The notes below the pieces were generated by a model. That model worked only from the letters and a program-made list of their open reading frames with translations, did not search any database and had not been told where the DNA came from. From the NCBI GenBank assembly GCA_903827375.1, contig CAIKHZ010000304.1, forward strand, positions 1-64,000: a stretch of DNA of 64,000 bases, in the 5' to 3' direction. The first letter of the stretch is position 1; the number at the start of each line of letters is the position of its first letter. Both the position numbers and the translations under genes were made by a program. This DNA comes from Akkermansiaceae bacterium. GTDB taxonomy: Bacteria > Verrucomicrobiota > Verrucomicrobiia > Verrucomicrobiales > Akkermansiaceae. Below are positions 1 to 64,000 of the stretch, one piece after another.

Positions 1-195
1 ACCGCCAAATGATGTCACTGCGCTGTATTCATCCTGCTTCCACGCGAGCCAGCCGGTGAGCGCCAGGCCAGTGGCCAGGAACGTGAAGAGCATGGCCTCG
101 CTGTTCGAGCTGTCGAACACGCGGCAGCCAAAGAACCAGCCGGTCACCTGATAGCTCAGCATGCCAGCAACAAGCGGTAGTGGATTGCCTCCCAT
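1..195 (-). CDS. N-terminal part of an unidentified membrane protein (runs off window)
   Basis: An open frame starts at an ATG on the minus strand and continues past the window edge, giving 65 residues beginning MGGNPLPLV. Two hydrophobic stretches (about residues 5-22 and 34-49) separated by a polar stretch (FDSSNSEA) look like membrane helices. I see no strong ribosome binding site. The fragment is too short to assign a family. It is absent from the ORF track because it has no stop inside the window. Confidence 0.4.
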   Translation of the reverse strand, partial: MGGNPLPLVAGMLSYQVTGWFFGCRVFDSSNSEAMLFTFLATGLALTGWLAWKQDEYSAVTSFGG

Positions 196-289
196 AATTG
201 TGCGCGATTCTATAGCTGGCACTCCGGCATCAATCAAGCTCAGCCTGACGGTCATCCATGAGGCATTCATGAGGCGCTTGACAGGGTGA

Positions 290-481
<192 letters not shown>

Positions 482-800
482 GTGAGGCTGGCATAACGGT
501 ATTCGGTGTGGATGATGTTGCTGGCAGTTGATTTGGGCCGTGTGACTGCGGTCCCGGTGCCTCTGGCGGATGCGTAGCCCGTCTCAGCTTGTCGGGGGCC
601 GCCAATCCTTCGGACCGCCTCCCAAGCGGCGGCCATGCAGGCTTGCCCGAAGGAAATGTTTCCAGTCCCAAGATCAGGCTTTCCATCCGGCGGCGAAAGG
701 GCTCAATTGGAGCCTCTCGCAGATAGTCGGATGGCCTTTGATGATTTACATGGCGGCGAACTCTCTCTGCGCTGTTGCTTGCCCCTCTGTTTCCCATCTC
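482..800. other. Gene-free stretch between gene fragments
   Basis: I see no convincing gene here. ORF-track entries on both strands lack recognisable domains. A CCGCC/GGCGG inverted repeat lies near 619-636. The region separates the nucleotidyltransferase remnant from the HsdM remnant. Confidence 0.4.
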
Positions 801-1253
801 ATGACCCGAGAAAAAATCACCCTTTCCCAGCTCGAATCCTTCCTCTTCAAGTCGGCCGACATCCTTCGCGGGAAGATGGATGCCTCGGAGTTCAAGGAAT
901 TCATCTTCGGAATGCTGTTTCTCAAACGCCTCTCCGATGAGTTCGAACTCAAGCGGACTGCCATCAAAAAGGATTTTGCCCATTTGAGCCCCGAGTTGCT
1001 GGCCGAACTTCTCGAAGACAAAACCACCTACGGCGAGACCTTTTTCGTGCCGGTACGTGCGCGCTGGCATGCATCGTGGACCGATGAAAATGGCGAAATG
1101 GTCCCGGCCCTCAAGGATCTTAAGCACGACATCGGCAAGCTCCAGCTCAAGCGCCTCGGCGACACCGATTTCAAGGCCGAGAACCAACTGCTTCTCCAAC
1201 AGGTCAACGACCGCATCACAGACCTCTTCAAGGCCAACGGCCTGACAGACGAC
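801..1253 (+). pseudogene. hsdM: Type I restriction methyltransferase HsdM, N-terminal fragment
   Basis: From the ATG at 801 the protein begins with the helical HsdM N-terminal domain ([20 protein letters not shown], then [16 protein letters not shown]), which in intact enzymes packs beside the SAM-dependent adenine methyltransferase domain. The match runs to about residue 113 (LKHDIGK). About 38 further residues are unassigned, and then the frame meets a palindromic repeat. The methyltransferase domain with its NPPY motif is entirely absent, so no activity is expected. The upstream part of the long ORF (570-800) is not part of the gene. The order hsdM, Fic-type, hsdS, YgjP resembles a type I restriction locus with internal deletions. 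Confidence 0.75.
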
Positions 1254-1255
1254 AG

Positions 1256-1274
1256 CCCAGGGCAACGCCCTGGG
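1256..1274. repeat. Perfect palindromic hairpin repeat at a gene-fragment junction
   Basis: CCCAGGGC-aac-GCCCTGGG is a perfect 8-bp stem with a 3-nt loop. It lies exactly where the frame of the HsdM-containing fragment is lost and the Fic-like fragment begins. From memory, very similar palindromes are scattered in intergenic DNA of Planctomycetes and Verrucomicrobia. Here it may mark the site of the rearrangement. Confidence 0.7.
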
Positions 1275-1281
1275 AAAACGT

Positions 1282-1545
1282 GTGCCACAGGAAGCCGCCC
1301 GCATCCTCGACCACATCTTCGCCAATCCCTTCATCTCCATCGCCCGCCACGCCGAGCGGGTGGGTGTCTCCTACCAGAAGGCACAGCGCGGCGTGGAATT
1401 CTGGGTCGAGGAGGGACTCCTGCGGGAGGGCACCGGCCAGCAACGCAACCGAATCTATGTGGCCAACGAAATCTTCCAGATCATGGCAGCCCCTTCCCTG
1501 CCGGTGAACGCGGAACCCTCACCTCCCGAATCGACGCATGCCTGA
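1282..1545 (+). pseudogene. Fic-family protein, C-terminal winged-helix fragment
   Basis: The 87-residue frame (GTG start assigned by the ORF track) reads [20 protein letters not shown], then a helix-turn-helix-like [14 protein letters not shown] and a [20 protein letters not shown] end. This is the usual C-terminal winged-helix tail of stand-alone Fic proteins. The Fic core with its HPFxxGNGR motif is missing. Fic-type proteins are often encoded beside type I restriction genes, which fits the flanking HsdM and HsdS pieces. It cannot carry out AMPylation. Confidence 0.6.
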
Positions 1546-1636
1546 ACCATCATCCAACCGCGCCCTGAAAGCAGAACGTACCGAAACACTCCAGTCGCTC
1601 GACGGGTTTCTCGCCGGATTGGGGGATTTGATATGA
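1538..1636 (+). pseudogene. Short ORF, possible 3' end of a deleted gene, coupled to hsdS
   Basis: A 32-residue frame starting [20 protein letters not shown] ends in TGA that overlaps the hsdS ATG (ATGA). The coupling suggests that it is the true upstream neighbour of hsdS, either a small gene or the residual C-terminus of a larger one. I do not recognise the family. Confidence 0.3.
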
Positions 1637-1990
1637 GTGCGCCTAACGATTGGAAAAGGCGAGTGTCAAAGACTTGTGCCAGATAGGCCGAGGTCGTTTG
1701 ATCAGTGGTGAAGAAATAGAGCAACACCCAGGCATCTATCCTGTTTTCTCATCTCAATCAAAAGACAACGGGAGGATGGGAGCCATCGACACCTTCGATT
1801 TTGAAGGTGAATATGTCACATGGACAACTGACGGTGCTTATGCCGGCACAGTCTTTCATAGGACAGGGAAGTTTAATTGCACAAACGTATGCGGGACGCT
1901 TGCGGCTAAAGACCCCGATTTGAGTTTGGCCTTCTTGGCATACAAGCTGGCTACGTGCGCAAAAGATCACGTCTCTTATGTGGGTAAGCC
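1633..1990 (+). pseudogene. hsdS: Type I restriction specificity subunit HsdS, frameshifted N-terminal fragment
   Basis: ATG at 1633 gives MSAPNDWK, then the frame breaks within a run of A (TGGAAAAGG). One extra A restores KASVKDLCQIGRGR. The following track ORF (1650-2042) has the first target-recognition domain pattern of HsdS: YPVFSSQS, then GEYVTWTTDGAYAGTVF and CTNVCGTL. The match stops near VSYVG at about 1985. The conserved helical spacer and second recognition domain are missing, so the gene is dead twice over: a frameshift and a 3' truncation. The homopolymer frameshift alone could be a sequencing error; the truncation could not. Confidence 0.75.
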
Positions 1991-2048
1991 AAGTTCGGCA
2001 CGATCACAACCCACACCGAAAAACTCTTTTACCGCTGGGTAGGACCAT

Positions 2049-2243
2049 GTGAATTTCAACTGGCGCTTGATCAAGGCACCCATGTTTGTGATCGACTACG
2101 TGATCGTGCATGAGCTGGCCCATCTCATGGAATCCAACCACTCCCCCCGATTCTGGAACATGGTTCGCGCCAAAGCACCTTCCACAGAAAAGGCCAAGAC
2201 GTGGCTAAAAGAGCACGGCCAGATTCTTGAAGAGGAAGTTTGA
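2049..2243 (+). pseudogene. YgjP-like (DUF45) metallopeptidase, C-terminal fragment
   Basis: The fragment reads NFNWRLIKAP, then YVIVHELAHLMESNHSPRFW, which is the HExxH zinc site and the third-ligand NHSPxFW motif of the YgjP/DUF45 family, often encoded at the end of type I restriction operons. The N-terminal half, including the usual WGSC segment, is missing. The preceding 60 bp contain related codons in other frames (KLFYRW), which suggests further small deletions. About 64 residues remain of a family usually 220-250 long. Confidence 0.65.
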
Positions 2244-2388
2244 GGAGGGCTCAGGCATTGCATTCCTCACTAGCGCGGCAAATAGCCATGTGTGGCGGAT
2301 CATGAATGTTAGAAGTTGGCTTTGGTGGTGAAGGCCGTTGGAAGCTCTGGTAGCCGGAGCGGAGGGCGAACAATAGGGGTTGTCAGTT

Positions 2389-3072
2389 TCAGCCTTTGAC
2401 TCCCAGTGCGCGGAGGACTTCCGGGGCAATCACCATCTTGCATCCTTCGGCGGCCGGATGAATGCCATCAGGAATATACTTGTTGAACAGGGCGGGATCG
2501 TCTTTGAGGATCTTTTCCCAATTCAGGTAATGGTCGATGAGCATGAGACGGTGGTTTCTGGCGATGTCGCGGACCATCTGGTTATAGTCCTTGATTTTGG
2601 GCCGTTGCTCCAAATTGCCACCGATCGGCGGATTCATGACCATGAGAATAATTTCACAGCGGGAGTTGGCTTTAAGCAACCGCTTGATCATGTCCTCGTA
2701 ATAACCGCGCGCCTGCTGGACCGAAGTCTTGTATTGCAAATACGCATCATTGATAGAAAACTCGATAATCACCGTGTCCGGTTTGTTCGCAATCACGCGC
2801 TGATCGAGATTCTCCGCGCCCCACTTCGACCACATGCCGCTCTTGGCGCTGTTGATGAGCTTGGCCTTGCTGGGGTAGTTGCGCTCGAGTGCCGCCTGCA
2901 CCTCGCTCACCCATGGCGCACCGTCCGTCAGGCTGGTTCCATACGTCACCACGGTCTGTGACTTGCCTGATTCCAGGTTGGCGACCAGCGTGCTCTTGCT
3001 TGCCGCCTCACAGGCGACTGCGGAAAACAGACATAGAATTGATAGAATTACACTGAGTTTGGTTCGTTGCAT
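2389..3072 (-). CDS. Secreted SGNH/GDSL-family hydrolase
   Basis: The 227-residue protein starts at MQRTKLSVI and not at the upstream ORF start at 3330, because a signal peptide follows immediately (ILSILCLFSAVAC; the VAC could also be a lipobox). SGNH landmarks are the GTSLTDG nucleophile elbow (Ser about 47), a Gly after it (KSGMWSK), the block III Asn in FSIND, and the DGIHPAAEG catalytic Asp/His pair near the C-terminus. These enzymes deacetylate or de-esterify lipids and polysaccharides; the substrate here cannot be told. It stands alone, facing away from fabG. Confidence 0.8.
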   Translation of the reverse strand: MQRTKLSVILSILCLFSAVACEAASKSTLVANLESGKSQTVVTYGTSLTDGAPWVSEVQAALERNYPSKAKLINSAKSGMWSKWGAENLDQRVIANKPDTVIIEFSINDAYLQYKTSVQQARGYYEDMIKRLLKANSRCEIILMVMNPPIGGNLEQRPKIKDYNQMVRDIARNHRLMLIDHYLNWEKILKDDPALFNKYIPDGIHPAAEGCKMVIAPEVLRALGVKG

Positions 3073-3166
3073 GGTATTGTGGGTTGTTGCCTCGGCGAAG
3101 AAAGGGGGGGGGATACACGGGGTGCATGGCGGCTTTGATAATCGTGCCTTGGACCCTGTCGACCGC

Positions 3167-3274
3167 TCAGCCCGCCATATCCTTGAGCTTCTTGAGCGGC
3201 CGGACCTTGACCACCGCAGACGCAGGCTTGGCCTTGAAACACTTGTCTTTGATGGATGCTTGCTTGGTGGCCAT
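3167..3274 (-). CDS. Small basic protein (35 residues), unrecognised
   Basis: An ATG-initiated frame on the minus strand encodes a lysine-rich 35-mer starting MATKQASIKDK and ending LKKLKDMAG. It lies about 95 bp upstream of the SGNH hydrolase gene and on the same strand. No clear Shine-Dalgarno sequence is visible. Lysine richness and the tidy start and stop make it plausible, but chance ORFs of this size are common. No function can be proposed. Confidence 0.3.
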   Translation of the reverse strand: MATKQASIKDKCFKAKPASAVVKVRPLKKLKDMAG

Positions 3275-3410
3275 GCGCGGAGGTCATAGGAACGGCGGGG
3301 CAATGTCAAGACGATCAATCCCGACAGCAATTTCTGGGCAGTTGGCTTGCAGGCAGGACGCCGCTATGATAACCAATTGCCGCCGGAAGAATAAATCGCC
3401 TGGGGGATCA

Positions 3411-3443
3411 CCGCACAAAAATCCGCCCTGTGCGGAGGTTTTT
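3411..3443 (+). other. Stem-loop with T tract upstream of fabG
   Basis: CCGCACA...TGTGCGG forms a perfect 7-bp stem with an 11-nt loop, followed by AGG and TTTTT. It looks like an intrinsic terminator on the plus strand, but no plus-strand gene lies just upstream. It could end a short leader RNA or be a folded element in the fabG 5' region. Confidence 0.35.
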
Positions 3444-3493
3444 CCTCCGCCATGACAATTGACAGCCCCCCTGCAGCCCGCCATAATGCAACC

Positions 3494-4240
3494 ATGCAAC
3501 GTTTTGCCAACAAGACAGTGGTGGTCACCGGGGGTGGTCGTGGAATCGGACAGGAAATCGCCCGCGCCTTGGCCGCCGAGGGTGCAAAAGTGGCCGTGGT
3601 CAGCCGGAGTGCGGCGAGTTGCGGGAAAGCCGCCGAGGAAATCAATGCCGAGTATCCCGGGTCTGCGACGGCCTATGCGGTGGACGTTGCGGACCACGCG
3701 GCGGTGCAGGATTTGGCCAAACGCATCGGCGAGGACCTCGGCACGGTCAATATCCTCGTCAATAACGCAGGAGTGACCCGCGATGGCTTGCTCATGCGCA
3801 TGAAAGAGGAAGATTGGGATACCGTGCTCGACACCAATCTCAAAGGTGCCTTCAACACGGTTAAAGCCTTCATGCGCGTCCTGATGAAAGCCGAGGACCC
3901 TCGCATCATCAATATCGCTTCGGTCATTGGCCTGATAGGCAATGCCGGCCAGACCAATTACTCCGCCAGCAAGGCCGGCTTGATCGGCTTCACCAAGGCG
4001 GTGGCTCGCGAATTGGCCGGCCGAGCGGTCACTTGCAACGCCGTTGCGCCAGGGTTCATCACCACCGACATGACCGCCGATCTGCCCCAAGCCGTCCGCG
4101 AGGCTGTGCTCCAGAAAATCCCACTCAGTGACTTCGGCAACACCGCCGATATCGCCGCTCTCGTCGTGTTCCTAGCCAGCCCCGCTGCTCGCTACATCAC
4201 CGGCCAGGTCATCGCCGTCGATGGCGGCATGACCATGTGA
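3494..4240 (+). CDS. fabG: 3-oxoacyl-[acyl-carrier-protein] reductase FabG
   Basis: A classical short-chain dehydrogenase of 248 residues that reduces 3-oxoacyl-ACP with NADPH in fatty acid elongation, in the cytoplasm. Landmarks are the TGGGRGIG cofactor loop near residue 11, NNAGVTRDGLLMRM (typical of FabG), the catalytic Ser in NIASVIG, the YSASKAG Tyr-x3-Lys pair, and a C-terminal TGQVIAVDGGMTM. I chose ATG 3494 (MQRFANKTVVVTGG) because the extra 14 residues of the longer ORF do not belong to the fold. The substitution from the usual TAM to TTDMT after PGFI is normal. sixA follows in the same direction. Confidence 0.9.
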   Translation: MQRFANKTVVVTGGGRGIGQEIARALAAEGAKVAVVSRSAASCGKAAEEINAEYPGSATAYAVDVADHAAVQDLAKRIGEDLGTVNILVNNAGVTRDGLLMRMKEEDWDTVLDTNLKGAFNTVKAFMRVLMKAEDPRIINIASVIGLIGNAGQTNYSASKAGLIGFTKAVARELAGRAVTCNAVAPGFITTDMTADLPQAVREAVLQKIPLSDFGNTADIAALVVFLASPAARYITGQVIAVDGGMTM

Positions 4241-4292
4241 TCCAACTGCGGAAAATCTGAAATCTCAAATCCCAAAGTCCACAAGCACTCGC

Positions 4293-4781
4293 ATGGAATT
4301 GATCTTATTGCGTCACGGCAAAGCGGAGCCAACCCACCCTTTGGGCGACGCTTCCCGTGCCCTCGTTGACAAAGGAAGCAAGCAGGCACGCAAGGCGGGC
4401 CGTTTGCTTAAAGCCGCTGGCCTCGTTCCGGAAATCGTACTCACCAGTCCGTTGGTTCGGGCCGTGCAGACCGCCGAGGACTTTTGCCATGCCGCCGGAC
4501 TCCCCGGCCCGGTGATCCAAGGGTGGCTCGCTTGTGGCTGCTTCCCCGAAACCGCCTTGGCGGAATTGGCCGCTTTTCATGATTTTAAACGCGTCGCCAT
4601 CGTCGGCCATGAGCCGGACCTCTCCCGCCTCATCCAATGGTGCCTCGGTGCCTACGGCGAGGCCATCGAAGTGAAAAAGGGTTCCTTGGCCTGCTTGCGC
4701 CTCTCTCCGCCTAACCGTTACGGCACTTTGCTTTACCTCGTCCCCCCAAAGCTCGCCAGCCAGGAGCCGGACGAGCGCTGA
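4293..4781 (+). CDS. sixA: Phosphohistidine phosphatase SixA-like
   Basis: A 162-residue histidine phosphatase superfamily protein. It begins with LILLRHGKAEP, the RHG catalytic motif with the phospho-accepting His. It continues with the SixA-type VLTSPLVRAVQTAE and a second catalytic His in IVGHEPDLS. SixA proteins remove phosphate from histidine phosphotransfer proteins or the nitrogen PTS. Length matches the family. It lies 52 bp after fabG, possibly in one transcript. Confidence 0.85.
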   Translation: MELILLRHGKAEPTHPLGDASRALVDKGSKQARKAGRLLKAAGLVPEIVLTSPLVRAVQTAEDFCHAAGLPGPVIQGWLACGCFPETALAELAAFHDFKRVAIVGHEPDLSRLIQWCLGAYGEAIEVKKGSLACLRLSPPNRYGTLLYLVPPKLASQEPDER

Positions 4782-4855
4782 CGATCCACGGCCTTGGAAG
4801 TCCTTGATCCGGAATATGAGCTTGTGCTGCAGCGGCATATTGGCAGTCTCTGCGC

Positions 4856-5941
4856 ATGCGTATCGGCATTTTATGGCTTACGATTTGCGGTCCCTTGGTT
4901 CTGGCAGCCGAGCGGACGAACCATGAAGGACGGGCGTTGGGGGCGTTGCCGGTGGTCAAAGTTCCTTTGTTGTTCAACACACTGGAAGCGGATGCGGTGC
5001 TCGCTGCGATGCAAATCATGCCTCGTGACAATCCATGGAACGAGGACATTTCAAAGCGTCCGCTCTTGCCAAACAGTGAGGCAATGATCGCACGCATCAG
5101 TGCTGATTTGGCCCCCAACCGCCGTACCCTGAGGCTTTTTACCGGAATGAACTTTGTGCTGGTTCCCGACAACCAACCCCTCGTGCCGGTGAAGTTCCAG
5201 GATTACCCGGCCGAATCCGATCTCAACGGCGGTACGTCGCCAACCGGCCTCTATCCGATTCCCGGAAACCTGCCGGTGGAATCTTGGCCTGCGGGTACCG
5301 ATACGCTCACCCTCGGGCAATGGCAACAGGACATTGCCAAGCGCGGTGGCGACCGCCACGCCATCATCGTCCAACCCGGAAGCGGCAGGTTCTTTGAAAC
5401 CTGGCAAACCAAACTCACAGGCAATGAGTGGCAGGCATCCAATGGCGCGATTTTTTCATTAAACTCCAACAACCTGCGCCCGGCCGGTTGGACCTCCGGC
5501 GACGCGGCGGGCCTGCCAATGTTTCCGGCACTCGTGCGTTTTGATGAATGCCAGCGCGGCAAGGTCGAACACGCCCTGCGGCTGGTGGTTAAGCGCACCC
5601 GGTTGGGACCGCTCTATCCGGCCACTCACGCCGCCTCAGTGGGGCGCACCAGCGACGCGGATATTCCCGCCATGGGACAGCGCCTGCGCCTCAAGGCCAG
5701 CTTCGCAATTCCGCCAAGTTGGAGCCTGCAGGAGAAAGCGGTGCTGCTGGCGCTCAAAAAACATGGGGCCATCGTTGCCGACAATGGCGGCTTTTTCTCC
5801 GTGTCCATCACGCCGGATGATCGCTATCCGAAGGGCTGCTTTGATCACATCAGCAGCCTTGGCATTGGCAACTTCGAGGTGATCCAACCCAGTGCTTCGA
5901 TGCAGGCGAAACCCTCACCGGCCGCGAATTCCAAAAGTTAG
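4856..5941 (+). CDS. Secreted conserved protein of unknown function
   Basis: 361 residues with an N-terminal signal peptide (MRIGILWLTICGPLVLAAE). The body has a pattern that I recognise from uncharacterised secreted proteins of several phyla: NPWNEDISKRP near the N-terminus, then FPALVRFDEC, ALRLVVKRTR, the PATHAAS motif, MGQRLRLKASF, and LLALKKHGAIVADNGGFFSV near the end. The His in PATHAAS and the Asp in VADNGG are well placed to be conserved functional residues. No named function can be given. The C-terminal 20 residues are low-complexity. It lies 74 bp after sixA. Confidence 0.7.
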   Translation: MRIGILWLTICGPLVLAAERTNHEGRALGALPVVKVPLLFNTLEADAVLAAMQIMPRDNPWNEDISKRPLLPNSEAMIARISADLAPNRRTLRLFTGMNFVLVPDNQPLVPVKFQDYPAESDLNGGTSPTGLYPIPGNLPVESWPAGTDTLTLGQWQQDIAKRGGDRHAIIVQPGSGRFFETWQTKLTGNEWQASNGAIFSLNSNNLRPAGWTSGDAAGLPMFPALVRFDECQRGKVEHALRLVVKRTRLGPLYPATHAASVGRTSDADIPAMGQRLRLKASFAIPPSWSLQEKAVLLALKKHGAIVADNGGFFSVSITPDDRYPKGCFDHISSLGIGNFEVIQPSASMQAKPSPAANSKS

Positions 5942-5981
5942 TTCAGGGGGAATTGCGGTGACGAATCCCAGTTTCATGATG

Positions 5982-6578
5982 CTATTTTCGTGGGTTGGCT
6001 GTCTTGGCTGTCCGGGTCGATCCGGAATCATAGGCTTGGGAATGCTCAAGGTGCGCCTGCCAGTTGCCCGTGTACACCTTGGCCAGAGCCTCATCCTTGA
6101 TAACTAACAAATTCTCGGAATTGCCGGTCTCGGCGGCTTTGGTGAAATTGAACGATCCGGTCAGAACCGTTTTGCAATCGATGATCATGATCTTGTTGTG
6201 TGCAATGGCATGTTTCGAGTCGATGTAGGTTGGGATATTGGCGTGTGCCACGAAATCCGCTGACGAGTATTGACCGGTGCTATTGGACTTATCGAGGATC
6301 ACTTGGACATCGACGCCGCGCTTCTTGGCGTCGGCCAGAGCTTTGGCAATCGGAGTGCTGGTGAACGAATATGCCTGGACCAAGATACTGGTGGTGGCCC
6401 GGCCCAAGTTTTCCACCACCGCTTCCGTGCAGCCGCCGTGCGGCGAAAAGAAGACCTGGATGTTATCGGCGGCGCTGGCCACCGCCAAGAGCGGCAGGAT
6501 TAGCGTGAAGCGGATCGATAACCATGAGAAGGTGGGCAATGGGAATAGCCGGACGCGAGTGCCTGGGTTTGCACGCAT
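5982..6578 (-). CDS. Secreted phospholipase D-like nuclease (Nuc type)
   Basis: The 198-residue protein has one HxK(x)4D motif (HNKIMIID, followed by TGSFNFTKAA), which is the active site of the PLD superfamily. Single-motif proteins of this length, such as the bacterial endonuclease Nuc, work as dimers. I placed the start at MRANPGTRV, because the preceding 140 residues of the ORF are compositionally odd and the chosen start is followed by a hydrophobic signal segment (IRFTLILPLLAVASAAD). Likely exported, where it would cut nucleic acid or phosphodiesters. Confidence 0.8.
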   Translation of the reverse strand: MRANPGTRVRLFPLPTFSWLSIRFTLILPLLAVASAADNIQVFFSPHGGCTEAVVENLGRATTSILVQAYSFTSTPIAKALADAKKRGVDVQVILDKSNSTGQYSSADFVAHANIPTYIDSKHAIAHNKIMIIDCKTVLTGSFNFTKAAETGNSENLLVIKDEALAKVYTGNWQAHLEHSQAYDSGSTRTAKTANPRK

Positions 6579-7105
6579 GAGAAAACAGGGTTTGGATGAA
6601 AACAAGGGTTGGAGGGGCGGAGGAAATGAAACGGAGGAATGAAGCGGAGGTGAAATGACAAGCCGCAGGGTGGAGGAGCCATGCGTCGGGCGGAGAAACC
6701 GAGCACTCGGAAAAGTCCCCTGTGCGGAATCTAAGCTTCCATTGGATTTCTCCAAGACAAATGTTCTGGCTAACTGTTCTGGCTTGGGGAGTGCTTGAAA
6801 TTCATCCGCGCTGCCTAGCATGGGTTCACTGGCCTCCCATGTCAGGTTTGTCTCCATATAAGCCTTCGTGAATGGATTTGAGGGGATAGACCACCCTTCG
6901 ACTGAATTTGGCATCGACTCCCGCTGCACGGTATTCCACCGGTGATTGTCCGGCAGGTTTTGGATCGTCACGCGGCTCGATCGTCTAGTCACCGCCACGG
7001 GGACCCTGTCCTGCCGGTTGCGTCTGTCGGTTGCGTCTTGCCGAAACTCGATGCAGACGCCATCCTAGCGGCGGCAAAGGTTAGCAAGCTCCTCGTTTCT
7101 CCCAT
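6579..7105. other. Gene-free stretch, divergent promoters likely
   Basis: About 525 bp between the minus-strand PLD gene and the plus-strand PBP gene. The minus ORF that spans it (to 6998) shows no domain and no signal sequence at its start. I see no hairpin or RNA. It presumably holds the promoters for both flanking genes. Confidence 0.4.
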
Positions 7106-8812
7106 ATGTCCACTTGGCGACCGATTTCCCCACCCCGATTCTGGCAGCGCTGGCTGCCAGAACGGCTGCATGAACCGGCCCGCTGGTTCGTGAAACTCAC
7201 CCTCCTTGGGTTGATCATCGGCTGTGGAATCGCGTTCTTTTATTTCCTTTTGGCGAGCCGTTTTGATTTGAACGAGGTGGCGCGACTGCCTGCGGATCCG
7301 ATTTACTATGACCGCCGGGGGAAGGAATTGCCGTCGCCAGCGGGTGCGGGGCGCCGCTTGGTCACCCGCCAGGACATTCCGGCGTTTTTGGTGCAGGCCC
7401 TGCAAGCCCGAGAGGACGCGAGGTTTTTCCAACACGGCGGGGTGGACGTGTGGGGGTTGGGCCGGGCCACTCTGCGCAACATCAAGGACCGAGATTTCAC
7501 CCAGGGTGCCTCGACCCTCAGCATGCAATTGGCCCGCAATACCTTCGAGATCCGTGCCAAGTCGCTGCACCGGAAATTCCTTGAAATCGCCCTGACCCTG
7601 CGCATTGAGGCCCACTACTCGAAGGACGCCATCCTGACCAGTTACCTCAACCGGATCTACTTCGGTTCCGGCTGCCACGGCATCGAACAGGCTGCCAAGA
7701 CATATTTTGGCAAGGCCACTCGCGACCTCAATGAGGGCGAATGTGCGCTGATTGTGGGCATTATCCGCGGCCCCCACCTGTACTCACCACTGCGCCATTT
7801 CACCGCCGCCCTCGAACAGCGCAACCAAACGCTTGCTCGCATGCTCACCATGGGCTTCATCGATCAGACGCGCCTAGCCGCCATTCGCTCTCAAACCATC
7901 ATTCTCGCCAACGACGAGCAAATCCAGCCGTCCTACGCCCTCCAAGCCATTCAGCGCGAACTCTATCAAATCCTCGACGAGCGCGACATCCGCCTTGGCG
8001 GCCTCCACGTCAATACCACCCTCGACGCCGCTTGGCAGGAGCGCTTGGATATCGAACTCACCCGCGCCGTTGCCGCTTTGGAACAGGAAAAATCCTGGAA
8101 CCACCCGACCCACGCCGCCTATCAGACGGGCAATAAGCCGCTCTACGTGCAGTATGCCGCAGTGACCACCGAGATTCGCAGCGGGGCCATTCTTGCCCTC
8201 ATTGGTGGCCGAGACTACCAACACTCGCGCTTCGACCGCACCCGTTCAACCCGCGATCTGGGCTCAGCCTTTGAACCGTTCGTCGCCGCTGCCGCCGCAG
8301 AACGGGGTAAACTCGTCCTGCCCGGCAAACCCGTGCAAACCGGTCGCCAAATCGGCCCCGCAGAAGTCGAACGAATTGCCAAACGCTGCGGTCTGGCTGG
8401 CCCCTTCCTCCTCCAAACCGAAGATTTGTTCCGTGGCAGCGTGGCCGCCACCCCCAACGAAATGTCCGTCGGGCTGGCTACCCTCGGCAATCGCGGCAAG
8501 CGTCCCAAATCATTCCTGATTCTCGACATCCGCGATGCCGACGGTAAATCACTCTACTCTGCCACCCCTGAACTCAGCCCCGCCATCAGCCCAAACGCTG
8601 CCCTAGATGCCACCAGCGTCATGCGCCGCCATGCCGGTACCCGCTGTTTTACAGGTGCCACCGGCTCCGAACGTGACGCTTGGACGCTGCGCCTCGGGCC
8701 CGGCGGCGCCACCGCCATCTGGATCGGCTTTGACGACCCCATCGTCATCGCCAGCGAGCGCCGCCTCAAGTCGCTGCTCGATGAATTCGTCGAGCGCCTC
8801 GGGAATGAATAA
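7106..8812 (+). CDS. Class A PBP-like peptidoglycan glycosyltransferase with degenerate transpeptidase domain
   Basis: 568 residues: short cytoplasmic tail, one membrane helix (about 30-50), GT51 glycosyltransferase domain (about 65-240), then a transpeptidase-like domain. GT51 motifs are complete: AREDARFFQHGGVD (catalytic Glu about 103), GASTLSMQLARN, RKFLE, and YLNRIYFGSGCHGIEQAA. It should polymerise lipid II into glycan strands. In the C-terminal domain the SxxK motif reads SAFE (residues 387-390), and the KTG motif region reads FTG before the otherwise standard RDAW. The Lys residues needed for transpeptidation are therefore missing from both. The C-terminal domain is recognisable by IWIGFDD. 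It is also shorter than usual for this class. Confidence 0.85.
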   Translation: MSTWRPISPPRFWQRWLPERLHEPARWFVKLTLLGLIIGCGIAFFYFLLASRFDLNEVARLPADPIYYDRRGKELPSPAGAGRRLVTRQDIPAFLVQALQAREDARFFQHGGVDVWGLGRATLRNIKDRDFTQGASTLSMQLARNTFEIRAKSLHRKFLEIALTLRIEAHYSKDAILTSYLNRIYFGSGCHGIEQAAKTYFGKATRDLNEGECALIVGIIRGPHLYSPLRHFTAALEQRNQTLARMLTMGFIDQTRLAAIRSQTIILANDEQIQPSYALQAIQRELYQILDERDIRLGGLHVNTTLDAAWQERLDIELTRAVAALEQEKSWNHPTHAAYQTGNKPLYVQYAAVTTEIRSGAILALIGGRDYQHSRFDRTRSTRDLGSAFEPFVAAAAAERGKLVLPGKPVQTGRQIGPAEVERIAKRCGLAGPFLLQTEDLFRGSVAATPNEMSVGLATLGNRGKRPKSFLILDIRDADGKSLYSATPELSPAISPNAALDATSVMRRHAGTRCFTGATGSERDAWTLRLGPGGATAIWIGFDDPIVIASERRLKSLLDEFVERLGNE

Positions 8813-8865
8813 ACCATCGATCAAACCGCTTTGACACCGCAGCGCTTCTCCCACATACTTCCCGC

Positions 8866-9333
8866 ATGCAAGCCATTCAGTTCGAACAAGCCGTCGCTGC
8901 CATCCTGCAACGCGACAAGCGCTTCGACCCTCACGCGTACTTCTTTCTCAAGGATGCGCTGGACTTTACCCTCAAGCGCATCGCCGAGGGCAATGGCGGA
9001 CAGGCCCGCCACGTCAGCGGCCCCGAGCTTGTCACGGGTTTGCGGGATCTGGCCTTGGAGCAATTTGGGCCGATGGCCGCCACCCTGATGAGCGAGTGGG
9101 GCGTGCGTCAATGCGGCGACATCGGCGACATGGTCTTCCATCTCATCGAGGAACAGATTTTCGGCAAGCAGGAGAGTGACCGACCTGAAGACTTTTCAGG
9201 CAACTTCGATTTGGAGGAATCCCTGCGCATTCCCTTTATCCCCGTGTCCCGCCGCAACCCCTCCTCTACCCCTACACCAGCACCCAGCAGCCCCGCCAAC
9301 CCCCGCACGACGCAAAATTTGAAAAATTCCTGA
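8866..9333 (+). CDS. Minf_1886 family protein (Verrucomicrobia/Planctomycetes-restricted)
   Basis: 155 residues. Residues 1-120 match the PVC-restricted family that I know as Minf_1886 / Plancto_Ver_chp: an N-terminal FEQAV..ILQRDKRFDPHAYFFLKDAL, then GQARHVSGPELVTGLRDLAL, then WGV.QCGDIGDMVFHLIE. The last 35 residues are a Pro/Ser/Thr-rich tail with no structure visible. Function is unknown, and no membrane or catalytic motif is seen. It lies between PBP and secretin genes. It is useful here mainly as a phylum marker. Confidence 0.75.
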   Translation: MQAIQFEQAVAAILQRDKRFDPHAYFFLKDALDFTLKRIAEGNGGQARHVSGPELVTGLRDLALEQFGPMAATLMSEWGVRQCGDIGDMVFHLIEEQIFGKQESDRPEDFSGNFDLEESLRIPFIPVSRRNPSSTPTPAPSSPANPRTTQNLKNS

Positions 9334-9384
9334 ATTTGCGCGTGCCCTCCGGCGGCGTTTGCCTATACTCGCCCAGACCCTAGC

Positions 9385-11874
9385 ATGCAAATCGCCCATT
9401 GTTGCCTACTCCCACGCTTTTGCGTGCTCGTTGTTGTGTCCGCGTGGGGGCTCGTGCCACTGCGCGCCGCCGAGCCGCCAGCCCGATCCTCCCTTGCCCA
9501 ACGGGAACTCGAAAAGCGCCGCGCCGCTATCGAAGAAGCCCAGGAATTGCTCACTAAAGGTGACCAATCCTATCAGGCAGGACGCTACGCCGAAGCCGTT
9601 ACCGCCTTCTCCGGTGCCCGAGAGCTCATCCCGGACTCGCCGATCACCGCCGAACTGCGCACCGCTGCCACCCAACGCTTCGCTCAAGCGTCCGTCGCCC
9701 AAGCGGCCGCCCTCGCCCGTAACGGCGATGTGGCCGCCGCAAAATCCGCCGTCGATGCCGTGCTCAAGCCCAACGTGGCTCCCGATGACGCGGCCTCCCT
9801 CGCTATGCGCAACCAGCTCGATGATGCGCAGCGCACCAACCCGACCCTCACCAAAGAGCACACCAGCTCCGTCGATGCCGTCCGCAAACAGCTCTACACC
9901 GCCGAGGGGGCCTACAATCTCGGCGAGTTCGACGCCGCTAAAAAGCACTACGAAAGTGTCCTGCGCATCGATCCCACCAACACCGCCGCCCGCCGTGGCA
10001 TGGAACAGGTCGCTGCCGCCCGATCATCCTATCATAAATCCGCCTCCGATCAGACCCGTGCCGAGATGCTCAGCGAGGTGGCCGCCGCTTGGCAAACCGC
10101 TGTGCCTGACCCAACGCTGGATGTAGCAGGACTTGAGCCGGGCGTGCCCGCCGCGCGAACCGGTGCCATCGTGCCCGTCGCCAACAAACTCGACCGGATC
10201 ATCCTTCCCTCCATCATTCTTGACGGTGCCTCCCTCCAAGATGCCATCGATCTGCTCCGTGTCCGTGCCGCTGAGCTCGACACCACCGAAGTGGACCCCG
10301 CCCGCCGCGGCATCAATTTCAACGTTGATATTGGCGATGAAGCCTCTGAAACCGGCAAGCAGATCCGCGCCATCCGCTTCAATCTGCGCCTTGCTAACGT
10401 TCCGATGAGTCAAGTGCTGCGCTACATCAATGGGCAAACCCGCACGACCTACACGACCGATGATTTCACAGTGATCATCCGTCCGCGCGGCTCGGAATCC
10501 AAGGAAATGTTCACCCGTTCCTATCGGGTTCGGCCGGACTTTCTTTCCAGCATGGGTGCCAGCGGTGATGCTGCGGCCAAGGCGGCCGACCCGTTTGCTG
10601 CAAAGACACCCCCAAGTTTGCTAACAGAACGCCGGGGAGCCCTCGAAGTACTCCGCGACCAAGGCATCGAGTTTCCGCAAGGTGCCACCGCCACCTTCAA
10701 TCCGGCCAATGCCACCCTCACCGTCAACCATACCGCCACCGCCCATGACGTCATCGCCCAGATTGTCGATGCTGCCACCAAGACTGAGCAGGTGATGGTT
10801 TGTGTTCGCGTCACCATGATCAGCGTCAAAAATACCCGCCTCAAGGAGCTCGGTTTCGACTGGTTGCTCAGCCCGACAGGCGTCGGCGGGGCCGGCTGGA
10901 TTCCGGGTACCAAGAACCTCAATATTAGCGGCGGCACCATAGGTAACGCCAGAGCCATCGCAGACTTCGTTGCTACATCCGGCCAACCCAGCGGCGCTCC
11001 AATGACCTCTGGCAATCGCAGCGGCGAGGACGCCGCCTACAAGGACTCGATTGATTACCTCATCAATAATAACGACAAACTCGCTCAAGCGACAGCCACC
11101 ACACCCACCCAGAGCGCCCCCGGCATCTTTGGCATCACCAAGGTCCTCACCAATAGCTCGGTGCAAATGCTCATGCGCGGACTGAATCAGAAAAAGGGCG
11201 TCGATATCATGACCTCGGCCGCTACCGTCACCCGCAGCGGCCAGGCAGCCAGCGTGCGCTCAGTGCGCGAAATGCTTTATCCGACGCAGTACGAGCCCCC
11301 AAAATTGCCGCAGGCGAATAATAACGTAAACATCAACATCGGGCCTAATGGGGCGATCACTCTCGGTGGCAGCGCCCCCCCGAGAATTGCCACCCCGTCG
11401 CATCCCACTGAGTTTAAATCCCGCGAGATTGGCATGACCCTCGAAGTCACTCCGACCGCTGATGAATCCAAACACTATGTTGAAGTGGCTCTCAACCCAT
11501 CGCTGGTCGATTTCGATGGCTTCGTCAATTACGGCAGCCCCATCTTTGCCCCGCCGGAACCCAACGCCCTCGGCATCCTCAACCCCTTGGCCCAGCGCGA
11601 ACTCGTCACCGACAACCGCATTCTCATGCCGGTGTTCACCACCCATCATGTGGCCACCAGCCTCAGCGTTGCTGACGGTGCCACCATCGTCATCGGCGGT
11701 CTGCTTCAGGAGCGAATTCAACACATTGACGACCACACACCTATCTTTGGTTCGCTGCCAGTGGTCGGTCGCCTCTTTGCTTCTGAGTCCTACCAACCGA
11801 TTTCCACGGCCGTGGTATTTTTGGTCAATATCCAACTCGTCGATCCCACCGGTAAACCCTTCGCTAAAAACTGA
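9385..11874 (+). CDS. Secretin-domain outer membrane protein with TPR N-terminus (Amuc_1098-like)
   Basis: 829 residues with a signal peptide (CVLVVVSAWGLVPLRAAE). Next comes an alanine-rich helical, TPR-like region (about 35-220) with two repeats of the form AGRYAEAVTAFSGA and LGEFDAAKKHYESV. It continues with short beta-rich N-domains (about 270-480) and a secretin domain at the C-terminus. That domain is recognised by REIGMTLEVTPTA, VTDNRILMPVFTTHHVATSLSVADGATIVIGGL and FGSLPVVGRLF. The layout resembles Verrucomicrobial type IV pilus secretins of the Amuc_1098 group. It would form a gated ring in the outer membrane. No pilM/N/O-like genes are adjacent; the AsmA-like gene follows after 50 bp. 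Confidence 0.8.
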   Translation: MQIAHCCLLPRFCVLVVVSAWGLVPLRAAEPPARSSLAQRELEKRRAAIEEAQELLTKGDQSYQAGRYAEAVTAFSGARELIPDSPITAELRTAATQRFAQASVAQAAALARNGDVAAAKSAVDAVLKPNVAPDDAASLAMRNQLDDAQRTNPTLTKEHTSSVDAVRKQLYTAEGAYNLGEFDAAKKHYESVLRIDPTNTAARRGMEQVAAARSSYHKSASDQTRAEMLSEVAAAWQTAVPDPTLDVAGLEPGVPAARTGAIVPVANKLDRIILPSIILDGASLQDAIDLLRVRAAELDTTEVDPARRGINFNVDIGDEASETGKQIRAIRFNLRLANVPMSQVLRYINGQTRTTYTTDDFTVIIRPRGSESKEMFTRSYRVRPDFLSSMGASGDAAAKAADPFAAKTPPSLLTERRGALEVLRDQGIEFPQGATATFNPANATLTVNHTATAHDVIAQIVDAATKTEQVMVCVRVTMISVKNTRLKELGFDWLLSPTGVGGAGWIPGTKNLNISGGTIGNARAIADFVATSGQPSGAPMTSGNRSGEDAAYKDSIDYLINNNDKLAQATATTPTQSAPGIFGITKVLTNSSVQMLMRGLNQKKGVDIMTSAATVTRSGQAASVRSVREMLYPTQYEPPKLPQANNNVNINIGPNGAITLGGSAPPRIATPSHPTEFKSREIGMTLEVTPTADESKHYVEVALNPSLVDFDGFVNYGSPIFAPPEPNALGILNPLAQRELVTDNRILMPVFTTHHVATSLSVADGATIVIGGLLQERIQHIDDHTPIFGSLPVVGRLFASESYQPISTAVVFLVNIQLVDPTGKPFAKN

Positions 11875-11924
11875 TTCGACCGTCGACACTCACATAACTC
11901 CCACTCATACCAAACCTCCTGCCC

Positions 11925-13499
11925 ATGCCTCCCGCACCGAGTGAACCGGAAAAGTACTCGATCGATGAAATGATGGAGCGGCTAAAGGGGCAGTCTTCAG
12001 AAAATCCCGCCGCCGGCGAGCTGGTCACCCGCCCCGATGGCTCCCAGGCACTGCGGGTGCGCAAACGCAAACGTCGCAGCGAGCAGCCCAAACGCGAAGA
12101 GGCCAAACGCACAAAGCGCATTCGTACGCTGCAAGTAGCCGCCGCTCTCGTTCTGCTCTTGCTCACTGGGTTGGTCATGGCCGGTGCCTATGTGTACGCC
12201 AATACCGCCCCTTACAGCAAAGCCGTCACTGCCGCCATTGCCAGCAGCACGGGTGCCAACGTCGAAATGAAGCAATTCCGCGTCAGTCCCGCCAGCGCCA
12301 ATGTCGAATCCATCACTCTCGAATGGCCCGAGGGCTCGGCTCTCAAAGGTTTGCACCTCAGCGGCGTGTCGGCAAATATCTCGCCGCTAAGTATTTTCGG
12401 AACCCAGTTGTCTGGTGACGAAGTCGCCGCCCGCGAAGGCAGTCTGTGGCTGCTACCCCCTCCCGCCGATACCCCGGCCCTCAACCAATCGTCACCTTCT
12501 GGCACAGCCCCCGTCCAGTTCTCCCGCATCTCAGCACCAAAATTCAATATCGTCTTCGGCGAACCCAGCCTGCCCGCACTCAAAATCCTCGCCACCGAAG
12601 CCTCACTGCGCATCGATAAGTCAAATAGTCAGACGACGTTCCACCTCTATCACGGCAACCTCCAACTCACCGGTTGGCCAAGCTATAAAATCGATCGCGC
12701 CGTTCTGGAATTCCGTCCATCCGAAACCAAGCTGGTCGTGCTGCGTATCACCGATTCCCAAGTCAAACACGGGATTTTTGACCTAACCGGTAAATTTCAA
12801 CCGTTTGGCAGCACCTCACCCACCACTCTCACGGCGGAACTCGCAAACTTTGATTTCGCCGAACTCCTCGGCTCGGAATTCGGCGAACTCATCGGTTCGA
12901 AAATCGACTCCCGTCCGGATGCGGCTCCCAACTCGCTGACGTTTCTGCCGGACTCGCCCGCAGCCGCCGAACTCAAGTTGGCCTTCAAGAGCACCTTGTC
13001 AACCAAAGTGAGCATCAAGGGCTTTCCGTTCCTTTCCTCACTGGTTCGAACGCTCAATGATAAATGGTATGAAAATCCATCCTTCGTCGGAGATTTTACC
13101 GGCATCATCCATCGCAAAAGCTCTAACATAGAACTCCACGAATTACAGCTGGAAAGTAAATCCCGCATGGCAATCCATGCCGAGTTGATCAGCAACGCCG
13201 ACAAATCCCTCTCTGGTACCATGGAAATCGGTATCCCCGAATCCATCGCTCACCTCGCTCGAAATTCGAAAATTAACTCCATGCTCTCAGAGCCCCACGA
13301 CGGCTACCGCTGGCTCTCTTTGAAAATCGGCGGCTCCTTGCTCCACCCCAGCGATAATTTTTCCGCACTCTATGCTGCCGCCAAGGAATCCGACGTCGAT
13401 GCCGATGAACCTAGCGCCGACAAGCCTGATAAAGCGCTCATTCCTGACGGCGATCCGCAGAAAGCCTTTGATGACATCACCCGTCCCAAGGACCCCTGA
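11925..13499 (+). CDS. AsmA-like membrane-anchored protein
   Basis: 524 residues. A basic cytoplasmic segment (KRKRRSEQPKREEAKRTKRI, about 45-66) precedes one membrane helix (about 69-90). After it comes a long beta-rich periplasmic region that begins GANVEMKQFRVSPASANVESI. This N-terminal style and the repeated short amphipathic strands resemble AsmA/DUF748-type envelope proteins, which bridge inner and outer membranes. The Asp/Pro-rich tail is probably disordered. It is 50 bp after the secretin gene and shares its terminator, so the two probably form an operon. The assignment is by architecture only. Confidence 0.5.
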   Translation: MPPAPSEPEKYSIDEMMERLKGQSSENPAAGELVTRPDGSQALRVRKRKRRSEQPKREEAKRTKRIRTLQVAAALVLLLLTGLVMAGAYVYANTAPYSKAVTAAIASSTGANVEMKQFRVSPASANVESITLEWPEGSALKGLHLSGVSANISPLSIFGTQLSGDEVAAREGSLWLLPPPADTPALNQSSPSGTAPVQFSRISAPKFNIVFGEPSLPALKILATEASLRIDKSNSQTTFHLYHGNLQLTGWPSYKIDRAVLEFRPSETKLVVLRITDSQVKHGIFDLTGKFQPFGSTSPTTLTAELANFDFAELLGSEFGELIGSKIDSRPDAAPNSLTFLPDSPAAAELKLAFKSTLSTKVSIKGFPFLSSLVRTLNDKWYENPSFVGDFTGIIHRKSSNIELHELQLESKSRMAIHAELISNADKSLSGTMEIGIPESIAHLARNSKINSMLSEPHDGYRWLSLKIGGSLLHPSDNFSALYAAAKESDVDADEPSADKPDKALIPDGDPQKAFDDITRPKDP

Positions 13500-13536
13500 A
13501 ACCAGCTTCGTAGCGGGCTGGCTTCAGTGAATTTTT
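13498..13536 (+). terminator. Intrinsic terminator after the secretin/AsmA-like pair
   Basis: GAAACCAGC/GCTGGCTTC pairs over nine positions with one mismatch and a 10-nt loop. AGTGAATTTTT follows. The stem overlaps the stop codon of the AsmA-like gene. Confidence 0.55.
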
Positions 13537-13629
13537 CTAGCGTATTTGCAAATATCCGTTCTATATTGTTGCATCGGTGGGACACTTGTAAACCCGTTCT
13601 CATCGGCCTCAACCATAACAACCAACGCC

Positions 13630-14223
13630 ATGCAAACCGCTAACGTCAATTTATCAATCACCATCACTGTCCGTCATGAGGAAGTGACTGATTCCCTACG
13701 CGACTATGTCACCAAGAAAATCGAGGGTCTCCACCTCGATTATCCGCGAATTATTGGTGCCAAGGCCGTTCTCGATGTCCAAAAGAACCGCCATATCGCC
13801 GAATTCATCCTCTTCTGCGCCAACCACATCACCATTGAGGCCCACACCGAAGGCAGCGACATGTATGCCGCCATTGATGAAACCATCGAGAAAATTGCCC
13901 GCCGCATGCGCAAGCACAAGACGCGCCTGCTCAAAAAACACCGCCCCCATCGCAACGAATCCATCCGCCACCTCGACGAGCGGGTCTTCACCACGGCCGT
14001 GCTCGACCATCCGGAAGATTCGGATGTGGATCCTGAGCCCTACATCATTCACCCCGATCATTACTCAATTCGCACGATGTACAAGGAAGACGCCATCATG
14101 CAACTCGAACTCTCTGAGCGCCCGTTCGTCCTCTACAAAAGCGCCCGCCGCGGCTGCCTGACCCTCGTCTATCGCCGCAAGGATGGGGAATTCGCCGCCA
14201 TCGATATCAAAGACACCGAGTGA
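13630..14223 (+). CDS. hpf: Ribosome hibernation-promoting factor, long form
   Basis: 197 residues in the long-HPF layout. The N-terminal S30AE/RaiA beta-alpha domain (about 1-105) has NLSITITVRHEEVTDSLRDYVTKK, and KIARRMRKHKTRLLKKHR ends it. A linker follows, and then the C-terminal dimerisation domain (about 140-197: IIHPDHYSIRTMYKEDAIMQLELSERPFVLYKS). Long HPF pairs two 70S ribosomes into inactive 100S dimers in stationary phase. I chose ATG 13630 because the preceding ORF residues do not fit the domain. It stands alone, with a terminator on each side. Confidence 0.9.
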   Translation: MQTANVNLSITITVRHEEVTDSLRDYVTKKIEGLHLDYPRIIGAKAVLDVQKNRHIAEFILFCANHITIEAHTEGSDMYAAIDETIEKIARRMRKHKTRLLKKHRPHRNESIRHLDERVFTTAVLDHPEDSDVDPEPYIIHPDHYSIRTMYKEDAIMQLELSERPFVLYKSARRGCLTLVYRRKDGEFAAIDIKDTE

Positions 14224-14271
14224 AATTCACTCAGGAAAGGGGCAGGTACCCCAATTGCCTGCCTGACATGG

Positions 14272-14300
14272 ACGACCGGCTTTCCAGCCGGTCGTTTCAT
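14272..14300 (+). terminator. Hairpin terminator after hpf
   Basis: ACGACCGGC-tttcca-GCCGGTCGT is a perfect 9-bp stem followed by TTCATT. A second small hairpin (GGCAGG/CCTGCC) precedes it at about 14241-14263. The T tract is short, so a repeat of the scattered hairpin type is an alternative. Confidence 0.5.
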
Positions 14301-14552
14301 TGGCGGACAGGCGGGATCCCCAATGCGGTTCAATTTCCCTTCAAGGAGAGTGGCCATCCTGCCCACATCTTGCCCATGAGATGCGCAAGAGAACGCCGCC
14401 AAGACGGCTGGATTGCTCTGCGCATGGCAAATGGCGACGGGGACGCTGCCACTCCTTGAGTGCGCTCTCGCCACTGCGTGGCCAAGCCTGTCCAGCGCTG
14501 CTCGGAAATTTACCACTTGCCGGGTGGCCGGTCCTGCCGTACTTCCCCACGC

Positions 14553-15152
14553 ATGAAACGCCGCACCGCCACTTGTCTCGCCCTGAGCATTGTCATGTTG
14601 GCCGGTTGCCGGGAAAAACCGGCCGTTGTGGTCACGGAGACCCGGGCGCTATCCAGTCGCGATGGCCAGGTGAAGTTGTTTGCCACCAGCGATGAGCGCT
14701 TTGGTCGTACCCGGCGCAGCCCGGTGGCGGGCGACACGCCAGCGGGATGGACGGTGGCACCGGCCAACGAGTTCCGGCTATTGAACTACCGTTGCGGAGC
14801 CAGCGGTACCGGCGAGGTCTGGGTTTCCAGTGCCTCCGGGACCTTGGCCGATAACGTCAATCGATGGCTCCGGCAGTTTGGAGCGCCAGCCCTCGACGAG
14901 GCCGGTATCCAAGCGCTGCGGCGCGTCCCAATCCTCGGCAGCAGCGGCGTTTGGGTGGAGGCCGAGGGCGAATACGTCGGCGGCATGGGGGCTGCGCCCA
15001 AAGCTGGCTGCGGCCTCGCCGGCGTGATTGCCGAGATGGATGGGCAACTTCTCACTGTGAAAATGGTGGCTCCGGCCGCCGAGGTCCGCGCCGAAATCCC
15101 GGCTCTGGAAGCCTTTGTTAAAAGCCTGCACCCGCTCGCGGCCGCCCAATGA
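14553..15152 (+). CDS. Lipoprotein encoded ahead of resB
   Basis: 199 residues from the start MKRRTATCLALSIVMLAGC, a type II signal with lipobox LAGC. The upstream 31 residues of the ORF have no such signal and are discarded. The mature part is beta-rich (GQVKLFATSDERFGRT, GWTVAPANEFRLLNYRCG, GEVWVSSASGTLADNVNRWL, PILGSSGVWVEAEGEY). The pattern of an apparent 'peptide' derived from a longer 'GWxxxxxxxxRxxxF' fold recalls small lipoproteins linked to cytochrome or copper loci, but I cannot name the family. The stop overlaps the resB start (ATGA), so translation is coupled. Confidence 0.65.
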   Translation: MKRRTATCLALSIVMLAGCREKPAVVVTETRALSSRDGQVKLFATSDERFGRTRRSPVAGDTPAGWTVAPANEFRLLNYRCGASGTGEVWVSSASGTLADNVNRWLRQFGAPALDEAGIQALRRVPILGSSGVWVEAEGEYVGGMGAAPKAGCGLAGVIAEMDGQLLTVKMVAPAAEVRAEIPALEAFVKSLHPLAAAQ

Positions 15153-16393
15153 CCCGCCCACAATCGCCCATGGAACAAGCCAATCCCCCAGCCGCCACAA
15201 AGCCGCGGATCTCCCTAGCCGCCCGCCTGTTGGCATGGCTTTCCGGGCTCGGCCTCGCCACCGTCCTGCTCCTGCTCATTGGTCTGCTTACCTGGCTGGC
15301 AACCCTCGAACAAATTGATAGCGGCCTGTATCACACGCTGCGCAAGTATTTCGATTGGCGGGCCTGGTATATCATACCGGAAATTGGCGGAACGACGGTG
15401 CTACTGCCGCTGCCCGGCGGCTATTGGGTCTGTGCCTTATTGGCGCTCAACCTCACTCTCGGAGGGCTGTTGCGCTGGCGCAGGGATTGGCAGCGGGTCG
15501 GCGTGTTTATCGCCCACATGGGAATTATCTATCTGCTCGTCGCGGGTGCCGTCGCCCATCATTTCTCCCAACGTGGCCACATGCGAATCGCCGATGGAGC
15601 CACTAGCAACACCGCCGAAGACTATTTTGAACACGTCGTTGAAGTGGCCGAAATTAAGGATGGCAAACCGGATGTCATCCAGGTGATTGGGGGTCAGTAT
15701 CTAACTGATCTGACGGGTTCCGCAAGCCGCAGCGTCAGCCTGTCGAAAATGCCCATCAAGCTGGAATTTTCCGGCTGGTTGCGCAATGCCGAGCCTACGC
15801 CGGTTGATGAAAACACGTCGCATGCAGGTGCCACAGCCTGTGACGGTTACTACCTCATGCCCAAGCCGGACAAGGTGGAGGCCGAGGCTAACACGCCCGG
15901 TTGTGTGGTGCAGGTTGATCTTGGTGAAGGTGGCAAACCCGAGACATTCCTGCTTTCCAGCGCGGCGTTGGAGCCCGTCACGTTGCGCCATGGTGAGCGC
16001 ATCTTCACCATGGTACTGCGCAAGCGGCTCTGGCTCATGCCATTTGCGGTGCGGCTGGATAAATTCACGGCGGACTTTCATCCGGGGACCATGAAGCCCT
16101 CAAAGTTTGTGAGTGAAATCACCCGCATCGAGGACGGCAGGCAAGCCAAAGCTGTCATCCAAATGAACGAGCCGATGCGCTATGCCAACCTCACATTTTA
16201 CCAAGCAAGTTATGATCAGTTAGGCCAGGGGCCCACGGCCAAGATGGCTTCGGTGTTGGAGGTTGTGAGCAATCCAGCAGACAAATGGCCGCAATACAGT
16301 TTGTACGTCGTCGCTTTCGGTTTGCTGGTGCATTTCGTTGCCAAGCTCGCTGGTTTCATTCTCGCTCGTTCCCGCCATAACCCACATGTCTGA
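15149..16393 (+). CDS. resB: Cytochrome c biogenesis protein ResB/CcsB-like
   Basis: 414 residues with the ResB layout. Two N-terminal membrane helices (about 25-50 and 85-105: LATVLLLLIGLLTWLATLEQ and WVCALLALNLTLGGLL) are followed by a third helix (VGVFIAHMGIIYLLVAGAV) near 115-135. A large periplasmic beta domain comes next, and a last helix (LYVVAFGLLVHFVAKLAGF) is at the C-terminus. RYANLTFYQASYDQ is the conserved late motif of the family. With CcsA it delivers reduced heme and apocytochrome for thioether bonding on the outer face of the inner membrane. It overlaps both neighbours, which shows tight translational coupling. Confidence 0.85.
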   Translation: MTRPQSPMEQANPPAATKPRISLAARLLAWLSGLGLATVLLLLIGLLTWLATLEQIDSGLYHTLRKYFDWRAWYIIPEIGGTTVLLPLPGGYWVCALLALNLTLGGLLRWRRDWQRVGVFIAHMGIIYLLVAGAVAHHFSQRGHMRIADGATSNTAEDYFEHVVEVAEIKDGKPDVIQVIGGQYLTDLTGSASRSVSLSKMPIKLEFSGWLRNAEPTPVDENTSHAGATACDGYYLMPKPDKVEAEANTPGCVVQVDLGEGGKPETFLLSSAALEPVTLRHGERIFTMVLRKRLWLMPFAVRLDKFTADFHPGTMKPSKFVSEITRIEDGRQAKAVIQMNEPMRYANLTFYQASYDQLGQGPTAKMASVLEVVSNPADKWPQYSLYVVAFGLLVHFVAKLAGFILARSRHNPHV

Positions 16394-18344
16394 TTCGTCA
16401 TCCAACACCGGGCGCAAGCTCGCCGCAGCCCTGGTTCTTGCCGGATTGGCTGCGGTTTTTTACAACTTGGTGTCTGTAACCCGCCCGCCCCCCGGCGAGT
16501 TGCGAACGATCAAAGACTACAGCCCATGGTCGGCGGCCAGCATCGCGGTGGCTGAATCCCTGCCCGTCCAGGACGGCGGCCGCGTCAAACCACTGGCCAC
16601 CTATGCCGGCTTCAACATGCTGGCCATTTTCGGCAGTCGCTCAATGACGGTCGCCGGCAATGATGGCAAAGCACAAACTCTCAACCCAACCGCATGGTTG
16701 TTAGACACGCTGTTCCGCCCGCAGTTTGCCATTCAGCATCCGACGTTCCGCGTTGATAATTCCGCCGTGCTGGAGGCAGTCGGCGTCAAACCCCGCGGTA
16801 AGCGAGACCGCTACAGTTATGCCGAACTTGAGCCGGGATTGGAAAAACTCATTGAACTTGCAGATGGTTACGAGTCGATCGACCCGAAGCATCGAGATGC
16901 CCTGCAACAACAGATATTGGATTTGGCGTACAACGTGCGGGACTTTCAGAGTTTGCTAGGACAGTTTGCCTTTGCCCGTTCGGGAGTTGCAATTGGCAGC
17001 GGGGATGAACCGCAACGCTTGAACGTCAGCACAGTGATGGATAAGGCACCGAGGATCCGGGATGATCTAGCCGCAGCGCGACGCGACGGCAAAGCGGGCC
17101 GCGGACCAGCTGAATACCTCTACCAAGAGACAACTCAAGTCGCCGGCCTGGCGATGCGTGGTATGAATATATTTCCACCGGCTGAGGCCAGTGATCGCTC
17201 TTGGCAAAACTCAGGCCAGAGGATCATGGGTGTGTTGAACGGAGTGACCCATTCGCCTGGGCCAGCCATCCAAGATATCATGGCACTCGAACAATCGGTC
17301 CATGCCCTCGATACCGGCGATGCCGCTTTCGTGAAAGAATTCACCAGCTTGTGCAACGATCTTGCCCAACGCGCTGCGGCACGCGGCGAAGGGCGCCACC
17401 TCGCCTTGGAAGCTTCCTATAACAGGGCCGATTGGTTTTTTAACGCGTTCCTATTGTTCTTCGTCGGTGCTTTGTGCGCTGTGGCGATGTGGATGTTAGG
17501 TACCGGTCGTTCCGGCCGCATCCTGGCAGGCATCACTCTCGGTTGGACACTCAGTGGCCTGGTGTTGTGCGTCATCGCTATCGTCGAGCGTTGCCTCATC
17601 ATGCAACGGGCACCGGTGGGCAACCTCTACGATACGATCATTTTCATCAGCGCCGCGTGTGTTTTGCTAGCCTTGATCATCGAGGGCATCACCCGCCGCC
17701 GATTCGCACTGGGCCTCGCACCGATCCTCGGCACCCTGCTTGTTTTCTTATCCAGGCGCTACGAAATGGGCGATCCCAAGGACCACCTCGATCCGCTCGT
17801 CGCCGTGCTCGCGTCTAATTTCTGGCTCACCATCCACGTCATCACCATCACCCTTGGCTATGCGGCCGGGCTGTTGTGCGCACTGCTCTCAACCCTCTAT
17901 ATCTTGATGCGCGGTCTGCGTCTGGATCGGGCTGATGGCGAATTGCGCCGGGCTTTGACGCTCGCAGTTTATGGCATGGTTTGTTTGACGTTATTCCTAT
18001 CTCTAGTCGGAACCGTGTTAGGTGGGATTTGGGCCAACGACTCCTGGGGCCGCTTCTGGGGCTGGGATCCGAAGGAAAATGGCGCCCTGCTCATCGTCAT
18101 CTGGACGCTCGTCATCCTGCATGCCCGCCTCGGAGGATTCATCAAGGAATGGGGCTTGCATTTGGCATCGGTGTTCACCGCCTGCGTCGTGGTATTTTCG
18201 TGGTGGCATGTCAACTTCCTCGGCGTGGGCCTGCATAACTATGGATTCACCTCCGGCAAGGATGTTCTGTGGACGTTCTATCAGGCCATGCTCGGCCTGA
18301 TGCTCTTCGGCGGCACTGCCAAGTGGCTGGAAAGTCGCAAGTGA
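16386..18344 (+). CDS. ccsA: Cytochrome c biogenesis protein CcsA
   Basis: 652 residues. One N-terminal helix is followed by a long soluble periplasmic insert (about 35-350) that contains PVQDGGRVKPLATYAG, usual for ResC/CcsA fusions in this phylum. The membrane domain (about 360-650) has the tryptophan-rich heme-handling motif WGWDPKENGALLIVIW near residue 557 and conserved His residues (FWLTIHVITITLGYA, WWHVNFLGVGLHNYG). It forms the system II heme export and ligation module with ResB. I chose ATG 16386 (MSDSSSNTGRKL), which overlaps the resB stop by 8 bp. No CcmABCDEF genes are present, as expected for system II. Confidence 0.9.
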   Translation: MSDSSSNTGRKLAAALVLAGLAAVFYNLVSVTRPPPGELRTIKDYSPWSAASIAVAESLPVQDGGRVKPLATYAGFNMLAIFGSRSMTVAGNDGKAQTLNPTAWLLDTLFRPQFAIQHPTFRVDNSAVLEAVGVKPRGKRDRYSYAELEPGLEKLIELADGYESIDPKHRDALQQQILDLAYNVRDFQSLLGQFAFARSGVAIGSGDEPQRLNVSTVMDKAPRIRDDLAAARRDGKAGRGPAEYLYQETTQVAGLAMRGMNIFPPAEASDRSWQNSGQRIMGVLNGVTHSPGPAIQDIMALEQSVHALDTGDAAFVKEFTSLCNDLAQRAAARGEGRHLALEASYNRADWFFNAFLLFFVGALCAVAMWMLGTGRSGRILAGITLGWTLSGLVLCVIAIVERCLIMQRAPVGNLYDTIIFISAACVLLALIIEGITRRRFALGLAPILGTLLVFLSRRYEMGDPKDHLDPLVAVLASNFWLTIHVITITLGYAAGLLCALLSTLYILMRGLRLDRADGELRRALTLAVYGMVCLTLFLSLVGTVLGGIWANDSWGRFWGWDPKENGALLIVIWTLVILHARLGGFIKEWGLHLASVFTACVVVFSWWHVNFLGVGLHNYGFTSGKDVLWTFYQAMLGLMLFGGTAKWLESRK

Positions 18345-18417
18345 GCCTGCTGGTTCACCCGATCATCTAACCCGAGTTGCACCCCCCTGGAAATTTTCGA
18401 TCTAACAATCACTTCCT

Positions 18418-19689
18418 ATGCGAACCATGCTCAAAGTCGGCTGCATTTATGGCATCAGCGGTTTGTTGTGCATCGTTGGCATAGGCTCCGTGGCTGGTGC
18501 TGCGGACGTGGCTTTCGACTGGCCGGGGTTTCGCGGTCCGCATGGCGATAGCGTCACGCAGGAAAGCGGGTGGAAGCCTGCGGCCCTTGCACCAAGTCCG
18601 AAGATCCAGTGGCGGGTCGAGGTAGGTGAGGGGTACTCCGGCAGTTGCATCAGTGGCCCGCACCTCTATACCATGGGAGCTCACGATGATACAGACACGG
18701 TTTGCTGTTTGGACGTTGAGACTGGCAAGGAAATTTGGCGCTATGACTATTCATGCCAGACCGGTCCCTATCCAGGGCCGCGTGCCACACCCCTGTTTCT
18801 CAACGGCTCTATCCATACCGTCAGCCGCAATGGCCAGGTCTTTTGTTTCGATGCCGCCACTGGCAAGGTCAAGTGGCAGCGGGACCTGATCAAGGACGCC
18901 AATGCCAAACCACCGACGTGGGGACTGGGCACATCCATTATCCATGACGGCGACACGTTGTTTCTCAATGTTGGCCAATATGGCTTGGCGATGCATGCCA
19001 CTGACGGGCAAATCCTCTGGCAAAGCCCAAAAGAGCGATGTGGCTATGCTTCGCCCGTACTCTATGATGCCGATGGCCAACGCTGCCTGATCTTTTTCGG
19101 CCAGAACACCTGCTATGGCGTGAAAGCGCAATCTGGCAGCTTGCTCTGGAGCTATCCCTGGCATACCGGACAGGACGAGAATACCGCAGATCCGGTTTTC
19201 TGGCGTGGGCATGTCTTTATTTCCAGCGTCTATAGCAATGGAAGTTCGGTGATCAACATTGCTAACAATAAGCCCGCCGAGGTCTGGCTTAACCAGCAAC
19301 TCTTGAACAAATTTGCCACCTCGGTGCTGTTCGGCGGTCATCTTTATGGTGTGCATGGCAACACTGGCAATGGCGACGATGGCGGTGGCATATTGCGTTG
19401 CTTGGACTTTATGACCGGCACAACGATCTGGGAACATGCACTGGGACGCATCGCATCACTTATCATTGCCGACGGGAAATTGGTGATCCTTACCGAAGCT
19501 GGCAAGCTCCACATCGCCATGGCCTCGCCTGACGGTTATCACGAGTTGGCGCAAGGGATCATCTTCAGCGCACTTGTGGACCGGGAAAAAACCACCAAGG
19601 GCAAGTTTTGGACCCCGCCGGTGTTGTGCCGGGGTCTGGTATTCTGCCGAAATGATCAGGGCGTGCTGATCTGTGTGAGCCTTCGATGA
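18418..19689 (+). CDS. Secreted PQQ-type beta-propeller protein
   Basis: 423 residues with a signal peptide ending near GSVAGAAD. The mature N-terminus starts with WPGFRGPHGDSVTQESGW, the typical opening of PVC secreted PQQ-propeller proteins ('outer membrane protein assembly BamB family' annotation). Blade repeats are visible: CLDVETGKEIWRYDY, CFDAATGKVKWQRDL, MHATDGQILWQSP and VKAQSGSLLWSYP. No PQQ dehydrogenase catalytic Asp site or heme motif is seen, so enzymatic activity is uncertain; many of these are binding or scaffold proteins. It is followed by a fucosidase gene but separated from it by about 200 bp with a hairpin. Confidence 0.75.
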   Translation: MRTMLKVGCIYGISGLLCIVGIGSVAGAADVAFDWPGFRGPHGDSVTQESGWKPAALAPSPKIQWRVEVGEGYSGSCISGPHLYTMGAHDDTDTVCCLDVETGKEIWRYDYSCQTGPYPGPRATPLFLNGSIHTVSRNGQVFCFDAATGKVKWQRDLIKDANAKPPTWGLGTSIIHDGDTLFLNVGQYGLAMHATDGQILWQSPKERCGYASPVLYDADGQRCLIFFGQNTCYGVKAQSGSLLWSYPWHTGQDENTADPVFWRGHVFISSVYSNGSSVINIANNKPAEVWLNQQLLNKFATSVLFGGHLYGVHGNTGNGDDGGGILRCLDFMTGTTIWEHALGRIASLIIADGKLVILTEAGKLHIAMASPDGYHELAQGIIFSALVDREKTTKGKFWTPPVLCRGLVFCRNDQGVLICVSLR

Positions 19690-19798
19690 GGGGGTGATCA
19701 AAGACTTCTCACACCTGATATGCATCGATCCGAACTTTTTCCTTGAAAATCGGCTCCATTACTATCTCTGGCGCAGCGGCCGGAAGCACGCTGTCACG

Positions 19799-19821
19799 GC
19801 CTGCTGCGAGACGCAGCAGGC
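19799..19821. repeat. Perfect 10-bp hairpin between propeller and fucosidase genes
   Basis: GCCTGCTGCG-aga-CGCAGCAGGC is a perfect stem with a 3-nt loop and no T tract, of the same style as the palindrome at 1256. It could be a processive-stop or transcript-end hairpin, or a scattered palindromic repeat. Nothing else is seen in 19690-19893. Confidence 0.6.
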
Positions 19822-19893
19822 ACGGCATATGACGATGAAAGAATCCGCGCTGACACGCGTTTGAAGCGTCATCCAAACTAGCCGATCCATCCA

Positions 19894-22260
19894 ATGAACA
19901 TTCACCTGATCAAGAGCAGCGGACTGTCCGCAATGTTGTTAGCACAGCTATCGCCACTCGCTGCCGCCGATCCGCCAGTGGCTGCGAGCCCGGTCAAATA
20001 TGAAGCCAGCGTGGAATCGCTCAAGCAGGCGGCTGTCCCCGAATGGTTCATCGACGGCAAGCTGGGAATTTTCATGCATTGGGGGCCGGAAAGTATTCCC
20101 GGAGTGGCGTCCACTTGGTATGCGCGCTGGATGTATGAAGAAGGCAGCGAGGGCTACAAGTATCACTGCGCCACCTACGGCCATCCATCGAAATTTGGCT
20201 ACAAGGACATTTGCCAACTTTTCAAAGCCGCCAAATTTGATCAGGCGCAGGCCGACCGTCTGGTCAAACTCTACAAGCAGGCCGGTGCCCGCTATGTGGT
20301 TCCGGTGGCTGCCCACCATGACAATTTTGACATGTGGGATTCCAAATTCCAGCCGCGCTGGAATTCCATTGCCACCGCCGGCAAGGATATTTGCGGGATG
20401 TGGCAAAAGGCTACCGTGGCTAACGGCCTGCATTTTGGCGTGGCCTCCCACGTTGCCAGAAGTTTCCGCTGGCTCCAAACGTCCCACGGTGCCGATAAAA
20501 CCGGCCCGCTGGCCGGAGTCCCCTACGATGGCCAGGACCCGAAATTCGCCGATCTCTACGGCATCCCTTGGAATAACTCGGATCCGGGATACGAAGGCCC
20601 GCAAGACGTCGGCCCTCCCGCTTTTGAGAAAAATTTTGTCGATCGAATGCTGGATTTGATAGATAAGTACCACCCCGACCTCTACTACACTGACGGTGGC
20701 CCGCCCTTCAAAAATGCAGGCTATACGATCGTCTCGCACCTCTACAACCAGAGCCTCCAAACCAACGGCGGCAAGTTGCAGGCCGTGGCCAATTTCAAGG
20801 GCGGCTGCCCGATCGGCGCCGAGAATTTCGAGTTTGAGTTTCCAGCAACCCTCCAAAAAAATTGTTGGCAAACGGACAAAACCATGGGCGCTGAGTGGTA
20901 CTGGCTGCGCAACCGCCAGAAGGATTACAAAAAGGGTCTTGAGATCGTCCACACTCTCATTGACGTCGTCAGCAAGAATGGCAACCTGCTGCTGAATGTG
21001 CCCCTAACAGGTGATGGTGAGCTCGAAGAGGAAGTCGTCACGATGCTCAAGGTCATGGCACATGACTTTAACCTGATCGGCGAAGCCATCTTCGAAACCC
21101 GCACATGGGAGGAATTCGGCGAGGGCCATAAGAATTTCAACACCATCGATCACGGCTCGGCCGCCGATATTCGCTTCACCCGCAACAAGCCTAACACTGT
21201 TCTCTACGCCACCACCCTCGGCTGGCCTGGCGACGGCGCAGTGGTCAAAATCAAAACCCTGGGCAAGTCCCGCATCGACCTCAAAACCCTGCAGGGTGTC
21301 TCGTTGTTAGGCACCACCGGAAATCTCAAGTTCAGCCAGGATGCCGACTCTCTGCAGATCACTTTGCCGGCCAAGCCCCCCTATGAATGCAACGCCTATC
21401 CGCTCAAGCTGGTGTTCTCCGCCCAAATCCCCAAGCTCAAGCCTGCCGCCAAGCTGCTATGGCAAGCGCAGGCCCGTGAATTTGATGCCAGCGAAGGCCC
21501 CAGCCCCACAGAATCCGGCGTTTTGATGCTCGAGGTTCCCGCCACCAGTGACGCCGCCAAGGCCGGCCTCAAAAAAGACGATGTGATCCTCTCCTGCAAT
21601 GCCAAAAAATCCCCGACGGTCGCCGATCTCCGTTCGATGGCCGATCACGCAGCCGGCAGAATGCTGGCCCTAACTGTTAAGCGGCAGCAGCAACAGTGGG
21701 TCATGAATCTAACCGATTACTCTTATGTGGTTAGAGAAAATGTATGGAAGCCTGAGTTCAAATTCATTCCGTTCGCCGTTGCCTCAGCCGTGATGCCTGC
21801 AAGGGTGTCTATCGATGGAGCCGCACCGGGCAAAGGGGCTCTCGAACTTCTCACGGATGGTAAAATTGACTGCAACCGCGGGCCGACCTTTGCCAATGGC
21901 ATTGATACAGGCAAATACCGGTTTGATCTGGGTGCGGCGAAGGGTCTTGCACAAGTCAATACCTATGCGTCTGGCAACACTCATGCCCGGCAATCGTTCA
22001 CGCTCTACGGCAGCAATGCCACCTCAGATCCGGGCTGGAATATCGCCGACTCATCTGCTTTCACTCCTATCATCACCGTGGATTCCCGAGGCGAAAGGAC
22101 CGAATACGAAGCCACCAGCATCCGCCGCAGCGCCGCCAAACCGCTCGGAACCTTCCGCTGGCTCGTCTGGGCCGTCACCCCCACCATGGGCGAAATCGGC
22201 GGCCAAAACACAACATTTGAAGAAATTCAGGTGATCCCGGTTGAGGGGGCGGCAAAGTGA
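19894..22260 (+). CDS. Secreted GH29 alpha-L-fucosidase with PDZ and C-terminal beta domain
   Basis: 788 residues with a signal peptide (LSAMLLAQLSPLAAAD). GH29 catalytic barrel (about 45-400): WFIDGKLGIFMHWGPESIPG opens the family, then YVVPVAAHHDNFDMWDSKF, and PDLYYTDGG with the expected nucleophile Asp about 267. NLLLNVPLTGDGELE closes the barrel. A PDZ-like domain follows (about 544-610: ATSDAAKAGLKKDDVILSCN). The C-terminal beta region resembles a discoidin/F5-8 C module (about 640-785: GALELLTDGKIDCNRGP, QSFTLYGSNATSDPGW). It should release alpha-fucose from glycans outside the cytoplasm. The PDZ insertion is unusual for the family. Confidence 0.85.
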   Translation: MNIHLIKSSGLSAMLLAQLSPLAAADPPVAASPVKYEASVESLKQAAVPEWFIDGKLGIFMHWGPESIPGVASTWYARWMYEEGSEGYKYHCATYGHPSKFGYKDICQLFKAAKFDQAQADRLVKLYKQAGARYVVPVAAHHDNFDMWDSKFQPRWNSIATAGKDICGMWQKATVANGLHFGVASHVARSFRWLQTSHGADKTGPLAGVPYDGQDPKFADLYGIPWNNSDPGYEGPQDVGPPAFEKNFVDRMLDLIDKYHPDLYYTDGGPPFKNAGYTIVSHLYNQSLQTNGGKLQAVANFKGGCPIGAENFEFEFPATLQKNCWQTDKTMGAEWYWLRNRQKDYKKGLEIVHTLIDVVSKNGNLLLNVPLTGDGELEEEVVTMLKVMAHDFNLIGEAIFETRTWEEFGEGHKNFNTIDHGSAADIRFTRNKPNTVLYATTLGWPGDGAVVKIKTLGKSRIDLKTLQGVSLLGTTGNLKFSQDADSLQITLPAKPPYECNAYPLKLVFSAQIPKLKPAAKLLWQAQAREFDASEGPSPTESGVLMLEVPATSDAAKAGLKKDDVILSCNAKKSPTVADLRSMADHAAGRMLALTVKRQQQQWVMNLTDYSYVVRENVWKPEFKFIPFAVASAVMPARVSIDGAAPGKGALELLTDGKIDCNRGPTFANGIDTGKYRFDLGAAKGLAQVNTYASGNTHARQSFTLYGSNATSDPGWNIADSSAFTPIITVDSRGERTEYEATSIRRSAAKPLGTFRWLVWAVTPTMGEIGGQNTTFEEIQVIPVEGAAK

Positions 22261-22278
22261 GCTATCACGGTGGGGAGC

Positions 22279-22317
22279 GCCGGCGTCCTGCCGGCTGGTT
22301 GCGGCATCCTGCCGCAA
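22279..22317. repeat. Tandem pair of short hairpin repeats (REP-like)
   Basis: GCCGGC-gtcct-GCCGGC is followed at once by TTGCGGC-atcct-GCCGCAA. Both share the loop core TCCT and the 'GGC.TCCTGCC' design, so this is a repeat pair and not two chance stems. No T tract follows. Nothing else is seen in 22261-22454. Confidence 0.65.
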
Positions 22318-22454
22318 TCCAAAGCGCAGGTGCAGCCCCCAGCGAAAGCCGCTCGCTCCAGCAAGGGTCATTTCGTGACGACGGACTTAAGCTTTTCACG
22401 CACTTCTTATACGCATACACTCGTTGATGTCATCACGAAAAATGCCAGTCCACA

Positions 22455-22982
22455 ATGAATCGAACCATCCATGACCCCTGCCCCATCGACGAGGGCAAGC
22501 TCGTGATCAAAGCCGTGCGCGACAACCAGGTCGTCCTGCAGACCGGCACCCAGCAACGCAGCAGCATCCGGTTCCGCATGGCCTGCGAATTGGTCCGCAA
22601 CGGCCGCATCGGCAAGCTCAAGCAAGTTGTCGTCTATCTGCCGGCCGGGCGCCGCGAGGGGCCGTTCGCCAGCCAACCCGTGCCGGCCGAACTCGATTGG
22701 GATTTTTGGCAGGGCCAGGCACCCAAAAATGACTATCTGAGCAACGACCACATGGGCAATCTTTTCGATTGCATGCGATCGCGCAAGGATCCAATCTGTG
22801 CGGTGAAGATTGGCCACCGATCCGCCACCGTCCGTCATCTGGGCGCAATCTCACTGCGCACCGGGCTCAACCTCCAATGGAATCCGGACCAGGAGAAATT
22901 CACCGGCGAACACGCTGCCGAAGGCAACGCCCATGTTGCCCGCGAAATGCGCAACCCCTACGACTACAGCTTCGTGAACTGA
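22455..22982 (+). pseudogene. Gfo/Idh/MocA oxidoreductase remnant with internal deletion
   Basis: 175 residues align to two separate parts of the PVC-type Gfo/Idh/MocA family. Residues 10-90 match the stretch after the nucleotide-binding fold (VLQTGTQQRSSIRFRMACELVRNGRIGK, then ELDWDFWQGQAP). From NDHMGNLFDCMRSRKDPICAVKIGHRSA onward it matches the C-terminal end. The Rossmann fold with GxGxxG and the central catalytic sheet (usually with GWGAHHxD) are missing, and the join lies near residue 97. I conclude that it is a collapsed gene of an original about 430 residues. It lies between two glycoside hydrolase genes. Confidence 0.75.
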
Positions 22983-23024
22983 GCAAATTTCTGCCTGGTT
23001 TCCGAGTTCCAAATTTGTCAGTAA

Positions 23025-24443
23025 ATGAGCATGCAGCACCTCTTTCCAGCACTACTGGGCTTGTTAGCGGTACCTGCCGCATTGGTCGCAGGCGAGTTCA
23101 CTATCGATTTTTCCAAGCCTAACGGCCTCATTCGGCCTCTGCACGGGGTGAACATGGGGCCGCTCTGCTATCGGGGAATGGTCGATCTAACAGACTTTCA
23201 CCGGCAGCTCAAGTTACCGCTTACCCGCCTCCATGACGTGGTTTGGGTGAACTACGACGCCGTGGATGTCAGCACGATTTTTCGCGAGTTTCGCAACGAT
23301 CCCACGCGATCTGACAGCTATGATTTTGCGGCGACGGACGATTACATTGCCTCAATCGTCAAGACTGGTTCGCCCATTATCTATCGGCTTGGCGAAAGCA
23401 TTGAGCACACAGCGCGAAAATACCGGGTCCATCCCCCACAGGACTTTGGCAAATGGGCGGACGTCTGCCTCCACATCATCGACCATTACAACGAAGGCTG
23501 GGCCGATGGCTTTCGGCACAACATACGGTATTGGGAGATCTGGAACGAGCCGGAAAACCAGCCCGCCATGTGGACGGGATCCGACGAAGAATATTTCCAA
23601 CTCTATGAGGTCACTGCCAAAGCCATCAAAGAGCGTTGGCCTGATTTGAAGGTCGGCGGTCCATCGCTGGGTTACACCGGAGAATTTGAGGGAGATGGAT
23701 TCAAACCTGGCGAGTTCCTACTGCGTTTTCTGCGCCGCTGCCGGGAGCACCACGTCCCCTTGGATTTTTTTTCGTGGCATCGCTATGCCAAAGATCCGTC
23801 CGAACTTGCCCGCCGGGCCGCCGCCATCCGGCGAGTGCTCGACGATGAGGGGTTTGCAAAAACCGAAAGCCATTTGAACGAGTGGAACTACCTCCCTAAC
23901 GACGACTGGCGTCCCCTGATGAAGGAGGGCCAAGGCCTGCTGCGTGAGCAATGCGCCGCCGAAATGACCGGTCCCAAAGGTGCTGCCTACGCCGCATGGG
24001 CACTTATGTCCCTGCAGGATGCCCCACTGGACGCCGCCAACTTCTACACAGCGGAAATCCAGATGTTCGGCATGTTCAATATCCATGGCACGCCTCACAA
24101 GAACTTCTATGCATTCAAGGCATTCCGCACATTGATAGACACACCCAGACGAGTCAAAACACCGCCTTGCCAGGCCGGTGCCATCGCTTTGTGCGCGGGG
24201 TTGGACGAAGGAAATACCCACGCGGCTGTCCTGCTTAGCAACTTTAACACTCAAGATGGCGACACCGGCTTGACGCCTAGCCAATTGCCGTGGAGCGGAC
24301 CAACCAAATATGATCTATATGTCGTGGACGCAGATCGGGACTTGCAACTGGCAGGTCAGGGGACCTTGGGTCCCAATGGCCGTCTGCAAATTAACGAACT
24401 CAAGCCCCCCGCCGTCGTCCTGGTAAATCTCTCACCCCAATGA
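23025..24443 (+). CDS. Secreted GH39-like glycoside hydrolase
   Basis: 472 residues with a signal peptide (LFPALLGLLAVPAALVAGE). The TIM barrel fits clan GH-A, closest to GH39 beta-xylosidases: RPLHGVNMGPL at the first strand, TRLHDVVW, RYWEIWNEPEN with the acid/base Glu about 175, DFFSWHRYA, and SHLNEWNY with the nucleophile Glu about 286. A C-terminal beta domain follows (about 380-472). It would hydrolyse beta-linked oligosaccharides outside the cytoplasm; substrate not determined. The start could also be the second Met (23031). No link to the neighbouring genes beyond shared theme and strand. Confidence 0.8.
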   Translation: MSMQHLFPALLGLLAVPAALVAGEFTIDFSKPNGLIRPLHGVNMGPLCYRGMVDLTDFHRQLKLPLTRLHDVVWVNYDAVDVSTIFREFRNDPTRSDSYDFAATDDYIASIVKTGSPIIYRLGESIEHTARKYRVHPPQDFGKWADVCLHIIDHYNEGWADGFRHNIRYWEIWNEPENQPAMWTGSDEEYFQLYEVTAKAIKERWPDLKVGGPSLGYTGEFEGDGFKPGEFLLRFLRRCREHHVPLDFFSWHRYAKDPSELARRAAAIRRVLDDEGFAKTESHLNEWNYLPNDDWRPLMKEGQGLLREQCAAEMTGPKGAAYAAWALMSLQDAPLDAANFYTAEIQMFGMFNIHGTPHKNFYAFKAFRTLIDTPRRVKTPPCQAGAIALCAGLDEGNTHAAVLLSNFNTQDGDTGLTPSQLPWSGPTKYDLYVVDADRDLQLAGQGTLGPNGRLQINELKPPAVVLVNLSPQ

Positions 24444-24960
24444 ATCCATCCAAAGGGACCGGACTTTGCCGCCTCCACCCCAGATTCCTTGAAATGCCAA
24501 AGATGCTGTCGTTAGGTTAATTTGAAGAAGAGCAGAAGCCAGAAGAGAGGAAGACAGAAGACTGGAACAAGAAGCGCAATACGCAGTCCGGTGGCTCTTC
24601 TTTGTCCTGTCTTGCAGCGAAGCGGTCTTCTGTTTTGCGTCTTGGGTCTTCGGTAAAGCCTCGCCGATTCGTTAAATAAGTAACATTTTGTCCTTGACTA
24701 GCCAAAATCTCATGGCATCAAGGGCTTGTGCAATTGCGTTTGGCTAGCTGCTGGCCGTATCACACCTGTTTCCGCTTCAAGCGGTGGCACCGGCAAGAAG
24801 ATACCCGATGCTGCTGAAGAACACCCGATCCGCCAACGCCCGAATGCAAAACGCCTGCCAAAACAAGCTGAGAATTTCCGACGAAAGAAAGTTGCACGAC
24901 CCGACATCAGGTGCTTGTGTGGGTTTCAAACTCTGGAAGCCAACCCGTCCAATCCCAAAA
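24444..24960. other. Gene-free stretch with a purine-rich imperfect inverted repeat
   Basis: The ORF track extends the next gene back to 24784, but the added 59 residues carry no domain and precede a clear signal peptide, so I leave them out. Between about 24523 and 24654 a purine-rich arm (GAAGAAGAGCAGAAG, GAAGACAGAAGAC) faces a pyrimidine-rich arm (GTCTTCTGTTTTGCGTCTT). They form a long imperfect inverted repeat. A 'GATTCCTTGAAAT' string at 24483 recurs at 43344. Confidence 0.5.
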
Positions 24961-27786
24961 ATGATCAAATCTATTCACTTCTTCCTATTCGGCACGTTGC
25001 TCACGATGAGTTGCGCCCAAGCACAATTCGCCTTTGAAAAGGGGGATCGAGTGTGCGTCATTGGCAACTCGCTAGCTGACCGGATGCAACACGACGGATG
25101 GATGGAAACCTTGATCCAACGGGAAAATCCTCAACTGCAATTGAGCTTCCGCGACCTCGCGGTCTGCGGCGACGAGGTCGCCAAACGCCCGCGCTCGGAA
25201 AATGTGCCTAACACCGAGGCCCTCCTCGCCCAGTGCAAGGCGGATGTGATCCTGTGCTTCTTCGGCTACAACGAGTCGTTCCAAGGCCAACCCGGCCTCG
25301 AGAAATTCAAGAGCGACTACTCGGCAATGATTGACAACTACAAGGCGAAAAACTTCAACGGGAAAGGCACCCTGCGCTTTGTGCTGTTTTCGCCTATCGC
25401 CAATGAGAACCTGCATAACAAGTTGCTGCCGGATGGCTCTGCGAACAATTACCGGCTAGCCCTCTACGCCACCGCAGTCAAGGAAGTGGCTGCGGCCAAA
25501 AGCGCCACCTACGTCGATTTGTTTCAGCCCACACTTGAACTTTATGCCAAAGCCAAGGCACCGCTGACCCTCAACGGCAGCCATCTGTCCGCCGCCGGCA
25601 ACCGCGAACTCGCCACGGTTATCGCCGCCGCCCTCCTTAAGAAAAACGTTAGCTCATCCCCTGCGGATGACAAGCTGCGCCAAGTTGTCAATGCCAAGAG
25701 TACGTATTGGCTCAATTCCTATCGTGCTTCGGACAGCAATGACATTTGGGGAAACCGTTCCGGATTGCGCTTTGAGAACCATCAAAGCAACGGCGAGGTG
25801 CTCCAGCACGAATTGAAGATGTGGCAGCAACTTGCGAGCAATCGCGACCAGCAAATCTGGGCAGTCGCCGCCTCCAAACCGTACAAGGCCGATGACAGCA
25901 ATCTGCCCGCCCCACTCAAGGTGGTATCTAACATGAGCCATAAGACCGAGCAATCCATTCCCTACATCGATGGGCAGGCTGGCATTGCCAAAATGACAGT
26001 TGCTCCCGGGTTCAAGGTCAACCTCTTCGCCGATGAAAAGCGATTCCCCGAACTCGCCAACCCCGTCCAAATGTCGGTGGACCCTCAAGGGCGCCTGTGG
26101 GTCGCAGCCTGGGGCAGCTATCCAAACTGGGAACCCGGCAAGGAATTGAACGACCGCCTGCTCATCCTAACCGACGAACACCACACCGGCGTGGCTACCA
26201 AATGCACCACTTTTGCGAAGGTGCAGAACCCAACGGGTTTTGAATTTTGGAATGGCGGTGTGCTGGTGGCCTCCGGTCATGACATTCTGTTTCTAAAGGA
26301 TACCAAAGGTGATGGTGTGGCCGACGTGCGCGAAGTTTATATGCAAGGCGTCGATAACGCGGATACCCACCATGCCGCCAACAACTTCCGCTTCGGTCCC
26401 GATGGCGGGCTCTACTGGCAACGCGGCGTGTTCATCATGGAAAACGTCGAAACCCCCTGGGCCAAGGCATTTGAGGCCAGTCGCGACGGGATGTATCGCT
26501 TTGATCCGGCAAGTTTCACGTTTGGCTTTCATGCCCCCAATGGTCCTAACTCCCACGGCATGGCCTTCGATTACTGGGGTTTCCATTATGCCACCGATGG
26601 CACATCCGGCAATGCATTCCAAGTCGTGCCTGATCAAAAGGGTTTCAAAATGCGCGAGCTTCTCCAAAAACAGGTGCGCCCCGTGCCCTCCAGCGCCATC
26701 GTTTCCAGCAGCCAGTTCCCCGACGAGAACCAAGGAAATTTCCTCATCTGCAATTCCATCGGCTTTCTCGGCATCAAGCAGTACAAACTCAATCGCGACG
26801 CCAATTCAGGATTGGTCAACGGCACCCCAGTGGCCGATCTGATATCTTCCACTGATCCAAACTTCCGCCCGACAGATGCCAAATTTGGCGATGATGGCGC
26901 ACTCTATGTCTCCGACTGGCAGAACGCCATCATCGGCCACATGCAGCATAATATCCGCGACCCCGAACGCGATAAGAGCCATGGACGCGTCTATCGAATC
27001 ACCGCCGAAGGACGTCCGCTCCAGGCCCACGTCAACATCGCCGGCCAACCGGTGGCAGCATTGCTAGAGAACCTCAAGCATCCGGTGGACGGTGTGCGTT
27101 ACCGCACGCAAATTGAATTGACGAAGCATCAGCCTGCCGAGGTTCTCGCTGCGTGCAAGGTGTGGATGAAGCAATTCGACCCGAAAAACCCCGCTCACGC
27201 CCATCACCTGCTAGAGGCGCTGTGGTTGCACCAACGGTTGGATGATCGGGACATGACCCTGCTCAAAGCCCTCCAGGAATCCCCGGAACCTTTTGCCCGC
27301 AATGCCGCTAAAACCGTCGCTCATTTCTGGAGCGGCAACGCCATCGACCAGCAATCGCGGCCATTCACCTTGGAAGCCGAGGTCAAGAGCGTGGCACCGA
27401 AGGTGCGTCCTGACGGCACCTTGGAAGTGCAGTTGCTCACCGTCAAGGAGGCCCTCAAGTATGATCAGACGAGCATTGATGCCAAGCCGGGCCAAGCGGT
27501 GGAGATCACATTCATCAATGTTGACCTGATGCCCCACAACGTCGTGATTACCCAACCGGGAGCCGCGGACGAGGTATGCACTGCAGCGCTGGCGATGGCC
27601 GGGGCCGGTTTTGCCAAGGATTTCATTCCGGAATCCACCAAGATTCTGGCACACTCAAAATTGTTGGACCACGGCAAGCGTGAGACCCTCAAGTTCACCC
27701 TGCCAAGTGTGCCCGGCGACTATCAATTCGTCTGCACCTTCCCCGGCCATGGCACTGTCATGCGCGGCATCATCAAGGTGAAATAA
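24961..27786 (+). CDS. Secreted SGNH hydrolase / PVC-type dehydrogenase propeller / cupredoxin fusion
   Basis: 941 residues from MIKSIHFFLF with a signal peptide ending at CAQAQF. Domain 1 (about 25-240) is SGNH-like: CVIGNSLADRMQ with the nucleophile Ser, CFFGYNES, and SHLSAAGNRE with the His. Domain 2 (about 340-710) is the PVC 'membrane-bound dehydrogenase' beta-propeller (FKVNLFADEKRFPELANPVQ, PQGRLWVAAWGSYPNW, DTHHAANNFRFGPDGGLYWQ, PNGPNSHGMAFDYWG, FGDDGALYVSDWQNAIIGH). A short HEAT-like region follows. The last about 120 residues form a type 1 copper cupredoxin with His (MPHNVV), Cys (FVCTFPGH), His and Met (GTVM). No CxxCH heme site is seen; copper seems to be the redox centre. Confidence 0.8.
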   Translation: MIKSIHFFLFGTLLTMSCAQAQFAFEKGDRVCVIGNSLADRMQHDGWMETLIQRENPQLQLSFRDLAVCGDEVAKRPRSENVPNTEALLAQCKADVILCFFGYNESFQGQPGLEKFKSDYSAMIDNYKAKNFNGKGTLRFVLFSPIANENLHNKLLPDGSANNYRLALYATAVKEVAAAKSATYVDLFQPTLELYAKAKAPLTLNGSHLSAAGNRELATVIAAALLKKNVSSSPADDKLRQVVNAKSTYWLNSYRASDSNDIWGNRSGLRFENHQSNGEVLQHELKMWQQLASNRDQQIWAVAASKPYKADDSNLPAPLKVVSNMSHKTEQSIPYIDGQAGIAKMTVAPGFKVNLFADEKRFPELANPVQMSVDPQGRLWVAAWGSYPNWEPGKELNDRLLILTDEHHTGVATKCTTFAKVQNPTGFEFWNGGVLVASGHDILFLKDTKGDGVADVREVYMQGVDNADTHHAANNFRFGPDGGLYWQRGVFIMENVETPWAKAFEASRDGMYRFDPASFTFGFHAPNGPNSHGMAFDYWGFHYATDGTSGNAFQVVPDQKGFKMRELLQKQVRPVPSSAIVSSSQFPDENQGNFLICNSIGFLGIKQYKLNRDANSGLVNGTPVADLISSTDPNFRPTDAKFGDDGALYVSDWQNAIIGHMQHNIRDPERDKSHGRVYRITAEGRPLQAHVNIAGQPVAALLENLKHPVDGVRYRTQIELTKHQPAEVLAACKVWMKQFDPKNPAHAHHLLEALWLHQRLDDRDMTLLKALQESPEPFARNAAKTVAHFWSGNAIDQQSRPFTLEAEVKSVAPKVRPDGTLEVQLLTVKEALKYDQTSIDAKPGQAVEITFINVDLMPHNVVITQPGAADEVCTAALAMAGAGFAKDFIPESTKILAHSKLLDHGKRETLKFTLPSVPGDYQFVCTFPGHGTVMRGIIKVK

Positions 27787-27851
27787 CAAAGAATAACCGC
27801 TACGCTGCCGCTTAGGCCGGACACGTAGCGTGGCGGGTTCCGCCCGTTCCC

Positions 27852-27872
27852 GCCGCACTCGAAAGGTGCGGC
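27852..27872. terminator. Hairpin between convergent genes
   Basis: GCCGCAC-tcgaaag-GTGCGGC is a perfect 7-bp stem between the stop of the cupredoxin fusion and the stop of the coiled-coil gene. A GGCGG/CCGCC hairpin lies just upstream (about 27831-27843). There is no T tract. The position suits a two-way terminator, but it may be another scattered hairpin repeat. Confidence 0.4.
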
Positions 27873-27886
27873 GGCCTGCATCTACC

Positions 27887-28351
27887 TCAGCGGGCCGGAG
27901 CCGCTGCCTTAAGCTTGGCGATGGTTTCGTCAAGGCGGTGCCGGGCATTTATTAGATCGGTATTGAGGGTGCGTATGCGTTCATCGCGCTGGTTGACGGC
28001 GTCCTGCCAAGTTTTGAGCTGTTCCTCCAGGGTGTCAATTTGTTGTTCATCGATGGCTAGTTCGGCATTGAGATCGGCGAGTTGGGTGTCGCGTTGGGCC
28101 AGTGCTTGGCCGCTGGCGGCGAGCGCATTTTCCAGAGAATCGATAGACTCCTTGAGCATCGCTTGCTCGTGCTCCAACGTATCGGCGCGTTCCCTGGCGG
28201 CGGCCGTTTCGTCCTGAGCGGCAAGCACGCTGCGCTCCAATTCCTGAATGCGGACGTCAAGGTCGCGCTCTTTGTGCCACTCCACAACCAGCAGCAGCCC
28301 CAGAATCCCGCAGCCCGCCGCATTCACCCACGTCAATGCCCGACCGTTCAC
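27887..28351 (-). CDS. Membrane-anchored coiled-coil protein of the TonB/ExbBD operon
   Basis: 154 residues. One N-terminal membrane helix (VNAAGCGILGLLLVVEW, about 9-25) is followed by about 120 residues of near-continuous heptad-like sequence (VRIQELERSVLAAQDETAAA, IDSLENALAASGQ, DTLEEQLKTWQD). The coiled coil would lie in the periplasm if the helix is an N-in anchor. Its start overlaps the exbD stop by 4 bp, so it is co-translated as the last gene of tonB-exbB-exbD. I know no named family; a structural partner of the energising complex is a reasonable guess from its position. Confidence 0.65.
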   Translation of the reverse strand: MNGRALTWVNAAGCGILGLLLVVEWHKERDLDVRIQELERSVLAAQDETAAARERADTLEHEQAMLKESIDSLENALAASGQALAQRDTQLADLNAELAIDEQQIDTLEEQLKTWQDAVNQRDERIRTLNTDLINARHRLDETIAKLKAAAPAR

Positions 28352-28773
28352 GGGCTTGCCTCCTTGGTCTCAAAGCCGACTTTTTCGATACCGGCGGCAC
28401 GCACCGAATCGAGCACGGCGAGCATTTGTTTGTAGCGAGCCTCCTCATCGCCCGATATGAGCACCCGCGCATCGGCCGGCAGGTTTTCGCGCTTGAGCCT
28501 CGCCGTGATTTCCGAAGGCGTCACCACTTGCCTGTCCCAGGTAATCACCCCATGAGCATCCACCGCGATTTGCACCAGCGGCGTCTGGCTCTGCGCCACA
28601 GCACTGCCGGCCTCCGGCAAGCGCAGCGGCACCCGGTACAATTGGGTCATGCTCAGGCTCACCAGCATGAATGCGGCGAGCAGGAAGAACATGATGTCGA
28701 TCAAAGGCACCACCTCGATGCGGGCCTCATCGCCCTCATCATCGCTCGAAGAGCTATGAAGTTTTACTGGCAT
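28348..28773 (-). CDS. exbD: ExbD/TolR-family biopolymer transport protein
   Basis: 141 residues with the ExbD layout. A short cytoplasmic start is followed by one membrane helix that begins with the signature VVPLIDIMFFLLAAFMLVS, in which the Asp of PLID is the proton-carrying residue. A periplasmic domain comes next (VQIAVDAHGVITWDRQVV, LISGDEEARYKQMLAVLDSVRAAGI). It works with ExbB to feed proton motive force to TonB. It is 6 bp downstream of exbB, inside the four-gene minus-strand operon. Confidence 0.9.
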   Translation of the reverse strand: MPVKLHSSSSDDEGDEARIEVVPLIDIMFFLLAAFMLVSLSMTQLYRVPLRLPEAGSAVAQSQTPLVQIAVDAHGVITWDRQVVTPSEITARLKRENLPADARVLISGDEEARYKQMLAVLDSVRAAGIEKVGFETKEASP

Positions 28774-28779
28774 AGACGT

Positions 28780-29442
28780 CTAGCGAGGTGGCCGAAGCCC
28801 TGCGGCAAACCCTTCCAAATCGTGACCGTGCTCCTTGGCCGACTTTACCAACAACTCCGTGTGGTTGATCCAACGCTCCAGCGATCCCCTCAGCACCGAC
28901 ACCCGCTTGCGGAAAAAATTGTACGGCAGCAGGCAGCAGATTGCGATTCCGATGCCGCAGGCGGTGGCTATAAGCGCCTCGGCAATCCCCCCAGATACCT
29001 TGGAGGCCGCCAATTGCTCAGCCCCCACGAAGGAAAACGAACGCATGATTCCAACGACTGTTCCAAACAGCCCGAGCAAAGGGGCGAGAGTGATGAGAGT
29101 GCTGAGGACCCACATGCGGGCCTCGGATTTTTCGATGAGGTGAGTGGCGTGCAATTGCATGGCGGCGAGCATCGAGGTGTGAGCATGGGTCATGCCTTCA
29201 CGCAAATTGAGCAAATACGGATCATTGGTGCCCTGGCCGAGTTGCCAGGCTGTGGCGAAATCACCGGTGCCAATGGCCTCACGGGCCTGGTTCTGGTCGG
29301 CACTGCGGATCCGGGATTGCAGGCGAAGCCACCAGATGACGCGGTCGAGCAACACGCAGAGGGCTAGGAATGAAGTGGCAACGATGGGCCACATGACCCA
29401 GCCCCCTTTGAAAAATGTTTCGACAACGATATTGGCAATCAC
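28780..29442 (-). CDS. exbB: ExbB/MotA/TolQ proton channel family protein
   Basis: 220 residues with three membrane helices in the TolQ/ExbB arrangement. The first is VMWPIVATSFLALCVLLDRVIWW. Helices 2 and 3 lie in LSTLITLAPLLGLFGTVVGIMRSF and GGIAEALIATACGIGIAICCLLPYNFF. Both LLGLFGTVxGM-like and GIxEALxxTAxGxxxAI motifs of the family are present. The cytoplasmic loop carries the polar segment between helices 1 and 2. It forms the channel with ExbD. Only 9 bp separate it from the tonB-like gene. Confidence 0.9.
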   Translation of the reverse strand: MIANIVVETFFKGGWVMWPIVATSFLALCVLLDRVIWWLRLQSRIRSADQNQAREAIGTGDFATAWQLGQGTNDPYLLNLREGMTHAHTSMLAAMQLHATHLIEKSEARMWVLSTLITLAPLLGLFGTVVGIMRSFSFVGAEQLAASKVSGGIAEALIATACGIGIAICCLLPYNFFRKRVSVLRGSLERWINHTELLVKSAKEHGHDLEGFAAGLRPPR

Positions 29443-29451
29443 TGAAAAAGA

Positions 29452-30201
29452 CTATTTGAGTTTGAAATCGATTTGGCGCTGGAGTTTCATCACGGAGCCT
29501 GGGGGAAACGTCCAGCGGCGGACAGTGTCCAGCGCCTCGTTGTCCAGCAGAGGCCAGCGCGATGGGTCCTTGGCGTAGGCGGAGAGCACTCGTCCGTCGG
29601 TACCTACGGTGAACTCGATGAGCACCGAGCCGCTCTGTCCCTTGCTGCGAGCTTGCGCTGGATAGACCGGTGGTGGCATTTTTCCGGCAGCCATGCGGGC
29701 CGCACGCGCTGCCGCCCGGGCATCGCCAGAGGCATTTTCGCTGGCTTGGACCGCCACTTTGACGCTTCGTTGCGTTGGAGTGGCAGCTGATTTGCTTGGA
29801 TCTGTTGAAATCGACGGCGTGGCGGGCACCGATACTTCCGGCACTTCCGGCAAGGGCGGAAAGTCAGCAATTTGTGGGATTTGCGGCGGCTTGGGCAAGG
29901 CGTCAGGAGGCGGAATATCCGCTGGCTCGCGCACCGGGTCACTCACGGTGGCACTCGCCTCAGGCGCACCAAGGGAAATCTCCGGTACACTCAGCAAGGC
30001 CGCCGTTTCTCCTGCCCGTGACGATTTTGCCGGAACATGCCAGATTGGCAGCAGCCATGCAACACCGTCCAAGCCCGCCAGTCCCAACCAAAGGGCTAGC
30101 GTGGCGATATTGATGGCGTAAACCAGGGAACTCATGGGCGGCTGACGCCACAAACTGCCAAATCCATTCCCCATTGACAACCCCACAGCCAAAATTCGCA
30201 T
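29452..30201 (-). CDS. tonB: TonB-family energy transducer
   Basis: 249 residues at the longest. Starts at 30201, 30174 (with GGGG six bases upstream) and 30135 are all possible. A membrane helix (INIATLALWLGLAGLDGVAWLL) is followed by a proline-rich spacer (PPPDALPKPPQIPQ, FPPLPEVPEV) that would span the periplasm. The C-terminal TonB domain (about 175-249) reads PPPVYPAQARSKGQSGSVLIEFTVGTDG, then ALDTVRRWTFPPG. It transmits energy to outer membrane receptors, none of which is encoded in this window. It heads the tonB-exbB-exbD-coiled-coil operon. Confidence 0.85.
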   Translation of the reverse strand: MRILAVGLSMGNGFGSLWRQPPMSSLVYAINIATLALWLGLAGLDGVAWLLPIWHVPAKSSRAGETAALLSVPEISLGAPEASATVSDPVREPADIPPPDALPKPPQIPQIADFPPLPEVPEVSVPATPSISTDPSKSAATPTQRSVKVAVQASENASGDARAAARAARMAAGKMPPPVYPAQARSKGQSGSVLIEFTVGTDGRVLSAYAKDPSRWPLLDNEALDTVRRWTFPPGSVMKLQRQIDFKLK

Positions 30202-30257
30202 ACCCCCATCGCCAGAACCCCGTGTTCGACCTCAAGATAGGCACGGGGTCGAGCTTC

Positions 30258-31409
30258 TCACAGAAAACCTGCCCCGGCAGCCGCGCTGACTGGATAGATT
30301 TCAGGCAGGATCGCTGTGGCAGCGAAATAATGGGAGCGCACAGCGGCGGCGAACTCGTCGAGTTGGTCCACCTGCACCAGAGCGACCATGCAGCCGCCGA
30401 AGCCGGCACCGGCCTGACGGGCACCGAGCACACCCGGGGCGGCGAGCATGGCGGCCATCATCGTGTGCATCGCCGGCGATGTGATTTCGTAGAGATGGGA
30501 TGCGCCGTGGAACGATGCGGCTGTGAGTTCGGCGATGGCGGGATGGTCACCGGCACTAAGAGCCGCCGCCAAAGCGGCGACGCGAGCGTGTTCCTCGATG
30601 ATGAACCGGCAGCGTTTGGCCACGATCGGCGGCAGTTCGTGTTCGCGGGAGATATAGGCCTCATGGGTAAGCTCGCACAAGGCGGACGCACCTAGCAGCC
30701 TTGCGCCGTTTTCGCACTGGGCGCGGCGCTCGCCATATTCAGACCCGGCGAGCTGGCGTTGTGATTTGGTATCGCAGATGACCACTCCAATGCCCTCAGC
30801 GATGGTCACCGGTTGGCTGGTGAGGTTGTGGCAATCCAAGAGCAGAGCGCATCCTTGGCGGCCCATGCAGGAGGTAAATTGGTCGAGGATGCCACAGTTG
30901 ACGCCAACGAAGTGGTTTTCTGCGCGTTGGCAGAGTAGCGCTTTTTCCACTGGATCGAGGGACCAAGCGCCAAGCGTCTCAAAGACAGTGGCTGCCGCAC
31001 ATTCAAGCGCTGCGGAAGAACTCAAGCCGCTGCGCAAGGGCACCGTGCTGTGGATCACTCCGTCGAACCCGCACAGCGGCAATCCAGCTTCCTGCAAGAC
31101 CACAGCCACGCCATGGATGTAATCAATCCACGGATGCTCCGGGCATTTTTCATTGGAATCCAATGCAAATGAGGCATCAGCTCCGAGGTTGAGCGAATGA
31201 AGACGGACCTCACTTGATGAATTGGGCCGGGCGGCAATCCAGGTGTCGCGACCAATCGGGAGTGTTAGAACAGCACCCAGGTTGTAATCCGTGTGGCTGC
31301 CCATCAAATCGACCCGTCCCGGCGCGCGGCACCAAACGGACGGCAACCCGCCAAAACAGCTGGAAAAGGCTTGGGCAACAAGGTCGCGGCGTTGAGTGTC
31401 GAATGTCAT
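30258..31409 (-). CDS. galK: Galactokinase-family sugar kinase
   Basis: 383 residues of the GHMP kinase superfamily. The signature at about 28-42 reads APGRVDLMGSHTDYN, and the ATP loop is PLRSGLSSSAALE. The catalytic Asp region is VNCGILDQFTSCMG. The C-terminal motif GARQAGAGFGGCMVAL is present. In canonical galactokinases the signature is GRVNLIGEHTDYN; here Asn is Asp and the galactose-contacting Glu is Ser. The sugar may thus not be galactose. It lies 18 bp downstream of a UroD-like gene in one operon, divergent from an AraC regulator. No galT or galE is nearby. Confidence 0.8.
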   Translation of the reverse strand: MTFDTQRRDLVAQAFSSCFGGLPSVWCRAPGRVDLMGSHTDYNLGAVLTLPIGRDTWIAARPNSSSEVRLHSLNLGADASFALDSNEKCPEHPWIDYIHGVAVVLQEAGLPLCGFDGVIHSTVPLRSGLSSSAALECAAATVFETLGAWSLDPVEKALLCQRAENHFVGVNCGILDQFTSCMGRQGCALLLDCHNLTSQPVTIAEGIGVVICDTKSQRQLAGSEYGERRAQCENGARLLGASALCELTHEAYISREHELPPIVAKRCRFIIEEHARVAALAAALSAGDHPAIAELTAASFHGASHLYEITSPAMHTMMAAMLAAPGVLGARQAGAGFGGCMVALVQVDQLDEFAAAVRSHYFAATAILPEIYPVSAAAGAGFL

Positions 31410-31427
31410 ATATCTAGCAAAATGCGA

Positions 31428-32453
31428 TTAACGGGGAAAGGCGCTGAGCATGGCGAGGATATTTTCCACAGGAATGTCCGACTGCATGCGGTGGGATGGC
31501 CCGAGGATGAGGCCGCTGCCATCGGGAGCGAGGTCGCGGATGCAGGCTGCAGTGGCGGCGCGCACAGCGTCGGGCGAAGCAACGGGCAGGACGGTTTGGG
31601 TGGAGATGCCGCCATAGAAACTCAGATTCCGGCCAAACTCCCGGTACAGCCGGGCGTGATCCAGCACCTCAGGCTGCACCGGGTTGAGGCAGGTCAGGCC
31701 GATGTCCACGAGGTCGGGCAAAATCGGCCAAATGTCGCCGTCGGAGTGGAGGATAACGGGCAAACCGGCGTCACGGAACACGGCGAACATTTGAGCTAGG
31801 CGCGGCTTGATGAGCTCCCGCCACACGCTTGGGGCAAAGAGCAGGCTTTTTTGGGCCCCGTAATCATCGCCGAAGTAGCCGCCGTCAACCCCGAGGCCCA
31901 CAAAACGCTTTGACAACGCAACCTGAATGAGGGTGATCCGATCTAGCAATTCTGCAGCCGCTTCCGGCTCGCAAACCAAGTCCATCAGGAATTGATCAAA
32001 CCCGCGCAGCGACCATGCACGCTCAAACAAGGCGAAACCGAAGTTAGGCACCACGAAATGGCGGCCCGCATCACCTGCAATTGCCGCCACAGCTTTATCT
32101 AATAAACCCGGAGCATCCGGATCGGGCCAGATAAAGGTTGCCGGATCGCAATCGTCGGCCAGCGGTGCCGTTGCGTGCCAGTAGCCCTCCGTTTCGGTGC
32201 CCCAACCGGCACCCCACCAATCGAAAGCCACGCGGCCGTCATCACTGAGGCGTTGGGTATGATCCACATCGACGCGCAGAAGATGGTTGTCGAGGTGGTC
32301 ACCGAGTTCGGCTGAGGTGCAGCGGAAATGCTCGGCAAGTTTGGCCGCGATTGCACCGGTGTAGTTCGTCTGTACCGGCAAGCGGTCCACCGGTTGACGC
32401 CACAAAGCGTGGCACATGCGTTGTTTCGGAGTTAGCATCTGATGCAAGGTCAA
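31428..32453 (-). CDS. Uroporphyrinogen decarboxylase-like (URO-D/MtaA superfamily) protein
   Basis: 341 residues of the URO-D superfamily, in the methyltransferase-like branch that PVC bacteria carry in many copies rather than the heme enzyme HemE. Visible segments are TPKQRMCHALWRQPVDRLPVQTNY near the start, SLLFAPSVWRELIKPRLAQMFAVFRDAGLP, HSDGDIWPILPDLVDIGLTCLNPVQP and LSFYGGISTQTVLP. HSDGxxxxxLPDLxxxGxxxxNPVQ is the typical second-half motif. The N-terminal HemE substrate motif (RxxPxW with RQAG) is absent. Reaction unknown. It is co-directional with the galK-like gene and divergent from AraC, so it probably serves the same sugar pathway. Confidence 0.75.
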   Translation of the reverse strand: MTLHQMLTPKQRMCHALWRQPVDRLPVQTNYTGAIAAKLAEHFRCTSAELGDHLDNHLLRVDVDHTQRLSDDGRVAFDWWGAGWGTETEGYWHATAPLADDCDPATFIWPDPDAPGLLDKAVAAIAGDAGRHFVVPNFGFALFERAWSLRGFDQFLMDLVCEPEAAAELLDRITLIQVALSKRFVGLGVDGGYFGDDYGAQKSLLFAPSVWRELIKPRLAQMFAVFRDAGLPVILHSDGDIWPILPDLVDIGLTCLNPVQPEVLDHARLYREFGRNLSFYGGISTQTVLPVASPDAVRAATAACIRDLAPDGSGLILGPSHRMQSDIPVENILAMLSAFPR

Positions 32454-32670
32454 CTGTGAATAACTGCCATTCCAGCCCCGGGACGGCGGGCTCTAGGATG
32501 GATCGGCTAGAAAGGATTCTGACAGAACCCGGGGCAAGGTGCCACCGCTCAGTTGTCCAATCCCGATGTTGTATTGACAATGTTAGGGTGGAATTGCACT
32601 TGCTCTCTAGCGGGGCAAGTGAGCAAATGGGGTTGCGCCAGAGGACAAGCCGCTGCTCGGATCAACCGCC

Positions 32671-33606
32671 ATGCCAAGGAGCCGAAAGACCGACGAAGCC
32701 ACCACGGACGGACCGCGCCATGTGTGTGGAGCCGCATGCTGTGCCACCGCCCGCTTCGAGGAGGTGCCAGCCGCTGCGGATGCCTCGATGGGGGTGGTTT
32801 CATATGATCAGCCGCGTTTTGAACGGGGTTGGCACTACCATCCAGAGGTGGAACTGACACTCATCTTGGAAAGTTCCGGGCAGCGTTTCGTGGGGGATCA
32901 TATCGGCAACTTTGAACCGGGCGATCTTGTTTTGTTAGGTAGCAATGTGCCCCACGTCTGGCGCAGCGACCTGTTGGCGTTGCCGCGTCGTCAGCGGGCG
33001 CGATCCATCTACGTGCACTTCCGGAGTGCTTGGTTAGAGAATTTGGCCGGGGACTTGCACGAGTTGCAGGACATCGGGGGCTTGCTGGAGCAGTCGGCAC
33101 GGGGCTTGTGTTTTAGCGGGCCCGAGAGTGGGCATGCGGCGCGGGAGATGGAGAGATTGCCCGGCTTGTCGGGGATGCGGCGCTTGCTGGTCATGTTGGA
33201 ATTGCTGCAATCCCTGGCCGAAGCAGGCGGCGGCGTTCCCTTGTCGAGCGCCGGGTTTTCACCCGTTCTCGACCATCGGACCGGTGAGCGCATCCGCAGG
33301 ATCCACAGTCATGTCTATCAAAATTTCCGAAGTGGCATATCTCACCAGGATTTGGCGCGTTTGGCAGGGCTCAGTCCGGCGGCTCTATCAAAATTTTTCC
33401 GACGGAGCACAGGGCGGACGATCACGCAATTTATCAACGAGGTGCGGGTGGGAGAGGCCGCCCGTCTGCTGATTGACAGTGACGGCAATATCTCACAAAT
33501 CGCGTATGCGTCGGGCTTTGAGAGTTTGGCACATTTCAACGCGACCTTCCGTCATCTCAAGCAGGTCAATCCCACCCGATTCCGCGAGCTGCACCGCATG
33601 GAGTGA
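32671..33606 (+). CDS. AraC-family transcriptional regulator with cupin sensor
   Basis: 311 residues. The N-terminal cupin-like ligand-binding domain (about 40-130) reads RGWHYHPEVELTLILESSGQRFVGDHIGNFEPGDLVLLGSNVPHVWR. The C-terminal AraC DNA-binding domain (about 210-308) has two helix-turn-helix units: ISHQDLARLAGLSPAALSKFFRRSTGRTITQFINEVRV and NISQIAYASGFESLAHFNATFRHLKQVNPTRFR. It is transcribed away from the UroD-like/galK-like pair. The 217-bp shared region (32454-32670) is the obvious operator location; it contains TTGACA at 32575 but no convincing -10. It probably controls that pair in response to a sugar. Confidence 0.85.
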   Translation: MPRSRKTDEATTDGPRHVCGAACCATARFEEVPAAADASMGVVSYDQPRFERGWHYHPEVELTLILESSGQRFVGDHIGNFEPGDLVLLGSNVPHVWRSDLLALPRRQRARSIYVHFRSAWLENLAGDLHELQDIGGLLEQSARGLCFSGPESGHAAREMERLPGLSGMRRLLVMLELLQSLAEAGGGVPLSSAGFSPVLDHRTGERIRRIHSHVYQNFRSGISHQDLARLAGLSPAALSKFFRRSTGRTITQFINEVRVGEAARLLIDSDGNISQIAYASGFESLAHFNATFRHLKQVNPTRFRELHRME

Positions 33607-33633
33607 TTCGAACACACCACTTTTCTGCCACAC

Positions 33634-35010
33634 TCAGGGGTCGAGAAACTTTCCCGGATTGAGAATGTTGTGGGGATCGAGAGCGTGTTTGAGGCGGCGG
33701 TGGACGTTGAGCGCCACCTCGCCGAGGGCCGCGTTGATCCAGGGTTTTTTGGCCAAGCCCACCCCGTGCTCACCGGTAATGGCGCCGCCGTGGTCAAGAA
33801 CCCAGGCGAAAAGCCGGTCCAGCGCAACATGGGCTGCAGCCCTAACCGCCTCATCGGCATAGTCGCCGACCATCAGGTTGGTGTGGATGTTGCCGTCGCC
33901 GGCATGGCCGAAACAGGCGATGGGGATGCCGGTCTCGGCTTCTAATAATTTTGCAAATTCGACCAATTCGACCAAGCGGGAGCGAGGGACGACGATATCC
34001 TCGTTAAGTTTGGTTAGGCCGGTATCGCGAAGTGCGTAGGAGAACTCGCGGCGGAGTTGCCAGATGCGTTCGCAGGAGGGTTCGTCCGGAGCGCGGTCGA
34101 TCATGGTGGCACCCAGAGATGCGAGCAGGGGCTGGAGCTCGTCGAGCTCGGCTTGGACGGCGCCGGGGCGGCCGTCGATTTCCACGATCAGATAGGCATC
34201 GCCTTGTGGAAAAACATCCGGGCCAAGGCGACGGCGGGCGGCGGCGAGGGTGAAGGCGTCGGTGATTTCGAGGGCAGACGGCAGATGGCCCGCGTTTAGG
34301 ATGGCTTGGACGGCTGCGGCGGCCAGTGGGAAATCCGGGAAAATAGCCGCTAACATACCGCGACTGGCCGGTCGTGGGATAAGCCGCAAGGTGGCCTCGG
34401 TGACGACCCCGAGCATCCCTTCGGATCCGGTGAACAGCCCGATGAGGTCAAAACCAGTCTTGTTTTTGTGCAACCGGCCACCGCTGCGCAGGATGCGGCC
34501 GTCAGCAAGCACCACCTCCAGGCCCAAGACATAGGCGCGGGTCACGCCATATTTCAGGCAGCGCGGGCCGCCAGCGTTGGTGGCGATGTTGCCACCGATC
34601 GAGCATTCCTTGAGCGACGCCGGGTCTGGTGGGTATTCCCAGCCGAGTTCGCGGACGGCCTCCTGCAAGGCGTGGGTGATGACGCCAGGTTGGACGACGG
34701 CGACGCCATCTTGCGGATGGATGCCCAGAATACGGTTCATGCGGGCGGTGGACAGGACGATGCCACCCTGGATCGGCACGCAACCGCCAACATAGCCAAC
34801 CCCAGCACCCCGCGTGGTCACCGCCAAGCGCCGGGCGTGGGCGTAAGCCAGCACAGTGGCCACTTCCGCCGTGCTTTCTGGAAAGACCACCCAATCCGGC
34901 AAATGAGAGGCCGACCATTTGTCGCCCGAGTGTCCGGCGAGCACCTCTGCCGTGCTAGACACCTTATCCGCGCCGATGAGTTCGGCGAGCTGCCCGGCGA
35001 TGGTCGTCAC
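33634..35010 (-). CDS. glcD: FAD-linked oxidase, GlcD / D-lactate dehydrogenase type
   Basis: 458 residues with an FAD-binding PCMH domain: LAVTTRGAGVGYVGGCVPIQGG, then SIGGNIATNAGGPRCLKYG and GLFTGSEGMLGVVTEATLRLIP. The C-terminal FAD-oxidase domain contains CFGHAGDGNIHTNLM and ITGEHGVGLAKK, both family signatures with conserved His. It oxidises a 2-hydroxy acid such as glycolate or D-lactate; the substrate is not determined by sequence. No glcE/glcF partner lies nearby. The start overlaps the stop of the upstream phosphorylase gene by 4 bp, so the two are translated together. Confidence 0.85.
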   Translation of the reverse strand: MTTIAGQLAELIGADKVSSTAEVLAGHSGDKWSASHLPDWVVFPESTAEVATVLAYAHARRLAVTTRGAGVGYVGGCVPIQGGIVLSTARMNRILGIHPQDGVAVVQPGVITHALQEAVRELGWEYPPDPASLKECSIGGNIATNAGGPRCLKYGVTRAYVLGLEVVLADGRILRSGGRLHKNKTGFDLIGLFTGSEGMLGVVTEATLRLIPRPASRGMLAAIFPDFPLAAAAVQAILNAGHLPSALEITDAFTLAAARRRLGPDVFPQGDAYLIVEIDGRPGAVQAELDELQPLLASLGATMIDRAPDEPSCERIWQLRREFSYALRDTGLTKLNEDIVVPRSRLVELVEFAKLLEAETGIPIACFGHAGDGNIHTNLMVGDYADEAVRAAAHVALDRLFAWVLDHGGAITGEHGVGLAKKPWINAALGEVALNVHRRLKHALDPHNILNPGKFLDP

Positions 35011-36668
35011 GAGTAGATGTTTTTGTAATACTCGTCGGCCATCCGGTCAGCATCAAAAAATGGCACCACTTGGTTCATGGAATTGAGCACCACACGATAC
35101 CAGTCGTCCGGTTTCTCATAATAGAGTGGCAGCACCGTGTCGTTGAGGATCTGATAGATTTCAAGCATGTCGTGGCGGTCTCGGTCTTGCGGGCTGAGTT
35201 GGGGATCGGCGGGCGGCACAATGAAGGAATTTTGCTTGTTGCGAGCGAATTCACAGACCCAGCCATCGTTGGTTGATAGATTCACGGAACCATTCATGGC
35301 GGCGGACATGCCGGAGGTGCCTGAAGCCTCGCGGGTGACCACTGGGTTGTTGAGCCAAATGTCCGAGCCATTTTTCAATAGGCGCGACAAACCCAGTTCG
35401 TATCCAACCAGCACGGAGGCATTGGGAGTGTCCATGGTTAGGTGGATGAGGTGGTTGAAGGTGTCGATGGCCCCGCTGTCAAACGGATAGGGTTTGCCGG
35501 CCCACAGAATCTGGATCGGACGCTGGGCATTTCCGATGAGAGCGCGGAACAAGTCGGCGTCCCGCACGATCAGGTCGGGGCGCTTGTAACCGGCGAAGCG
35601 GCGTGCCCAGACGAGGGTGAGCACATCGGGGTTGAAGTGCTTGCCGGTTTGATCGGCCACGAGTTCGAAGAGTTCCACCTTGAGCTGGCGTTTGCGCTCG
35701 CGAAGCGCGTCGAGATCCCCAGCTTGACGGGCGGCTTCGAGCGGCTTGTCTGCCCAGAATTTTTTATTTTGGGCGTTGGTGACGTGGGTGATTGTGCAGA
35801 TATTGGGATACTTGCTCCACATTTGGCGGGACACTTCGCCATGAAGCTTTGAAACACCGTTGGCCGAATGACTGAGGCGAAGCGCTGCAAGCGAATGATT
35901 GAACACATCCCCCTCCAGGCCCGTGATGGCACGCAATTCACCCTCCGGTACGTCACCGAAAAATGAGAAATCCCGCAGCAACTTGAAATCATGGGTCTCA
36001 TTGCCAGCTTCCTCCGGGGTGTGGGTGGTGAACACGAAACGGCGCTTGACCTCCTCGATTTTTCGATAGCGTTCATAAACGCGGAACGCGGCGGACAGGC
36101 CGTGGGCTTCATTGAGGTGCCAGACGTCCGGATCGACGCCGAGTTCCTCGAGCAAGCGCGCCCCGCCGGCACCGAGGATGATGTATTGGGCGATGCGCCG
36201 AAGGTAGTCGTTGTCGTAGAGTCGGTGGGTCAGGGCCCGCGATAGGGTGTCATTTTCCTCGATATCGGTGCTGAGGAAAAACATGGGCACTGTGCCAAAC
36301 TCGTCGCCGGGCAGGAACATCGCCTTAACCCACACCGGGTGACCGTGGATCGGCACGGTGAAGCGAATCCCGGTGTCCTTGAGGAATGAGTAACGTTTTT
36401 TGCGGAACTGAATGGCCAGCTCCTGATCTTCGCCGCGGGATTGATCGTAGTAGCCATAAGTCCAGAGGATGCCGATGCCGCAGAGGTTTTGGCGCAAATC
36501 AGCCGCAGAGCGCATGTGTGATCCAGCCAGAAATCCCAGCCCTCCCGAGTACACCTTGAAACTCTGGCCTATGGCAAATTCACAGGAAAAATACGCCACA
36601 CTCTTCGCGTACTGCGGCGCTATCTTGTAACTGTGGGCAAACGGTTTGGGTAAAAATGATTTTGGCAT
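35007..36668 (-). CDS. glgP: Alpha-glucan phosphorylase-like protein (GT35), with altered PLP-site motif
   Basis: 553 residues from the ATG at 36668 (MPKSFLPKPFAHSYK). The ORF-track TTG start at 36752 overlaps tdh and adds no domain. The protein matches the short phosphorylase branch: VAYFSCEFAIGQSFKVYSGGLGFLAGSHMRSAADL, WHLNEAHGLSAAFRV, VFTTHTPEEAGN, WARRFAGYKRPDLI and QILWAGKPYPFDSGA. Where catalytic phosphorylases have GTSG-x-K or GTGNMK with the PLP-bearing Lys, this one reads GTSGMSAAMNG, with Ser. The family breaks alpha-1,4-glucans by phosphorolysis. Activity here should be treated as open. It is co-translated with the glcD-like gene. Confidence 0.8.
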   Translation of the reverse strand: MPKSFLPKPFAHSYKIAPQYAKSVAYFSCEFAIGQSFKVYSGGLGFLAGSHMRSAADLRQNLCGIGILWTYGYYDQSRGEDQELAIQFRKKRYSFLKDTGIRFTVPIHGHPVWVKAMFLPGDEFGTVPMFFLSTDIEENDTLSRALTHRLYDNDYLRRIAQYIILGAGGARLLEELGVDPDVWHLNEAHGLSAAFRVYERYRKIEEVKRRFVFTTHTPEEAGNETHDFKLLRDFSFFGDVPEGELRAITGLEGDVFNHSLAALRLSHSANGVSKLHGEVSRQMWSKYPNICTITHVTNAQNKKFWADKPLEAARQAGDLDALRERKRQLKVELFELVADQTGKHFNPDVLTLVWARRFAGYKRPDLIVRDADLFRALIGNAQRPIQILWAGKPYPFDSGAIDTFNHLIHLTMDTPNASVLVGYELGLSRLLKNGSDIWLNNPVVTREASGTSGMSAAMNGSVNLSTNDGWVCEFARNKQNSFIVPPADPQLSPQDRDRHDMLEIYQILNDTVLPLYYEKPDDWYRVVLNSMNQVVPFFDADRMADEYYKNIYS

Positions 36669-36748
36669 GTTGAATTTATTAGGGTTAAAGGTTGGAAATG
36701 GGTGAAAATCAGACCATGCAGATAGCGTGCCAGAACGGAGGGCGTCGC

Positions 36749-37777
36749 TCAATGGGTCCAGTCGAGGACAACTTTCCCTGATTGTCCCGAAATCATGGTG
36801 GCAAAGGCTTGTTCAAAATCGCGGAAACCAAAGCGATGGGTGATGACCGGGGCGATATTCAGTCCTGCGCGGATCATGCTGCTCATTTTGTACCAGGTTT
36901 CAAACATCTCGCGGCCGTAAATCCCCTTGAGGACGAGGCCCTTGAAAATGACTTTGTCCCAATCGATGGCGACTTTTTCCGGAAAAATGCCCAGCAGTGA
37001 GATCTTGGCACCGTTGGAGCTGTGCTCGAGAATGTCGCTCAACCCGGACGGATGCCCGGACATTTCCAAGCACACGTCGAACCCTTCCTGCATCCCCAAC
37101 TCCCGCTTCACATCAACCAACGACTCCGTGGTCACATTGACCACCCGCGTGGCACCTAACGTTTTGGCGAGTTCCAGACGATACGGGTTCACATCGGTGA
37201 TGACAATGTGGCGGGCTCCGGCAAATTTACAAATGGCCGCTGCCATGCAGCCGATCGGCCCGGCTCCGGTGATAAGCACATCCTCGGCCACCAAATCCCA
37301 GGATAAGGCAGTGTGAACGGCATTGCCGAGCGGATCAAAGGTGGAGATGACCTCCTCGGGAATGTTCGCATTGACCTTGTAAACATTCCGATACGGGATC
37401 GACAGGTACTCGGCAAATGCCCCCGGCCGGTTGACGCCCACGCCCAGCGTGTTCGGGCAGAGGTGGCGACGGCCAGCCAGGCAATTGCGGCAACGACCGC
37501 AGACGATGTGGCCCTCGCCGGACACCCATTCGCCCGGCTGCACCTCGGTGACCCCGGAGCCCACCGCCTCAACCACCCCACAAAACTCGTGGCCCACATG
37601 CATTCCCAGCGGAATCGTGCGCTGCGCCCAGGAGTCCCACTTCCAAATGTGCACGTCCGTCCCGCAAATCGACGTCTTACGAATCTTGATCAACACGTCC
37701 ATCGGACCCACTTCCGGGTCCGGGACGTCTTCCAACCACAATCCAGGTTCTGCCTTGGCCTTGACGAGTGCTTTCAT
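36749..37777 (-). CDS. tdh: L-threonine 3-dehydrogenase
   Basis: 342 residues from [18 protein letters not shown], almost the length of E. coli Tdh (341). A zinc-dependent medium-chain dehydrogenase. Catalytic zinc motifs are [15 protein letters not shown] (typical for Tdh) and [15 protein letters not shown]. The structural zinc loop is [15 protein letters not shown], and the NAD-binding motif is [30 protein letters not shown] is also Tdh-specific. It oxidises L-threonine to 2-amino-3-oxobutyrate. The usual partner kbl is absent from this window. I moved the start from the ORF-track 37870, because the extra 31 residues are not part of the fold. Confidence 0.9.
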
Positions 37778-37891
37778 TTTGCTGCCCCGCAACCCTGCCT
37801 CAACCCACACCCCCCGCGATAGAAAAAATTTTTCCGGGATGAAAAAATCCGGGTTGGTCACGGTATCCACAGGCTCGGGCCTGCAAACGTT

Positions 37892-39445
37892 TCAAGGTGA
37901 GGTTTTGGGTGTGGTGGCACTGATGATGACCTTGCGGGCCGCCTCGCGATGGATGCGCAACACCCCGGATGCTCCATGGAACTCGCCGTAGCTCCACGCC
38001 GAGGCGGGCAGTTCCTTGCCGTCGGCAGTGAGGCTCACCGGCTTGAAGCTCAGGCGAAGTTCCTCGTTTCCCGCTGCCTCAAACGCCGTGTAGGTGACCT
38101 GACCAGGCTCATATTTCACTTGCCTGATGATGGAATCCGTCCCGATGAGATGGTCCGCATCCGCCGGGGCCATCTCCGGCAGCTCGGCCATCCCATCCTG
38201 AATGTGACACAAGTAGTCAAAATACGAGTCAGTGAACCACGGACAGGTGTAGCCAATCCCGACGTAGTTTACCGCACATTGGTCCTTCGAATGCTTGCTG
38301 AAAAACGAATAAATCGATAGGGCAAAGGCGGCACGAGCTTCCTCCCGCCAACCTGCATCCTGTGAGACGGAGAACCACTCAGCAGCGATCGAGGCATAGC
38401 GGGCCGTATGGCTGCCCATTTCCAAAAAGCAGATATCCTGTTCCTTGATGCTGGTGGCACCAAAGCGTTTGGTTTTACCGAAGCGGTCCCTGACCAGGGC
38501 TAACAACTCAGGCACATGACGCTTATAGTCTGGATCCATTTCCGGGTGGCGAAGCATGAAGCGCGCCGTCTCCATCGGGATCTGTTGATTGAGGTTGCTG
38601 TGGTTGCTTACCATATCCTCGTAGTAGCCCGACCACTTCTGGTTCTTCATCGGATAGTCGAGGATCCACTTCCAGAGTGCATCGCGAGCGGCGGGATACT
38701 TCCCGGCGCCGGTCTCGCCAAGGCGGATCAACTCGTCGAACAATATGACCGGGCAGATCATTGCGGCGGTGTAGTTGTCCACGACTTCCCCGGTTTTCCG
38801 ATTGACTCGGAAGGGCAGCGGAGACTTGTTTTCATCACCGGGCTGCAGGTGGGAGGCGAGGGTTGCCGCAATTCCGCACGCCGCCTTCAAATACTTATCC
38901 TCACCCGTGAATTTGTAGAATTTCAGATAGGCGACGCCCACCAGACTCATCTTGTCGGGCTCGCTGCGCTCATCGGTGTATTCCCCGTCCGGGCTGTCAT
39001 CCTGAGTGCTCGGCACGTTCGGCCACGCCCAGTCCGTCGGCGAGTGGTAAAATAACACACGCTCCACGATCCGCCTCACCGGTGGAATGGCCTGCTCATC
39101 GCCAGTATAGGCAAAATACCGCGCCAAACTCTCCATCGCCCAGTACGCATGGCTTCCCTGGCAATTCTGGTTGGCCAAATACTCACCCTTGGGGCTCAAC
39201 TTCGAGGTCACAAGATACCACGGATCGTCACCAAATTTGGTCGGAACCGTGGGACAACTCTCGATGAAGTTCATGCTCCACTTGAGCACATTGTCATAAC
39301 TCGTCCACGCCTGAAGACGGCCCTGCCCGTCTAGCACTACCTCGTGGTCGCGCAGTTTGTCCGCTCCGCTGGCGCTCATCGCGCAAAGGGCAAGCGCCGA
39401 CATCAAAAATGCTAGGGGGCGTTGAATATTTCTCAGTGTGGTCAT
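37892..39445 (-). CDS. Secreted alpha/alpha-toroid protein, possible glycan-active enzyme
   Basis: 517 residues from MTTLRNIQRPLAFLMSALALCAMSASGAD, a clear signal peptide. The mature protein (about 50-430) has many paired amphipathic helices with aromatic and acidic residues in the turns: HAYWAMESLARYFAYTGDE, MSLVGVAYLKFYKFTGEDKYLKAA, VDNYTAAMICPVILFDELIR, and EMGSHTARYASIAAEWF. This is the look of the six-hairpin fold of lyases and glycosidases, but I recognise no named family motif. The last about 80 residues form a beta domain. The upstream ORF extension to 39496 merges into an unrelated transposase remnant and is discarded. Confidence 0.6.
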   Translation of the reverse strand: MTTLRNIQRPLAFLMSALALCAMSASGADKLRDHEVVLDGQGRLQAWTSYDNVLKWSMNFIESCPTVPTKFGDDPWYLVTSKLSPKGEYLANQNCQGSHAYWAMESLARYFAYTGDEQAIPPVRRIVERVLFYHSPTDWAWPNVPSTQDDSPDGEYTDERSEPDKMSLVGVAYLKFYKFTGEDKYLKAACGIAATLASHLQPGDENKSPLPFRVNRKTGEVVDNYTAAMICPVILFDELIRLGETGAGKYPAARDALWKWILDYPMKNQKWSGYYEDMVSNHSNLNQQIPMETARFMLRHPEMDPDYKRHVPELLALVRDRFGKTKRFGATSIKEQDICFLEMGSHTARYASIAAEWFSVSQDAGWREEARAAFALSIYSFFSKHSKDQCAVNYVGIGYTCPWFTDSYFDYLCHIQDGMAELPEMAPADADHLIGTDSIIRQVKYEPGQVTYTAFEAAGNEELRLSFKPVSLTADGKELPASAWSYGEFHGASGVLRIHREAARKVIISATTPKTSP

Positions 39446-39467
39446 GCATGTGCCGACGGCGGGGCAG

Positions 39468-39788
39468 AAACTGCCAGATGCCCCGGAAAGAGTCAAACCG
39501 TTTCAGATTGGCATTGTAAAGCTCCTGAAACGATGGCTCGCACCGCAGGTCGGGAAAGTTCCTCAGCCACATGTATTTGCTCTTCTTGAGGGTGTCGTCG
39601 CCAGCGCTCATCAATTTCCGGTGCTCCTCTTTGCGGACCTCATCCACCGCCTTGTTGTGGTGGGCGCTCACATGGAACTTGTCATGCACAATACCTTCAG
39701 TCAATATCACGCCGGGATGGATCCGCATTACAGCGGTGGGATTCCAAATCTCGCCTTTTGCAGGGCCGAAAAAGCGGCTGGTGGGCAT
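39468..39788 (-). mobile_element. ISL3-family transposase remnant
   Basis: About 107 residues read like the DDE domain of ISL3-type transposases: PGVILTEGIVHDKFHVSAHH, NKAVDEVRKEEHRKLMSAGD, LKKSKYMWLRNFPD and RFDSFRGIWQF. In intact enzymes this part sits in the middle. The N-terminal zinc finger, the first catalytic Asp and the C-terminal Glu region are gone, and the frame runs into unrelated sequence. I could not find terminal inverted repeats. A dead insertion-sequence fragment upstream of the secreted toroid gene. Confidence 0.65.
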
Positions 39789-40264
39789 AGTTGGGACAAC
39801 GTTGGACAGATCTGGTACAGGGCACTGACAGGTTTTCCGCCTAGTTCTAACATGCTGATGAGCCAGTTTGCTAACCGCACGCGGAGTCTAGCCCAAAGCA
39901 TGTTTCCCGGTGTGATACGAATCTCTGCAAAATCAAGGGCTGAAGCCTCAGGATAAGAAACTCGGGTTAGGGAATCCGACTTGTTCGCTCCGTTGTCGAA
40001 AACGGGGGCGAACACTGAGTTCTGTTGATAGAAGCCCGGGTCATGGATGCGACATGACGGCAGTCCGATCGGGCCACCGTCATGTCGCGAAGCCTGGACA
40101 AACCGCAGTTTTTCCGCAACTTCAGGGATTGGAACTTGCTGGATGCTTTGGCATGATTGTGGCCAAATCCTGAGTTCTCACGGTTTGCGTCGCCATCCGT
40201 TCGCCAAGCCAATATTCTCAGTCTAGCAGTAGGGCAGATAGCATCCACCCTGTCGTGGACAACC
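39789..40264. other. Gene-free stretch beside the transposase remnant
   Basis: About 475 bp with no convincing gene on either strand. It contains a short string CGCAACTTCAGGGATTGGAACTTG (near 40113-40136) that recurs with four mismatches near 53948-53971. That suggests a scattered repeat. The left end of the vanished insertion sequence may lie here, but I see no clear terminus. Confidence 0.4.
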
Positions 40265-42136
40265 CTACAGGCTACGGGTGCGGATTTCCTCCTTGATGGC
40301 TGCGATGAAGTCGGACAGCGATTTGGTAGTTAGATCCTCGTTGTCGCGGTGGCGCACGGAGACGCTGCCGTCCTCCACTTCGCGGGCACCGAGGACGAGC
40401 ATGTAGGGGACGCGGTCGAGGCGGGCGAGACGGATTTTGGCACCGATTTTGTCATTACTTCGGTCCACGGTGACGCGGATGCCAGCGTCTGCGAGCTGTG
40501 CGGCGGATGTTTCGGCGGCATCGAGGGTTTTTTCCGAGATGGGGATGACGCGTACCTGCTCCGGGGCCAGCCAGGTTGGGAATTTTCCTTCGAAATGCTC
40601 GATGAGCAGGCCGGTGAAGCGCTCCAGCGAGCCGAACGGCGCGCGGTGAATCATCACCGGGCGGTGCGTCTGATTGTCTGCCCCGACGTACGTTAGATCA
40701 AAGCGAACGGGCAGGTTGTAATCGACTTGGACGGTGCCTAACTGCCACTCGCGGCCAATGATGTCCTTGACGACAAAATCGATTTTGGGGCCGTAGAAGG
40801 CGGCCTCGCCGGGTTCTTCGGTGTATTCGACGCCGAGTGTTTGGACGGCGTCGCGCAGTGAGGCTTCCGCCTTGTCCCAATTCTCGGCGTCGCCGACGTA
40901 TTTGTCAGAGTCAGGATCGCGGAGCGACAGGCGGACGCGATAATCATGCATGCCGAGGGTGCCGAGGACTTTTTTAACCAGATCGAGGCAACCGGCGACT
41001 TCGGCAGCCACTTGGTCGGGCGTGCAGAACAAGTGGGCGTCGTCCTGAGTGAAGCCTCGCACGCGGGTCATTCCGCCGAGTTCGCCGGATTGCTCCCAGC
41101 GATAAACGGTGCCAAACTCAGCCAGACGCACCGGCAGGTCGCGGTACGAGTGTGGATCGCTCGCATAAATTTTGATGTGGTGCGGGCAATTCATCGGTTT
41201 GAGCAGGTAGCCTTCGAAGGCCCCGCTGGCCAAGCCGTTGAGCAACTCGCCGCAGGTGGCATTTTCGTCGGCGAGGCGTTCCAGCACGTCGCGTTCGGCG
41301 ATGGGTGGGTACTGGCTTTCCTGATAGTAAGGGAAATGGCCGGACGTCCGATAGAGGTCGAGCTTGCCGATGTGCGGGGTGAATACCTGCGAGTATCCCT
41401 GCTTGTCGAGTTGCTCAGTGATGAATTCCTGGAGCGCGCGGCGGACCAGCGCGCCTTTTGGCTTCCACAAAATGAGCCCTTGGCCGACGGCTTCATCGAT
41501 GTGGAAGAGCCCCAGTTCCTTGCCTAGGCGCCGGTGGTCGCGTTTCTTGGCTTCTTCCAGACGGGTCAGGTGGTCCTGCAGTTCGGTGGAATTCTTGAAA
41601 CAGGTGCCGTACAGTCGTTGCAGGGATTCGCGATCCTTGTCGCCTTTGTAATACGAGCTGGCGATGCTCATCAGCTTGAAGGCCTTGCAATTGCCAGTGC
41701 GGCCGACGTGCGGACCGGCACACAAGTCCCAGAAATCCCCGTTCTTGAAGATCGATATCTCCTCGTCTTCCGGGATCGAGGCAAGCAAATCCAACTTGAA
41801 AATACTCACCATAGCCCGCTCGCTCACTGCCCCGAGCCGGCCGCTTTGGGCCAGTCCCAGCGCGTCATCGCGGGAAATGGAGACCCGCTCGAACGGGTCG
41901 TTATCCTTCACCACCCGCTTCATCTCCTCTTCGATGCGGGGAAAATCCTCCGGCGTGATCCGGTGGGCCAAGTCCATATCGTAGTAAAACCCGTTTTCCA
42001 CGGGCGGGCCGGCGGCGAGTTGGACGTCGGGCCAGAGGCGGCAGATGGCGGTGGCCATGACGTGGGCGCAGGAATGGCGCAGCCGTTCCAAATCGGTCAT
42101 TTGCTGGCGTTCGTCGAGGGTTTTGCGTTCGTTCAT
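40265..42136 (-). CDS. thrS: Threonyl-tRNA synthetase lacking the TGS domain
   Basis: 623 residues. It begins almost directly with the editing domain: LRHSCAHVMATAICRLWPDVQ (HxxxH) and, further on, DLCAGPHVGRTG. This removes mischarged Ser-tRNA. The class II catalytic core follows with motif 2 FGTVYRWEQSGELGGMTRVRGFTQDDAH, then zinc ligands in MNCPHHI and motif 3 HRAPFGSLERFTGLLIEHFEGKFP. The C-terminal anticodon-binding domain (about 525-623) has WLAPEQVRVIPISEK. The N-terminal ubiquitin-like TGS domain of most ThrRS is absent. In many bacteria thrS lies directly upstream of infC; here it is downstream with two genes between. Confidence 0.95.
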   Translation of the reverse strand: MNERKTLDERQQMTDLERLRHSCAHVMATAICRLWPDVQLAAGPPVENGFYYDMDLAHRITPEDFPRIEEEMKRVVKDNDPFERVSISRDDALGLAQSGRLGAVSERAMVSIFKLDLLASIPEDEEISIFKNGDFWDLCAGPHVGRTGNCKAFKLMSIASSYYKGDKDRESLQRLYGTCFKNSTELQDHLTRLEEAKKRDHRRLGKELGLFHIDEAVGQGLILWKPKGALVRRALQEFITEQLDKQGYSQVFTPHIGKLDLYRTSGHFPYYQESQYPPIAERDVLERLADENATCGELLNGLASGAFEGYLLKPMNCPHHIKIYASDPHSYRDLPVRLAEFGTVYRWEQSGELGGMTRVRGFTQDDAHLFCTPDQVAAEVAGCLDLVKKVLGTLGMHDYRVRLSLRDPDSDKYVGDAENWDKAEASLRDAVQTLGVEYTEEPGEAAFYGPKIDFVVKDIIGREWQLGTVQVDYNLPVRFDLTYVGADNQTHRPVMIHRAPFGSLERFTGLLIEHFEGKFPTWLAPEQVRVIPISEKTLDAAETSAAQLADAGIRVTVDRSNDKIGAKIRLARLDRVPYMLVLGAREVEDGSVSVRHRDNEDLTTKSLSDFIAAIKEEIRTRSL

Positions 42137-42367
42137 GGCGGTACTTGCGTTGGAAATCGTTGGTTGTGTGCGTTGAAGGGAAGAATCGGGGGCGGCGGGA
42201 TGTTGAGGTGGCTTCGTGGAGCTGCACCGCGCTCTGGCAGCGCCGCCGGAGAGTGTAGGAGGCAGATGGCCGCTTGGTCAACTGCGGACGTGGTGAGTAT
42301 GGGGCAGGGCGTGGCGGCATACGCTCCGAACCCTCCCCGGAGTCGCCCCTTTCGAGGTGGCTAATAC

Positions 42368-42391
42368 TTGACATTGCCGTGCCAACGGCAA
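42368..42391 (+). promoter_or_regulatory. TTGACA box overlapped by a hairpin just before the Rpn-family gene
   Basis: TTGACA (42368-42373) is followed at once by TTGCCGT-gcca-ACGGCAA, a perfect 7-bp stem. The hairpin ends 10 bp before the ATG, where a ribosome binding site would lie. No matching -10 is visible at the right distance. The hairpin could limit translation of the gene. Confidence 0.3.
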
Positions 42392-42401
42392 CAGTTCAGC
42401 T

Positions 42402-43343
42402 ATGCGCTACCTTGATCCCAAGAACGATCTTGTGTTCAAAAAACTCTTCAGCCGCCCTAGGCTTCTGAAGAGTTTTCTCAACGCTCTGCTGCCGCTCGTC
42501 GAGCCCGTCGAGTCGCTCGAATACCTGCCCACCGAGTTGGTACCGGAAATCCCGGGCATGAAGCACTCAATTGTCGATGTGCGCTGCGTGGACCGTGCTG
42601 GGCGACACTTTATCGTGGAAATGCAGATGTTTTGGACGGACAGCTTCAAGAGCCGGGTGTTATTCAACGCCTCCAAGGCCTTCGTCCGGCAGGCCGACCG
42701 GGCGGAAAAATACACCGCGCTGCAGCCGGTGTTTTCGCTCAATTTGGTCAACCAGATATTTGAGCGGGCCTCCCCTGAGTTTTACCATCATTACGCGATC
42801 GTGGAACTTGAGCACACGCAGCGGCGGATGGAGGGGTTGGAATTCGTGTTTGTGGAACTGCCGAAGTTCCAGCCGCAAGCCATCGCCAGTGACCGAATGC
42901 GCAAACTCTGGCTGCGCTTCATGACCGAAATCGGCGGGGCAGATGACGCAACTCCTGCTCCTGAGTTGCTAGAATCGCCGGAAACCCGCGAGGCGCTCGA
43001 ATGTGTGGCGGAGAGTGCCTTCTCCCGTGCGGAACTCGAAACCTACGACCGCTACTGGGACAGTATCCGCTGCGAACTGACGCTGCTGGACAGCTCGTTT
43101 CAGCAGGGCGAGAAAAAGGGCAAGTTGGAGGGCAAGTTGGAGGGCAAGTTGGAGGGCAAGTTGGAGGGCAAGTTGGAGGGCAAGTTGGAGGGCAAGTTGG
43201 AGGGCAAGTTGGAGGGCAAGTTGGAAGGCAAGTTGGACGGGAAGTTGGAGGTGGCGCTTGCGCTGAAACGTGCCGGCCTGCTCAGCGCCGAACAAATCGC
43301 CATGGTTTCTGGTCTAACACTGGAGCAAGTGCGGGCACTATAG
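42402..43343 (+). CDS. Rpn/PD-(D/E)XK nuclease family transposase-like protein with repeat tail
   Basis: 313 residues of the PDDEXK_2 (Rpn/YhgA-like) family. Opening MRYLDPKNDLVFKKLFSRPRLLKSFLNALLP is diagnostic. The nuclease motif is at about 60-75: SIVDVRCVDRAGRHFIVEMQM, with the Asp and the ExQ pair. Proteins of this family cut DNA and are linked to RecA-independent recombination and to horizontal transfer. Between the globular part and a short C-terminal helix (LLSAEQIAMVSGLTLEQVRAL) lies a run of eleven four-residue GKLE-type units (about 240-283), encoded by a 12-bp tandem repeat. Unlike its neighbours on both sides, it is transcribed from the plus strand. Confidence 0.85.
   Translation: MRYLDPKNDLVFKKLFSRPRLLKSFLNALLPLVEPVESLEYLPTELVPEIPGMKHSIVDVRCVDRAGRHFIVEMQMFWTDSFKSRVLFNASKAFVRQADRAEKYTALQPVFSLNLVNQIFERASPEFYHHYAIVELEHTQRRMEGLEFVFVELPKFQPQAIASDRMRKLWLRFMTEIGGADDATPAPELLESPETREALECVAESAFSRAELETYDRYWDSIRCELTLLDSSFQQGEKKGKLEGKLEGKLEGKLEGKLEGKLEGKLEGKLEGKLEGKLDGKLEVALALKRAGLLSAEQIAMVSGLTLEQVRAL
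43119..43250 (+). repeat. 12-bp coding tandem repeat, 11 units (GGCAAGTTGGAG)
   Basis: Eleven consecutive 12-bp units code GKLE nine times, then GKLD, then GKLE. The first eight or so are identical in DNA sequence, and the last three carry single changes. Because the unit is four codons, gain or loss of units leaves the frame intact and only alters the length of a charged helix. The near-identity indicates recent slippage. Confidence 0.95.
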
Positions 43344-43399
43344 ATTCCTTGAAATACCCAAGTTTTGAACCCTCGACCCACCGTGGACCTGCGGGGCTG

Positions 43400-44068
43400 C
43401 TATTGAAAAACCGTCAGATCGAGTGCCTGTACCAGAGTTTCGACAACGACGTCTGCGCCGTGGGATGTTAGCTCTGCGGTGGAGAAGCGGCCGGTGGCCA
43501 CGGCGAGGCAGCGGGCACCGAAGGCATGGGCGCAGGCAATGTCTTTGGGGGTATCGCCGATGACCAAGGTCTGATCTGCGGTGAATGAGTGGCCGACATA
43601 TGCCGCCGCCCGTTCCAGTGCAATCGGACCGAGGTTGTTGCGCTCGGCGTGGTGCTCACCATAGGCCCCAAAGCCAAAATATCCGTCCAGTTTGAAATGC
43701 CGCAACTTGGCGGCGGCCCCGGCTGCCGTGTTGCCGGTGAGCAAGCCGAGCGTCGATCCAGGTCGGCTTGCCAAGGCCGACAGAATCTCCGGCACGCCGG
43801 GGAGTACCCGGCCAGTGACTTGGCCATGGGCCAAATGCCAGTTGAGCCTAACATGATAAGCCGCAAAAAATTCCTCGATTTGTTGGCGCTCCGGAGGGAT
43901 GCCGAAATGGGCGTGGAGGCACTCAGCGATCCCCCGGTCCGTGCTGCCCGCTAAATCCAAAGGCGGCCCCACCTCCCCAAAAACCTCCAGCGCCGCCTCG
44001 TGCAACGCTTTCATCCCGACGCCGCCGGTGTCAATGAGAGTGCCGTCTATGTCAAACAGATAGAGCAT
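43400..44068 (-). CDS. HAD-superfamily phosphatase (phosphoglycolate phosphatase-like)
   Basis: 222 residues. Motif I is LFDIDGTLIDTGG with the nucleophile Asp. Cap helices follow, then motif II LGLLTGNTAAGAAAKL and motif IV VIGDTPKDIACAHAFGARCLAVATG. Subclass IA by cap position. It dephosphorylates a small phosphorylated metabolite in the cytoplasm; specificity is unknown. It lies 84 bp downstream of infC on the same strand and could be cotranscribed, although a small hairpin (44135-44149) lies between the two. Confidence 0.8.
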   Translation of the reverse strand: MLYLFDIDGTLIDTGGVGMKALHEAALEVFGEVGPPLDLAGSTDRGIAECLHAHFGIPPERQQIEEFFAAYHVRLNWHLAHGQVTGRVLPGVPEILSALASRPGSTLGLLTGNTAAGAAAKLRHFKLDGYFGFGAYGEHHAERNNLGPIALERAAAYVGHSFTADQTLVIGDTPKDIACAHAFGARCLAVATGRFSTAELTSHGADVVVETLVQALDLTVFQ

Positions 44069-44134
44069 GGGGTGGGGGACACGCTCAATTGCAAGCAGGA
44101 CTCGCGACAGAGAGTTTGAACGAACGACAAGATC

Positions 44135-44149
44135 CCTTGTTTTTCAAGG
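44135..44149 (-). other. Small hairpin after infC
   Basis: On the minus strand CCTTG-aaaaa-CAAGG follows the infC stop after a few bases. The stem is short and no T tract follows directly. It may be a weak terminator or attenuating structure before the HAD gene. Confidence 0.3.
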
Positions 44150-44152
44150 ACT

Positions 44153-44857
44153 CTACTGACTCGCATCCATGGACGGAGGTTCCGGGGCGGTTTCCTCGCT
44201 TGTCGCTTCGGCCACTTCATCCGGCACTTCCTCGTCCTCTGCGGTTTCGTCTTCCTCAAAGTCGTCTTCTTCCATGAGTTCACCATGAAATAAGTGGAAT
44301 TTGCGCTTGCGCTGGTGTTGGGGCAGTGGCGAGAGGATCATGGCCACCGCACGGCCATTGAGGCGCGGCGGTTGATCGACTTGGGCCATCGTCTTGAGGT
44401 CCTCGATGATGCGGTTGAGAGCGACAAATCCAAGGTCCTTGTGGGCGTTTTCGCGACCCTTGAATTGCAGTACGAAGCGCACCTTGTGGTTGCCGTCAAG
44501 AAAGCCTTCGGCACGCCCGAGCTTGATATTGTAGTCGTGCTGACCGGTGACGACCCGGAATTTGACTTCCTTCATCCGGGTGGCGCTCTTGGACTTTTGC
44601 TTTTTGAGCTTGGCCTGCTCGTACTTGTATTTCCCGTAGTCGATGATCTTGCAGACAGGTGGGTCCACCTGCCCGGCAATTTCGACGAGGTCGAGGCCCA
44701 TGGCCATGGCTCTGGCCATGGCATCACGGGAGCTCATTACGCCGAGTTGCTCCCCGGTGGCGAGGATGACACGGACTTTGGGGGCGCGGATTCGGTCGTT
44801 GATCCGCGTCATGTCGCGGAAACGACCCCTGTTTTGGTCTCTTTGTGGCTTAGCTAT
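44153..44857 (-). CDS. infC: Translation initiation factor IF-3 with acidic C-terminal extension
   Basis: About 234 residues. N-domain TRINDRIRAPKVRVILATGEQLGVMSSRDAMARAM and the linker GKYKYEQAKLKKQKSKS, then the C-domain (MKEVKFRVVTGQHDYNIKLGRAEGFL, KVRFVLQFKGRE, GFVALNRIIEDL). The fold ends at LPQHQRKRK; about 50 further residues are mostly Glu/Asp, an added tail not found in the usual 180-residue form. No ATG fits. GGAGG (44866-44870) lies 8 bases before an ATA codon, so an AUA start is the best choice. Rare starts (AUU) are known for infC and let IF-3 repress its own translation. No rpmI or rplT follows. Confidence 0.85.
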   Translation of the reverse strand: MAKPQRDQNRGRFRDMTRINDRIRAPKVRVILATGEQLGVMSSRDAMARAMAMGLDLVEIAGQVDPPVCKIIDYGKYKYEQAKLKKQKSKSATRMKEVKFRVVTGQHDYNIKLGRAEGFLDGNHKVRFVLQFKGRENAHKDLGFVALNRIIEDLKTMAQVDQPPRLNGRAVAMILSPLPQHQRKRKFHLFHGELMEEDDFEEDETAEDEEVPDEVAEATSEETAPEPPSMDASQ

Positions 44858-44865
44858 GGCGATGT

Positions 44866-44870
44866 CCTCC
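44866..44870 (-). promoter_or_regulatory. Ribosome binding site deciding the unusual infC start
   Basis: The complement reads GGAGG, then eight bases, then ATA. An ATC codon in the same frame lies only two bases from it, which is too near. No in-frame ATG or GTG lies at suitable distance. This is one of the clearest Shine-Dalgarno sequences that I noticed in the window. Confidence 0.6.
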
Positions 44871-45310
44871 AGTGGGTGAATGCGACGCAGCGGGGTGCAA
44901 GCGAACAAAGCCGCCACACGATACCCGTGCGAAGAGGGGCTGCGAAACGATGAGCCAAACGCCGGGTCATGGATGGGTACCGACGAGCGCTAACCGCTTA
45001 TTGCAAGCGGTCGCGGCAGTTTTTAATAAGGATCGTTTCTGAAAAATCATGAGGTGGCTGGATGCCGGGGGCTGGCTCATCAATGATGGACGACACCTGT
45101 TCGTCCGCCACTCATAGGCTGCCTGAAGCCGAGGAATACGGCAAAACCGCAGCCGGGGCAAGCTCGAATTTGCAGGGCAACCCATTTTGGCAATTTTCGG
45201 ATCAGAGAGCCCTAGACCAAGGAAAGGGGTCGTGTGCCTCGGTGGCAGCGGGAGTAATGCGCGGTTTCCGGCTTGAATTTTGCTCGCGATGCCGGAATAC
45301 TGCGGGCCAC
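44871..45310. other. Divergent intergenic region between infC and lpxC
   Basis: About 440 bp. The lpxC ORF is open back to 45062, but the added 83 residues show no relation to LpxC. I see no hairpin with T tract. Promoters for both genes must lie here; no clear -35/-10 pair was found by eye. Confidence 0.4.
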
Positions 45311-46627
45311 ATGACCCACGCAGTTCAGCATACGCTCGCCGGCACGGCCACCCTTGAAGGCACGTCACTCCACACGGGAGAGAGGGTTTCGCTCTCCATC
45401 AGCCCGGCACCAGAGGGCCACGGCTTGAAGTTTCGCCGCGTTGATCTGCCCGACCAGCCGTTTATCAGCGCGGATGTGGAAAAGGTCCAAACTGTTGAGC
45501 GCGCCACCACCCTGGCTGAGGGCTCCGTCAAGGTTCATACCGTCGAACACGTGATCTCCGCGCTCTGTGGCATGGGCATCGACAATGCCCTCATCGAAAT
45601 GAATGCCAACGAGCCTCCCATCGGCGATGGCTCGTCGCGGCCGTTTGTGGAACTCATCAAACAGGCGGGAATTTCGGCCCAAAGTGCGCCCAGCAAGGTT
45701 TGGGAAATTCGCGAGCCAATGCATTTGGAAACCGGAGACGGCACCCTTATCACCATTGTTCCGAGCAAGTCATTTCGGGTATCGGTCACCAACGTCGGCC
45801 CGGAGGGTCGTTTCACCCAGTATTTTTCCACTGAGGTGACTCCAGCCACTTATGAAAAGGAGATCTGTGGGGCGCGCACATTCGTGTACTACGAGGATGT
45901 CAAACCATTGCTAGACAAGGGATTGATCAAAGGAGGCTCGCTGGAGAGTGCCATTGTCATTCGTGGCAACGAAGTCATGTCCAAGGAGGCGCTGCGCTTC
46001 ACCAATGAGTTTGCGCGTCACAAGGCGCTTGACCTGATCGGCGATCTGATGCTCTCGGGCATCCGCATTCTGGGCCACGTCATGGCGATCAAACCAGGCC
46101 ATGGCCCCAACACCAAAATGGCGGCCAGGCTCAAGGCTGAGTATTCGAGGATGCGTTCGATGGTGCCCGCCCCCATCACCATTCCCAGCGGCGAAAGTGT
46201 GATGGATATCAACGAAGTGCTCAAAATCCTCCCACACCGCTACCCATTCCTCATGGTCGATCGCATCGTCGGTTTCGAGGGCGATAGCAAATGCACCGGC
46301 GTCAAAAACGTCACCATCAACGAACCCTACTTTGTCGGCCACTTCCCCGGCCACCCGATCATGCCGGGAGTTCTCCAACTCGAAGCCATGGCCCAAGTAT
46401 CTTCGGTGCTGATGCTGCGGAAACCGGAAAACATTGGCAAGATCGGCTACTTCATGAGCGCCGACAACGTCAAGTGGCGCCGTCCTGTGCTCCCCGGGGA
46501 TACCCTCATCATCGAGGGGGAGATCATCAAGATGCGTGGATCTATCGGCCAGACCCGTTGCCGCTGCATGGTCAACGGAGATACGGTCTCGGAAGCTGAC
46601 CTTAAATTCGGCCTCATCGACCGCTGA
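45311..46627 (+). CDS. lpxC/fabZ: Bifunctional LpxC deacetylase / FabZ dehydratase fusion
   Basis: 438 residues from [17 protein letters not shown]. Residues 1-290 are UDP-3-O-acyl-N-acetylglucosamine deacetylase, the committed step of lipid A synthesis: [11 protein letters not shown] with a zinc His about 76, [16 protein letters not shown], the second zinc site [13 protein letters not shown], and [13 protein letters not shown]. Residues about 298-438 are 3-hydroxyacyl-ACP dehydratase: [18 protein letters not shown] and [23 protein letters not shown] with the catalytic His and Glu. Such fusions are known in Bacteroidetes and some other phyla. The dehydratase supplies hydroxyacyl/enoyl-ACP turnover next to its consumer pathway. 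All active-site residues are present. Confidence 0.95.
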
Positions 46628-46675
46628 GCGGGTGGCTCGAAAGAACCAGCGGCCCTGCGGCGTAGTGGCCCTCAC

Positions 46676-49435
46676 ATGAACCACGCCCGTCTTTTGATGC
46701 GAAATTGCCTGCGTTGTGGGCTATCATTGATGTTGTTGGCCGGCCACGCTCTGGCGGGAGGCTCCAGTGATTTCCGGGATGTGCCGCTGGAATTGGATGG
46801 CGTCAACGCCAGGGTCCCCAAGATCCTGGCAGAGGGGGCCAACAAGAGCGAGATCGTTGTCGGCTCGATCAGCAGAGGCGTCCCCAGCGCGGGCATTCTG
46901 CAAACAGGCGACGTGCTGCTCGGTGTGAATGGGAAGGTTTTTGAAAGTGATGCGATGGCGCTGTTCAACCATGCCGTGGCGGAGGCAAAAAAATCCACCG
47001 CTGCCACCAATCTCCACCTGATTCACAGCCGCGCGGGAGTCGTTCGCAACCTCGATTTCAATATCAACCCGCCACCACCGGATCTCACCAAGGATGGCAA
47101 GAAAACCGACACTCCAAGCTGGAATCTCGGTCCCACCGGCATGAAGGGATGGATATTTACCCGCGATTTCGATACCTCTGAAGCGCGGCAAATTTTGATA
47201 ACAGAAGTCGCGAAAGGCTCACCTGCCGACGGCTTGGTGGCGGTGGGCGATGTGATCGTCGGCATCGAAATCGTTGGCATCTGTGCCGGGCCTTTTGAAT
47301 CGGATGCGCGGGTGGCGTTCGGCAAGGCGATCACTGCGGCCGAAACCACCGAAGGCAAGGGCCAACTCAGGCTTCAGGTGTGGAGCAAGGGCGTCACCAA
47401 GCCCGTGACCGTCCCGCTCAAGGTGATGGGCAGTTACTCAGAGACCTCGCCCTTCAATCAGTGCCCTAAAGCCAAGCTGATCGTCGAACAAGGCTGCAGC
47501 GCCATTCTTAAACGTGGGTTGCAGTGTGGCGACTATTCTCCGGACAATTGGGACCCGTCCATTCCAGACAACGTCAACGCCCTGGCACTTCTGGCCAGCG
47601 GCAATCCGGCATATCTCCCGGCAATCAAGGCTTATGCTAACAAACTTGGGCCGCCGCAAATGAACCTTGTCCTCAAGGAAGGAATGTACGCATGGACTTG
47701 GAGTTATGCCAATCTTTTTCTAACTGAATACTATCTTGCCACCAAGGATGAATCCGTGCTGCCCGCCATCCGTGAGGTCAGCAAGAAAATCGCCATGGGC
47801 CAAAGTGCGGTCGGCACCTACGGTCACGGTTTCCGCGTGGCGGGCAACAACGGCACTCTTGGCGGCTACGGTGCGATCAATCAGGCGGGCCTGATTTGCT
47901 GGATGTCGATGGCGCTGGCACAAAAATGCGGGGTTGACGACCCGGTGCTGCGGGCGGCGGTGGAAAAATCTCGTACGTTTTACAGTTTTTACATAGGCAA
48001 GGGATCGATTCCCTATGGTGACCACCCGCCCTACTGGCTCCACGATGACAATGGCAAGAGTGGCGCGGCAGCCGTGACCTTCGACATTTTGGGAGATGCG
48101 GCGGGTACGCGGTTCTTCTCGCGGATGTCAACGGCCGCCTACGGCGAAAAGGAACTCGGCCATACCGGTAACTACCTCGGCTACCTGTGGGGCGCGCTTT
48201 CCGCCAACCGCGCCGGCCCCGCGGCCCTCGCTGCCTTCCTCAAGGAACAGCGCTGGTATTACGATCTGGCACGCCGCTGGGACGGCTCGTTCTTCACCAC
48301 CGCCCGCGATAACTATGACTTTGATATGACCGGTCTGTTCGTCCTGCATCAAGCCGTGCCGCTGCAAAAGATCTATATCACCGGCAAAGGCACACACCCG
48401 GATAACTTTGTGAGTGGTCCTGCCTTGCAACAAATTCTCGAAGGTGGGCGCGATTTTAACCTCGGCCCATTCGACTATGCCTATATCTTCAAGAGCAAGG
48501 AGCCATTGTTGAAGGCCCTCACCAATGGGTCGCCTACTGTGCGCCAGCGTGCTGCCAAGCAAGTGGCCAAGCTCAAGGATGACGTGACGCCCCAGCTTAT
48601 CACGCTGTTGGCCAGCAAGGATCTCAACGCCCGTTATGGGGCCTGCCTGGCTCTGCAATACATGGAAGGCCGCGCCGCCGCCGCCACTGACTGCCTCATC
48701 AACCAACTCTCCGAAGCCGATATGTGGCTGAGGGTGCGCGCCGCCTTCGCCCTCACCGGCATCGGCCGCCCCGCGCTCAAGGCGGTGCCCCAGTTGCTCA
48801 AAATGTCCGTCGTCATCAACCCCGCCGACCCCCGAGGACTTGAGGCGAAGTACCTGTCCTACGCCTTGTTTCGCGCCGACTTTATCGACCAAATTCCGCC
48901 CCAGCCCGGTCTGGTTGCCAATTCGTTGGATGGCATCGACCGCGAGTTGATCTATCCGGTCCTGCGGCGCATGCTTGCCAGTGACGACGGCATTGGCACC
49001 TTCGCGGTGCGCTCGATGTTCAAAACCCTGAGCACAGACGAGCTGAAATCACTGGAGCCGGAGATCATCAAGGTGGCTAACGACACCGCCCCGAGCGGCG
49101 AAATGTATGCCCAGGAAATCCGCGTGGACGCGCTTAAGTTTCTAGCGAAAAACAAGATCATCAAGGGTCTGCCGGTGTTTATCGAATATGCCAAGACGCA
49201 GAACGGTTGGGGCCAGCGGACCCGCGACATCCTCCCGCTGCTCAAGGAGTACGGCCCTGCCGCCTCCGAAATATTGCCGCAACTCAAAGCCCTGTCCGCC
49301 AGTTGGAAAGCCCAGGAAAAAGCAGCCAACCAAACCAAGGACACCCGTTCAGCTACGGCCGACGAGGTCATCAAATCCATCGAGGAAGCCAAGGATATCA
49401 ACCCAAACAGTCCCCACCAACAGCCCAATCCATGA
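46676..49435 (+). CDS. Secreted PDZ/toroid/HEAT protein, first paralogue (DUF6288-like)
   Basis: 919 residues with a signal peptide (CGLSLMLLAGHALAGG). Two PDZ-like domains (about 45-125: ISRGVPSAGILQTGDVLLGVNGK; about 150-250: EVAKGSPADGLVAVGDVIVGIE). An alpha/alpha-toroid-like domain follows (about 285-600), with YGAINQAGLICWMSMALAQKCGV, GSIPYGDHPPYWLHDDNGKSGAAAV and GHTGNYLGYLWGAL. The C-terminal part has HEAT-type repeats (about 615-830: VRQRAAKQVAKLKDD, LRVRAAFALTGIGRPAL). The type is known to me only from PVC secreted proteins annotated DUF6288; function unknown. The stop overlaps the next start by 4 bp. Confidence 0.75.
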   Translation: MNHARLLMRNCLRCGLSLMLLAGHALAGGSSDFRDVPLELDGVNARVPKILAEGANKSEIVVGSISRGVPSAGILQTGDVLLGVNGKVFESDAMALFNHAVAEAKKSTAATNLHLIHSRAGVVRNLDFNINPPPPDLTKDGKKTDTPSWNLGPTGMKGWIFTRDFDTSEARQILITEVAKGSPADGLVAVGDVIVGIEIVGICAGPFESDARVAFGKAITAAETTEGKGQLRLQVWSKGVTKPVTVPLKVMGSYSETSPFNQCPKAKLIVEQGCSAILKRGLQCGDYSPDNWDPSIPDNVNALALLASGNPAYLPAIKAYANKLGPPQMNLVLKEGMYAWTWSYANLFLTEYYLATKDESVLPAIREVSKKIAMGQSAVGTYGHGFRVAGNNGTLGGYGAINQAGLICWMSMALAQKCGVDDPVLRAAVEKSRTFYSFYIGKGSIPYGDHPPYWLHDDNGKSGAAAVTFDILGDAAGTRFFSRMSTAAYGEKELGHTGNYLGYLWGALSANRAGPAALAAFLKEQRWYYDLARRWDGSFFTTARDNYDFDMTGLFVLHQAVPLQKIYITGKGTHPDNFVSGPALQQILEGGRDFNLGPFDYAYIFKSKEPLLKALTNGSPTVRQRAAKQVAKLKDDVTPQLITLLASKDLNARYGACLALQYMEGRAAAATDCLINQLSEADMWLRVRAAFALTGIGRPALKAVPQLLKMSVVINPADPRGLEAKYLSYALFRADFIDQIPPQPGLVANSLDGIDRELIYPVLRRMLASDDGIGTFAVRSMFKTLSTDELKSLEPEIIKVANDTAPSGEMYAQEIRVDALKFLAKNKIIKGLPVFIEYAKTQNGWGQRTRDILPLLKEYGPAASEILPQLKALSASWKAQEKAANQTKDTRSATADEVIKSIEEAKDINPNSPHQQPNP

Positions 49436-51909
49436 AAATTTCCCGCACCCACCTGCTGTGCTTGGCCGCCCTGGCCGCGATGAGTTCCTGCGCCCAGGCA
49501 GCCGAAGCCCCGAAGACGCCGCCTGATTTGCGAACTCAGCGCGACGGCGTGAATCTCAGCGAAACTTGGAATCTGGGCGCGACGGGAATGCGCGGCTGGA
49601 TTTACACCCGTCCTGCATCCAATCTCGATAGCCAGCAAGGACGAATCACCGCTGCCAGCCGCCAAATCCTCGTCACCGACGTCGGACCCAAAACTCCGGC
49701 CGATGGCCTGATGAAAGTCGATGATATCATTCTCGGGGTCGGCGGCAAGCCGTTCAGTGATGATGCCCGCAAGACACTGGCCAAGGCCATCACCGAAGCG
49801 GAAAAGACCGCCAGCCAAGGTCGTCTCGATCTAACGGTCTGGCGCGAGGGCAAGACTCGCGAGGTCCGGCTGAAGTTGAAGGTTTTGGGAAGTTACAGCG
49901 CCACCGCCCCTTACAACTGCCCGAAGAGCCAGTTGATTCTCGCCGAGGCCTGCAAGGCGCTTGAGAAGGAACCTCTAAGTAAAAGCCGATTTGGTTCAAT
50001 CAACGCGCTGGCGCTGCTGGCTACCGGCAATCCGCAATACCTGCCGAAGGTGCGCGACTATGCCCGCTCGACAGCCCCCGCAGATCTCCATCTGAAGGGA
50101 TGCAGCTCGTGGATGTGGGGCTACGATAGTTTGCTGCTCTGCGAGTATTATCTTCTAACGAACGATAAGCAGGTGTTGCCTGCCATCCAGCAATACACCA
50201 TCGCCCTCGCCAAGGGCCAGGGGATGTACGGCACCTTTGGTCACGGCGGTGCCGAACCCACGCCCGATGGCCAACTTCACGGCTCGATTCCGCCCTATGG
50301 CCCGGTCAACGCCGCAGGACTCATCGCCAACATTGCCATCGTGATGGGCAAGAAGTGCGGCGTGAGCGATCCCGAGATTGATCCGGCTATCGAACGCTCT
50401 GCCAAGTTTTTCGGATACTTTGTCGATAAAGGGTCGGTTCCCTATGGCGAGCACATGCCGTGGGCCAGTCATGACAACAATGGCAAGAATGCGATGGCGG
50501 CTGTGATGTATGGCGTCCAGGGCAATCGCGTCGCGCAAACTCAATTCTATGCCAAAATGGTCACTGCATCCTTTCAGAGCCGCGAATACGGGCACACGGG
50601 CCAAGGGTTCAGCTATCTGTGGGGTGCATTGGGTGCTAGCATGGGCGGCCCGGCAGCCGCCGCCGCCTTTGTCAGGGAGGCCTCCTGGCACCTCGACCTG
50701 ATGCGGCGCTGCGATGGCTCGTTCACCTATGATGGTGGGGAACAGCACGGGCCCGGCCAGAAAAAGCCCGATGAGAACACCTATTTCGCCCATCCCAGTT
50801 ACTATGGCATCAGTCCCACCGCCACTTATGTTCTAACGTATTCGCTGCCCCTTAAGAAACTTTGCATCACCGGCAGGGACGAGAATCCAGCAAATTTCCT
50901 GAGCCAACAAGACGTCGCTCAAGCCGTCGTGTCCGGCAAGTTCGACGTTGCACGGACCAACAAAACCCCGCAGGAGCTGGTGGCGGCGTTCGCCGACTGG
51001 TCGCCCATCGCTCGCGGTTGGGCAGCCGAGGAACTCGCCAAGCGGCCCGAGGCCCAATCCATGGTGCCCGCATTGATAGCCATGGCCGAGGGCGCGGATG
51101 CGCACCAGCGGCAAGGTGCTTGTGAGGCGCTGGGTTGCATCAAGGACCCGGCGGCGTTGCCGGTGCTGGTTCGCTTGCTAACCCATCAGGACCGTTGGCT
51201 GCGGGTCAAGGCCGCCAACGCCTTAAAAAAAATGGGGGATGCCGCCAAGCCGGTGCTGCCCGGGATGTTGCAGGCCGTGGTGGCCACCGCCGAGCCTTTG
51301 CAACCGATTGTGTGGGACGACCCGATCCAGCTCACGCACGGAGAACTGGCTGCCACGCTGTTTGGCAATGTAATGAAGAACTCCATCGAGGGTGTGGATC
51401 GCAAGTGGCTCTATCCGGCGATTCAGGCAGTGGCTCTCAATGCCGACGGCATGGCGCGTGCCACCCTGCGCAAGACGTTTGAGAAGTTGCTGACATTGGA
51501 AGACGTTGAGGCACTGGGGCCTGATTTAGTCGCTGCCGTTAGAACGCCGAGTCCGGCGGACAAGATGTTTGCCAATGAGATCCGCATGGGCGCTTACAAG
51601 GCACTCGCTAAGTATCACTACAAGGAGGGCATCGCCGCCGCCGTTATCTTTGCCAAAACTCAGGGCGGGCACGGCAGCCAGAAACGCACCGGTGAGATTA
51701 TGAAGGAGTTGATCCCCTACGGCACGGCCGCCCGCGAAGTGTTGCCGGGACTTAAGGAATTGATCGCGCAATTCAATACCGAATGCGCTGAAGGTCGATT
51801 CCCCAAGGGGGCGATTAACCAGGTTCGCATCGACTCAGTTGAAGAAGCTATCAAGGCCATTGAAGCTGCCACCACCCAACCGGAATTGCGAAGCATCACA
51901 GCGAAGTAA
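49432..51909 (+). CDS. Secreted PDZ/toroid/HEAT protein, second paralogue (DUF6288-like)
   Basis: 825 residues from MKISRTHLLCLAALAAMSSCAQA; the longer ORF from 49207 lies inside the previous gene. It shares the plan of its neighbour but has one PDZ-like domain (about 65-165: DVGPKTPADGLMKVDDIILGVGGK). The toroid region has YGPVNAAGLIANIAIVMGKKCGV, SVPYGEHMPWASHDNNGKNA and GHTGQGFSYLWGALGASMGGPAAAAAF. HEAT-type repeats follow (about 490-790: ARGWAAEELAKRPEAQ, LRVKAANALKKMGDAAKP). Similar blocks (GxHxPxxxHDxNGK, HTGxxxxYLWGAL) show an old tandem duplication. Conserved His, Asp and Asn in these blocks could form a catalytic or metal site. Confidence 0.75.
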   Translation: MKISRTHLLCLAALAAMSSCAQAAEAPKTPPDLRTQRDGVNLSETWNLGATGMRGWIYTRPASNLDSQQGRITAASRQILVTDVGPKTPADGLMKVDDIILGVGGKPFSDDARKTLAKAITEAEKTASQGRLDLTVWREGKTREVRLKLKVLGSYSATAPYNCPKSQLILAEACKALEKEPLSKSRFGSINALALLATGNPQYLPKVRDYARSTAPADLHLKGCSSWMWGYDSLLLCEYYLLTNDKQVLPAIQQYTIALAKGQGMYGTFGHGGAEPTPDGQLHGSIPPYGPVNAAGLIANIAIVMGKKCGVSDPEIDPAIERSAKFFGYFVDKGSVPYGEHMPWASHDNNGKNAMAAVMYGVQGNRVAQTQFYAKMVTASFQSREYGHTGQGFSYLWGALGASMGGPAAAAAFVREASWHLDLMRRCDGSFTYDGGEQHGPGQKKPDENTYFAHPSYYGISPTATYVLTYSLPLKKLCITGRDENPANFLSQQDVAQAVVSGKFDVARTNKTPQELVAAFADWSPIARGWAAEELAKRPEAQSMVPALIAMAEGADAHQRQGACEALGCIKDPAALPVLVRLLTHQDRWLRVKAANALKKMGDAAKPVLPGMLQAVVATAEPLQPIVWDDPIQLTHGELAATLFGNVMKNSIEGVDRKWLYPAIQAVALNADGMARATLRKTFEKLLTLEDVEALGPDLVAAVRTPSPADKMFANEIRMGAYKALAKYHYKEGIAAAVIFAKTQGGHGSQKRTGEIMKELIPYGTAAREVLPGLKELIAQFNTECAEGRFPKGAINQVRIDSVEEAIKAIEAATTQPELRSITAK

Positions 51910-51918
51910 GAATTGCAC

Positions 51919-53712
51919 ATGAAACTAACCATTATCTCAATCACCTCACTCGGCTTGTTGGCCGGCGCACTTGCGACGGCTGCAGACGTGCCAGCCCTGC
52001 CACGGCCCAAACTGCAAATCATCAATGGAAGCAACGAGACCGTCGATGTTTTCTGGCTCAAGTCTGCCACCGAACGCATATCTAACGGATCGATCGCGGC
52101 GGGGCAGGAAACGATCCTAACCACCACCCTGGGTCATTGTTTTGAAGTGGTGGGGCGTGATGACAAAGCGGTGGCCAAGGTTACCAGCGAGGTTCCGGTG
52201 CAGGGGTACCGCTTCGATCCGCTGGGCAAGGACGGAGTGCCTGCGTTCTACACGCAATCCGTGAGCGCCAATGGTTTTCCCATCGTCAGCTCTGCCAAAG
52301 TCAACCCATACGCACTCAAGGAAGCCGCCTATCTGGTGAACCAAATGCTTGCCAAACGGCCCGACGTGCGCGATGCCATGATCAAGAGTGGGGCGCGGCT
52401 GTGTGTCATGGCATATAACGAATACACGACGGATTTGCCGGAGTTTGTGCGGATGTGCGACGAGAAGGAGCCGGGGTTCGAGGACCTGCCGGCCAAGGAC
52501 TTTTGGGATGCGAGGGCTCGCGGCCTCGGTGGCAGCGATACCGACCCGTTCTGCGTGTGTGCCGAGGAGAATGTCCTTTGCTACCCGGGCGACCCATATG
52601 CCAAAGAATGCATACTCATCCACGAGTTTGCCCATAATATTCATCTGCGTGGTATGATGAACGTGGACCCGACGTTCGACGCACGTCTGCAAGCCACCTA
52701 CGCTGCGGCGATGAAGGCCGGCCTGTGGAAGGGCAAGTATGCTGCGGTGAACCATTGCGAGTACTTTGCCGTCGGCGTGGCCGGTTGGTATGGGCACGAT
52801 CGGGTGAATGATCACGATCACAATCATGTGCATACCCGTGAAACATTGTTAGAATATGATCCTGCCCTCGCTGCGCTCTGCCGCGAGGTGTTCGGCGATA
52901 CGGTGGTGCAACACACCAAGCCGGCGACCCGCCTCAACGGCCATCTGGCTGGCTACGATCCGGCGGCGGCGCCGACCTTTGAGTGGCCGCAGCGCCTGCG
53001 CCAGGCCCAGGCGCAGATTCATGCCAAGGCGGTGGCGCGGGAAAAAGCGGCTAACCCGGACAGCCACCACGAAATCAGGAATATTCAAGGCTGGAACGTC
53101 CACCTCAGCCGCGAATTGCTGACCACTGAGGCCAAGGCCACAGCACGCGCCCTTGAGCTGTTGGAAGCGCAGCTAGCGGAAATCGTGCGGGTGGTGCCGG
53201 CCCCTGCTGTTGCTGAGTTGCGCAAGGTTGCGCTGTGGGTTTCGCCCGAGTATCCTCAGATTCCACCGCGTGCCGAATATCATTCTGAAGGCACTTGGTT
53301 AAGCGAGAACGGACGCAACCCGGCTATGGCACGGGGCGTCGAGTTCACCAACGTGCGCATCTTCGAGGCCGAAACCCGCCGGATGCCCAACTTCGTCTTG
53401 CATGAACTCGCCCATGCCTACCACGACCGCGTGCTCGGCGGCCAACCAGCTATCGGCGAAATCGCCGCCGCCTACCAAAAAGCCAAGGCCAGCGGCAAGT
53501 ATGACCGCGTCGAACGCCAGGATTCCGAGGGCCGCAAGCGCATGGACCGTGCCTATGCACTAACCAATCCGTTTGAGTACTTCGCGGAATCCACCGAAGC
53601 GTATTTCGGCCACAATGATTTTTTTCCATACACCCATGCCGAATTGCAACAGCACGACCCAGAGATGTGCGCATTGCTAGGCAAATTATGGGGGGTAGCA
53701 GTTAGTAAGTAA
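51919..53712 (+). CDS. Secreted protein with VHL-like beta domain and two metallopeptidase domains
   Basis: 597 residues with a signal peptide (SITSLGLLAGALATAAD). Residues about 33-85 (LQIINGSNETVDVFWLK, GSIAAGQETILTTTLGHCFEV) resemble the pVHL beta domain. Two zinc-peptidase domains follow, each with HExxH and a downstream aromatic-Glu motif: HEFAHNIH about 235 with CEYFAVGVAGWYG, and HELAHAYHD about 495 with NPFEYFAESTEAYFGHND. The latter set is typical of the anthrax lethal factor-like (ATLF) group. Both sites keep the expected His and Glu. It lies 9 bp after the second DUF6288-like gene, so the three form one operon. Substrate unknown; secretion to periplasm or outside is likely. Confidence 0.75.
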   Translation: MKLTIISITSLGLLAGALATAADVPALPRPKLQIINGSNETVDVFWLKSATERISNGSIAAGQETILTTTLGHCFEVVGRDDKAVAKVTSEVPVQGYRFDPLGKDGVPAFYTQSVSANGFPIVSSAKVNPYALKEAAYLVNQMLAKRPDVRDAMIKSGARLCVMAYNEYTTDLPEFVRMCDEKEPGFEDLPAKDFWDARARGLGGSDTDPFCVCAEENVLCYPGDPYAKECILIHEFAHNIHLRGMMNVDPTFDARLQATYAAAMKAGLWKGKYAAVNHCEYFAVGVAGWYGHDRVNDHDHNHVHTRETLLEYDPALAALCREVFGDTVVQHTKPATRLNGHLAGYDPAAAPTFEWPQRLRQAQAQIHAKAVAREKAANPDSHHEIRNIQGWNVHLSRELLTTEAKATARALELLEAQLAEIVRVVPAPAVAELRKVALWVSPEYPQIPPRAEYHSEGTWLSENGRNPAMARGVEFTNVRIFEAETRRMPNFVLHELAHAYHDRVLGGQPAIGEIAAAYQKAKASGKYDRVERQDSEGRKRMDRAYALTNPFEYFAESTEAYFGHNDFFPYTHAELQQHDPEMCALLGKLWGVAVSK

Positions 53713-54067
53713 ACGCCCTCGTTTTTGACGAAGGTGCGTGCCATCTTCATTCCCTGAAGTGCCGGCGCAATAGTAGCTGTCGTTCGGCATCTGAGATATA
53801 TTGTGGCGGCGCTCTGTGAGCGCCGATGCCGATTGAAATAGCCCTTGTCGAGGCAGCGGGTTTCAACAGCGGTTCATTGTCAACGGCGGTCATAGACTCG
53901 CCGCTACAAGGGTACCAAGATGCTTGTACGACTCCTGAGCCTGACCGCAATTTCAGGGAATAGAACTTGTTCGGCTCAGTGGCTTTCTTGAGGTCGGGCG
54001 CTAGTCGCTCACATCTCGCGCCACAGTGGCCCACACGCGTAGTGATAATTCAAACGCAGGCTAGGGA
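53713..54067. repeat. Intergenic region with hairpin repeats
   Basis: No gene is visible. GGCGCT-ctgtg-AGCGCC (53808-53824) and CGGCG-gtcatagact-CGCCG (53884-53903) are hairpins of the scattered type; from memory, the latter recurs widely in PVC genomes as a 'GGCGGTCATAGACCGCC' palindrome. CGCAATTTCAGGGAATAGAACTTG (53948-53971) resembles a string near 40113. The region lies between two convergent genes and may end both transcripts. Confidence 0.55.
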
Positions 54068-55486
54068 TCAACTCAACAGGCGATCGATGACATCCTGCGC
54101 ACAGTAGGATGTCTTGCCAGGCTCTAGAAAGCGTGCCACGGCCACCGCATTGTCACCGCCAGTTAGAAGAGGTTTTTCGGTGCTGCCGTCAGCGACGAGC
54201 TGGCCTAGGCCGAGGGTGGAGATGAGGCCGTTGCAGACGCATTGGCGGCCGACTGTTTCCTCCAAGCTGCCGTCCTTGCGGAGGTAGTCGTTGATCGGTT
54301 CGCTGGGGCAGCGGTAGCCGACGCCGCCATCGGGCTTGCGGTAGAGGTGTCGTAGGTAACCCAAGTCGCAGATGCGGGTGCGGTCTTCGCCACAGATGGG
54401 AATGGAGGTTTCTGGGCCGCCCTGAATGATTTTGAAAGGAAAACCGGTGGGCGAGGCCACTGGATCGGTAAACACGCGCAACACGCCGCGGCGGCTGCCG
54501 TCGAGAACTTTTTGCTTCAGTTCAGGAGCAATGCCGGATTCCTCACAAAATGCGAAGGCGGTGCCGACTTGGATGCCGACCGCACCGAGCGCTTGGGCCT
54601 CGGCGATTTTACCGCGCTCGCCAAAGGAACCGGCTAGCCAGTAGGGGAGGCCGAGGCTGGCGATTTTCTGCAAATCAGGGAGATCCCGTTCGCCGTAGAT
54701 GGGTTCGCCGGCAGCATCAATCTGCATGGTCCCGCGTGGCGGGGCATTGTGGCCGCCGGCCGTCCATCCTTCGACGATGAAGCCATCGACGCGACCGGAA
54801 GATTTGCGAGCCAACGCGATGGCGAGTGTGGCGGAAGAGACGATGGCCAGGAACTTGGGTCGATCTAAGCGTTGGTCCAAGGATTTCAGATAGGGCGAGG
54901 GATCAAACTCAGTGAAAAACTCTTCAGCCCCAGTCGTCCCGTGGACATCAATCTTGAGACGCGTCGCCTGGCCTTGCGCTAGTTGGTCCAAAATCCCCGG
55001 CACGGCCCGCGGAATTCCAGCCCCCATCAGCACGTAATCCACACCCGCAAGCATCGCGCCAAACAATGACGGAATCGTCGGAAGCTGGATCTTTTCCAAT
55101 AAATTGATACCGACCAAGCCGCGGTGGCCGTATTTGGCGAGGTTGACTTCGACAAAATTGGCCAAGACCGTCAGATCGACCAGATCTTGGGATGGCTTGA
55201 GGGCGTGCATCGGCACCCCAAGAAACTTTTTGGCGACCGACTTGCCGCCTTCAATGAAATAGCGCTTCCAGACGCGTTCAACGATGGCCGGAAAGGGGAA
55301 GCGCGCCGCTGCCTCTGCCATGTGGCCGCCAGGATCACCGCATTGGAGGCGCCGCGTTAAAAGCAAATCCAGAGCCGTGCCACTCACTACGCCCAATTGT
55401 CCAGCCTGCGAAACGGCACGGGCCAATCGCCAATTCGACACCCCCACCCCCATTCCTCCTTGAATTATTATCGGTTGCACCGTCAT
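54068..55486 (-). CDS. Nitronate monooxygenase-family flavoprotein
   Basis: 472 residues of the 2-nitropropane dioxygenase-like FMN TIM barrel: PIIIQGGMGVGVSNWRLARAVSQAGQLGVVSG at the first strand, VLMGAGIPRAVPGILDQLA, GFIVEGWTAGGHNAPPRG with the His in the GGH motif, and LPYWLAGSFGERGKIAEAQALGAVGIQVGTAFAFCEESG near the phosphate site. The C-terminal 110 residues go beyond the usual 320-360 and contain several Cys (CGEDRTRICDLGYLRHLY, GRQCVCNGLIS). This larger form is seen in related oxidoreductases of uncertain substrate. It is transcribed alone, divergent from hemW. Confidence 0.75.
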   Translation of the reverse strand: MTVQPIIIQGGMGVGVSNWRLARAVSQAGQLGVVSGTALDLLLTRRLQCGDPGGHMAEAAARFPFPAIVERVWKRYFIEGGKSVAKKFLGVPMHALKPSQDLVDLTVLANFVEVNLAKYGHRGLVGINLLEKIQLPTIPSLFGAMLAGVDYVLMGAGIPRAVPGILDQLAQGQATRLKIDVHGTTGAEEFFTEFDPSPYLKSLDQRLDRPKFLAIVSSATLAIALARKSSGRVDGFIVEGWTAGGHNAPPRGTMQIDAAGEPIYGERDLPDLQKIASLGLPYWLAGSFGERGKIAEAQALGAVGIQVGTAFAFCEESGIAPELKQKVLDGSRRGVLRVFTDPVASPTGFPFKIIQGGPETSIPICGEDRTRICDLGYLRHLYRKPDGGVGYRCPSEPINDYLRKDGSLEETVGRQCVCNGLISTLGLGQLVADGSTEKPLLTGGDNAVAVARFLEPGKTSYCAQDVIDRLLS

Positions 55487-55713
55487 GCGTGGTTCAAGCT
55501 TGGGGCAGCAAGCCTGTAAAGCAACCCATTTTTCTAATCATCTTTTGCAAATCAGCATTTTTTCGATTCGTGGGGAATTTCCTGCGGTCCTCGGCGTCAT
55601 TTTTGCTGATACAAGCCTGAGGATCAGGTTTGGGATGAGGGTGCGGATAGCGGGACAGGGTGAAGATGATTTGGGGCAGACTCGGTATTGGCGCTGGGAT
55701 CATCTCGTGCTAC

Positions 55714-56820
55714 ATGTTGTCCGCCCTGCTCCTCTACGTCCACATTCCCTTTTGCCATCGCATTTGCCCGTATTGCTCGTTTTACAAGCACACGCCGGGT
55801 GCCACTCCGATTGGCGGCTTCTTGGAGGCGCTCGCCCGTGAGGCCCGGCAGCGCATTCCGGCGGGTGGTTCAGCGGCCCGCACGCTCTACTTGGGTGGAG
55901 GCACGCCGAGTATGTTATCGCCCGGACACTTGCGCAACTTGTTCACCGGGTTGCGGGCTGTGGTGGACTTTGAGGCGCTGGAGGAAGTGACGCTGGAAGC
56001 CAATCCAGCTACCTTCGACGCGGCCAAGGCGCGCTTGTTCCGGGAGTTAGGGGTGACCCGGGTGTCGCTCGGGATCCAATCGTTCGATGACCAGGTGCTG
56101 GCAACCCTGGGCCGCGAGCACACAGCAGCCCAAGCCCGGGAGTCCGTAGCGATTCTTCGCCGCGCCGATATTCCAGCGGTGAACATCGACCTGATGTTCT
56201 CCATTCCAGGCCAGTCCAAGGCAAGCTGGCAAGATACCCTTGAGCAGGCGCTGGCACTTGGCCCAGAACACATTTCCGCCTACAACCTCAGCTACGAAGA
56301 GGATACCGCCTTTTTTGAATCCCTGCGCCGTGGCGAAATGCGCGACGACGAAGACTACAATGCCGAATTCTTCCACTTGGCCGACAACCTCCTAACCCAA
56401 GCCGGGTTTGAGCACTACGAAACGTCTAACTATGCCCGGCCAGGCCAACGATCATCGCACAATTGCGGTTACTGGCGCGGCGAGGACTATCTCGGCTTGG
56501 GGCCTTCCGCTGTCTCCACGATGGATCATATCCGATCGAAAAACGTGGCAGATACCTCCAGCTATATTGCCCAAATCCAGGCGCTCGGGCATGCCCTGGC
56601 CGATGCTGAATCACTCGATCCGGAGGCGCGTCGTTTGGAGCGCATCGCTTTGGGCTTGCGAACCTCTGAAGGAATTTCGCAGGATTTGCTCACAGCCGAC
56701 GCGCTGAGCCGCGCCAAGCACCTTGCCGAAGCGGGCTTATTGCAGTTTGCAGGGGATCGGCTCCTTCTCATTCACCACGGTCGTGCGTTGGTCGATCCGA
56801 TCGCCGCGGAATTGGTGTAG
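55714..56820 (+). CDS. hemW: Radical SAM heme chaperone HemW (coproporphyrinogen oxidase-like)
   Basis: 368 residues from MLSALLLYVHIPFC; the ORF-track start at 55660 adds 18 residues outside the fold. Radical SAM cluster motif CHRICPYCSF (CxxxCxxC, with F after the last Cys as in HemW). Further landmarks are TLYLGGGTPSML, EANPATFD, VSLGIQSFDDQVLATLGR, NIDLMFSIPGQ, YNLSYEEDTAFF, HYETSNYARPGQRSSHNCGYW and YLGLGPSAVS. HemW differs from HemN by the missing fourth Cys, as here (CSF, not CxC). It carries heme to apoproteins, in line with the cytochrome maturation genes elsewhere in the window. Confidence 0.85.
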   Translation: MLSALLLYVHIPFCHRICPYCSFYKHTPGATPIGGFLEALAREARQRIPAGGSAARTLYLGGGTPSMLSPGHLRNLFTGLRAVVDFEALEEVTLEANPATFDAAKARLFRELGVTRVSLGIQSFDDQVLATLGREHTAAQARESVAILRRADIPAVNIDLMFSIPGQSKASWQDTLEQALALGPEHISAYNLSYEEDTAFFESLRRGEMRDDEDYNAEFFHLADNLLTQAGFEHYETSNYARPGQRSSHNCGYWRGEDYLGLGPSAVSTMDHIRSKNVADTSSYIAQIQALGHALADAESLDPEARRLERIALGLRTSEGISQDLLTADALSRAKHLAEAGLLQFAGDRLLLIHHGRALVDPIAAELV

Positions 56821-56910
56821 TCCCAGGTTTGGGGTGATTTTTGGGTTGATTGTTCAGAGGCCCGAGCCATGCTCCCGCCGCCGCAATTTATCAGCCCAAT
56901 TTTTCCCCTC

Positions 56911-58227
56911 ATGTCACTCGTCACTCAAGTGCGCCAGGCCGGCGTTGTCGGCGCTGGCGGAGGCGGTTTTCCCGCCCACGTTAAGCTCGTCGCCAAGGCC
57001 GACACCGTGATAGCCAACGGTGCGGAGTGCGAACCGTTGCTCCACAAGGATGCTGCGGTGCTCCAACACCGCGCTGCCGAGGTGGTGCGCGGCATCCTGT
57101 TGTCCGCCGAGGCGGTTGGTGCCGCCGACGTGGTCATCGCCATCAAAGGCAAGAAGAAATACGCGGTGGCTGCAGTGGAGGCCGCCTGTGCCGGCACCCG
57201 GGTGCGGGTTCATTTGTTAGAAGACTACTATCCCGCTGGCGACGAGTATGATTTGGTTCACTCCGTCACAGGCCGGCTTATTCCGCCTGCTGGCTTGCCG
57301 ATTCACGTCGGCGTGGTGGTGCAGAACGTCGAAACTCTGGCCAACATTGCCGCCGCCGCTGACGGCCGCCCGGTCATTCGCAAAACCATCACCATTGCCG
57401 GGGCGGTACGCCAACCTGCCACCTTTGAGGTACCCATCGGCATTTCTCTGCGCGAGTGCATCGCGGCGGCCGGCGGTGCCACGGTGGCCGATCCGGTGCT
57501 CAATATCGGCGGCATGATGATGGGAGAGGCCACTTCCGATCTCGACCGGCCGGTCACCAAAACCACAGCCGGGGTGATTGTGCTGCCGCGTGACCACGAT
57601 GTGATGGAACGCAAGTTCAAGTCCCCGCAGGTGCAGGCCGCCATCGGCAAGTCCGCTTGTGACCAGTGCCGCTATTGCACCGAGTTCTGCCCGCGGTTTT
57701 TGTTGGGCTACGCCGTAGAACCCCACCAGGTGATGCGCTCGCTGGGCTTCACCGCCACCGGTTCCGAGCGCTTCAGCGAGTGGGCCGGCCTCTGCTGCTC
57801 CTGCGGCCTGTGCACCCTCTACGCCTGCCCCGAACAACTTTATCCAAAAGAAGCCTGCGACGACTCGAAAGCCGTCTTGCGCGCCAAAGGTTGGAAATGG
57901 ACCGGTGCCACTAGCGTCGAAGCCCACCCGATGCATGACGGTCGCCGAGTGCCCGTCAAGAGCCTGATGAAACGCCTCGGCATTGATGGCTACGATCACC
58001 CGGCTCCGCTGCAAGAAGGAGTTCTAACCACCAACCGGGCGGTCCTCCCGCTCAAGCAGCACGCCGGTGCGCCAGCCCTGGCCAAGGTTGACGTTGGCCA
58101 GAGCGTTGCCGCCGGCCAGATCATCGCCGAACCCGCGCCCGACGCCCTCGGTGCCATCATCCACGCGCCTTTCGGCGCCACCGTCGAAGCCGTCACTGCC
58201 ACTGCCATCATCCTCCGTATAACATGA
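56911..58227 (+). CDS. pduS: PduS-like cobalamin reductase / RnfC-family electron transfer protein
   Basis: 438 residues from MSLVTQVRQAGVVGAGGGGFPAHVKL, the PduS opening. The FMN/NADH-binding RnfC-like core includes ANGAECEPLLHKD, DVVIAIKGKKK, PVIRKTITIAGAV, NIGGMMMGEA and a SLBB-like segment. Two 4Fe-4S motifs follow: CDQCRYCTEFCPR about 250 and CCSCGLCTLYACP about 295. The C-terminal part ends in a lipoyl-like hybrid motif (VDVGQSVAAGQIIA). In propanediol utilisation, PduS passes electrons from NADH to cobalamin and pairs with the shell protein PduT. Here its stop overlaps the pduT-like start by 4 bp. No other microcompartment gene is present. Confidence 0.85.
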   Translation: MSLVTQVRQAGVVGAGGGGFPAHVKLVAKADTVIANGAECEPLLHKDAAVLQHRAAEVVRGILLSAEAVGAADVVIAIKGKKKYAVAAVEAACAGTRVRVHLLEDYYPAGDEYDLVHSVTGRLIPPAGLPIHVGVVVQNVETLANIAAAADGRPVIRKTITIAGAVRQPATFEVPIGISLRECIAAAGGATVADPVLNIGGMMMGEATSDLDRPVTKTTAGVIVLPRDHDVMERKFKSPQVQAAIGKSACDQCRYCTEFCPRFLLGYAVEPHQVMRSLGFTATGSERFSEWAGLCCSCGLCTLYACPEQLYPKEACDDSKAVLRAKGWKWTGATSVEAHPMHDGRRVPVKSLMKRLGIDGYDHPAPLQEGVLTTNRAVLPLKQHAGAPALAKVDVGQSVAAGQIIAEPAPDALGAIIHAPFGATVEAVTATAIILRIT

Positions 58228-58775
58228 AAGACCGCGCCCTTGGACTCATCGAACTCACCAGCATCGCCGGCGGCTTTCTCGTCGCCGACACCATGCTCAA
58301 GGCATCGAACGTGAAGCTGTTGCTCTCTCGCTCGATTTGCTCCGGCAAATACATGGTGCTCATCGGTGGCGACGTGGCTGCCGTCGGTGCCGCCGTGCAT
58401 GCTGGCTGCACCGCCGCCAAAGGCTGCCTCATCGACCAATTTGTCATTCCCAGCGTCCACCCCGACGTATTTGCGGCCCTTGCCCGATCGAGGCCGGTCG
58501 AGCCAAGCGGTGCCTTGGGCATTTTAGAATCCTTCAACGTCGCCAACCTGATCGAAGCCGCAGATGCCGCAGTCAAAGCGGCCAATGTCACCTTGTTGGA
58601 AATCCGCCTGGCCATGGCCCTCGGTGGCAAGGCCTTCGCCACTTTCACGGGTGATGTGTCCTCGGTGCAAGCCGCCGTGGATGCCGGCCGCGCCGTCATT
58701 GCCGGGGCTGGTTTGTTGGTCAACGCCGTGGTCATCGCCCGCCCTCACCCCGACGTCTATCGCGAGTTGATTTGA
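58224..58775 (+). CDS. pduT: PduT-like tandem BMC shell protein with iron-sulfur Cys
   Basis: 183 residues with two bacterial microcompartment (BMC) domains: ALGLIELTSIAGGFLVADTMLKASNVKLL (1-90) and ALGILESFNVANLIEAADAAVKAANVTLLEIRLA (95-183). Repeats share the GGDVAAV/TGDVSSV turn and the P.HPDVF/RPHPDVY end. Cys39 in RSICSGKYM matches the pore Cys that binds a 4Fe-4S cluster in PduT trimers (SKTICPGK). It would form a pseudohexameric pore for electron transfer and is coupled to PduS. The rest of a compartment (pentamer, BMC-H hexamers, enzymes) is not in this window. Confidence 0.9.
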   Translation: MKDRALGLIELTSIAGGFLVADTMLKASNVKLLLSRSICSGKYMVLIGGDVAAVGAAVHAGCTAAKGCLIDQFVIPSVHPDVFAALARSRPVEPSGALGILESFNVANLIEAADAAVKAANVTLLEIRLAMALGGKAFATFTGDVSSVQAAVDAGRAVIAGAGLLVNAVVIARPHPDVYRELI

Positions 58776-58794
58776 TTTAACAAATCCTCTCCGC

Positions 58795-61407
58795 TCAGGT
58801 TTCCGGCAGATGATTCTCGATGGCGCTGGCTTGGGCGAGGGCCTTGGCGGCGGCTTTTTGATGGGCTGCCGCATCGTCGGTCAGGTCTTCGGCGGTGAGG
58901 AATTGGGCGACCTTTTCCTGTTTCGCGGCGAAGGCCCTGAGATCTTGGATGCGTTGCAGTTGCTCGGCAGTCAGGGCGGGACGGGCTTGGGCGGCAGTGC
59001 CGCTGAGCGGGCGGGTGGCCCGGGTGTTGAGCGTGAGCAGCCCACTGGCGACGAGTTGTTGGATGGCCGACCATGTGCTTTCGTCCAGGAGGTGAAGGGC
59101 TGGAGTGTTGCCGCGCCAATCGATCTCGCGGTGGAGGGCTTCGAGGGCTGTCTGGCGCTCGCGGTTGCGGAGCACGGCCACCACCACGGGCGTGCTTTGG
59201 CCCGGCAGGATGACTTCCTCGCAATGCACCAGGTGTGTCCCAACCAGTTGGGCGGCACGCTGGGCAAAAGCCAGCGCCGGATCGGCGGGCTGAGGTTTGG
59301 GCACCGACGCGCCGTCGGGGACGATGCTGAGGATTTGCTGCAGACGGGCTAGATTCGCCTCGCGACCGCGTTTGAGTTTGGCTTCATTGAGAGATTTCTC
59401 GGTGCCGTCGAGGACCCCCTCCGCGAGAGTCATTTTGCTGGCCAAGGTTGCCAGCATGGCATGCTCGATGGTGTCCTCCGCAATGAGATTGACGACGGTG
59501 ACGGCGCGGCGCTGATGCTTGCGCCAAGCACGGGCGATGCGTTGCTCGAGGCGGGCCGGATTCCATGGCAGGTCACAGTTGATGACGACGCTGGCGTTTT
59601 GGAGGTTGAGGCCCACACCGCCGGAATCGGTGCTGATGAAAAGCCGGCAATCCGGGTCGTTGCGGAAGGCGAGGATCTCACCGCGACGGCGTTGTTGCGG
59701 GACGCTGCCCGTGTGCCATGCGTAACCGATGCAGTTCTTGTCGGCCCAGCCACGCACCTTTTTCAACATCCCTTCCCATTCGGAAAAAATCAGAACCTTC
59801 ACGTCCGGGTCGGATAGGCACTCGTCTAGTACCCGGGCAAGCTCGTCGAGCTTGGGGCAGTCCTGGCAGTCGTGGTTCTTGATGATCGATGGCGTGTCAC
59901 AAATCATCCGCATCATGCCTAACAATATCATGAGCAAGTCCTGCTCCTTCTTGGTTAGTGGGCGGCGGAGGGACTTTTGAACGAGTTGGGAAACCTTCTG
60001 CTTGTAGTCGTCATACTCGGCACGCATGGCCGGTGTGAGTTTCACGAAGTGGTTGCGGTCGCTGCGGTCGGGAATCTCGGTCTCGACGTGGTGTTTGCGT
60101 CGGCGCAACAGCACGGGGCGTACCCGCTCACGCAAGGCTGACAGATTTTTGTAGTCGGATGGGCGGCCTTTCTCGTCGAATTGATAGAAATCGCGGTTGA
60201 AGCGGAACAGGGAACCTAGCAACTCAGGATCGAGAAAATCGACGATCGAGTAGAGTTCGTCGATGCGGTTTTCGATAGGCGTGCCGGTGAGCACAAAGGC
60301 GTAACGACTCACAAGGCGCTTGACGGCCTGGGCGGTTTTGGTGGCCCAATTTTTGATCCGCTGGGCTTCATCCAGAATGACAATGTCTGGCTTGAGCCGC
60401 TCGTTGATGTCCAGGCTGTCGGTGACTACTTGTTCGTAGTTGACGATTGTGAAGAATGGTTGGCTAGTATCCGTATAGTATTTGGCGCGGACGCTGCGGG
60501 GGCCGAAGATCAGGCGCTGGGTGAGGGTGGTGAATTTTTGGATTTGTTCCTCCCACTCGGTTTTGAGCGAGGCGGGGGTGACGACGAGGACCCGGTGGGC
60601 CTTGCCGAGGTGGTGGAGAAGGGCGCAGGCTGCGATGGCTTGGATGGTTTTGCCAAGGCCCATTTCGTCGGCGAGCAGCACGCGTTCGCCGAAGGCGAGG
60701 TGGAGCATGCCCTCGCGTTGATAGGGATAGAGTGGGCAGAGGGTGACGTGTTCGGGGTGGTGGCCGTTGATGACGCCGCTCTCGTAGTCGCGCCGCAGGA
60801 TCAGGCGTTCTCCGGCGCGGTGGCGGGATTCAAGGAATGGAGCGACGTCTTGTGAGATGCGGATTTTGCTGTGGCGGCGGAGTTTTTCCAGGGCGGCTTC
60901 GGGCTCGACGAGGAGAAGACCGGTGCTATCGAAGAGCGCTTGCAACGAAGGCGTTAGATTGGTTCGGTTGCGTTCGATGCGCAGGGTGTTTTCGGCTGGG
61001 ACGACGTCGATGCGGTTGGAGCCAAGCTGTTCGGCGGCACGGACGTCGCCCTTGTGGCGGCGCTTTAGCCAGATGAGTGTTGCCTCAACGTGCTTGCAAG
61101 TGCCGAGGCCGCTGATGCGGAAATCAGGGCAGGAGCAGGAAAAAGCCCGTTCGTTTAGATCGCGAATTTCGACCTGATAGATCATGCCGCTCGGCGAGTT
61201 CACGCGGAACTGCGAGAACACCGGGTGTTGCGGATCGAGATTGATGATGGCGTGCTTCTCGTCCCGAGCACGCTGGACGCGACGGAGGATCTCATCCTTG
61301 TCGGTGGTACGCCAGTCATTGGCCGGGGGCAGCGGAATCTCGGTGGATTTTCGCTTCTTGGATGGTTTAGCGGGCATGGCGGGCGTGGATGGATGCGTCA
61401 TGATCAC
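58795..61407 (-). CDS. SWIM zinc-finger SNF2-family helicase/ATPase
   Basis: 870 residues. A SWIM-type zinc finger (about 80-105: FSCSCPDFRISGLGTCKHVEATL) is followed by an SNF2 motor. Motif I is DEMGLGKTIQAIAACALL, motif II LDEAQRIKNWATKTAQ, motif III LTGTPIENRIDELYSIVDFL, and the second RecA lobe has FSEWEGMLKKV, FISTDSGGVGLNLQNAS and EQRIARAWRKHQ. The enzyme translocates on double-stranded DNA using ATP. The C-terminal 200 residues are helical and unassigned. It is common as a single-gene unit in bacteria, with roles suggested in transcription or DNA repair. The start may be MIMTHPS or MTHPS. Confidence 0.85.
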   Translation of the reverse strand: MIMTHPSTPAMPAKPSKKRKSTEIPLPPANDWRTTDKDEILRRVQRARDEKHAIINLDPQHPVFSQFRVNSPSGMIYQVEIRDLNERAFSCSCPDFRISGLGTCKHVEATLIWLKRRHKGDVRAAEQLGSNRIDVVPAENTLRIERNRTNLTPSLQALFDSTGLLLVEPEAALEKLRRHSKIRISQDVAPFLESRHRAGERLILRRDYESGVINGHHPEHVTLCPLYPYQREGMLHLAFGERVLLADEMGLGKTIQAIAACALLHHLGKAHRVLVVTPASLKTEWEEQIQKFTTLTQRLIFGPRSVRAKYYTDTSQPFFTIVNYEQVVTDSLDINERLKPDIVILDEAQRIKNWATKTAQAVKRLVSRYAFVLTGTPIENRIDELYSIVDFLDPELLGSLFRFNRDFYQFDEKGRPSDYKNLSALRERVRPVLLRRRKHHVETEIPDRSDRNHFVKLTPAMRAEYDDYKQKVSQLVQKSLRRPLTKKEQDLLMILLGMMRMICDTPSIIKNHDCQDCPKLDELARVLDECLSDPDVKVLIFSEWEGMLKKVRGWADKNCIGYAWHTGSVPQQRRRGEILAFRNDPDCRLFISTDSGGVGLNLQNASVVINCDLPWNPARLEQRIARAWRKHQRRAVTVVNLIAEDTIEHAMLATLASKMTLAEGVLDGTEKSLNEAKLKRGREANLARLQQILSIVPDGASVPKPQPADPALAFAQRAAQLVGTHLVHCEEVILPGQSTPVVVAVLRNRERQTALEALHREIDWRGNTPALHLLDESTWSAIQQLVASGLLTLNTRATRPLSGTAAQARPALTAEQLQRIQDLRAFAAKQEKVAQFLTAEDLTDDAAAHQKAAAKALAQASAIENHLPET

Positions 61408-61494
61408 TCATGCATGATCCATGGAATCTTTAGTTTCAACACCTCTTCTGAGAACGAGCTGAATTTTGCGATTTGTCAGGCCGAAAAGCTGGAG

Positions 61495-62502
61495 CTACGG
61501 TGAGTTTTTTGGGGATTTTGGAGCTGCAGGTTTTTTGTGCATTTTGCGTTCCATCGCATCCTCTTGTGCCTGATTGCGGGCGACGATCGCGGATTTGGCG
61601 GCGGAATCCATTTCCGCAAGGGTACCAAAATCTTTCTTGCTTCGGCGCAATATCACGGTCTGCAAGAAGCCGGAATGCGACCCGTCATTGGAAGCAAAGA
61701 ACGTGGCGTCGCTCTGCAAAACAATGAGTTGTGCCTGTTCATCGGCCCGCACTGTGGCAATGTTGTTTTCCTGCTCCACCCACTCGCCGTCTTTTTGATA
61801 GGCCATTTCGTAAATGACTTCGTGGTTCTTGGGCTCCACCACAACGGCCTCTTTGGTGTGCAATTTGCTCAGCACACTGCCGTTGCAACGCATGGCGATG
61901 TAGTGCGGGCTGAGGTTGTGAATGCGCATGCGGCCAAAGGGCAGCTTTGACGGGTCGTCGTCGATGACGTAGGCGAGATAGGTGCCGGAGGCCGCCGGGG
62001 CCAACAACACGGTGACGTGGCTGGAATCGCTAGGCAGGAGGGCCAAGGCGACGAGATTGGGATTGTCTTTGCGTTTGGCGGGGATGGCCGCGTTGAGTAG
62101 CGCGGCGGAATCGGCCGTGGCGGCGGGATTGGGCGCTGCTGCCGGGGCGGCTGAAGTTGCGGGGGGGGGCGGGGTTGCTGGATCTTCCGGGTCGGCGGGT
62201 GCTTCTGGAGCGGCCGGGGTTGCTGCGGCGGCCGGGGCCGCCGGGGCGGTGGCGGAATTCCGTGAGATTTCTAGGATGTTAGGTCCCACATAGGTCACGG
62301 GTTTGGAATAGCGGAAGGCGAGTGCGGTGACAGGTACGCCGGCCTTGCCGGATTTGATGGACAGGCCGGGGATGGTTTCGCCCCAGGAGACCACGTCGAT
62401 TTTCATGGCAACCTGCTGGGTGGCCTTTTGGGCGAAAGCCGGGGAGGCGAAGCACAGGCAGGCGAGGGCGGGAAGGAGGGTGGAATGTATGTTAGATCTC
62501 AT
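61495..62502 (-). CDS. Secreted Ala/Pro-rich protein downstream of the Verru_Chthon A gene
   Basis: 335 residues from MRSNIHSTLLPALACLCFASPAFAQ, a signal peptide. The track start at 62754 lies inside the neighbour in another frame. The N-terminal beta segment (about 35-80: MKIDVVSWGETIPGLSIKSG) is followed by a long Ala/Pro linker (about 84-135: PAAPAAAATPAAPEAPADPE). Then comes a beta-rich domain (NLVALALLPSDSSHVTVLLAPAASGTYLAYVIDD, HNLSPHYIAMRCNG, VVVEPKNHEVIYEMAYQ). It overlaps the upstream gene by 11 bp, hence coupled. No family known to me; probably a partner of the Verru_Chthon machinery. Confidence 0.6.
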   Translation of the reverse strand: MRSNIHSTLLPALACLCFASPAFAQKATQQVAMKIDVVSWGETIPGLSIKSGKAGVPVTALAFRYSKPVTYVGPNILEISRNSATAPAAPAAAATPAAPEAPADPEDPATPPPPATSAAPAAAPNPAATADSAALLNAAIPAKRKDNPNLVALALLPSDSSHVTVLLAPAASGTYLAYVIDDDPSKLPFGRMRIHNLSPHYIAMRCNGSVLSKLHTKEAVVVEPKNHEVIYEMAYQKDGEWVEQENNIATVRADEQAQLIVLQSDATFFASNDGSHSGFLQTVILRRSKKDFGTLAEMDSAAKSAIVARNQAQEDAMERKMHKKPAAPKSPKNSP

Positions 62503-64000
62503 TTGAGGAAAGCCAGCGGAAGGAGACGATTTGGAATTTACGGCCGAAGAGTTTGTTGAGGGCGGTGAGGGTGGTGGCGCGATCGGTGGGGGGATTTGTT
62601 GGATCGATGTACTGGGGCAGGCGTTGGACGACGGCTTCGCACCAAGCTTTGGCGAGGACGGTCTTGCCGTCTTGGGAGAGGGCTTCGCCGTAGGTACGGA
62701 TGCGGAACGTATCGGAGCGGGCGGCGATGGACGGGCCGATGACTTGGAGGACATCTGCTTGGGTGAGCCAGCCGGGGATGCCGGTGGAGCGGAAGCCCTG
62801 CTCCGGGACGAGCTTGGAGTCGGTGAGCATATTCCGGTCGGCCCAAAGGCTTGCGGCGCTGCCCGGATTCAAATCCTTGGATTGAGTTCCCCACACCGGG
62901 ACCCCGTCCTCTGTATCGGTGTAGTCGGTGGTGGGGCGGTTGCCCCACATGTCGGCCTTGGGTGTGTTGCCGTCCATCTGGATCTTTAGCTTGTCATCAT
63001 TGACGACAATTTTGCTTAGTGCGGATTTTTTGCCGTCTGGGGAGATGTTCGCACCGCTCAAGTCGATGGCGCTTTGGAGGGCACCGGAGCGGCTCATGGC
63101 TGGGGCAGCGGCGTTGCTAGAGGAAATATCCATGAGGGCGCGGTTCACGAAATGGGAGAGGGAGACGAACGGCCCGCGCAGGCGTACCTGCTTGACGAGT
63201 TCCTCGGCGAGGGCGTCGATTTGCGGATTGGTCAGGCGGCGGAAGCCGGAAAACGAGTCGTCAGCGGTACCGGTTGGTGGATTGGCACTGGGGCTGCGTT
63301 GTTCGAGACTGCGTGGGAAGAGCGCGTCATTGGCGGCGGCGGAGGATGTGTCTGCCGGGTGTTTCAGGAAGCGGTTGCCGGCCAGCAGTGCTTTCCACGC
63401 ATCCTTGCTGGTGGAGTTGATGTTGAAGGCCCCGTTGATCATCAAATAGCTGGCGGCCTCTGCCGGATCGGTGAGACTGCTGGGGTTGGACGGCGGGTTG
63501 ACGATGGCGATGCTCGGATTCAAAGGCACGGACGACGAGCTGGAGGTGTCGCCGATGGTTGAAAAGTAAAAGGTGTCCCACAGGGCGGCGTTGAGCAGAT
63601 AGGAGATATCATAGTAGTTGGCAGTGGTTTTGTCCGACGTCGGGTTGTTGCCGCCAGTGATGACGTAGTTGACGCGTGACTGGATGACGCGTTTGCGTTT
63701 CACAAAGGGGGTGGCGTAGGAATTGCCGACGGCATTGCCGGGCTGCTGGCTGATGGAGACGTTGCTGTCGTCAGCTGTTAGGTCTAGGTGTTGGAGTTGG
63801 GCGAGGGAGACGAAGGTTTTGGGGATGGTGAAGAGGACGGCTTTTTTGGTATTGCCGACCGATGCGCGGCCCCATGCTAGAGGGGTGACGGCGAGGTTGC
63901 GAGTGAAGTCCGTGCCGGTGTCGCCACCTGGAGCGACGAACGGCAGGCCGGCCAAACTATCGCTGCTTTGCATGAAATAGGGTGGCGGATCGTAGCTGGT
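62492..64000 (-). CDS. Verru_Chthon cassette protein A, C-terminal part (runs off window)
   Basis: 503 codons are open to the window edge; the track start at 63973 is internal. The end pattern fits the large Verru_Chthon cassette A proteins: RLTNPQIDALAEELVKQVRLRGPFVSLSHFVNR, WLTQADVLQVIGPSIAARSDTFRIRTYGE, and AWCEAVVQRLPQYIDPTNPP, then FQIVSFRWLSSNEI. Full-length members are above 1000 residues with a prepilin-like N-terminus and lie in clusters with small pseudopilin-like proteins B, C and D. Those would be upstream, outside this window. The cassette is thought to be an envelope or secretion-related system; function unproven. Confidence 0.7.
   Translation of the reverse strand, partial: TSYDPPPYFMQSSDSLAGLPFVAPGGDTGTDFTRNLAVTPLAWGRASVGNTKKAVLFTIPKTFVSLAQLQHLDLTADDSNVSISQQPGNAVGNSYATPFVKRKRVIQSRVNYVITGGNNPTSDKTTANYYDISYLLNAALWDTFYFSTIGDTSSSSSVPLNPSIAIVNPPSNPSSLTDPAEAASYLMINGAFNINSTSKDAWKALLAGNRFLKHPADTSSAAANDALFPRSLEQRSPSANPPTGTADDSFSGFRRLTNPQIDALAEELVKQVRLRGPFVSLSHFVNRALMDISSSNAAAPAMSRSGALQSAIDLSGANISPDGKKSALSKIVVNDDKLKIQMDGNTPKADMWGNRPTTDYTDTEDGVPVWGTQSKDLNPGSAASLWADRNMLTDSKLVPEQGFRSTGIPGWLTQADVLQVIGPSIAARSDTFRIRTYGEALSQDGKTVLAKAWCEAVVQRLPQYIDPTNPPTDRATTLTALNKLFGRKFQIVSFRWLSSNEI

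What the first reader, a model, noticed from the sequence alone, without database searches (positions are those of the whole stretch)
46676..53712. Three-gene operon of two PDZ/toroid/HEAT proteins and a twin-zincin protein
Two paralogous large secreted proteins overlap by 4 bp, and a secreted protein with two HExxH domains follows after 9 bp. Each paralogue joins PDZ, an alpha/alpha-toroid-like domain with conserved GxHxPxxxHDxNGK and HTGxxxxYLWGAL blocks, and HEAT repeats. PDZ and HEAT domains bind peptides and proteins; the zincins cut proteins. I infer a periplasmic or outer-surface substrate-capture and cleavage system. I know of no described function for this set.
Basis: partly seen in the sequence, partly recalled or inferred. 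Interest (0 to 1): 0.75.

Follow-up and report, generated by a model that had tools for sequence, protein, structure and literature searches.

The report
Hydroxyproline-reading protease beside DUF6288 pair
Three neighbouring bacterial genes encode two large secreted proteins of unknown type and a double protease that carries a relative of the human VHL domain which recognises hydroxyproline, so the set probably helps the cell digest hydroxyproline-rich glycoproteins such as those of algal walls.

Summary
The three genes are real and placed as described: A 46676-49435, B 49432-51909, zincin 51919-53712. A and B are PDZ-DUF6288-HEAT proteins, two of 21 DUF6288 genes in this genome.

The zincin begins with a divergent VHL beta domain, the fold that reads hydroxyproline in animals. 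The residues that hold the hydroxyl group in VHL are kept or conservatively replaced (W46, T69, H73). Both HExxH halves are intact. The nearest solved structures of the N half are Pro-Pro endopeptidases, though only at E about 0.01.

[quoted passage not shown] Their domains are fused to S9 prolyl peptidases, GH95, GH127 or sulfatase.

The exact A-B-zincin trio was seen only here. However, B-type DUF6288 genes lie next to zincins in at least four other loci, one of which reads dehydratase - VHL-zincin - DUF6288.

Best reading: an extracytoplasmic module that dismantles hydroxyproline-rich glycoproteins. What DUF6288 does itself (glycan processing or substrate binding) remains inference, and its alpha/alpha-toroid fold was not demonstrated.

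The parts
46676..49435 (+). Gene A: secreted PDZ - PDZ/DUF6288 - HEAT protein (919 aa)
   Evidence: PF19805 457 bits, PDZ 31 bits, HEAT_2 37.8 bits; starts 48 bp after a fused LpxC-FabZ gene
46829..46948 (+). first PDZ domain of A (best stretch aa 52-91)
   Evidence: PF00595 3.3e-7
47186..48388 (+). DUF6288 domain of A, including its second PDZ (aa 171-571)
48500..48742 (+). HEAT repeats of A (best stretch aa 609-689)
49432..51909 (+). Gene B: secreted PDZ-DUF6288-HEAT protein (825 aa), member of a recurrent B-type subfamily (57-69% identity, about 49 genes in 33 of 260 family genomes)
49660..50877 (+). DUF6288 domain of B (aa 77-482)
   Evidence: conserved C163, K165, W227, E238, D245, H271, N293, N350, K352, H388, R425
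50974..51228 (+). HEAT repeats of B (best stretch aa 515-599)
   Evidence: AF2 model
51919..53712 (+). Zincin gene: secreted VHL-like domain + two gluzincin-type metallopeptidase domains (597 aa)
52003..52221 (+). VHL-beta-like domain (aa 29-101)
   Evidence: Foldseek vs PDB: pVHL top matches, best E 2.9e-4, prob 1.00; profile hits human VHL E 1.3e-4
52237..53028 (+). N-terminal zincin domain (about aa 107-370)
   Evidence: HEFAH + E281 conserved; closest PDB Pro-Pro endopeptidases E about 0.01
52621..52635 (+). HEFAH motif, N half
   Evidence: H235, E236, H239 invariant in 26/26
53065..53700 (+). C-terminal zincin domain (about aa 383-594)
   Evidence: Pfam M90 3.2e-10, ATLF 7.8e-6
53401..53415 (+). 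HELAH motif, C half
   Evidence: H495, E496, H499 invariant in 23/23

Best explanation
The trio is an extracytoplasmic module for taking apart hydroxyproline-containing glycoproteins. The zincin docks on 4-hydroxyproline (or a hydroxyproline glycan stub) through its VHL-like domain, and its two M34/M90-type metallopeptidase domains cut proline/hydroxyproline-rich stretches. The two DUF6288 proteins act on the same substrate: their conserved DUF6288 domain probably binds or processes the attached glycan, and the PDZ and HEAT parts hold peptide ends or partner proteins. Shown here: gene structure, domain identities, conserved catalytic residues, VHL homology, and neighbourhood links to hydroxyproline and glycan enzymes. 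Inferred: substrate, binding, cleavage specificity, the role of DUF6288, and co-transcription.
For: VHL-like fold at the zincin N-terminus. A second-round HMM seeded with this domain finds proteins in which Pfam itself calls VHL beta (PF01847) in front of DPPIV/S9 prolyl peptidases. Pocket residues published for VHL (W88, Y98, H110, S111, H115, W117; PMC9528729) correspond to W46 (W in 96% of 76 domains), N56, T68, T69 (T 96%), H73 (H 93%) and F75 (F 95%, otherwise W). In 289 sampled genomes of the phylum, 19 of 23 VHL domains sit on S9 prolyl peptidases. [quoted passage not shown] Zincin domains are fused to GH95, GH127 beta-L-arabinofuranosidase, sulfatase, S9 and DUF885. The N half is nearest to Pro-Pro endopeptidases, which cleave between prolines (PMC9147577). 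B-type DUF6288 genes neighbour SASA esterases, GH29, GH78, GH106, GH127, GH2 and sulfatase. Locus L213 reads dehydratase - VHL-zincin - B-type DUF6288; L179 reads a dehydratase 3' end (cut by the contig end), then VHL twin zincin - DUF6288 - SASA - sulfatase.
Against: Two VHL pocket positions differ (Y98 to N, W117 to F), so hydroxyproline binding may be altered or lost. Sequence links to Pro-Pro endopeptidases are weak (E about 0.01). The exact trio was found in one genome only, and only 9 of 80 zincin loci have a DUF6288 gene within 10 kb. No dehydratase gene is in the window, and the whole genome could no longer be searched for it. The genome does have a Cys-Cys type proline racemase/hydroxyproline epimerase-family gene, but it is not in an evident hydroxyproline cluster. 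The dehydratase acts on cis-3-hydroxyproline in the characterised enzyme, whereas VHL reads trans-4-hydroxyproline. These bacteria are rich in glycan enzymes generally, so that part of the context is weak evidence.
Confidence: 0.58

Rival explanations
1. A polysaccharide-utilisation accessory. DUF6288 proteins are glycan-active or glycan-binding surface proteins, the zincins mature or shed surface proteins, and the VHL-like domain is only a beta-sandwich spacer with no hydroxyproline role.
For: B-type DUF6288 neighbours are mostly SASA, GH and sulfatase genes. Giant DUF6288 proteins carry Big, cadherin, PA14 and PASTA surface modules. Zincin domains are fused to GH95, GH127 and sulfatase.
Against: Does not explain the dehydratase beside the zincin, the retained hydroxyl-contacting residues, or VHL domains being mostly on prolyl peptidases.
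Confidence: 0.27
2. One reading: a general periplasmic or surface substrate-capture and cleavage complex in which PDZ and HEAT domains deliver proteins to the zincin.
For: PDZ and HEAT domains and two intact zincin sites are present. B-type DUF6288 genes recur next to zincins.
Against: The A gene is not a conserved neighbour and most zincin loci lack DUF6288, so a fixed three-protein complex is unlikely.
Confidence: 0.1
3. Chance neighbours: a local shuffling event put unrelated secreted genes together.
For: The exact trio was seen only here; A and B belong to a family with 21 copies in this genome.
Against: B-zincin adjacency recurs in at least four other loci against 0.05-0.16 expected, same strand in all cases.
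Confidence: 0.05

Closest known systems
pVHL beta domain (PF01847), hydroxyproline-reading subunit of the animal VHL E3 ligase
   Same: Foldseek top matches; W88, H115 and a hydroxyl at S111 (Thr) kept
   Different: No alpha domain or elongin part; secreted and joined to a protease; Y98 and W117 replaced by N and F; PF01847 itself does not hit this copy
Pro-Pro endopeptidases (PPEP-1/-2, MEROPS M34)
   Same: HExxH + distal Glu gluzincin pattern; secreted; closest solved structures to the N half (E about 0.01)
   Different: Twin domain, extra VHL-like domain, larger insertions; cleavage specificity untested
MtfA, Mlc titration factor A (M90, PF06167)
   Same: C half matches Pfam M90 at 3e-10
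   Different: MtfA is a cytoplasmic single-domain peptidase (own knowledge); this one is secreted and duplicated
DUF6288 (PF19805)
   Same: A and B are full-length members
   Different: No described function; no paper in the held library mentions it
Hydroxyproline-rich glycoprotein degradation inferred for Latescibacteria (PMC4454575)
   Same: GH127, fucosidase and rhamnosidase set; comparable families found here and beside B-type genes
   Different: The passages read there mention no VHL-zincin or DUF6288

Membership tests
DUF6288 (PF19805) | full-length profile match above gathering score | tested here: met
   A and B 457 bits vs 26.3
DUF6288 as alpha/alpha toroid | fold match to a known toroid family | tested here: inconclusive
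   Helical AF2 model, pLDDT 77.9; PDB matches dominated by HEAT proteins; no toroid family by profile
VHL beta domain | VHL beta fold | tested here: met
   The 50 listed Foldseek matches are all pVHL, prob 1.00, best E 2.9e-4
VHL beta domain | Pfam PF01847 above cut-off | tested here: not met
   No PF01847 hit in the window domain or its genome; met in the linked VHL-S9 proteins. I therefore call it VHL-like, not a PF01847 member.
VHL beta domain | hydroxyproline pocket W88, Y98, S111, H115, W117 | tested here: inconclusive
   W46, T69, H73 kept or conservative; Y98 is N56, W117 is F75
M34 / Pro-Pro endopeptidase | HExxH plus distal Glu ligand | tested here: met
   H235/H239/E281 and H495/H499/E553 invariant
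M34 / Pro-Pro endopeptidase | significant sequence match | tested here: inconclusive
   PDB profile E 0.007-0.014; Pfam ATLF 7.8e-6 but 26.2 bits, below the 27.4 cut-off
M34 / Pro-Pro endopeptidase | cleavage between prolines | not testable with these tools
   needs an assay
M90 (MtfA) | Pfam M90 above gathering score | tested here: met
   40.4 bits vs 26.2, C half only
hydroxyproline catabolic locus | hydroxyproline-degrading enzyme encoded nearby | tested here: inconclusive
   Not in the window; adjacent in 8 of 80 orthologous zincin loci

The most novel reading that the evidence does not exclude
In planctomycetes, verrucomicrobia and relatives, VHL-type domains work as extracellular hydroxyproline readers that aim prolyl peptidases and Pro-Pro-endopeptidase-like zincins at hydroxyproline-rich glycoproteins, and DUF6288 is a new class of protein acting on the same hydroxyproline-linked glycans.
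Probability: 0.4. Interest if true: 0.88.

Novelty: new variant of a known kind. Interest (0 to 1): 0.75.

Why it matters
VHL is known for reading hydroxyproline in animal oxygen sensing. Finding its pocket on secreted bacterial proteases next to hydroxyproline-degrading enzymes would suggest that hydroxyproline reading also serves nutrition, and would bear on where the animal domain came from. It would also give a concrete route by which lake and other aquatic PVC bacteria digest hydroxyproline-rich glycoproteins, and a first functional handle on DUF6288, present in up to 20-30 copies in some genomes.

Tried and rejected
Literature search for DUF6288 found nothing. Searches for bacterial VHL linked to proteases found only one computational note on a VHL-domain hypothetical protein in Litorilituus (PMC9002001). 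DUF6288 profiles gave only non-significant PDB hits (epsin E 0.053, endoglucanase-related 6gdt E 0.058) and no second Pfam family, so I do not assign it to a glycosidase or cyclase fold. A single-sequence PDB search with the zincin C half gave nothing. SASA co-localisation in the own genome is only modest: SASA genes lie within a few kb of DUF6288 on 3 contigs (compared). A proline-racemase-family gene in the genome has no hydroxyproline operon around it in the ORFs I read, so I give it little weight. Promoter and terminator scans of the operon found no more than chance.

Full report
Observation. The three genes are present exactly as described: A 46676-49435, B 49432-51909 (ATG start, 4-bp overlap), zincin 51919-53712 (9-bp gap). 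Pfam places A and B in DUF6288 with PDZ and HEAT_2 domains; the zincin C half matches Peptidase_M90 and, below its cut-off, ATLF. The genome (6.1 Mb, 370 contigs) has 21 DUF6288 genes. In 39 genomes (this one and its relatives), 24 have DUF6288 and 29 have a zincin-half homologue, 23 having both (Fisher p 2e-4, uncorrected for phylogeny or genome size). A starts 48 bp after a fused LpxC-FabZ gene on the same strand, so the transcription unit may begin further upstream.

The zincin has three parts. AlphaFold2 with a 27-sequence alignment gave pLDDT 86.9. The N-terminal beta domain matches the von Hippel-Lindau beta domain: the 50 listed PDB matches are all pVHL (best E 2.9e-4, probability 1.00, 16% identity). 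Independently, an HMM grown from this domain reached proteins in which Pfam's own VHL model scores above its cut-off, each placed before a DPPIV/S9 prolyl peptidase. A mixed profile of both kinds hits human VHL at E 1.3e-4; because that profile includes the canonical VHL-S9 copies it is not fully independent evidence. PF01847 does not hit the window's copy directly, so it is a divergent relative. VHL binds hydroxyproline with W88, Y98, H110, S111, H115 and W117; the hydroxyl contacts S111 and H115 (PMC9528729). The aligned zincin residues are W46, N56, T68, T69, H73 and F75; across 76 bacterial domains W46 is 96% W, T69 96% T, H73 93% H and F75 95% F. The hydroxyl-contacting side is therefore kept, while two walls of the pocket differ.

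Catalysis. H235-E236-H239 with E281, and H495-E496-H499 with E553, are invariant in the aligned homologues. The halves are duplicated from one ancestor. By profile, the closest solved structures to the N half are Pro-Pro endopeptidases (E 0.007-0.014), followed by other ATLF-like proteins; the C half is nearest to MtfA, then Pro-Pro endopeptidases (all weak). Pro-Pro endopeptidases belong to M34 and use two His and a Glu as zinc ligands (PMC9147577). Similar specificity is inference.

Context of the zincin elsewhere. A scan of one genome for each of 85,462 species gave 441 confirmed relatives, of which the best 80 were kept, mainly from Planctomycetota and Verrucomicrobiota with a few Armatimonadota MAGs, many of them lake samples by their titles. 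[quoted passage not shown] The assignment is NCBIfam equivalog NF043002 at 603-615 bits against a cut-off of 500 for the three copies tested, and best PDB match 4mgg at 1.4e-153. The characterised enzyme of this class, LhpJ, comes from the hydroxyproline cluster of Labrenzia (PMC5144071). Zincin domains are also fused to S9/DPPIV peptidases, DUF885, sulfatase, GH95, GH127 and a DUF7133 protein; the GH95 and GH127 fusions include copies in this same genome (contigs C290, C200). GH127 removes arabinose from hydroxyproline in extensins (PMC4454575), and this genome has 13 GH127 matches.

Link to DUF6288. Nine of the 80 zincin loci have a DUF6288 gene within 10 kb, all on the same strand; in L179, L207 and L213 they are adjacent. 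From the other side, about 49 B-type genes were found in 33 of 260 family genomes. With flanks fetched, a zincin is adjacent on the same strand in L207/L276, L213, L255 and L287 (N-type with VHL in the first two, C-type without VHL in the other two), and one gene or so away in L279 and L283. The expected number of such adjacencies is 0.05-0.16. L213 reads dehydratase - VHL-zincin - B-type DUF6288. L287 and L279 also carry the dehydratase on the same strand. Other neighbours of B-type genes are SASA esterases (several fused to laminin-G and DUF2341), GH29, GH2, GH78, GH106, GH127 and sulfatase, with some unrelated genes too. The A gene is rarer: its 78-79% orthologue in G418 lies among other DUF6288 genes without a zincin. 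The exact trio is thus a local assembly of recurrent parts, not a conserved three-gene operon.

DUF6288 itself. The family has strongly conserved polar residues (C163, K165, W227, E238, D245, H271, N293, N350, K352, H388, R425 in B numbering), which suggests an active or binding site. I could not confirm the toroid fold: the full-length model (pLDDT 77.9) matches mainly HEAT proteins in the PDB, and profiles find no relative. Giant family members carry surface modules, which supports an outer-surface location.

Mechanism. Most likely the module works on hydroxyproline-rich glycoproteins outside the cytoplasm: esterases, sulfatases and glycosidases strip the glycans; the zincin docks on hydroxyproline via the VHL-like domain and cuts; S9 peptidases trim; imported hydroxyproline is catabolised. 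DUF6288 proteins act on, or hold, the same substrate. Only gene structure, homology, residue conservation and neighbourhoods are shown; binding, cleavage, substrate and DUF6288 function are inferred.

Verdict.

Noticed in passing
loci L313-L335, L219:6295-9081, L184:785-2986, L088, L043: VHL beta domains occur in 18 of 289 sampled genomes of the phylum, 19 of 23 of them in front of DPPIV/S9 prolyl peptidases, with the hydroxyproline pocket almost fully kept.
   Followed up: partly
L086:8838-12002 (own C290), L091:6243-9458 (own C200): In this genome single zincin domains are fused to GH95 (C290) and to GH127 beta-L-arabinofuranosidase (C200).
   Followed up: partly
L142, L144, L145, L147, L148, L150: Giant PDZ-DUF6288-HEAT proteins (about 2,500-4,200 aa); the three scanned carry Big, cadherin, YDG, PA14 or PASTA surface modules.
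   Followed up: partly
L085:4380-12824 (own C188): Three DUF6288 genes in tandem in the same genome.
   Followed up: no
window 45062-46627: Fused LpxC-FabZ gene 48 bp upstream of gene A on the same strand; possible shared transcript of lipid A and DUF6288 genes.
   Followed up: no
L213; L170, L172, L176, L182: Record titles look wrong: a PVC-like contig titled Klebsiella pneumoniae and several MAG contigs titled Akkermansia muciniphila.
   Followed up: no
L284:2733-5384: A Roc-COR leucine-rich-repeat GTPase gene overlaps or abuts a B-type DUF6288 gene.
   Followed up: no
L163:9983-13495 and similar in L162, L164, L166, L188: In Schlesneria-type MAGs the VHL twin zincin is about 1,170-1,230 aa; in L163 its extra C-terminal part is a DUF885 domain.
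   Followed up: partly
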